IMG/VR virus record: IMGVR_UViG_3300046690_000191
Coordinates: 1 to 27,714 of that record
Length of the DNA: 27,714 bases
DNA from: a virus
Direction: 5' to 3' (one strand)
How positions within the stretch are numbered: the first letter of the stretch is position 1; each line of letters begins with the position of its first letter. Shown here one piece after another: positions 1-27,714 of the stretch. Under the pieces are notes generated by a model. It saw nothing but the letters and a program-made list of their open reading frames with translations, was not told the origin of the DNA and did no database searches. A program made the translations under genes and the position numbers.

Positions 1-61
1 CCTGTTTTATCCTTGAACCAGGGGTGCGAGGCGCAGTCGAGAGTAGTGGGAACCAGAGAGG

Positions 62-268
62 ATGATTGATACTGGCATCGAACGCTTTCACCTACCGGAA
101 GGCAAGACGTGGAAGGACGTCAAATGGGGCACGTTGTTTTTGGCGTTCAAGGACGGGACTTTCGATAGCCTCGACTACGACGAGCGCCCTCAAGATACGG
201 CACGTCCTGATGCTGCCGAAGACAAGTCATTAGGGGCAACAAACCAACCAAACCATAGGATAACGTAA
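62..268 (+). CDS. small hypothetical protein upstream of the sorted surface protein
   Basis: Encodes 68 residues, acidic in the middle, with no signal peptide, membrane segment or motif I recognise. Its stop TAA (266-268) overlaps the ATG of the next gene by one base, which suggests co-transcription and translational coupling with the secreted protein that follows. The start is uncertain: a purine-rich AGAGAGG abuts the ATG with no spacing, which is poor for ribosome binding. The frame also reads through to a tidy coupled stop, which favours a real gene. Function unknown. Confidence 0.45.
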   Translation: MIDTGIERFHLPEGKTWKDVKWGTLFLAFKDGTFDSLDYDERPQDTARPDAAEDKSLGATNQPNHRIT

Positions 269-1032
269 TGAAACACCTACTTGCCACGACCGCCATCTTG
301 GCGGCGCTCGCGGTGCCGGCTGCGGCCAGCACCGTCACCCTGGGCGGCGTGACCTGGGACACCACCAATTCCGGCAGCCTGAGCCTTGGCAACGTGGTGC
401 CGGCCGGCAATCAACCGCAGAACGCACCTTGCGTCATCTGCGGTGCCAACCAGCCGAGTCAGCCTGCGAACTTCGGCTACAATGACTACAGCAACAACGG
501 CAACGTGTCCTCGATCACAGCGTTTTCGGATCAAGGCAACGGCGGTCGGAATACGTTGGCGGATAACACATTCGCCACCGGCTACACAATCGGTGCAGGC
601 AGTCCGTTCCTGGCATTCCTGCTTGCCAACAACGACACCAGCCTGGGGTTCAGCATCGGCGTGGACGTGAATGATACCAATCAGGCCCAGACGCTGAACT
701 CGTTTTTCTTCCTCGACTTCACGACGCGTACCGTGCTGGCGAGCTTCACTGGTGGAACGACTGGCAACGTGCCATCGAAGAACAACGGTACCGGCTTCCC
801 GGATTACTCCATCACCGGGGCGCTGCTGAACCTGAACGATGTGCATGTGGGTGACACGATTGGCTTCGTGGCGCTCATGTCTGGGTTGAACGACGGCCCG
901 GATAGCTTCTTTATCGAAGCGGCTCCGGCAGTGGCACAGACCCCGCTTCCGGCCTCGGCCTTCTTGTTCGGCATCGGCCTCGTCGGCCTCGCCGGGCTGG
1001 TCCGCAAGAACAGCACCCGTAAGCTGGCGTAG
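268..1032 (+). CDS. secreted protein with VPLPA/PEP-CTERM-type sorting signal
   Basis: Encodes 254 residues. The N-terminus is a classic Sec signal (MKHLLATTAILAALAVPAAA, cleavage near residue 20-21). The C-terminus has the three-part sorting tag of the PEP-CTERM class: TPLPA (225-229), a hydrophobic span FLFGIGLVGLAGL and a basic tail (RKNSTRKLA). In known systems such tags are recognised by an exosortase, and the VPLPA variant goes with the XrtD type; no exosortase lies in this window, so a host enzyme would have to act. The mature part is Asn/Gly/Thr-rich with one CVIC pair (near residues 55-58), looks beta-rich and matches nothing I can name. AGGA seven bases upstream supports the ATG. 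Sorting-tag call is strong; role is unknown. Confidence 0.8.
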   Translation: MKHLLATTAILAALAVPAAASTVTLGGVTWDTTNSGSLSLGNVVPAGNQPQNAPCVICGANQPSQPANFGYNDYSNNGNVSSITAFSDQGNGGRNTLADNTFATGYTIGAGSPFLAFLLANNDTSLGFSIGVDVNDTNQAQTLNSFFFLDFTTRTVLASFTGGTTGNVPSKNNGTGFPDYSITGALLNLNDVHVGDTIGFVALMSGLNDGPDSFFIEAAPAVAQTPLPASAFLFGIGLVGLAGLVRKNSTRKLA

Positions 1033-1055
1033 CTCCCGCTCCGTCAGCTCACAGG

Positions 1056-1100
1056 CCCGCCGGGATGATACCGCCATCCATCGGCATCCCGCCCGGCGGG
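1056..1100 (+). terminator. GC-rich hairpin after the sorted surface protein gene
   Basis: CCCGCCGGG at 1056-1064 is the perfect reverse complement of CCCGGCGGG at 1092-1100, a 9-bp stem around 27 bases. An alternative inner pairing (CGGGATG with CATCCCG) also exists. It lies 23 bases past the stop at 1032. No T-run follows, so it is only terminator-like and could instead stabilise the mRNA end. Confidence 0.4.
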
Positions 1101-1106
1101 TCACTG

Positions 1107-1232
1107 TCAGCAGGCCACTAGGGTAGGAGTGGTATCCATGAACACTCACGGACGCCGACAAGGCCGGCAAATTCCGCGTAGTTGCCCAACAGTGACGGGT
1201 GTGCCGGTTCGATCCCGTCACGCGCCTGCTGA
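1107..1232 (+). other. folded element with tRNA T-arm-like motif
   Basis: TCAGCAGGC (1107-1115) pairs perfectly with GCCTGCTGA (1224-1232), enclosing a second perfect 8-bp stem GTGACGGG (about 1192-1199) / CCCGTCAC (about 1214-1221). The inner loop contains GGTTCGATCC, which matches the tRNA T-loop (B-box) consensus. The closing stem resembles an acceptor stem, but the span (126 bases), the spacing between the stems, the lack of a canonical D-arm and anticodon arm, and the absence of CCA argue against a working tRNA. It may be a decayed tRNA, a structured small RNA or a leader element. It overlaps the possible small ORF 1138-1257. Confidence 0.25.
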
Positions 1233-1257
1233 TCCTTCACAGCGAGGCCAGGCATGA
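1138..1257 (+). CDS. possible 39-aa basic small protein
   Basis: ATG at 1138 is preceded by AGGAG (1125-1129) with an ideal 8-base spacer, and the stop TGA (1255-1257) forms an ATGA overlap with the next gene. The product is 39 residues, Arg/Pro/Gln-rich and strongly basic, with no hydrophobic segment. The ribosome-binding site and coupling are the only positive evidence. The same bases form the stem structure at 1107-1232, so it may be a leader peptide or simply chance. Confidence 0.3.
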   Translation: MNTHGRRQGRQIPRSCPTVTGVPVRSRHAPADPSQRGQA

Positions 1258-1568
1258 GCACGGCAGACGAAATCGCCGAGGTCCCGATCGAGAAGCTGCG
1301 GGACGCCGTCAACGACGTGTCCATACAACTCGAGGAACTGCGCGAGCGCATGGCGGCCGTCATCAACGAGCTGGCCGAGGATATCGCCGAGATGGCCGGC
1401 CGCTTGGAGAACCCCCAGGGCGCCGACCTGGCGGACGCCGTCGAGGCGCTCCTTGACGAGGCCGTCCTCATGCCCGGCACCAAGCGGCCGACCGTCCCGG
1501 ACACCCCCGGCGCCCGCAAGGCCCTCCTCGCCCTCTACGACGCCGTGGGTCGCGACAAGCCAGATTGA
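1254..1568 (+). CDS. hypothetical acidic helical protein
   Basis: Encodes 104 residues. Residues 5-70 are almost continuous amphipathic helix rich in Glu, Ala, Leu and Asp (for example IEKLRDAVNDVSIQLEELRE), consistent with a short coiled coil; the C-terminal third has a Pro-rich break and then another helix. No catalytic motif is visible. A GAGG upstream of the ATG supports the start. It sits directly before the DUF1376 gene in an early/replication-like group, so a role with DNA metabolism is possible but unproven. Confidence 0.6.
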   Translation: MSTADEIAEVPIEKLRDAVNDVSIQLEELRERMAAVINELAEDIAEMAGRLENPQGADLADAVEALLDEAVLMPGTKRPTVPDTPGARKALLALYDAVGRDKPD

Positions 1569-1587
1569 CCCCCATCAAGGGAGGCAA

Positions 1588-2325
1588 ATGATGTCACGCG
1601 CTTGGATGCCGATGTACTGGGGCGACTACCTTCGCGACACGCGCGAGCTGACCGCCGAAGAGCACGGGGCTTACCTGATGCTCATCGCCCACTACTGGAA
1701 CCGGGGGCCACTGCCCGACGACCAGGAGGCCCTCTGCCGGGTGGCGCGGGTCAACCCAAAACGCTGGTCCAGAGTGTGGAAAACCATCAGCCGGTTCTTC
1801 GATCTGAAGCCACTTTTGGCCGACCAGATAGTGAATGGTTCGGAAGCAAATGCTGAGCAAATGCTTAGCAAATGCTGGCGCCACAAGCGCATTGATGCGG
1901 AGATAGAAAAGGCCGAAATCATCAAAGCCAAGAGGCAGATAGCGGGAATGAAGGGCGGTTTGGCCAACCGAGGCCAAACGAACCGCGAAAGAATATTGCG
2001 GAAAGCAAATGCTAAGCAAACGGTCGACCATCCACAAAGTAAGAAGATAGATTCTTTCTTTACTGAACCGCGCGCGCGAGCAGAACCGCCGCCAGAACCA
2101 GCCAACCCACCCAGCCAGAACCTCACCGTTTCCCCAGCACTCGAAGCCGTCATTCGCAACAAAGGCTGGAAAGAAAGCGGACTTCCGAGAAAGGAAGTAA
2201 GGAAGCACCCGAGCCTAGGCGACGGGCGCAGCCTCGACCAGATCGTCCGCGACGTCGACCAGATCGAGCGCGACAAAGGCTGGACTGCCGAAGAACCGCC
2301 CATCACGTCGAAGTTGCTCGCATGA
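1588..2325 (+). CDS. DUF1376 (YdaU-like) phage replication-region protein
   Basis: Encodes 245 residues. The N-terminus MPMYWGDYLRDTRELTAEEH followed by GAYLMLIAHYW and PDDQEALCRVARV is the hallmark of DUF1376/YdaU, a winged-helix family found in replication modules of lambdoid and other phages, thought to help initiation. The middle is Lys/Arg-rich, with GMKGGLANRG typical of the family, and the C-terminal part is a variable linker and a short helical end. AAGGGAGG precedes two in-frame ATGs (1588 and 1591); the second has the better 6-base spacing, so 244 residues is equally possible. The frame stays open upstream to 1453 but has no good start there. The gene carries a repeat array that looks like an origin. 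It overlaps the methyltransferase gene by ATGA. Confidence 0.8.
   Translation: MMSRAWMPMYWGDYLRDTRELTAEEHGAYLMLIAHYWNRGPLPDDQEALCRVARVNPKRWSRVWKTISRFFDLKPLLADQIVNGSEANAEQMLSKCWRHKRIDAEIEKAEIIKAKRQIAGMKGGLANRGQTNRERILRKANAKQTVDHPQSKKIDSFFTEPRARAEPPPEPANPPSQNLTVSPALEAVIRNKGWKESGLPRKEVRKHPSLGDGRSLDQIVRDVDQIERDKGWTAEEPPITSKLLA
1775..2060 (+). other. candidate phage replication origin inside the DUF1376 gene
   Basis: Origin-like elements cluster here in order. TTTTCCACA on the minus strand (1775-1783) fits the relaxed DnaA-box pattern. Three copies of AGCAAATGCT (1845, 1856, 1867) follow at 11-bp period. A perfect 8-bp hairpin GTTTGGCC / GGCCAAAC (1958-1965, 1972-1979) is next, then a fourth AGCAAATGCT (2004-2013) with a partial fifth (2015-2020). 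Last come a weaker DnaA-like CCATCCACA (2028-2036) and a local A+T-rich run to about 2060. Lambda places its origin iterons inside its initiator gene O in the same way. The 11-bp period shifts the reading frame between copies, so protein repetition does not explain the array. Confidence 0.5.
1845..1876 (+). repeat. three tandem iteron-like repeats, 11-bp period
   Basis: AGCAAATGCT occurs at 1845-1854, 1856-1865 and 1867-1876, each separated by one variable base, so all three face the same side of the helix (about one turn apart). Each unit has palindromic ends (AGCA..TGCT). A fourth exact copy lies at 2004-2013. They lie within the DUF1376 coding region. Confidence 0.75.
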
Positions 2326-3182
2326 AGCCGCTCGCCATAGACCTTTTTGCAGGATTAGGCGGCTGGACCGAGGCGCTGCTGGCCGAGGGCTACCGCGTGG
2401 TGGGCTTCGACATCGAGCGACACGTCTACGGCGCGCACCGCTACCCGGCGCAGCTCGTGATCCAGGACGTGCTGACGCTGCACGGCAGCCAGTTCCGCGA
2501 CGCCGCCCTCATCGTCGCCAGTCCCCCCTGCCAGGCCTACAGCTACCGCGCCATGCCCTGGAAGCGCGCCAAGGCGCTCCCGCCGCCCGACAACAGCCTG
2601 TTCGAGGCGTGCTTCCGCATCCAGCGGGAAGCCTCGGAGGCCGCCGGCCACAAGGTGCCGCTGATCGTCGAGAACGTGCGCGGGGCGCAGAAATGGGTCG
2701 GGCGCGCGCGCTGGAACTTCGGCTCGTTCTACCTGTGGGGCGACGTGCCGGCGCTGATGCCAGTGACGTTCAGGGGATCGAAGGTTCCGGGATTCCGCTT
2801 TGACGGCAACGGCGGTTCGTTTCAGACAGCTTCAGTGAAGGGCTACCCGCGCGCCAACGAGCCTCACGCCATCAAGAACACCGGCGGCTCCTGGTTGGCC
2901 ATCGCCCACAACACGACCAGCGGCAAGGGGCGGAATGATGGGCGGAAGCAACCTGGCATCGACCTATCGCAAGTCGGCTTCAATTGCGCCAATGCACGCG
3001 AATTCGGTCACATGGTCGAAGGGGCGGAATATCGGCGCACCGCCGACGACAAGCGCCAGCACATCGGGAAAACGCGCAAGTTCGCCTCGGCCATGATCGC
3101 CAAGATACCGCAGCCGCTCGCCCGCCATATCGCGCGGACATTCGTGCCTCTCGTCGAAGTCCCTCGCATAGCCGTCGAATAG
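2322..3182 (+). CDS. C5-cytosine DNA methyltransferase
   Basis: Encodes 286 residues with the ordered motifs of C5-cytosine methyltransferases: motif I LFAGLGGW (8-15, SAM binding), motif II GFDIE (28-32), motif IV SPPCQ with the catalytic cysteine at residue 70, motif VI ENVRG (117-121), and a motif-X-like C-terminal KIPQPLARHIARTF. No restriction partner is adjacent, so it is probably an orphan phage methyltransferase that hides its DNA from host restriction. It transfers a methyl group from S-adenosylmethionine to carbon 5 of cytosine. It is shorter than typical bacterial enzymes (330-450 residues), so the target-recognition region (roughly 130-240) is compact. Start by ATGA overlap with the DUF1376 gene. 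Recognition site cannot be read from sequence. Confidence 0.85.
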   Translation: MKPLAIDLFAGLGGWTEALLAEGYRVVGFDIERHVYGAHRYPAQLVIQDVLTLHGSQFRDAALIVASPPCQAYSYRAMPWKRAKALPPPDNSLFEACFRIQREASEAAGHKVPLIVENVRGAQKWVGRARWNFGSFYLWGDVPALMPVTFRGSKVPGFRFDGNGGSFQTASVKGYPRANEPHAIKNTGGSWLAIAHNTTSGKGRNDGRKQPGIDLSQVGFNCANAREFGHMVEGAEYRRTADDKRQHIGKTRKFASAMIAKIPQPLARHIARTFVPLVEVPRIAVE

Positions 3183-3214
3183 GTAAGTACCACTGCCGAA
3201 AGCAGTCGAATTTC

Positions 3215-3736
3215 ATGTCCCGAGCCGGCCGAAAACGCACGCAACGCGGATATTTGTCCCGCGAAGTCAAGGACTTGTCTGGCCGTATCGCAACCAGCGA
3301 GCAGCCGCACCGGCGGACGCTTCCGGCCAGCCTGCGGCTCTCCGAGAAGGCCGCAACGCCGCTCGGCCGGGCCAATCTGGTCGGCCTGATCACCGACGAG
3401 CAGCACGAGGCCGGGCAGCGCTTCCAGGTGACGGTGGGCGAGTATCGGGCGAGCATCGGGGCGCCCGGCAATGGCGCGCACGGCAGCGGCTACGCCTGCG
3501 TACCGCGGTGGGACGGCGAGCGGATGGTGTGCCTGGCGGCTGCTTGCGAATGCCGGCGGCGGTTGGAGGCGTTTGAGGATGCCGCGCGCGCGCTATGGGA
3601 CGCAGGCAGTACGGCGGCGTCTGTGGTGCGGTGGGTGGCGGTGCTGGGCGAGGAGCCGGGCCCAATGGTGGCCCAACTGCGGGCCGGGCTGACGGCGCTG
3701 GTGGGCTTCTACGGGCTCGATCGGAGGTGTGCTTGA
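3215..3736 (+). CDS. hypothetical phage protein
   Basis: Encodes 173 residues starting MSRAGRKRTQRGYLSREVKD, a basic N-terminus followed by an LGRANLVGLITDEQHEAGQRF helix and a Cys-containing middle (CECRRRLEAF). I recall proteins of this shape (basic start, then a segment like 'LGRA..G.IT..Q..AG..F') in alphaproteobacterial phages next to replication genes, but know no function. The open frame runs further upstream to 2984 inside the methyltransferase gene; ATG 3215 is chosen because it avoids that overlap and begins the family-like N-terminus. Ribosome binding is weak (GAAAGC about 15 bases upstream). It is the last gene before the leader and terminator. Confidence 0.6.
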   Translation: MSRAGRKRTQRGYLSREVKDLSGRIATSEQPHRRTLPASLRLSEKAATPLGRANLVGLITDEQHEAGQRFQVTVGEYRASIGAPGNGAHGSGYACVPRWDGERMVCLAAACECRRRLEAFEDAARALWDAGSTAASVVRWVAVLGEEPGPMVAQLRAGLTALVGFYGLDRRCA

Positions 3737-3761
3737 CGAAACGCGAAAACAGGTATCCTGT
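3733..3761 (+). promoter_or_regulatory. possible promoter with operator-like palindrome
   Basis: TTGACG (3733-3738) resembles a -35 box; TATCCT (3754-3759) is a weak -10 at a short 15-base spacer, and a TATAAA-like stretch lies just downstream (3768-3775). Overlying this is a dyad ACAGG-TAT-CCTGT (3749-3761). The following bases are the most A+T-rich in the neighbourhood. It lies at the end of the preceding gene and upstream of the late gene block. Plausible but unproven. Confidence 0.35.
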
Positions 3762-3801
3762 ATGAAATATAAAATTGTTGTGTTGCGCCCTGTCAGCACA
3801 G

Positions 3802-3856
3802 ACGGGCGGTTTGACCTCCCCATCCGCCCTCCACTGAACCGCCCGTTTCCTTTCCC
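3802..3856 (+). terminator. intrinsic terminator in the leader before the late genes
   Basis: ACGGGCGGTT (3802-3811) pairs perfectly over 10 bp with AACCGCCCGT (3837-3846), around a 25-base C-rich loop, and is followed by TTTCCTTTCCC. It can end early-gene transcription, or, if the promoter-like site at 3733 is real, act as an attenuator in a leader ahead of the gene at 3938. Confidence 0.65.
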
Positions 3857-3937
3857 GGCTAGCAGCACGCCGCCGGATCTAGGGTGTGGCCGCTTTAGCG
3901 GACGGCCCCACTCCCTCACCCCATGGATGGCTTCACG

Positions 3938-4663
3938 ATGTCAGTAGGGCATGTGAAGCGCGTCACCAAAACCACCGAAGAGCTGTATCTCATACTCGGC
4001 GAGGCTGACACCTCGGCGCACTACGCCAAGCCGGTCAAGCTCGATACCAGCCACGACATCCCGTATGCGGGCGGCGTGTCGGTCGACAGTCGCATGGTCT
4101 ACATCGATCGGCGGCTGTACGACGATGTGAAGGCCGGCAAGGTCTGTGTCCGCGGCATGGGCTGGAAACAGATCATCAACTGCTTTGTCGAGCACGAGCA
4201 CACCGAGAAGTCGGTCGACGACGGCGATAACCCCGTTGACGTCTACCAGGCGGCGCACGGCATGGCGACCGCCAAGGAGTACGAGGCGGCCGAGGCGATC
4301 CTGGGCAAGGGCAAAGCCGATCGCTACGAGGATGCGCTAGAGGGCGCGCTGGCCGCGTGCGAGAAGCGCGATCCGGCCAATCCGCCGAAGGATCTGTGGT
4401 GCGGCCCGTACCTCGATGAGCCGACCGCGCGCGACAAGGAATTGTTGCGCATATTCAAGGCCAAGGGCGTCACCGACGCATTCAAGCTGGCGAAGTCCGA
4501 TCCGACCGTGATGTACCGCATGGCGGGGCGCAAATGCGAGGACTGCGCCATGTACGAGCATCCGGGCAAGGACTTGTCGACGTGCGAGCTGGTGTGCGGG
4601 CTGGTGCGGAACAACCGCCAGTGTGAGCGATACGTTTCCCGTGAAACAAAAGGCAGGCGCTGA
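3938..4663 (+). CDS. phage protein with EHEHTE motif and HiPIP-like Fe-S domain
   Basis: Encodes 241 residues in two parts. Residues 40-120 carry a presentation strand (VSVDSRMVYIDRRL) followed by VEHEHTEK (84-91), then AAHGMATAKEYEA (105-117): a His/Glu arrangement typical of a metal site. Residues 190-235 have four cysteines spaced C200-x2-C203-x12-C216-x12-C229-x2-Y232, which matches high-potential iron-sulphur proteins (HiPIP) that bind one 4Fe-4S cluster; the Gly-Trp/Tyr usually before the last Cys is replaced by Arg-Gln. No signal peptide is present, unlike true HiPIPs, which are periplasmic. A second in-frame ATG at 3923 lacks a ribosome-binding site; GGA 9 bases before 3938 favours the later start. 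Function unknown; it leads the genes before the terminase. Confidence 0.6.
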   Translation: MSVGHVKRVTKTTEELYLILGEADTSAHYAKPVKLDTSHDIPYAGGVSVDSRMVYIDRRLYDDVKAGKVCVRGMGWKQIINCFVEHEHTEKSVDDGDNPVDVYQAAHGMATAKEYEAAEAILGKGKADRYEDALEGALAACEKRDPANPPKDLWCGPYLDEPTARDKELLRIFKAKGVTDAFKLAKSDPTVMYRMAGRKCEDCAMYEHPGKDLSTCELVCGLVRNNRQCERYVSRETKGRR

Positions 4664-4875
4664 TGCCGAGCGTAAGCCAAGCTCAGAGCCGTTTAATGGC
4701 GGCAGCCGCTCATTCGCCGGGCGGCTATGGCGGCGTGCCGCAGTCGGTCGGCCGTGAGTTCAACGAGGCGGACACCGGCAAGAAGCGCTCGGCGCTGCCG
4801 GTGCGCGTCAAGAAGCTCAAGAAGCGCGGCCTGATCTCGGATCGGGCGCTGGACAAGGCAAGGAGCCGGACATGA
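4663..4875 (+). CDS. small basic phage protein (MPSVSxxQ family)
   Basis: Encodes 70 residues. The pattern MPSVSQAQSRLMAAAAHSP and GVPQSVGREFNEADTGKK closely resembles a short conserved protein found widely in phage structural regions, of unknown role. The C-terminal half is rich in Lys and Arg (KKLKKRGLISDRALDKARSR), suggesting nucleic-acid contact. TGATG overlap with the preceding gene indicates coupling. Confidence 0.65.
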   Translation: MPSVSQAQSRLMAAAAHSPGGYGGVPQSVGREFNEADTGKKRSALPVRVKKLKKRGLISDRALDKARSRT

Positions 4876-5144
4876 GCAAGAAGCAGGACAAGTACGAGGA
4901 CAAGTACGCCGAGCACGAGGACGCGCCGTTGGCCGAGGGCGACCTCACGCCGGCGCAGCAAGCCGAGCTCGGCGAGCAGGCCAAGCCGTGGCTGGAGCGG
5001 TTCAAGGCCGCGGTGGACGATGTAGCCGCTCGTCACGCACAGGGCACGGCGCCGTCGCCGGCCGTGGTGGCCGAGCTGCGGGCGCTCTACGCCGAGATGG
5101 ACCCGAATGCGGCCACCGAGCCCGAGCCGGCACCCACGGCATAG
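4872..5144 (+). CDS. hypothetical small charged protein
   Basis: Encodes 90 residues, beginning with a charged stretch (SKKQDKYEDKYAEHEDA), then one predicted long helix (about 27-72) and a Pro/Glu-rich tail. AGGAG six bases upstream supports the ATG, which overlaps the preceding stop region (ATGA-type). No motif recognised. It belongs to the small-gene block ahead of the terminase. Confidence 0.6.
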   Translation: MSKKQDKYEDKYAEHEDAPLAEGDLTPAQQAELGEQAKPWLERFKAAVDDVAARHAQGTAPSPAVVAELRALYAEMDPNAATEPEPAPTA

Positions 5145-5169
5145 CGACATAGTCGCATAGGAGGCGATC

Positions 5170-5640
5170 ATGGCTGAATCGATGCGAGCACTGGCGCGGC
5201 GCGGCTTGGTGTCGTCCAGGGGCGTGCAGAACGCCATCAACAACTCCACCAAGGTGCAGAAGTCCAAGATGGCGCCGTTTCATGGCCGCCAGAAGGACGA
5301 GGGCGAGGCGCACGGCCTCGGCCACGCCATTGCCAGGGTCGATGAGATCAATGCCAAGGCCACGCAGGCCGATCGTGCCAGGTCGGCGCCGAGCACCAAG
5401 GGCCGCGCCAGCGCACCGCAGGGCGGCCATGTGGGTGCGAGCCAGACGCCGACGCGCTACCAGATCGACAAGTTCCCGCGCGGCCAGGGCAAGACGTTTC
5501 CGGCCGGCGGGAAGGTGAGCGCCAAGGGCAAGAAGAGCGTCGGCGTCAAGGGCCCCCCGGCCAAGCGCACCGGCGGCCCGGGTGGCAGCGGGCGGAACTA
5601 CTACGGCGGCAGCAACCGCAACCCACCCGAAGGCGGGTAA
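5170..5640 (+). CDS. hypothetical Gly/Lys-rich basic protein
   Basis: Encodes 156 residues. Residues 1-60 look helical; from about residue 75 it is low-complexity and strongly basic (Gly, Lys, Ser, Pro), ending GGSGRNYYGGSNRNPPEGG. Such a tail suggests nucleic-acid or virion binding, but I recognise no family. AGGAGG with good spacing precedes the ATG. A small inverted repeat GCGAC-ATA-GTCGC (5144-5156) sits just upstream, over the previous stop. Confidence 0.6.
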   Translation: MAESMRALARRGLVSSRGVQNAINNSTKVQKSKMAPFHGRQKDEGEAHGLGHAIARVDEINAKATQADRARSAPSTKGRASAPQGGHVGASQTPTRYQIDKFPRGQGKTFPAGGKVSAKGKKSVGVKGPPAKRTGGPGGSGRNYYGGSNRNPPEGG

Positions 5641-5643
5641 ACC

Positions 5644-5943
5644 ATGGCCAACGCGCTGCGACGAGCCGATCGGATGAAGGTCGAGACGATCGGCGGCGAG
5701 CAGTTCACGGATGCCGCCGCGGTCGTGGAGGACGTGCCGACCACGCACAGCTTCGACCCGCAGGCCGATAAGCTCGCCAAGGTCAAGGCCGTCAGAGCGC
5801 AGGCGCAGGCGTTCAAGGCATTGCTGCGAGAGCTCGGCTCCAATCGGGCGTTCTCGATCTCCCGGCAGCGGATAGAGGAGGCCGTCCACTGGGCGGTCGA
5901 TGGAATCATCAATGAGCGGACCACTGAAAGACACCCGACGTGA
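5644..5943 (+). CDS. possible Acb2/Tad1-like hairpin protein (cyclic-nucleotide sponge)
   Basis: Encodes 99 residues. After a variable N-terminus it has two helices joined by a short turn: residues 41-65 (KLAKVKAVRAQAQAFKALL) and 70-90 (SISRQRIEEAVHWAVDGII). The pattern 'K..AVR..A..F...I' then 'S....RIEEAVHWA...I' is how I recall the Acb2/Tad1 hairpin family, often encoded near phage head genes. Characterised members bind cyclic nucleotide signals and so block CBASS or Thoeris immunity. The assignment rests on pattern recall only; many family members are uncharacterised and may differ in ligand. Its end overlaps the start of the small terminase gene by 32 bases. Confidence 0.42.
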   Translation: MANALRRADRMKVETIGGEQFTDAAAVVEDVPTTHSFDPQADKLAKVKAVRAQAQAFKALLRELGSNRAFSISRQRIEEAVHWAVDGIINERTTERHPT

Positions 5944-6382
5944 GTTGCTTGCCCAGGCGCTGGCATCCGGCAAGAGCATGGTGGAGGCCAATGAACTCGC
6001 CGGTTATGCGAAAGGTAAGCCCTGCACCGGCACGAACGGCCATCGCCTCGCGCACCATCCCGCGGTGAGGGCGCGCATCAACGAAATCCAGGCCACCGCC
6101 ATGGCCCGCACGCTGAAGCTCCAGGCCATCGCCGCGGTGCGCTCCGCGACCACCGTGGCCTCGCTGATCGCCGAGGCCGAAGAGGCCCGTGTCCTGGCTA
6201 TGAAGATCAAGAATCCCGCCGCTGCCGTCGCCGCCATCAAGGAGAAGGGCATTCTCTCGGGCATGCGGATCGAGAAGAGCGAGCATCTGAACCGCAATGT
6301 TGAACAGCTCACCGACGACGAGCTCGCCGCATATCTCACCACAGACGGCGGCGCGCCAGATCCTGAAACGACGACGCATTAG
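5912..6382 (+). CDS. terS: terminase small subunit
   Basis: Encodes 156 residues. The N-terminal helix-turn-helix pattern (LLAQALASGKSMVEANELAG, then HRLAHHPAVRARINEIQ) is that of small terminase subunits, which bind the packaging site and recruit the large subunit. The centre is a long Ala-rich helix likely to form the ring, followed by AIKEKGILSGMRIEKSE and VEQLTDDELAAYL, typical of the C-terminal end. ATG 5912 (MSGPLKD) is preferred over ATG 5900 because GGA lies seven bases upstream. It lies immediately before the large subunit, with which it overlaps by 86 bases. Confidence 0.8.
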   Translation: MSGPLKDTRRELLAQALASGKSMVEANELAGYAKGKPCTGTNGHRLAHHPAVRARINEIQATAMARTLKLQAIAAVRSATTVASLIAEAEEARVLAMKIKNPAAAVAAIKEKGILSGMRIEKSEHLNRNVEQLTDDELAAYLTTDGGAPDPETTTH

Positions 6383-7790
6383 GGCTTCGCTGGTCGCCTG
6401 GGCGCGCCACTGCGGTTACGAGCCGGCGCGCCACCACCGGCTGCTGATCGAGAAGCTGACGCAGGTTGCCAATGGCGAAATCGATCGTCTGGCTGTCTTT
6501 ATGCCGCCCGGCTCGGCCAAGTCGACTTACGGCTCGATACTGTTTCCGCCATGGTTCATGGCTCGTGCGCCTGGCCGCTCGATCATTGCGGCCTCGCACA
6601 CCACCGAGCTGGCGCAGAAGTGGGGCCGCAAGGTCCGCAATCTGATCGCCGAGCATGGCCCGACGCTGGCGGCGGTTCTTTCGCAAGACAGCCAAGCAGC
6701 GGGACGCTGGGCGCTTGCGTCGGGTGGCGAATACTATGCGGCAGGCGTTGGAACGGGCATCACCGGCTTCCGCGCCGATGGTGCCATCATCGACGACCCG
6801 ATCCGGTCGCGCGAGGACGCGGACTCCGAGACGGTGAGGGAGCGGACCTGGGAGTGGTACAAATCGGACCTGCTGACGCGGCTGCGCCCTGGCGGCTTCG
6901 TTGTGCTGATTCAGACCAGATGGCACGAGGACGACCTTGCCGGCCGGGTACTTGAGGAGATGGCCAAGGGCAGCGGCGACCGCTGGAGCGTGCTGTCGCT
7001 GCCGGCCGAGGCCGAGGAGAACGATCCGCTGGGCCGCGCGCCCGGCGAATGGCTGTGGGATGACGCCTACGGCTACGCCAAGTTCCTGGCGCGGGAAAAG
7101 GCCACCCAGATCCCGCGCAACTGGAGCGCACTCTACCAGCAGCGCCCGACGCCCGAGACCGGAGACTACTTCAAGGAGGAGTGGCTGCGGCCGTATACGA
7201 AGGCGCCGGCGCGCGCCACGCTCAACGTCTACGGGGCGAGCGACTACGCGGTCACGAGCGACGGCGGCGACTACACGGTGCATGTGATCGTGGGCGTCGA
7301 TCCGGAAGGCAAGATGTGGCTGCTGGACCTGTGGCGCAAGCAGGCTTCGTCCGATGTCTGGGTCGAGGGCGTCTGTGACCTCGTGCTGGAATGGAAGCCG
7401 TGGCTGTGGGCCGAGGAGCAGGGCCAGATCAAGTCCGGCATCGGGCCGTTCCTCGATCAAAGGCTGATCGAGCGCAAGGCCTGGATCGGTCGCGAGCAGT
7501 TTCCGACCCGCGGCGACAAGGCGGTGCGGGCGCAGTCCATCCGCGGCCGCATGGCGCTGCAGGGGCTGCACGTCCCGACCGCGGCGCCGTGGTACGCGGC
7601 ATTCCGTTCCGAGCTGTTGAGTTTCCCGGCCGGCAAGCACGACGACCAGGTGGACGCGCTGGGGCTGCTGGGACAGCTCCTCGATCAGGTGTCGAGCGGG
7701 CGCAAGCCCAAGGTGCCGGTCGCCGAGGAAGAGACCGGCTACAAGCCGTTCGAGCACGAGCCCGTCAACGATAGCTTCCTGGCAATGTAG
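6297..7790 (+). CDS. terL: terminase large subunit (ATPase/nuclease)
   Basis: Encodes 497 residues, normal for TerL. ATPase: deviant Walker A MPPGSAKST (69-77, Lys75), Walker B GAIIDD (162-167), and IQTRWHEDDLAG (205-216), the coupling region. Nuclease of RNase H fold: ASDYA (314-318, Asp316), AEEQG (372-376) and HDDQVDA (448-454), supplying the metal-binding acidic residues. It translocates DNA into the prohead and cuts it. ATG 6297 lies inside terS with no clear ribosome-binding site; conserved terminase sequence begins by residue 20, before the end of terS, so the overlap seems genuine. Confidence 0.93.
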   Translation: MLNSSPTTSSPHISPQTAARQILKRRRIRASLVAWARHCGYEPARHHRLLIEKLTQVANGEIDRLAVFMPPGSAKSTYGSILFPPWFMARAPGRSIIAASHTTELAQKWGRKVRNLIAEHGPTLAAVLSQDSQAAGRWALASGGEYYAAGVGTGITGFRADGAIIDDPIRSREDADSETVRERTWEWYKSDLLTRLRPGGFVVLIQTRWHEDDLAGRVLEEMAKGSGDRWSVLSLPAEAEENDPLGRAPGEWLWDDAYGYAKFLAREKATQIPRNWSALYQQRPTPETGDYFKEEWLRPYTKAPARATLNVYGASDYAVTSDGGDYTVHVIVGVDPEGKMWLLDLWRKQASSDVWVEGVCDLVLEWKPWLWAEEQGQIKSGIGPFLDQRLIERKAWIGREQFPTRGDKAVRAQSIRGRMALQGLHVPTAAPWYAAFRSELLSFPAGKHDDQVDALGLLGQLLDQVSSGRKPKVPVAEEETGYKPFEHEPVNDSFLAM

Positions 7791-7799
7791 AGGCACATA

Positions 7800-9911
7800 A
7801 TGGCATTCGGCGGCCTTCCGGCGCGATCGCAGAGCAATCCGGGCGATCAGCTCCCGAGGCGCAACATTCTCTCGGGCGTCGGCGTGCTCGGCGGGCGGCA
7901 ATTCGGCGGCGATACCATGGGGCGCCGGGCGGCGCAGAATAATCCCGGCTTCAAGTCGCAGACCGGGACGGTGGGCAACTGGGGCACCGAGGCGCCCGAC
8001 GAATACGACTTCTCGGGCGACGAGGACGGCTATTTTCCGGTCACGCGACTGCGGCAACAATACACCGACTATCTGGCAACGAAGGTGCTGGAATATGAGG
8101 AGCAGAAAGTCTCGCGCCACTATTACCACGGCGCGCACTGGACGGCCGAGGAAATCCGCATCCTACGGCAGCGCAAGCAGCCGATCATCACATTCAACCG
8201 GATCAACCGAAAGGTTGACGGCATCACAGCGCTTGTGCAGCGACTTCGCCAAGACCCGAAGGCTTTTCCCCGATCGCCTAAGAATGCCGGCGGCGCCGAG
8301 CTCGCAACGCAATGCATCCGCGCCGCGCTCGACGGGATGGACTTCAAATACCTCGACTTCGAATGCACCAAGCAGGCCGCCATCGACGGCATCGGCGGGA
8401 TCGAGCTCAAGCTGATCGAAGGCGACCATGGCGATCCAGATATTGGTGGTGATTTCATCTTCGGAGATGACTTCTTCTACGACCCGCGTTCGTATAAGCC
8501 GGATTTCAGCGATGCGCGCTATATGGGCATCGCGAAATGGCTTGATGTGGAAGCTGCGATTGAGCTTTTCCCTGATAAAGAGGATGAGCTGCGGACCCTT
8601 ATGGTGGATACCGGCTTCGATCTCACGACGCATTCCGATCGTGAGTTCAAATGGGTCTATGTCAACGAGCAGAGACTTCGACTGATCGAGCACTGGTACA
8701 AGCACAAAGGTAAATGGTACTGGGCGTTCTATTGCAGCTTCATTTTGCTGGATCAGGGCGTGTCGCCGTTCCTCGATGAGCGCAACAGGCCGATGAACCG
8801 CTACGTGATGTTCTCGGCCGCGGTCGACCACGATGGAGATCGCTATGGTTTTGTTCGCAACCTCAAAGGCCCGCAAGACGAAGTCAACCAACGACGCTCC
8901 AAAGCGCTCTTTATCTCGAATGTTACGCGCACTTTCGCGCAGAAAGGCTCGGTTGACGATGTGGAAACAGCTCGCCGAGAAAGCTCGCGCCCCGACGGAT
9001 GGGTAGAATACAACAAGGGCTTCGAGAAGCCGATGCCGGACGACCGGCAGGCCGATCTGGCGGCGCAACTGCAACTCATGCAGACAGCGACGAGCGAAAT
9101 CGATGGATTCGCCAACATACGACCCGACGCCATCGGAGCAGATGACTCTACGTTTCATTCAGGGGTGGCGATTAATTACCTTCAGAAGGCCGGCATCGCT
9201 GAACTCGGTTCGTTTATATTGGCGTATCGCGCGTGGAAACTGCGTGTTTATCGTACCGTGTGGAATATCGTCAAACGCACCTGGAACCAGGAGCGGTTCA
9301 TCCGCGTGGGCACCGACGACACCCAGAAACTGATTCAGATCAATGGTTTCGGCAAGGACCAGTTCGGCCGTCCCGGTTTCATCAATGCGATCGGCGATAT
9401 CGAGGTCGAGATCGTGCTGGACGAGGGGCCGGACAACGCCAACCTGATGCAGGATGCCTACGAGGTGCTGGCACAACAGCCTCCGGGGACGATACCGCCG
9501 CAAGTCCTGATCCAGATGATGCCGATCGCGGACAGCATCAAGAAGCAGCTCGTGCAGATGATGAGCCAGCAAGACCCGATGGCGCAGCAGGCCAAGCAAT
9601 TGACCAACCAGCGGCTCGGCGCCGAGGTGGACGAGAAGAAGGCCGGCACGATCCATCGCTATGCGCAGGCCGCCAAGGCGGCGAGCGAGGCGCACACCAA
9701 CGTCACCCAGCTCGTGCATCAAGCCATGGGCATCACGCAGGCGGGCGTGCTAGATGCCAACACCCCGGATCAGCCTGGGCAGGGTGGCCAGCAGCCGCCA
9801 TCTGGACTGCCGCCGCCCGTGCAGCAACCACAGCCCATGCGCGTCCAGCCGTTCGCCCGGCCCGCAGCGCCTCGGCGTTTCGCACCAGCCCCGATGCGGC
9901 GTCCAGCTTAA
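7800..9911 (+). CDS. P22-like portal protein
   Basis: Encodes 703 residues, the usual size of P22-type portals (about 725). Signature segments: RQRKQPIITFNRINRKVDGI (about 125-145), GDDFFYDPRSYKPDFSDARY (about 222-242), and DRYGFVRNLKGPQDEVNQ (about 344-362). The C-terminal 150 residues contain a Gln-rich helix (QQDPMAQQAKQL) resembling the barrel, then a Pro/Gln/Gly-rich tail. The portal forms the dodecameric ring at one vertex, docks TerL and later the tail. AGAGG six bases upstream supports the ATG. Confidence 0.9.
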   Translation: MAFGGLPARSQSNPGDQLPRRNILSGVGVLGGRQFGGDTMGRRAAQNNPGFKSQTGTVGNWGTEAPDEYDFSGDEDGYFPVTRLRQQYTDYLATKVLEYEEQKVSRHYYHGAHWTAEEIRILRQRKQPIITFNRINRKVDGITALVQRLRQDPKAFPRSPKNAGGAELATQCIRAALDGMDFKYLDFECTKQAAIDGIGGIELKLIEGDHGDPDIGGDFIFGDDFFYDPRSYKPDFSDARYMGIAKWLDVEAAIELFPDKEDELRTLMVDTGFDLTTHSDREFKWVYVNEQRLRLIEHWYKHKGKWYWAFYCSFILLDQGVSPFLDERNRPMNRYVMFSAAVDHDGDRYGFVRNLKGPQDEVNQRRSKALFISNVTRTFAQKGSVDDVETARRESSRPDGWVEYNKGFEKPMPDDRQADLAAQLQLMQTATSEIDGFANIRPDAIGADDSTFHSGVAINYLQKAGIAELGSFILAYRAWKLRVYRTVWNIVKRTWNQERFIRVGTDDTQKLIQINGFGKDQFGRPGFINAIGDIEVEIVLDEGPDNANLMQDAYEVLAQQPPGTIPPQVLIQMMPIADSIKKQLVQMMSQQDPMAQQAKQLTNQRLGAEVDEKKAGTIHRYAQAAKAASEAHTNVTQLVHQAMGITQAGVLDANTPDQPGQGGQQPPSGLPPPVQQPQPMRVQPFARPAAPRRFAPAPMRRPA

Positions 9912-9922
9912 GAGGTTCCCCC

Positions 9923-10339
9923 ATGCTCAGATTGCTTCTCGCCGCGCTGGCAACAGCGTGGTGTTCGTGGACTAGTCCACCCGCGTTTGCGCAGTCGGCG
10001 CCGCTCAAGTACGACAGCCTCGCCTCCACCAACTCGACCCTGGTCGTTTCCGGCGCCGTGCAGCTTCGCGTGCTCGGCCTGTTCAATACGACGGCCGCGA
10101 TCTATTGGCTTAAGCTGTACGATCTCGCCGTGGCGCCAACCTGCGGCACCTCGGTCGTGAAATGGAAGGTGCCGATCCCGTTCGGGGCAGCGAATGCCGG
10201 CGGCGGCGCCGTCATGCCGATTTCCGATGGCTTGGCATTCGCCAACGGGCTGGGCTTCTGCCTCACCGGACTGCAGGCCGACAGCGACACCACGGTGGCG
10301 GCGACCGGCCTGGCGATCAATTTCGGCATCAAGCAGTGA
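9923..10339 (+). CDS. secreted decoration-like phage protein
   Basis: Encodes 138 residues. The first 24 form a Sec signal with hydrophobic core LLLAALATAW and a cleavage-like AFA-QS. The mature part (LASTNSTLVVSGAVQLRVLG, FNTTAAIYWLKLYDLAVAPT, GFCLTGLQADSDTTVAATG) follows the pattern of small beta-sandwich phage proteins found near head genes, as I recall usually without a signal. AGAGG seven bases upstream supports the ATG; the frame is open far upstream inside the portal gene, but that part is not the protein. First gene of the exported cassette. Cys pair positions suggest a disulphide, consistent with export. Confidence 0.7.
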   Translation: MLRLLLAALATAWCSWTSPPAFAQSAPLKYDSLASTNSTLVVSGAVQLRVLGLFNTTAAIYWLKLYDLAVAPTCGTSVVKWKVPIPFGAANAGGGAVMPISDGLAFANGLGFCLTGLQADSDTTVAATGLAINFGIKQ

Positions 10340-10364
10340 TGGTGCTTCAGGATGAGGGCTCACC

Positions 10365-10814
10365 ATGAGGGGGCTCATAACGGCGCTTCTCATCTGCCTA
10401 GCCTCATCGGCGCCGGCGCAACTGCTGACCACGGGATACGGCTCCGGGAGCTTTGCCAGCGGCGTGTTCATTGCGCTGTCCAACACCTCGATCCTGGAAA
10501 TGTCCTCGAACGGCACCACGCTCGGCACCGCGAGCATCGCGGGCGGCAGCACCACGGGCGTTCCGGTCTGGGCCCTGACCGACCCTTTGGGGGTTTTCCA
10601 GATCAACTCGGGCACAGGTATCGTGACCGTGCTCAGTAACGTGAACCTGGTGTTCGCGACCCACCCGATCATCCCGATCACCATCTCGGTGACCGGAACG
10701 GTGCCGACGGTTCCTTCGCGGATCGTCAACATCAACGTGTTGCCGATCGGCTGTACTGGCGCGCTCGATCTTTCCAAAGGTTGCCCACAGGCCATGCTTG
10801 GAGGTGTGCCATGA
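10365..10814 (+). CDS. secreted protein with cadherin-like domain
   Basis: Encodes 149 residues with a short Sec signal (MRGLITALLICLASSAPAQ). Residues 60-125 (WALTDPLGVFQINSGTGIVT, then TISVTG and IVNINVL) fit the cadherin-like beta-sandwich pattern 'dp.g.F.i...tG.i.v...y.i.v.v'. Such domains in phages usually mediate binding. Two cysteines lie near the C-terminus. A GAGGG six bases before ATG supports the start, and its stop overlaps the next start as ATGA. Role unknown; probably part of the exported cassette. Confidence 0.65.
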   Translation: MRGLITALLICLASSAPAQLLTTGYGSGSFASGVFIALSNTSILEMSSNGTTLGTASIAGGSTTGVPVWALTDPLGVFQINSGTGIVTVLSNVNLVFATHPIIPITISVTGTVPTVPSRIVNINVLPIGCTGALDLSKGCPQAMLGGVP

Positions 10815-11836
10815 ACAAATGGCATCTGCGTTTTCTTCGCCTGGCCTATTTTGGCCTTGCCGCCATCCTGCCGATCTACGCCCTGGCCGACTACAACGCC
10901 ACGCAGGGTGCCGGCACGATCTTCCGCGCTTTCGATTCCACCCATGGCGGCACCTCTCTTTGCGCCGCCGCCAACACCCAGTGTCAAGGTATTGTCAATA
11001 CTAACTCTGCAGGTGCCGAAGTTGGTATCGCTGCTGCCCCTCTTCGAATCGACCCCACTGGCACCACCACCCAGCCCGTCTCCGGCACCGTCGCCGCCAC
11101 CCAATCCGGCGCTTGGACCGTCAACCCGACGACCGCGGCGAACTGGGGCATCGGCACCAGCACCTACAACAGCGCGCTTGTGGCCAACGGACAGTTGATG
11201 CTCGGACAGTTCCTGACCTCGCCCGGCACCCTGACCACCACCAACATGGCCCCGCTCCAGGTTGACTCGACTGGCAACCTCCGCGTCAACGTTGTCGCGG
11301 GCGGCGCAGGCGGCGGCGCCGTCACTGTGGCAAACGGCGCCGATGTCGTCGAAGGCAACAACACCGACGCCGCCAGTTGCAGCAGTGGCACTTCCGTTGT
11401 TGCTTGCTTGCGACAGATCAACACCAATATTGCCGCTCCGATCCCCGCTGGCACTGCTCATATTGGCACCGTCGGTGTGGCACCATACGCAGACGGCGCC
11501 GTGCCGATCACAGCTACTGCGACCGGCACGACTGCGGCCACCACCGCCACGCTCGCGGCCTCGGCCGGCGGGCTGAAGACCTACATCTGCGGGTTCTCGA
11601 TCCGTGCCAATGCCACAGCAGCGGTGACCAACAATGCGACGGTGACCGGCGTTATCACCGCGACCATGAATTTCACGCAATGGACCGCGCCACTTGCCAG
11701 TGGCCTGGGCGTGACGGAAATGGTGTTCACGCCCTGCATTCCATCGAGTGCGACGAATACGGCGATCGCCGTGGTGTCGGGCGCGCCAGGGACCGGCGGC
11801 GTCATATCCGTCTCGGCCTGGGGATACCAACTCTGA
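10811..11836 (+). CDS. secreted Thr/Ala/Gly-rich phage protein
   Basis: Encodes 341 residues. The N-terminus (MNKWHLRFLRLAYFGLAAIL, then PIYALA-D) is a signal peptide. Residues 80-115 hold a PVSGTVAATQSGAWTV beta-repeat element, and the last 130 (ITATATGTTAATTATLAASA ... FTQWTAPLASGLGVTEMVFT ... VVSGAPGTGGVISVSAWGY) form a domain I associate with rhizobial phage structural regions. GGAGG six bases upstream of ATG 10811 fixes the start over an upstream alternative at 10781. It ends TGATG into the next gene. Likely beta-rich adhesin or decoration; function not established. Confidence 0.68.
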   Translation: MNKWHLRFLRLAYFGLAAILPIYALADYNATQGAGTIFRAFDSTHGGTSLCAAANTQCQGIVNTNSAGAEVGIAAAPLRIDPTGTTTQPVSGTVAATQSGAWTVNPTTAANWGIGTSTYNSALVANGQLMLGQFLTSPGTLTTTNMAPLQVDSTGNLRVNVVAGGAGGGAVTVANGADVVEGNNTDAASCSSGTSVVACLRQINTNIAAPIPAGTAHIGTVGVAPYADGAVPITATATGTTAATTATLAASAGGLKTYICGFSIRANATAAVTNNATVTGVITATMNFTQWTAPLASGLGVTEMVFTPCIPSSATNTAIAVVSGAPGTGGVISVSAWGYQL

Positions 11837-12753
11837 TGTGGCACCGTCTTACAGTCTGGGTGCTTCTGCTTGTTGGAATTGTGTGCCTGGCACAGCAAAG
11901 GCCGTCTAGCGCCTACTGGCAAACTCGGGACTCAGCGTACAACAATCCACCAACCAGCGGTCCCGCCCGTATGTGCACCGACGGCGCCCACGCTGCCGCG
12001 TTCAACGCCCGCACCTCGGGCCAGAACGCCGCCCACCTCGATGCCAACTGCAACTTCATCAACGGCCTCGATAGCGACTCCCTCTATGCCTCTGCCGATC
12101 TCATCTATCTCCTCGCCACCGACACCGCGCCCAACGCACGCCTCAACATCACCTCCGCCAGCTTCACCATCACCGAGGTCAACTCCCCGGTCTTCACTAC
12201 CGACTCGGGCTACACCGTTGGCGGCACCTCCACCGCCAACCTCGACACCAACTACAACATGGCCACCAACGGCGTTACCTTCCTGCAAAACAGCGCCTCT
12301 GCTTTCATCTGGACATTGACCAACCTCAACAACACCATCGATTACAAATATGCAGTAGGTACGCACCAGGCCGTTCCATTGCTGGCCATCTATCCGATGT
12401 TTTCCTCTGCTACAACTTTTCTGCGGATTAACTCCACCACCAATGCCTCGAATACAGGCATGGGTCACTTCTTCGGAGTCGAACGCGACCTATCCACCGG
12501 CTCGACTGCTGAGGATGGCTACCAGGACGGCGTTAATTGTTGCTCCGGCGCGAGCACCTCTTTGGCCCCATTTAGCGGCAACATCATCATCCTGAACTCC
12601 GATGCTGGTGGCGTGAACTCATCCCCCTTCGGCGGCAACGTCGCCTTCTTCTGGGCTGGCGGAACCATCGGCGCCACCCAAGAGGTCAAGCTCTGCCACC
12701 GAGTCAACCTCTACCTCACCACCATCGCAGGCGCTGGCGCAGGAGTTTGCTGA
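11836..12753 (+). CDS. exported LamG-like phage protein
   Basis: Encodes 305 residues. A hydrophobic leader (MWHRLTVWVLLLVGIVCLAQ) starts it, with no certain cleavage site. The rest (LIYLLATDTAPNARLNITSA, VFTTDSGYTVGGTSTANLDT, FLRINSTTNASNTGMGHFFG, FSGNIIILNSDAGGVNSSPF) matches the beta-sandwich 'LamG-like' pattern of many phage tail-region proteins, which may bind carbohydrate. The start is set by a TGATG overlap with the preceding gene, and its stop repeats the same coupling with the spike gene. Cysteines near the end may form disulphides. Role inferred, not shown. Confidence 0.65.
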   Translation: MWHRLTVWVLLLVGIVCLAQQRPSSAYWQTRDSAYNNPPTSGPARMCTDGAHAAAFNARTSGQNAAHLDANCNFINGLDSDSLYASADLIYLLATDTAPNARLNITSASFTITEVNSPVFTTDSGYTVGGTSTANLDTNYNMATNGVTFLQNSASAFIWTLTNLNNTIDYKYAVGTHQAVPLLAIYPMFSSATTFLRINSTTNASNTGMGHFFGVERDLSTGSTAEDGYQDGVNCCSGASTSLAPFSGNIIILNSDAGGVNSSPFGGNVAFFWAGGTIGATQEVKLCHRVNLYLTTIAGAGAGVC

Positions 12754-15700
12754 TGCGGATCGCGGCCCTTCTCCTCTCCATGCTCCTTGCCGCCCCCGCC
12801 TATGCCTGGCCTCGCCACGGCGCCTCCACTGGCGGTGGCACCATCGCCCCCGGCCTCGTCCTCGGCACTTACGGCTCCACCACCGCTTCGGGCTGGACTA
12901 CCATTGGTCCGAGCGATAACACGATGCCCTCCTTCGCCACCTGCCCTGGTGGCACCAACATCGTATACATCTCCGACTCGCTCGGCGAGGACAACCGTGA
13001 CGGCTCAACCCCAACCTTCGTCGACGACAACAACACCGCGCAGTTCGTTCTAAGCTCTGCCATCGTCCCGGTGGTGAACGACGTTTACACAGAGATGTCC
13101 ACCGGGTTTACATTCACCGTCGCGACGACCGCAAGATCAAGTTTCGGCACAGTTTCTAATGTATTTTTGCAGACGAAGAACCGCACCGGCACTCCTCCTA
13201 CCACCGGTACGCTGAATCGAACCTCTGGCACCGGCCCTGCCGGCCCTCTGACCTACACTGCGAGGACACTCGGCATTCACGGCCCGATCAAGACCATCAT
13301 CAAGGCCATCTCAAGCGGCATTGGCTCTCCCAATACAACAACCGGCCCAGGCCCCTACGATCCCGACAACACCGGCGGTCCCTTTGTCCCCAATGGCGAC
13401 GGCACCGGCCTCGGCACCATCGGCAACTGGCGAACAGCCGGCAGCGTCGGTGCCAGCTTCGGCCTTCGCGATCACTGCCCAGACTGGGCCCTTCTTCGGA
13501 TGGGCGACACCTTCGTCGGTCAGGCATTTGAGACGAATTGGAATGTTGCTGCGTCCGATAACTTCCAATGGAACGGATTCTCTGAACAAGAGCCGATGGT
13601 CATCTCGGCCTATGACGAGGCCGTCCTTGTGACAACCCCAGACTTAGGTTCAGGATTGCGGGCACGGCCGATTGTTCAGGTCCCTTCTTCAAACCCCGCC
13701 TACGCAGGCGGCCGACCAGCCGGAACCCAGCACGCCTTTTATGCCCGCCCTGGAATGAACTTGACGGCTGGCAAAGGCAACTACGTCGCCGTCATGGGCA
13801 TAGACTTCTACTCCGCGCAGCGAAACCCTAGCGACGGGGCGTATGTCGGCGCAGGAAACATAAGCAACGACAACAACATCGGCATTGACCATCGCGGACA
13901 ACAAACCGGCTCCCTGATCGAGGACACCCACGCTAGATGGTTCACCAACGGTTTTACATACGACAACGCCAGTGGTTCATCCATCACGCGCAACAACTTC
14001 GACATAACCATCCGTCGCAGTCAGGTTGACCACTGCTACGACTCCGCCGGGAACAAGCACAGCGGCATAGTCGTCGACAGCGTCGGGGCCATAGGCGGCG
14101 CCATGTCTCCAGGGTTTTCCTTTGAGGAAAATGTAATGGATCTGTGCGGCTGGGATAACGTCGGCTTCACGTCCGGCAGCCAGTACAGCCGGGACGCCTA
14201 TTTGCAATGGGATGCTGTCTTCGGCAATCGTCGAGGAAACACCGCCACCAGGAGTGCATCAGAGGGCATTCAGTTCCGCTCCGGCGGTGTCATCGACAAC
14301 AACTTCTTCTACAACGGCAACTACGGTCTTGATGTCGGCCACCAGGAAGGCGACCCGACGATCACCAGCAGCACGACCGTCACCAACAACGTAGTCATGT
14401 CTCCCGTGATCACCCACGGCGTTGCCGTATTAGGGTTCAACTTCTACAACGCAAACAACATAACGGCCACGGGCAACATCGTAGCAAATGTTGATAGCGC
14501 CATAGGTGACGCCACTGCGAATTGGGTTGCAACGGATGGCAACAGAGGCGCTCCCGCCTACTTGAACCTGACGAATGCAGGAACCGGTGGAGCCCCGGGA
14601 AATTACGCTATTGGTGCATGGAACGCGGGAGCTGAAGGGTGCAATGGTTCGCCTCCCAACTTCACCGGAGGAGCAGTCACCGTCATGGGCATCTATTCTA
14701 TGCTCATTGGCGCTGGTGGAACAATCACCCCTGATCCCCTCACCGGTGGTTTGTCTTACATGGAGCCGAGTCCTGGCGGGGCATCTCTGCCCGGGGACGT
14801 TCTGACCCCTGTAGCCGGCTACCCGAGCATCAACACCGCTGGCCTGTCGCTTACCGCTGTCGGATCAGGCGGCACGCTGGGTGACTACGGCACCGGCTTC
14901 GGCCATTGCCCGCGCGATCCGGCCAGTACGACACCCGGAGACACCCAGTACGGCGTAGCTCTGACCAATTTCAGCGGGAGCATGTCCGGGTCAGGCGCAG
15001 CCGCGACTTTCACTTCAAACAGTTTCAGTGGAATTACGCGAGCCTTCAATGGCGGCACGGGAACCTATCACGCTGTTGGCACGACGACCAACACCAACAC
15101 CATCGACACGACGGCTGGTGTCGGGACAAACAAGATTACTGTCACTGGCGTGACCCCGTCGGCTTATAATAGCACCTGGACGATTGTATCCTTCAACTCA
15201 ACGGCGATAGAATGGGACACTGGCCTCGCGGCTGATCCCGGTCCCGTGACCGTCCCAGGGAAATTAAATGCCTTCGCCATCATTGCGACCGGCAAGAACT
15301 ACGTCGCCGGTGACGTTCTCTCCATCGCCTCGACCGACATCGGAGGGCAAACCGGCGTTCGCATCACGGTCGGTAACGTAGCGCATCTGAGCGGATGGAC
15401 CGTTTCTGTCGCTTCTACGGAGAGTGCCGGCACTCACGGTCTGACCTGGACCAACAACATCGTCTACAACTGGTCCGGTCAAAACCCTCCATTGATCGAC
15501 GACGAGGGCGGCACGCACGACTCTCCTGGCGGCGTCCTCGGCAGCGGAACCGCCAACACCTTCACCGGGAACAGCGTCTGCGTGGGATCGCAGTTCACTG
15601 GAGTGATCACTGGGCCGAACACTCTTACAACAAGCGCCATCGTCAACGGCCCCATCGCCATCGGCCAGAACCTCGCCGGACCTGGGGTCACCGCTAACAC

Positions 15701-15986
15701 TACGATTACTGGGGGCAGCGGTACGAGCTGGACGGTGTCGCCAAATCAAACTGCTCCTAGCGCTACAATGTACGGCTACACCTGCACGCCGACCAAGGTC
15801 TACGCGCATCCCGAGCGCACCGTCCAAACCTACGCCGCCTTCCTCGGCCTCACCGCCACCATCGACGGCTACCTCTACGGCAATGGGACCACCACCGGCG
15901 CGATGAACAACGCGAAGTGGAACTGGAACCCTGCCTACACCGCCAACAACGGCATCAACCCATACATCCGACTTGGATTTCAGTGA
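12753..15986 (+). CDS. beta-helix tail-spike-like protein with signal peptide
   Basis: Encodes 1077 residues. MRIAALLLSMLLAAPAYA-W is an apparently cleavable Sec signal, which is unusual for a spike. Residues 65-90 (IVYISDSLGEDNRDGSTPTF) match the entry strand seen in pectate-lyase-like beta-helix proteins. About 335-590 is the helix itself, with short strands and Asn/Gly turns (SLIEDTHARWFTNGF, SITRNNFDITIRRSQVDHCY, GVIDNNFFYNGNYGLDVGH, NNITATGNIVANV). The C-terminal third contains beta modules common in phage fibres, including GPGVTANTTITGGSGTSWTV (about 978-997). Spikes of this class cleave or bind surface polysaccharide. AGGAG seven bases upstream supports ATG 12753. Catalytic residues cannot be assigned. 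Confidence 0.75.
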   Translation: MRIAALLLSMLLAAPAYAWPRHGASTGGGTIAPGLVLGTYGSTTASGWTTIGPSDNTMPSFATCPGGTNIVYISDSLGEDNRDGSTPTFVDDNNTAQFVLSSAIVPVVNDVYTEMSTGFTFTVATTARSSFGTVSNVFLQTKNRTGTPPTTGTLNRTSGTGPAGPLTYTARTLGIHGPIKTIIKAISSGIGSPNTTTGPGPYDPDNTGGPFVPNGDGTGLGTIGNWRTAGSVGASFGLRDHCPDWALLRMGDTFVGQAFETNWNVAASDNFQWNGFSEQEPMVISAYDEAVLVTTPDLGSGLRARPIVQVPSSNPAYAGGRPAGTQHAFYARPGMNLTAGKGNYVAVMGIDFYSAQRNPSDGAYVGAGNISNDNNIGIDHRGQQTGSLIEDTHARWFTNGFTYDNASGSSITRNNFDITIRRSQVDHCYDSAGNKHSGIVVDSVGAIGGAMSPGFSFEENVMDLCGWDNVGFTSGSQYSRDAYLQWDAVFGNRRGNTATRSASEGIQFRSGGVIDNNFFYNGNYGLDVGHQEGDPTITSSTTVTNNVVMSPVITHGVAVLGFNFYNANNITATGNIVANVDSAIGDATANWVATDGNRGAPAYLNLTNAGTGGAPGNYAIGAWNAGAEGCNGSPPNFTGGAVTVMGIYSMLIGAGGTITPDPLTGGLSYMEPSPGGASLPGDVLTPVAGYPSINTAGLSLTAVGSGGTLGDYGTGFGHCPRDPASTTPGDTQYGVALTNFSGSMSGSGAAATFTSNSFSGITRAFNGGTGTYHAVGTTTNTNTIDTTAGVGTNKITVTGVTPSAYNSTWTIVSFNSTAIEWDTGLAADPGPVTVPGKLNAFAIIATGKNYVAGDVLSIASTDIGGQTGVRITVGNVAHLSGWTVSVASTESAGTHGLTWTNNIVYNWSGQNPPLIDDEGGTHDSPGGVLGSGTANTFTGNSVCVGSQFTGVITGPNTLTTSAIVNGPIAIGQNLAGPGVTANTTITGGSGTSWTVSPNQTAPSATMYGYTCTPTKVYAHPERTVQTYAAFLGLTATIDGYLYGNGTTTGAMNNAKWNWNPAYTANNGINPYIRLGFQ

Positions 15987-16174
15987 CCTACAACGCGCAA
16001 TTCGCCCATATGGCCGCGCTCGACCGCTGGCCGAAGCGATGGCGCGAGCTCGCCTACGAATACGGCTTCAAGATCGTCAAGGAAATGCGCGATCAGCACG
16101 GTGGCTATCACGCCGTCAAGACCGACCTGGAAACATGGCGTGAACGCCGCCAGGACGAACTGTTGAGGAATTAA
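15983..16174 (+). CDS. small hypothetical protein
   Basis: Encodes 63 residues from GTG 15983, which overlaps the spike stop (GTGA). It is helical and charged (LDRWPKRWRELAYEYGFKIV, TWRERRQDELLRN) with no membrane segment. The coupled start and small size are typical of phage operons. ATG 16010 is an alternative start giving 54 residues. Function unknown. Confidence 0.55.
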   Translation: MTYNAQFAHMAALDRWPKRWRELAYEYGFKIVKEMRDQHGGYHAVKTDLETWRERRQDELLRN

Positions 16175-16178
16175 AGCA

Positions 16179-17165
16179 ATGGCACCGAGAACACAGCACC
16201 CGCCGGCGCAGGATGCGGATGACGAAAGCCTCCTGGTCGCCGCCATGGCCAATACCGAGAGCGAGATCTTCACCGAGGCGATGGGCGACGACGAGGACGA
16301 TAACGACGGCGATAACTCGCTCGAACAGATGGAAGACCCGGTCGGCGACGACGAGGAGGACGCCGGCGAGGAGGAGGGTGACGAGGAAGGCCAGGAGGAG
16401 ACCGGTGACGAGGCACCGCAGGAAGGCGCCCGTGAGCCTCCTCCGCAGGAACGCCCGAGTTACCGCCTGCCGCCAGTCGACCCTTCCGCCCAACGCATTG
16501 CCGAGCTCGAAGCCAGGCTGGCACGCATGGAAGCGCCCCGGCAAGAACAGCCGGCGCCGCCCCCGCAGGAACTGCCCGACCCCGTCCTCGACCCGGCCGG
16601 CTTCCGCGAAGGCATGGCGGCGCAGATGCGGGCCGAATATCAGCAGGCCACCAGAACGGCCATTCTGGAGAACAACTTCAAGGCAACCGAGGCGGCCTAT
16701 TCGCGTGAGAACCGAAGGGACGAATTCACGCTGGCAGCAAGCCAGTTAAACGAGCTTTCGTTTCGCGCCAGGACGGACCCGAATGCTGCGGCTACGGTAC
16801 GCGGCATCGTGAATGCACCCGATCCCGGCTACGCGCTGATGCAATGGGCCGAGGATACCCTCGACCTGGAGAACTTCCGCCAGGAGCAGGCGGAACGCAA
16901 CCGCGAGCAGGCAGCACGCCTGCTCGGTGTAGACCCTGCAGATCTTGAAGGCATTGCCCCGCAGCGCCAGGCGCCGCGGCAGGATACCCGGGAGCGCGGC
17001 GAGCAACGCCAAGCGCCCGCACAACGCGGCAGGGGGACTAGTCCCCGGCTTCCCTCATTGAACTCAGCAGGCGGCGTCGGGCGCGAGGGCGGCAATAGCC
17101 GTAACCTCGACCCGCGCGGCTTCGACGGTTCCGAGGAAAGCATCTTCCGAGACGCATTCAACTAG
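16179..17165 (+). CDS. probable head scaffolding protein
   Basis: Encodes 328 residues directly before the coat gene, the usual place for a scaffold. Residues 35-80 are extremely acidic (long Asp/Glu runs), 85-135 Pro/Gln-rich, 150-255 mostly helical, and 260-300 basic (RQAPRQDTRERGEQRQAPAQ), ending GFDGSEESIFRDAFN. Scaffolds share this build: low complexity, acidic N-terminus and a basic coat-binding end. They assemble the prohead and then leave. GAGG upstream supports the ATG. Call rests on position and composition, since scaffolds diverge rapidly. Confidence 0.72.
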   Translation: MAPRTQHPPAQDADDESLLVAAMANTESEIFTEAMGDDEDDNDGDNSLEQMEDPVGDDEEDAGEEEGDEEGQEETGDEAPQEGAREPPPQERPSYRLPPVDPSAQRIAELEARLARMEAPRQEQPAPPPQELPDPVLDPAGFREGMAAQMRAEYQQATRTAILENNFKATEAAYSRENRRDEFTLAASQLNELSFRARTDPNAAATVRGIVNAPDPGYALMQWAEDTLDLENFRQEQAERNREQAARLLGVDPADLEGIAPQRQAPRQDTRERGEQRQAPAQRGRGTSPRLPSLNSAGGVGREGGNSRNLDPRGFDGSEESIFRDAFN

Positions 17166-17222
17166 CTACGCTTCGCGCTTCCCGGCCTAGCCGGTTCGGC
17201 GCGCTCCGCTAAGAAGTCCGTA

Positions 17223-17245
17223 GCCAACCCTTGAAGGGGTCTGGC
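17223..17245 (+). promoter_or_regulatory. hairpin covering the ribosome-binding site of the coat gene
   Basis: GCCAACCC (17223-17230) pairs with GGGTcTGGC (17237-17245), 8 bp with one bulged C, around loop TTGAAG. The putative Shine-Dalgarno GAAGGGG (17233-17239) lies half in the loop and half in the stem, and the coat ATG begins two bases after it. It may regulate coat translation. Confidence 0.35.
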
Positions 17246-17246
17246 C

Positions 17247-18395
17247 ATGGCCATCACTACCGTACAAGCCCAAAATAAACTCATCGTCTTCCGCAAGGAA
17301 GTCACACGAGAATACATCCGGCAGAACCTGTTTAGCCCGTATGTGGGCACAGAACTCACCGCGATCATCCGCGTCATCAATGACCTGAAAAAAGGCGGCG
17401 AGCAGATCAATATCCCGCTGGTCGCAAGGCTCAAGGCCAACGCGATCTCGACCGGAACGCTCGTCGGCAACGAAGAAAATATCGACAATTTCGGCGATCG
17501 GATGTGGATCGACTGGGCGAGAAACGCCGTCCGCATCCCGAAGTCCGAAGAGCAGAAGTCGAGCATCGACCTATTCGGCCAGGCGCGTCCGCTGCTCGAA
17601 GACTGGGGCAAGGAGCTCCAGCGCAACGAGATCGTGGACACGTTCAACACAATCCCGATCCAGAACACACAGCCCGCCGGTCTCGGCTCTGCCGGCGGCC
17701 AGCGCGTCAACGGCGCGTTTTTCGACGCGGCAACCCCAGCACAACGCAACACATTCACCACCGACAACAACGATCGCATCCTGTTTGGTGGCAGCCAAGG
17801 CAACCTGTCGCCCGGCAACTGGGCAACCTCGGCCGCTAATGTCACGTCCGGCATGACCTTCAGCGCCGCCGCGGCAAATAAGATGAAGCGGCTGGCCAAA
17901 AAAGCCAACCCGAGGATCAGACCCTACAAGCTGAAAAACGGCCGGGAATATTTCGTGGTCTTCGTGGGGTCTAATTGCTTCCGCGACATCCAGCTCGACA
18001 CCACGATCATCAACGCCAATACCCAGGCGCGTCCGCGTGAAGGCGACGGGCTCGACAAGAACCCGCTCTTCCAAGACGGCGACCTGCTCTACAACGGCAT
18101 GATCTTCCGCGAGATCCCGGAATTGGATATCCGACTGCCCACGACCTACACCACCGCTGGCGCCGGCGGTATCCAGATCGCGCCCGTGTTCATGTGCGGA
18201 CAATCCGCCATGGCCTGGGCGTGGGGCAGAATGCCTCGCCCGACGTTCCTCAAAGAGGACGACTACCAGTTCTACCGCGGCGTCGGCGTGGAGATGGCCT
18301 ATGGTCTCAAGACCATAGCCAAGGCGAACCCGGCCGGAAACTACAAGAGCTGGGGCATCTTCTACGGGTATTTCGCCTCGGCGAACGACACATAA
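17247..18395 (+). CDS. major capsid protein, N4 gp56-like
   Basis: Encodes 382 residues. Segments FRKEVTREYIRQNLFSPYVG, GEQINIPLVARL, MWIDWARNAVRIPKSEEQ and the C-terminal GGIQIAPVFMCGQSAMAWAW ... EDDYQFYRGVGVEMAYGLKT ... YFASA match the N4 gp56 coat family (HK97 fold), normally around 400 residues. It forms the icosahedral shell. Its place after the scaffold and its strong match make this one of the best assignments here. The start has GAAGGGG eight bases upstream, within a hairpin. P22-type portals usually pair with a different coat, so this is a mosaic head. Confidence 0.85.
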   Translation: MAITTVQAQNKLIVFRKEVTREYIRQNLFSPYVGTELTAIIRVINDLKKGGEQINIPLVARLKANAISTGTLVGNEENIDNFGDRMWIDWARNAVRIPKSEEQKSSIDLFGQARPLLEDWGKELQRNEIVDTFNTIPIQNTQPAGLGSAGGQRVNGAFFDAATPAQRNTFTTDNNDRILFGGSQGNLSPGNWATSAANVTSGMTFSAAAANKMKRLAKKANPRIRPYKLKNGREYFVVFVGSNCFRDIQLDTTIINANTQARPREGDGLDKNPLFQDGDLLYNGMIFREIPELDIRLPTTYTTAGAGGIQIAPVFMCGQSAMAWAWGRMPRPTFLKEDDYQFYRGVGVEMAYGLKTIAKANPAGNYKSWGIFYGYFASANDT

Positions 18396-18496
18396 GAGCC
18401 GCGGCTGCCCTCGCGGTTCTATCGGCCCGGCGCTGCTGCTCGTCAGGAGGCGGCAGCGTCGGTTCCGTCCCTCAACCCAACTTGAAAGGCAATCCC

Positions 18497-19087
18497 ATGA
18501 AGAATCTCATCTCGCGGGTGAGCGGCGGATTACTTGCCGGCCTCGCTCTTGCTCTGCTTGTCGTCGGATCTGGGCTCTATGTCGCGGCTCAACCCGTGTT
18601 CTCGCCGCGCATATTCCCGACCCAGCAAGTCCACTACATGCGGTTCCCGGTCAACTTCAATTCCTGCCCACTCCCTGCCGCGGCCGGCAACTGCTCCTAT
18701 AAAGTCGGCGCAGTTCCATACAATTCATGGATCCTGCGCGGCGTCCTCGAGGTATTCACCTCGTTCAACTCCACCACCACCGACACCGTTGCATTGAGCA
18801 CGGCTTCCGGCACGGGTGCATTGCTCGTGGCGGGAACCTCGACGCACGGTGCCGCCGGGGTCACGCAATTGACCATCGTCACGGCGACCGGCCTCGGTGT
18901 GCAATCGACCGGCAACAACATTGCCCAGACCGGGAGCAATGGCGGCTTCGATATCTGGGCAAATCTCGCGTACACGGGCGCCTCGCCCGCAACGGCTGGA
19001 GCCGCCGCCATCGTGCTGGAATACGCCGCTCCCAATGACGGACTATGCGGGCCGGTCGCACTCGGCGCCACCGCTCCCGGATGCTGA
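18497..19087 (+). CDS. decoration-like protein with N-terminal membrane/signal segment
   Basis: Encodes 196 residues. Residues 8-32 form a hydrophobic segment (GGLLAGLALALLVVGSGLYV) with no clear cleavage motif, so a signal anchor is as likely as a signal peptide. The remainder (WILRGVLEVFTSFNSTTTDT, VALSTASGTGALL, GASPATAGAAAIVLEYAAP) fits a small beta-sandwich found in phage head regions, as I recall usually without such a leader. Cys residues occur early and late. GAAAGG seven bases upstream supports the ATG. It follows the coat gene, suggesting decoration, but the leader implies membrane delivery. Confidence 0.62.
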   Translation: MKNLISRVSGGLLAGLALALLVVGSGLYVAAQPVFSPRIFPTQQVHYMRFPVNFNSCPLPAAAGNCSYKVGAVPYNSWILRGVLEVFTSFNSTTTDTVALSTASGTGALLVAGTSTHGAAGVTQLTIVTATGLGVQSTGNNIAQTGSNGGFDIWANLAYTGASPATAGAAAIVLEYAAPNDGLCGPVALGATAPGC

Positions 19088-19094
19088 GGGCAAC

Positions 19095-19115
19095 GGGGCG
19101 GGATCTCCCCGCCCC
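19095..19115 (+). terminator. GC hairpin between decoration-like genes
   Basis: GGGGCGGG (19095-19102) pairs perfectly with CCCGCCCC (19108-19115), loop ATCTC, followed by TTCCTCC. It may be a weak terminator or a processing/stability hairpin after the highly expressed head genes. Confidence 0.5.
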
Positions 19116-19138
19116 TTCCTCCATGAAAGGATAAATCC

Positions 19139-19525
19139 ATGAGCCTAGCCAATAGCGCGCTTCTCAATTCACTGTCGCTCGCCGGCACGGTGCTGGACGA
19201 CAACCAGACCGCCGGCGGCGCCACCGGCGTGACCGTGCAGGCTGGCGCCACCTCGATCGTCGGCGAGGGCAACCGCGTGCTGCGCGGCGCCGCCGGCACC
19301 AGCGTCATTCTCAAAAGCGTGCTCTCGGGTGACGCCGGCCCCTTGGTGTGGATCGTCAACGACGGCCCCAACTCGATCAATGCCTTCCCGGCGGCCGGCG
19401 AGTTCAACAATGGCGGCGCCAATCAGGTATTGGCAGTTCCGGCCGGTCAAGGTGCCATCTTCGTTCGGGTACCGAATAACTTGGCTGGGTCCAGCAGCGG
19501 TTGGCGTAGCGCCGTAATTCCTTGA
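19139..19525 (+). CDS. small phage decoration-like protein
   Basis: Encodes 128 residues, no signal peptide. The end (NDGPNSINAFPAAGEFNNGG, ANQVLAVPAGQGAIFVRVP, SSGWRSAVIP) is a beta-sandwich pattern I associate with small virion proteins encoded near coat genes. AAAGGA seven bases upstream supports the ATG. It differs from the two exported decoration-like proteins (9923, 18497) in lacking a leader. Probably a capsid decoration or stabilising protein. Confidence 0.65.
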   Translation: MSLANSALLNSLSLAGTVLDDNQTAGGATGVTVQAGATSIVGEGNRVLRGAAGTSVILKSVLSGDAGPLVWIVNDGPNSINAFPAAGEFNNGGANQVLAVPAGQGAIFVRVPNNLAGSSSGWRSAVIP

Positions 19526-19535
19526 GAGGTGAAAA

Positions 19536-20114
19536 ATGAACAGCACCGCAGAACTGACCCGCGCCAAGACCGCCGAGCCGAAGGCCGAGATCAAGGTCAC
19601 GTTCCATCCCGGCCCCGAGGACAAGGCACAGGCGACCGTAAATGGCATCCTCTTTGTCGCCAACAAGCCTGTCGTGATGTCACGAAAAAACAAGCGGCAT
19701 TACTTCGAGGACGACATGCCCCAACACCATGTCGCGGCCGACGGAACCCATACCACGCGCACCGTGAGGACACTCACCTTCATGCCGGATCGACTGAAGG
19801 ACAATCCGTTCTTCGAGGTCGAAGGCTTCCCGCGGTTCGTCAAACCGATCGCGCACGGCCGCAAGCCGCAAACCGCGGAAGAATACCGGTCCTGGGCGCA
19901 AGCCTGGTTCGCGGCGGCGGGGACCGATGGAAGCGACGAGCAAACCCCGCGGGAAATGGTCTATCGCTGGGACGTCGAGAAATCGATGCGCGAGCTGATC
20001 GGCGTCGGCGAGGAGGATATTGCGATGCTGCGGCCGTTCTTCGACATGAAGGTCGAGCAGATGAACAGCAACCTCGGCATCAAGCACGCCAGCAATGACG
20101 GCGGGGATATGTAA
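19536..20114 (+). CDS. hypothetical protein between head and connector genes
   Basis: Encodes 192 residues: a basic start, a beta-like part (AEIKVTFHPGPEDKAQATVN, GILFVANKPV), NPFFEVEGFPRF and a helical C-terminal half (YRSWAQAWFAA, MRELIGVGEEDIAMLRPFFD). The phrase 'NPFF.V.G' followed by 'YR.WAQ.WF' recalls a protein in several rhizobial phage head modules, of unknown function. GAGAGG with good spacing precedes ATG. The stop TAATG overlaps the next start. Confidence 0.6.
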   Translation: MNSTAELTRAKTAEPKAEIKVTFHPGPEDKAQATVNGILFVANKPVVMSRKNKRHYFEDDMPQHHVAADGTHTTRTVRTLTFMPDRLKDNPFFEVEGFPRFVKPIAHGRKPQTAEEYRSWAQAWFAAAGTDGSDEQTPREMVYRWDVEKSMRELIGVGEEDIAMLRPFFDMKVEQMNSNLGIKHASNDGGDM

Positions 20115-20566
20115 TGGCTCCCTACGCCGGCCAGTACCGCACAGTCAACGACCTGATTGACGAGGCGCTGGCAAAATTGGGCGTGAAATCGGCCGGCCAG
20201 CCTACCGATCCGGAAGACTACAACTACGTGTTTTCAGCCTACGATGCCATCCTGCGCAAACTGGCCGGCCTGGAGATCATCACGCTGTCGAGCTACGACA
20301 CGAGTTCCGTTCCCGGCGCGTGGTTCCTCGATCTCGCCTCCATCATCGCCGGCGAGGTATGTCAGAAGTTCAGCTACACCGGGCAGGACCGCACCGACAT
20401 GATGAATGCGGGGCTCGGCGACGGCGTGACGGTCGAGATCGGCGGCGGCGCCGCCGCCAAGTCGCTCAAGCAGATCACGCGGTTGAAGCCGACCTTAGAA
20501 CCGTTGAAGGCCGATTACTTCATCTGGGCGGCACTTTTTATTGCAGCATCGGGAATGATTTCATGA
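20114..20566 (+). CDS. P22 gp4-like head-closure/tail accessory protein
   Basis: Encodes 150 residues. YRTVNDLIDEALAKLGVKSA ... YNYVFSAYDAILRKLAGLEI ... FLDLASIIAGEVCQKFSYTG fits small helical connectors of the gp4 type that bind beneath the portal. Its place just before the gp10-like gene also matches P22 order. The last 14 residues (IWAALFIAASGMIS) are hydrophobic and unlike the rest; related proteins seem to end near ADYF, so this tail may have been created when the endonuclease gene entered. Its stop overlaps the HNH start (ATGA). Confidence 0.6.
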   Translation: MAPYAGQYRTVNDLIDEALAKLGVKSAGQPTDPEDYNYVFSAYDAILRKLAGLEIITLSSYDTSSVPGAWFLDLASIIAGEVCQKFSYTGQDRTDMMNAGLGDGVTVEIGGGAAAKSLKQITRLKPTLEPLKADYFIWAALFIAASGMIS

Positions 20567-21087
20567 ATCTAACCCATGAGAGGCTTCTACGGGTTCTCTT
20601 CTACGATCCAGAGAGCGGTATTTTCTCGTGGAATACTAAAACAGTCACACGCGGACGCCCCAGTAAGCTTTTCGGTGTGAGAGCCGGAACCATTTCGGGC
20701 GCTGGAAAGACCCGCACAAAATCTTACCGAATGATCGGCGTAGACGGCACAAAATATCAGGAGCACCGATTGGCTTGGTTCTATATGACAGGCGAATGGC
20801 CGGCCTCTCTTGTCGATCACAAAGATCTCGATGGCCTCAATAATAAGTGGCTAAATCTCCGTGAAGCTACGCACAGCACGAATAAGGCAAATCGCGCGGC
20901 GCCTGCAAACAATACAACAGGCTTCAAGGGCGTCAGTTTCAACAAAGCCCAAGGGCTCTATCAGGCGAGTATTTGCCGCCAATACAAGCAGATGCATCTC
21001 GGATTTTTCGATACCGCAGAGCTTGCAGCTGCGGCCTATGAAAAGGCTGCGCGCGAGCTATTCGGTGAGTTTGCACGAGCATCCTGA
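20563..21087 (+). CDS. free-standing HNH-AP2 homing endonuclease (first copy)
   Basis: Encodes 174 residues. HNH part: YQEHRLAWFYMTGEWPASLV, DHKDLDGLNNKWLNLREATH, STNKANR; metal and catalytic residues are the His/Asp of EHR, VDHKD and the Asn of NNKW. AP2-like DNA-binding part: NTTGFKGVSFNKAQGLYQAS ... HLGFFDTAELAAAAYEKAAR, ending LFGEFARAS. HNH endonucleases of this class cut DNA near their own locus and spread by copying. It is A+T-richer than its neighbours, a sign of recent entry. It fits between two genes with ATGA/TGATG overlaps. Confidence 0.88.
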   Translation: MNLTHERLLRVLFYDPESGIFSWNTKTVTRGRPSKLFGVRAGTISGAGKTRTKSYRMIGVDGTKYQEHRLAWFYMTGEWPASLVDHKDLDGLNNKWLNLREATHSTNKANRAAPANNTTGFKGVSFNKAQGLYQASICRQYKQMHLGFFDTAELAAAAYEKAARELFGEFARAS

Positions 21088-22826
21088 TGCCTAACACTCC
21101 CTACATCCCAATTCCATGGCCGTTGAGCTCGTTTCCTGGCTCAAACCTGCATCCCGGCGACAACACGCAGGAATCGGCCGGGAGGATCGTCAATCGATAC
21201 GCAGAAGCCCTGGGCGAGGCGCAGCACCCTACCGGACCATCGGCCCAGGTCTGGCGACGATCGCCTGGGCTGACACGCCACGCCGTCACGTCCCAGACCG
21301 GTTACCGCGGTGGTCTGATCGTCAACAATCTGTCCTATGAGGTGTGGAACAACAACCTATCGACGGTCGACGCCGGCGGCGGCGTGACCTCGCTCGGCAG
21401 CATACCGGGGACGGCTCCTATCAGCATCGCGCGCGATCTGGCCGTCACCGTCGATGTCGTGATCGTTAGTCCGGGAGATGGGGCGTTCACGTCGACCGGT
21501 GGGGCGGCGCCCGTCTCCTACAACGGCGGCGGCGTGCTGCCGCAGCCTAACAGCGTGGCGTTCCAGGATGGCGTCTTTCACTTCACGATCGCGGACGGCC
21601 GGGTGTTCGCCTCCGGGATCAATGCACTGACGCAGAACGCGCTCACGTTCGTCAAACTGCAGTCGAAGTCAGATGTCGTCCTGCTCCGCGGCATTGCCTT
21701 CAACGGCATGATGTACTTTTTCACCACGGGCGGCTGCGAGGTCTGGCAGGACACGGCAGCCCCGACACCAGCCTATCCCTATACAAAATTCATGACGCTG
21801 GCCTATGGGCTGGTGCAGCAGAGCGCAATCGCGGGATGGGAAACCGGTTTCGACGATCTGATCTGGGTGGCGCAGGATTTCAACGTCTATCGCCTGCCGT
21901 ACAACACGCTGCAACCGGGACCGGCGATCTCGCCGCCCGCGCTCAACACGCTGATCGAGTTCGCGGTCAAGGCCGGCGACACGATCAAGGCCGGCGTCCA
22001 TATCTCGGCGGGTCGTAAATTCTGGACGCTCACCTCCTCGACATGGACCTGGCAGTTCAACCTCTCGACGCAGAAGTGGAACGAGCGGCAGAGCCTCAAT
22101 GCCTTGACCGGGCTCTATGGCCCGTGGCGCGGCGTCGGCGGCCACAACGCCTTCGGCAAATGGCTGATGGGAGACACGCAATCAGGAAACCTGCTGTTTA
22201 CCGATAGTCAGAACTTCACCGAGGATGGGGCACCGCTGCGCTCGCGGATCGAGAGCGGGCCAGTGAGCGCATTCCCCGGCCAGACCAGGATCGCGCGCGC
22301 GGATTTCAATTTCGTGTTTGGGGTGGGCGAAAACGTCGCCAACTTCATCACCAACGTGGTCGGGACGGCGGCCTCGCCTTCGCATCTGATCCGGCTGGAG
22401 GTCATCTCGACAGCGGGGATGACAAACAACGATCAGGTCAATGTCGCCGGCGTCCATGGCACGACCGAAGCCAATGGAACGTGGGTGGCAACCATCGTCG
22501 ATCCGACGCACATCGATCTGCAGGGCTCGCTGTGGGCCAATGCCTGGACCTTTGGCGGCACGGTTACCGATGTCACGGCGCCGCATAACATGGTCGCCCC
22601 GGTGTGCGCCATATCGTGCTCGAAGGACGGCGGCATCACCTGGGATTACCCCGCAATCCGCCAGATCGGGACGCAGCAACACGTCAAAGGCGTGCGCGCC
22701 TCGGTGAAATCGCGCGGCATGTCGGGGATACAAGGCGTGCGCTGGCGGGTCGATTGCAGCGATAGTGTCTATGATGGTTTTTTAGGTGGTACTATGAGTA
22801 CAAATCCATTGGAGCCTCCCCCGTAA
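21087..22826 (+). CDS. P22 gp10-like tail hub/DNA stabilisation protein
   Basis: Encodes 579 residues. RIVNRYAEALGE ... VWRRSPGLTRHAV ... YRGGLIVNNLSYEVWNNNLS ... GFDDLIWVAQDFNVYRL ... GWETGF, and the closing CSKDGGITWDYPAIRQIG ... GVRWRVDCSDSVYDGF fit the gp10 family, a beta-propeller hub closing the head and linking the tail. Residues about 417-496 (LIRLEVISTAGMTNNDQVNV, GTTEANGTWVATIVDPTHI) look like an inserted module of the kind often annotated 'E1 FCCH-like' in phage tails, explaining its length above P22 gp10 (472). Flanked by HNH genes on both sides. Confidence 0.78.
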   Translation: MPNTPYIPIPWPLSSFPGSNLHPGDNTQESAGRIVNRYAEALGEAQHPTGPSAQVWRRSPGLTRHAVTSQTGYRGGLIVNNLSYEVWNNNLSTVDAGGGVTSLGSIPGTAPISIARDLAVTVDVVIVSPGDGAFTSTGGAAPVSYNGGGVLPQPNSVAFQDGVFHFTIADGRVFASGINALTQNALTFVKLQSKSDVVLLRGIAFNGMMYFFTTGGCEVWQDTAAPTPAYPYTKFMTLAYGLVQQSAIAGWETGFDDLIWVAQDFNVYRLPYNTLQPGPAISPPALNTLIEFAVKAGDTIKAGVHISAGRKFWTLTSSTWTWQFNLSTQKWNERQSLNALTGLYGPWRGVGGHNAFGKWLMGDTQSGNLLFTDSQNFTEDGAPLRSRIESGPVSAFPGQTRIARADFNFVFGVGENVANFITNVVGTAASPSHLIRLEVISTAGMTNNDQVNVAGVHGTTEANGTWVATIVDPTHIDLQGSLWANAWTFGGTVTDVTAPHNMVAPVCAISCSKDGGITWDYPAIRQIGTQQHVKGVRASVKSRGMSGIQGVRWRVDCSDSVYDGFLGGTMSTNPLEPPP

Positions 22827-23362
22827 TGCCAGTGCCTGCAGCCGAGTTGCCATCACAAGACGCGTTGCTCGCGTGCTTTGATTACGATCCAATTACCGGC
22901 GTTCTGCGCTGGCGTCGTCGTGACCCGATAAAACAAGGAATGAAGATCGCCAACGGCAAATGCGCCGGGAAGGCAGCCGGATACGTGCGCGAAGGCAAAT
23001 ATATTGCCGTCATGCTGGATGATGTCACCTATTACGCACATCGCATCATCTGGAAGATGGTTACCGGAAACGATCCGCCGGATTGGATAGATCACGAGGA
23101 CGGCGACGGAACCAACAATAGATGGCTCAATATGAGAGCGGCTACCCACGCTCAGAATATGTGGAACACTTCTATTTTCAGGAACAACACAAGCGGCTAT
23201 CGCGGCGTTTCGTTCATTAAGTCCCATGGCAAATTTAGAGCAGCAATCGGCATTGGTGGAAAGAAAAAGCATATCGGCTACTTCAATACGGCGGCTGAAG
23301 CGCATCTTGCTGTGGCTGAAGCGATCTTTAAGACCCGCGGCGATTTCGCGAGGGTCGCATGA
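22826..23362 (+). CDS. free-standing HNH-AP2 homing endonuclease (second copy)
   Basis: Encodes 178 residues with the same build as the copy at 20563: FDYDPITGVLRWRRRD, YYAHRIIWKMVTGNDPPDWI, DHEDGDGTNNRWLNMRAATH, then AP2-like NTSGYRGVSFIKSHGKFRAA ... HIGYFNTAAEAHLAVAEAIF, ending RGDFARVA. It differs substantially from the first copy in protein and DNA, so it is an independent arrival rather than a recent duplicate. TAATG and ATGA overlaps join it to its neighbours. Probably a mobile endonuclease that cuts nearby phage DNA. Confidence 0.88.
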   Translation: MPVPAAELPSQDALLACFDYDPITGVLRWRRRDPIKQGMKIANGKCAGKAAGYVREGKYIAVMLDDVTYYAHRIIWKMVTGNDPPDWIDHEDGDGTNNRWLNMRAATHAQNMWNTSIFRNNTSGYRGVSFIKSHGKFRAAIGIGGKKKHIGYFNTAAEAHLAVAEAIFKTRGDFARVA

Positions 23363-23583
23363 CAGCAGGAGCAAAGCCACTCGGCCCGGCCGGAATGCCG
23401 GTCGTGCATACGGATGGTGTCCCGACCACCGAGTTCGGCGCCTGGCTCGATTACGTCAATCGCTTCATCGCGGCACCGGGGCCGCTCGTGAGCGCGGCCA
23501 ATGACGCCGCCGCCGCCGCCGCCGGGGTGCCGGTGGGTGGAATCTACAGAATCGGCAACGCCGTGCAGGTACGGCTAGTATAG
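23359..23583 (+). CDS. small phage tail-region protein
   Basis: Encodes 74 residues. The N-terminal part (VPTTEFGAWLDYVNRFIAAP) is helical and the end (AAAAAAGVPVGGIYRIGNAV) recalls short proteins in phage tail modules, ending 'GG.YR.GN.VQVR'. An Ala run is encoded by (GCC)6 at 23506-23523. In P22 order this is near the gp26 plug, but it is far too short and shows no coiled coil, so I do not call it that. GAGGG and ATGA overlap support the start. Confidence 0.6.
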   Translation: MTAGAKPLGPAGMPVVHTDGVPTTEFGAWLDYVNRFIAAPGPLVSAANDAAAAAAGVPVGGIYRIGNAVQVRLV

Positions 23584-23594
23584 GAGTACGTGTC

Positions 23595-24515
23595 ATCGGC
23601 CTCTTCGACTACTTTAGCGGGCAAGACGCGCAGAACGCTGCGGATGCGCAGAAGGCCGGCATTCAGCAGGGCTACGCCAATCTAACTCCGTTTTTCAGCC
23701 AGGGCCGCGATGCGCTCACGGGTGCGCTCGGCACCGGCACTGGCGCGCTGAATACCGCGCTCGGCAACGCGACGAATGCCTATGGTTCAGGCCTGACCGG
23801 CGCGACCGGCGCCTATGGACAGGCGCTCGGCGCCGGTACCGGCGCGCTGGGGGGAGCGCTCGCCGGATCAGTGGGAGCATACCAGCCCAACCTACAGACT
23901 GGTCAGGCCGGGCAGAACGCCTATGCCAATGCGCTCGGCGTCAATGGTCCGGCCGGCAACGCTCAAGCCGTGCAGAATTTCCAAGCCGGCCCCGGCTATC
24001 AATTTCAAATGGACCAGATGATGCAAAACCTGCTGCGCAATCAGCAGGCGACGGGACAGGCCAATTCGGGTGCGACGAATGTCGACACCTTGCAACAGGC
24101 TTCCGGCATCGCCAATCAGGGCTGGCAGCAATATCTGCAAAACCTGCAGCCGTTCATCGGTTCTTCGAATGCGGCGGCGCAAGGAACTGCCGGCGCCTAC
24201 CAGAATTACGGCAACCAGGTCAGCGGTCTCAACCAGAACATCGCCTCCGGCATTGGCGGCGCGAACCTCAACACGGCCTCGGGCCTCGCCGGCAGCAACG
24301 TCAATGTCGGACAGCTCCTCGCCGCCCTCAATCAGGGCACCGGCAGTCAACTGAACCAGAGCCTGCAGGGCCAGGGCAATGCGGCCTACGGCGCCGCCAC
24401 GGGAATCGGCAACGCCCAGGCCAATGCGGATCTCGCTCAATACACCGCGTCCGGCAACTTGTGGAATACGCTCCTCGGCGGCGCCAATGCCGCCGCCAAA
24501 ATTGCTGCGGCGTAA
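23595..24515 (+). CDS. ejection-type virion protein with apparent ATC start
   Basis: Encodes 307 codons including the stop from ATC 23595. The frame is coding from here (IGLFDYFSGQDAQNAADAQK) but has no ATG, GTG or TTG until GTG 23871. AGGAG (23582-23586) is eight bases from ATC, and homologous phage proteins often begin MGLFD, so ATC stands where ATG is expected. The protein is Gly/Ala/Asn/Gln-rich with repeats (GTGTGALNTALG, GAGTGALGGALA) and a segment GPGYQFQMDQMMQNLLRNQQ like internal virion proteins. By position it parallels P22 gp7. If the start is truly lost, translation from 23871 would give 214 residues. Confidence 0.6.
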   Translation: MGLFDYFSGQDAQNAADAQKAGIQQGYANLTPFFSQGRDALTGALGTGTGALNTALGNATNAYGSGLTGATGAYGQALGAGTGALGGALAGSVGAYQPNLQTGQAGQNAYANALGVNGPAGNAQAVQNFQAGPGYQFQMDQMMQNLLRNQQATGQANSGATNVDTLQQASGIANQGWQQYLQNLQPFIGSSNAAAQGTAGAYQNYGNQVSGLNQNIASGIGGANLNTASGLAGSNVNVGQLLAALNQGTGSQLNQSLQGQGNAAYGAATGIGNAQANADLAQYTASGNLWNTLLGGANAAAKIAAA

Positions 24516-24526
24516 AGGGCTGATCA

Positions 24527-26128
24527 ATGGCCGGTCCCCAAGACTATCTGACGGTGAAAGGACCGGAAGGCGCCAGCTATTCGCTGCCGAAGTTCGATCT
24601 CGGCTCGCAGATCGCGTCCATCCCGACGTCATACCAGGAGGGCCAGCAGTACGGCGTCAAGCGCGCCCTGCAGACGGCGTTCAAGGACGGGTTTCCTACC
24701 GATCAGCAGGGAAATCCCGATTACAATGCAATGGCAACCCGCTTGCTGGCGATCGGCGGCCCTGAAGCCGCGCAGCCATATTTCCAAATGGGCTTGCAGC
24801 AGGGCAATGCAGCCGGCAATCAGGCAGTTCTCGGCGGCCAGCCAGCGCCGCAAGGTGGCCAAGGCAATCCGCCGCAGACATTCACGCCGATGGCGCCGAA
24901 TGCAGCGACCGGCCCCAGCGGCATCACGGGCGAGCATCTGAGCACGGGCGGCGGCTCGATCTTCCCGTACAAGCCGGGAACGTCGCCGCCGCAGATCATG
25001 AGCGGCGGCCCGCAAGGTGGCGCCGGCCTTGGCGGCCAGCCAGCGCCGTTTGCCGGCAATCGCGATCAGCAGGGTGCGCCTCCTGGTCCAGTAGGTGGCG
25101 GCACGATCACCCAGGACGGCACCACCGGCCAGCCTGCGGCACCTACATCATCGCGCGAGACGGCAAATAATGGCCAGCAGGACCGGCGCATTGTGGCAGC
25201 CGATCGTCTCGACGCGCATGCCGCACTAATTCTGCAGCAGGCATCGCGCTATGGTCAATCGCCGGCCGCCGTGAAGACGTTGCAGGACCGCGCGCAACAA
25301 CTCACGGACCAGGCCAAGCAGTATCGCGAGGCGGCGCTGAAGGACACGGAGGCCACGCCTGAGCAAAAGAACCTTACTTCGGGCGCCTCAGGAAAAACCG
25401 CGATCCAAAAGCAGGAGATCGATCAATCCGGGAAGCTCTATCAGAGCCTTGTGGGCCAGGGGCGCACTGGCGCCACGATGGTGAACGATTCTCATGAGGC
25501 GCGTTCTATTCTGCAGCATCCCGATATGTTTACCGGCCTCGGAGCCGAAACGGCAGGGAAGACGGTTCAACTCGCCAAGCTGGTCGGTCTCCCAGTAACC
25601 AGCAAGCTGCCTGAGTTGCAGGCCGAATTGAACAAGACGACATCGAGCGCCGTCCTCAATCAAATGTCGCTCCTGAAGGCATCCTCGGAGGAAGGCGGCG
25701 CCGGATCGGCGGGCCGGGTATTCGTTCCCGAAGTCGAGCAGATGATCAAAGCAGCGACCAGCATAGACAACCCGACAGCGGCAAATCTTTATTTGACTAC
25801 GATCAAGGAGCGGACCGGGGCATTCCTTGACCGCATAGGCAAAATGGCGATCACCTACAAACAGCAGCACGGCGGCATCCTTGATGCTGGGTTCGATCAG
25901 AAGTTGGCAACCGAACTTGGAAACTATCACGCCATGACAGCCCAGGAGAGGCAAGACCCGACAGTGCTTTCCAGTCGGGAGTTTGCTTCGCCGGCAGAAG
26001 CAATGAAGGCCAAGGTTGCGCCAGGAGAGACAATCCGCGTCCGTACCGGGCCTGGCCCGATGGACTTCAAATATCTGCGCTATGGCGGCGGCAAGGTGGC
26101 GCCCATGAGGGCGCCCATGAACTCATGA
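24527..26128 (+). CDS. internal virion/ejection protein
   Basis: Encodes 533 residues. Residues 1-90 (YLTVKGPEGASYSLPKFDLG, MATRLLAIGGPEAAQPYFQM) precede a Gly/Pro/Gln-rich linker (about 95-215). The C-terminal 300 residues are mostly helical (ADRLDAHAALILQQASRYGQ, LYQSLVGQGRTGATMVNDSH, FLDRIGKMAITYKQQHGGIL). This build, with its place after the tail genes, matches the gp20 position in P22: proteins released into the host with DNA. AAAGG eight bases upstream supports the ATG. No enzyme motif is clear. Confidence 0.65.
   Translation: MAGPQDYLTVKGPEGASYSLPKFDLGSQIASIPTSYQEGQQYGVKRALQTAFKDGFPTDQQGNPDYNAMATRLLAIGGPEAAQPYFQMGLQQGNAAGNQAVLGGQPAPQGGQGNPPQTFTPMAPNAATGPSGITGEHLSTGGGSIFPYKPGTSPPQIMSGGPQGGAGLGGQPAPFAGNRDQQGAPPGPVGGGTITQDGTTGQPAAPTSSRETANNGQQDRRIVAADRLDAHAALILQQASRYGQSPAAVKTLQDRAQQLTDQAKQYREAALKDTEATPEQKNLTSGASGKTAIQKQEIDQSGKLYQSLVGQGRTGATMVNDSHEARSILQHPDMFTGLGAETAGKTVQLAKLVGLPVTSKLPELQAELNKTTSSAVLNQMSLLKASSEEGGAGSAGRVFVPEVEQMIKAATSIDNPTAANLYLTTIKERTGAFLDRIGKMAITYKQQHGGILDAGFDQKLATELGNYHAMTAQERQDPTVLSSREFASPAEAMKAKVAPGETIRVRTGPGPMDFKYLRYGGGKVAPMRAPMNS
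24833..25048 (+). repeat. 18-bp direct repeat in an ejection-protein linker
   Basis: An 18-bp unit (GGCGGCCAGCCAGCGCCG) occurs at 24833-24850 and 25031-25048, both encoding the GGQPAP motif. A nearby CCGCAAGGTGGC segment is also shared. It looks like internal duplication in the low-complexity linker. Confidence 0.6.
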
Positions 26129-27714
26129 CCGACGCACCATCGACGGACGCATGGTCAGGGGCTGGTTTTCAGGAGCTTCCGCAGGCTGCGGCTCCGCCAG
26201 CATCAACCGGCGCGCCATCCAGCAGCGACCCTTGGGCAGCGGCCGGGTTCAGTGACATCGGCAGCTCCGATCCACCCAAGCCGGGCGGCCTCGCTGGTGC
26301 ATGGGATGAGATCAAGGATCGTTTCAATAACGAGTCCGGCGGCGGACTGATCGGCATGATTGGCCACGCCTATCACTTGGGGTCAAAACTCGGGTCCGGC
26401 GAGATTGATACGTCCACACCGGAGGGCGCGCTGGCCGGCGCTGATGCAGCCCTTACCTTCGGGCCGCCGACGCCTGGAGCGCTTGGAAAGCTCCTTCCGA
26501 ACGCTGGCCGCGCCACCACCCAGGCTTTGTCTCCGGGCCAGCAGGCCGCGGCCACCGCGGAGCGCCTTGGCGCGCCACTCCCAAGGGGCGTGGCGAGTGA
26601 TAGCCGTGCCCTGCAATCGACGACATCGGCAGCGGCTTCCGTTCCGATCATCGGATCGCGCATCCGCAATGCGGTGGATGCCACGCGGGAAGCTGCTGGC
26701 GAGGCTGTCGGGCAATCTGGCGTCGATGATGCGATTGCCGCCAACAAGCAGCGCATCAATGACCTCTATGACGGCGTGCGCGGTCAAATCGATCCTGACC
26801 GTCCCATGCCGATGCTTCGCACCGGAGCGGTGCTCGATCGCGTCAAGGCGCAGCGCACAGCCGCCGGGTGGCAAAATCCCAGCCAGGGGCTCGAGCAATT
26901 CGAGAACCTGGCGACTGATGGAGCAAGTTTCAACGGGGCGCAGAGGGCGCGGGTGGATGCGCGGGAGGCCGGCAACTCGCTCACTCCAAATCCCGGCTTC
27001 AACGCTGCCGACTACAACGCGATCAGCCGGGCTATGACGGCAGACATCCGAAACAACCTTGAAGTTCAGGGCGGCCAGCGTGCGCTATCCGGCTTCGACC
27101 GCGCGGAACAAAGCTTCGGCCCGATCTCGGAAGCGAACGCAGTGCTTTCGCGCATTTCCCGGCAGCGCGGCCCAGGAGCCGGCCTGGACGAGCTTGGTTT
27201 CAATCCAGCAACGGGGAGTTTCAGTCTCGATAAGTTCGTGACCTCATGGAACAAGATTAAGCCGGAGTCACGACCGTTCGTTCCGGCACCGCAGCATACC
27301 AGCAATATCAAGGATATTTTTCAGATGGGCTCGCACATCAAATCGTCGATGCGCGAGCAGAACACCTCGCACACATCAACGCCGCTGATCATGATGGATC
27401 TGGCGCGGGATGCGATTCTGGGAGGCGTGGCGATCGGAACCGGAGCAGTAGGGGCCGGTTCGGCTCTTGGCGGCACCGCAATGGCGGCCCCTGCTATTAT
27501 GCTCATGCGCTGGCTGTCGAATCCGGCCAAGGCATCGGCGATGGCAAAATTCGGACGTGCGAACTACGCCTACACGTCAGCCCCAACTACCGCCCGGCAG
27601 GCGGCGCTGAACATTGCCACTCGGAATCTCGCAAGCAATCTCGGCGTTCCGGTCGCTGACATAGTAAAACGTATGTCGGCGAGCCCGAACGCAAATGCCG
27701 TCCCACTCCAGCCC
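26125..27714 (+). CDS. large ejection protein, open at window end
   Basis: 530 codons stay open from ATG 26125 to the last base, so the gene continues beyond the window. Start overlaps the previous stop (ATGA). Residues 1-55 are Pro/Ser/Ala-rich; about 80-400 alternate helical segments (ANKQRINDLYDGVRGQIDPD, FNAADYNAISRAMTADIRNN, FDRAEQSFGPISEANAVLSR); about 433-462 is a Gly/Ala-rich hydrophobic stretch (GGVAIGTGAVGAGSALGGTA) that could enter a membrane. Position matches P22 gp16, an injected protein that helps DNA cross the inner membrane. No lysozyme or protease motif seen in the visible part. Confidence 0.68.
   Translation, partial: MTDAPSTDAWSGAGFQELPQAAAPPASTGAPSSSDPWAAAGFSDIGSSDPPKPGGLAGAWDEIKDRFNNESGGGLIGMIGHAYHLGSKLGSGEIDTSTPEGALAGADAALTFGPPTPGALGKLLPNAGRATTQALSPGQQAAATAERLGAPLPRGVASDSRALQSTTSAAASVPIIGSRIRNAVDATREAAGEAVGQSGVDDAIAANKQRINDLYDGVRGQIDPDRPMPMLRTGAVLDRVKAQRTAAGWQNPSQGLEQFENLATDGASFNGAQRARVDAREAGNSLTPNPGFNAADYNAISRAMTADIRNNLEVQGGQRALSGFDRAEQSFGPISEANAVLSRISRQRGPGAGLDELGFNPATGSFSLDKFVTSWNKIKPESRPFVPAPQHTSNIKDIFQMGSHIKSSMREQNTSHTSTPLIMMDLARDAILGGVAIGTGAVGAGSALGGTAMAAPAIMLMRWLSNPAKASAMAKFGRANYAYTSAPTTARQAALNIATRNLASNLGVPVADIVKRMSASPNANAVPLQP

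Follow-up and report, generated by a model that had tools for sequence, protein, structure and literature searches.

Five consecutive genes between the portal and scaffold genes of a phage contig encode proteins with apparent export signals, and the question raised by this locus is why virion-like products should be sent out of the cytoplasm, in which the heads of tailed phages are held to be built wholly. The DNA analyzed (the window) is the IMG/VR contig IMGVR_UViG_3300046690_000191, 27,714 bases in length. The gene order is portal, five tightly packed leader genes, a short ORF (15983-16174), probable scaffold, coat, and a sixth leader gene whose product is P0006. The P22-like portal gene (7800-9911, + strand; PF16510, E 7.7e-90; phrog_156, E 6e-88) forms the left border of the cassette. 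The product of the coat gene (17247-18395, + strand) is matched by PF13252 and by phrog_334, major head protein, and is 35% identical to the major capsid protein of the cyanophage Pam1; the portal and coat identities predicted from PF16510 and PF13252 are firm. The gene at 16179-17165 (+ strand), for which no family match was obtained in Pfam or PHROGs, is probably the scaffold, as judged from the acidity of the product and from a position that is as in Pam1. Two HNH endonuclease genes of the homing type are located in the adaptor/nozzle region (20563-21087 and 22826-23362). A megablast search of the window against isolate phages and tblastn searches with P0005 and P0006 returned no match.

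The five cassette genes, all on the + strand, encode P0001 (9923-10339, 138 aa), P0002 (10365-10814, 149 aa), P0003 (10811-11836, 341 aa), P0004 (11836-12753, 305 aa) and P0005 (12753-15986, 1077 aa). In all five N-termini a hydrophobic core without charges follows a positively charged n-region and leads up to an A-x-A-type site. With the predicted cut marked by a slash, the leaders are MLRLLLAALATAWCSWTSPPAFA/QS for P0001 (about 9923-9991), MRGLITALLICLASSAPA/QLL for P0002 (about 10365-10418), MNKWHLRFLRLAYFGLAAILPIYALA/DYN for P0003 (about 10811-10888), MWHRLTVWVLLLVGIVCLAQQRPSSA/YWQ for P0004 (about 11836-11913) and MRIAALLLSMLLAAPAYA/WPR for P0005 (about 12753-12806). Leaders were called with a home-made Sec rule (n-region, hydrophobic core, A-x-A), not with SignalP; by this rule 7 of the 30 window genes are positive, namely those for P0001-P0005, the gene at 18497-19087 and the gene at 268-1032. 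The first-pass annotation had described five consecutive leader genes at 9923-15986 with correctly placed starts; all five are present there with Sec-type leaders, and each start is set by a Shine-Dalgarno sequence or a stop/start overlap. The pattern is larger than was noted, and the view that the leaders are limited to the portal-scaffold cassette did not hold: a sixth leader gene at 18497-19087, behind the coat gene, had been overlooked and is the most informative of all.

This gene (+ strand, leader about 18497-18589) encodes P0006, a protein of 196 aa and a leader-bearing homologue of capsid cement proteins, which attach to the capsid exterior. It lies directly downstream of the coat gene, and the same placement is found in nearly every related contig. 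The leaderless Rhizobium phage RHph_Y1_10 gp74 could be aligned by hhalign along the full mature portion of P0006 (98.65%, E 5e-16). By hhalign, the leader clade (alignment A4) is joined to the RHph-like group (99.8%, E 2e-28), the RHph-like group to an intermediate group (94.8%), and the intermediate group to Pam1 gp6 (97.1%, 35% identity). When the leader clade and Pam1 gp6 were compared directly, hhalign was negative (2.4%), so that the homology link is transitive only, and a direct PDB sequence search with alignment A1 gave chance matches only. Modelled with AF2, the mature domain (pLDDT 88 with 53 sequences; 64 with 13 sequences) has an Ig-like/jelly-roll beta fold that matches solved cement proteins. 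When the model was compared with 350,542 PDB chains by Foldseek, GP4 8h89 ranked first (E 1.1e-3) and Pam1 7eel second (E 3.6e-3), both with prob 1.00 and with E just above 1e-3. By VIA, Pam1 7eel and KHP30 7dn2 were the top matches with Z 8.7 (7eel, rmsd 3.2 over 128 residues), although a Z near 8 by itself could reflect a common beta arrangement. Since the Foldseek E is only about 1e-3, the cement identification leans jointly on the fold, the gene position and the chain of profile matches; together, the profiles and the model place the mature part of P0006 among the homologues of capsid cement proteins from podophages.

Other assignments around P0006 were considered. The family phrog_20969 (E 3e-5), labelled 'Rz-like spanin', would make P0006 a spanin or lysis protein; this was rejected because the match falls in the cement-like beta domain of 18497-19087 and also catches a leaderless homologue (L145, 1761-2171). 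As the leaderless member is matched as well, the 'Rz-like spanin' label is probably wrong. Neither P0011 (19139-19525) nor the post-coat protein of locus L048 was supported as a P0006 homologue in the profile comparison. Neither the window nor 17 contigs of 39-87 kb, which may be incomplete, contained a second cement copy, and a further, leaderless cement gene that would relieve the exported copy of virion duty was thereby discarded for these sequences.

Loci of relatives were gathered with the coat alignment and yielded 124 distinct post-coat homologues, with a leader in 72 and without one in 52. A search for homologues with and without leaders in related phages had been proposed in the first-pass annotation, and its outcome is that the leader is a clade trait: the coat tree groups all 72 leader forms in a single clade that has 73 members and a local support of 99%. 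The lone leaderless member of this clade, L145, has one cysteine versus two in its nearest relatives and is a natural case of loss; its presence inside the clade indicates that export is not indispensable. A program count on the coat tree gave six changes with earlier labels, for which the hydrophobic core had to reach 2.0. Inspection moved L133 and L152 to the leader forms and L159, L254, L233 and L246, all outside the clade, to the leaderless ones, after which one gain and one loss were counted by eye. In Bradyrhizobium sp. YR681 a coat and cement gene pair of the leader clade is present, probably as part of a prophage (L077, in the same region as L047). Of 392 sampled genomes from the bacterial family to which this strain belongs, 12 besides YR681 contain a homologue, and none of the 11 of these with a callable start has a leader. 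The trait therefore appears to be tied to the phage lineage and not to the host.

The start sites were compared across the same set. In 49 of the 72 leader genes an in-frame ATG, GTG or TTG is present between the leader and the conserved core, which would fit misplaced starts or chance hydrophobic N-termini. However, a Shine-Dalgarno sequence of at least 4 nt is found at 67 of the 72 chosen starts, while an alternative start preceded by such a sequence occurs in a single gene of the 72. This comparison rules out misannotated starts as the source of the leaders. The Sec rule is passed by 67 of the 72 leader-bearing cement homologues and by none of the 52 leaderless ones, which points to a low false-positive rate on like proteins, and the probability left to misplaced starts or chance is negligible.

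In the leaderless homologues, RHph_Y1_10 gp74 among them, a conserved Arg is found at residue 8-13, and in the leader forms it most often lies about 10 residues past the A-x-A site. The spacing is alike in both forms, so cleavage would give back roughly the leaderless N-terminus. The coincidence of the cut site with the start of the leaderless homologues also bears on the idea that the hydrophobic N-termini have no role in export and stay uncleaved, as structural or membrane-attaching parts used during assembly in the cytoplasm. Virion assembly is cytoplasmic, and a few leaders are long or without a perfect A-x-A, both of which fit this idea; it is nevertheless very improbable, given also that 61 of the 72 leader forms combine a basic n-region and an uncharged core with an A-x-A site (the best-matching site was picked, which biases this count upward), and that cytoplasmic virion proteins are without the even-cysteine signature described next.

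In disulfide-bonded periplasmic proteins cysteines are expected to be paired. The leader-bearing cement homologues contain 0 (7 proteins), 2 (16), 4 (32) or 6 (14) cysteines in 69 of 72 cases; the number is odd in three, one of which is clipped by the contig end. The leaderless homologues contain 0 (39) or 1 (13). The counts for the mature parts of P0001 to P0006 are all even (2, 2, 6, 6, 8 and 4). For the other leader proteins, a set of 40 representatives at 40% identity was drawn from the portal-coat leader proteins and the window leader proteins; the cysteine number is even and nonzero in 35 and odd in 2 (p 1e-8), whereas cytoplasmic controls of the leader clade (terminase, portal, coat, adaptor and other virion proteins) comprise 24 even and 38 odd. 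As the leader was gained once, the correlation of leader and cysteines is mainly one event, and the parity result is less affected. The cysteines independently support export. Taken from sequence, the case for export and cleavage of the leader proteins is strong, and the case for disulfide bonds in them is likewise strong.

Where both flanking genes are visible, at least one leader gene is present between portal and coat in 37 of 49 leader-clade loci versus 1 of 38 leaderless-clade loci, counts in which some automatic leader-gene calls look like chance ORFs. The product at the single leaderless-clade locus (L185, 2066-2842) is of the PEP-CTERM type, with a signal peptide and a canonical-looking PEP-CTERM tail. 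In relatives the portal-coat leader genes can be sorted into roughly two dozen clusters without relation to one another, and the C-terminal domain of P0003, the commonest leader-bearing domain at this site, is the core of the largest; relatives of P0003 in other phage contigs bear leaders too. So many unrelated clusters at one site suggest that leaders are gained at the same spot by a variety of domains, many of which look beta-rich. Relatives of the P0001-type domain without a leader are found in Caulobacter phages S2B and KSC, in S2B within a larger protein. The sole PHROGs match among P0001-P0005 is a weak one of P0004 to phrog_26223, a family of unknown function.

Cassettes in relatives range from none to five leader genes with mutually unrelated domains, and the turnover of their content is quick. 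Such a pattern, together with the host-like PEP-CTERM protein of one leaderless-clade phage at the same site, might be expected if the genes for P0001-P0005 were lysogenic-conversion cargo (morons) that came to lie between portal and scaffold by chance, with the cement protein alone in the virion. This explanation is considered unlikely: the five genes overlap or lie close together, no promoter match was obtained inside the cassette, the cassette sits within the structural-gene block, and the P0001-type domain of S2B is part of a larger protein and leaderless.

One more exported protein is encoded in the window apart from the cassette (268-1032, + strand). It has a signal peptide and a PEP/VPLPA-CTERM-like tail whose C-terminal matches are sub-threshold. 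Its relatives were found in at least 80 IMG/VR contigs, some of them long, at 46-100% identity, and it represents a widespread phage-carried surface-protein gene.

The presence of such a surface protein in the same window is in keeping with the main rival explanation, by which the leader proteins are exported but stay off the virion and act in the periplasm or at the cell surface, where they might exclude superinfecting phages, mask receptors or bind or degrade matrix, the cement homologue having been recruited from the capsid. Leaders and paired cysteines indicate export, not virion binding, and the quick turnover of cassette content would also fit. This explanation is rated as rather unlikely, because the gene for the cement homologue follows directly on that for the coat in almost all relatives, and the protein is the sole copy found and retains its N-terminal capsid-facing motif. 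The segment R..F.TQQTHY.R near the N-terminus is conserved above the rest of the protein in leader and leaderless forms alike, and in PMC9698820 the N-terminal loop of the Pam1 cement protein is described as touching the capsid E-loop. The extra conservation of this segment and the single cement gene per contig suggest that P0006-type proteins still decorate the capsid, and they argue against a general cell-surface coating role for the cement protein. No enzymatic or adhesin family was recognised in P0001-P0005 with Pfam, PHROGs and NCBIfam; the LamG, cadherin and beta-helix labels first given to these proteins and the proposed exported depolymerase were accordingly without a profile match in these databases.

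The reading preferred here is that podophages of the leader clade export part of their virion and that the cement protein and its accessories bind the capsids at lysis; its chances are rated as about even. The cement protein and one to five accessory beta-rich proteins from the portal-scaffold interval would leave the cytoplasm via Sec, lose their leaders to signal peptidase I and acquire their disulfides in the periplasm. Meanwhile, portal, scaffold and coat would assemble and package DNA in the cytoplasm. Lysis would open the inner membrane and mix the periplasmic and cytoplasmic pools, upon which the matured cement protein, with the accessories, would bind the expanded capsid. Removal of the leader would free a short N-terminal arm that grips the capsid, so that unprocessed protein could not decorate early. 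Binding of the cement protein at lysis is proposed with moderate confidence, as is a virion role of the five cassette proteins. Put more boldly, and with a probability a little short of even, a lineage of dsDNA tailed phages may finish its icosahedral capsid outside the cytoplasm, with oxidative maturation in the periplasm and decoration only once lysis joins the compartments. The first-pass annotation had rightly seen the products as virion-like and their export as paradoxical, and decoration outside the cytoplasm, which it listed as one option, is now the best-supported one. To our knowledge, neither capsid decoration after lysis in nature nor split-compartment virion assembly is known in any tailed phage. 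Signal peptides on capsid cement or decoration proteins were not found in the literature, within which subscription papers were incompletely covered.

Lambda gpD, T4 Hoc and Soc and phage L Dec are small accessory proteins on the surface of the mature capsid, as is proposed here for the cement protein of the leader clade; unlike the latter, they have no signal peptides and are made and added in the cytoplasm. Pam1 gp6 (PDB 7EEL), which is resolved as a cement protein in the structure of the Pam1 capsid, resembles P0006 in that its gene lies directly behind that of a homologous coat protein, its beta-sandwich is among the closest structural matches and it is joined by the profile chain; it differs in having no leader and one cysteine, and when compared directly by profile with the leader clade it gives no significant match. 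Ralstonia phage GP4 gp1 (8H89) and the cement proteins of KHP30 and KHP40 (7DN2, 7DOU) have an Ig-like trimeric cement fold and are top structural matches to P0006. For GP4 gp1, in contrast to P0006, the available part of the description mentions no leader, and residues 2-156 of 157 are traced in it. RHph_Y1_10 gp74 (MN988487.1) and the leaderless relatives in prophages of the YR681 family are homologous over the mature domain and have the same gene position as P0006, but have no leader and 0 or 1 cysteine, and are annotated as hypothetical proteins. The cement protein itself is of a known kind; what appears to be new is a cement protein with an export signal and, on the bolder reading, the assembly route.

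The leaders and paired cysteines on the cement protein and its neighbours suggest that one lineage of short-tailed soil phages produces part of its coat outside the cytoplasm and attaches it as the cell lyses. Genes of this kind are easily mistaken in annotation for host-like exported or lysis proteins, as the 'Rz-like spanin' family in PHROGs illustrates. The leaderless relatives in the same bacterial family offer a natural comparison with and without the leader, which makes the question directly testable. If the proposed route is true, it would explain how phages could bear disulfide-stabilised surface proteins, and lysis itself would be an assembly step in a whole clade with a signal peptide and paired cysteines on its cement protein.
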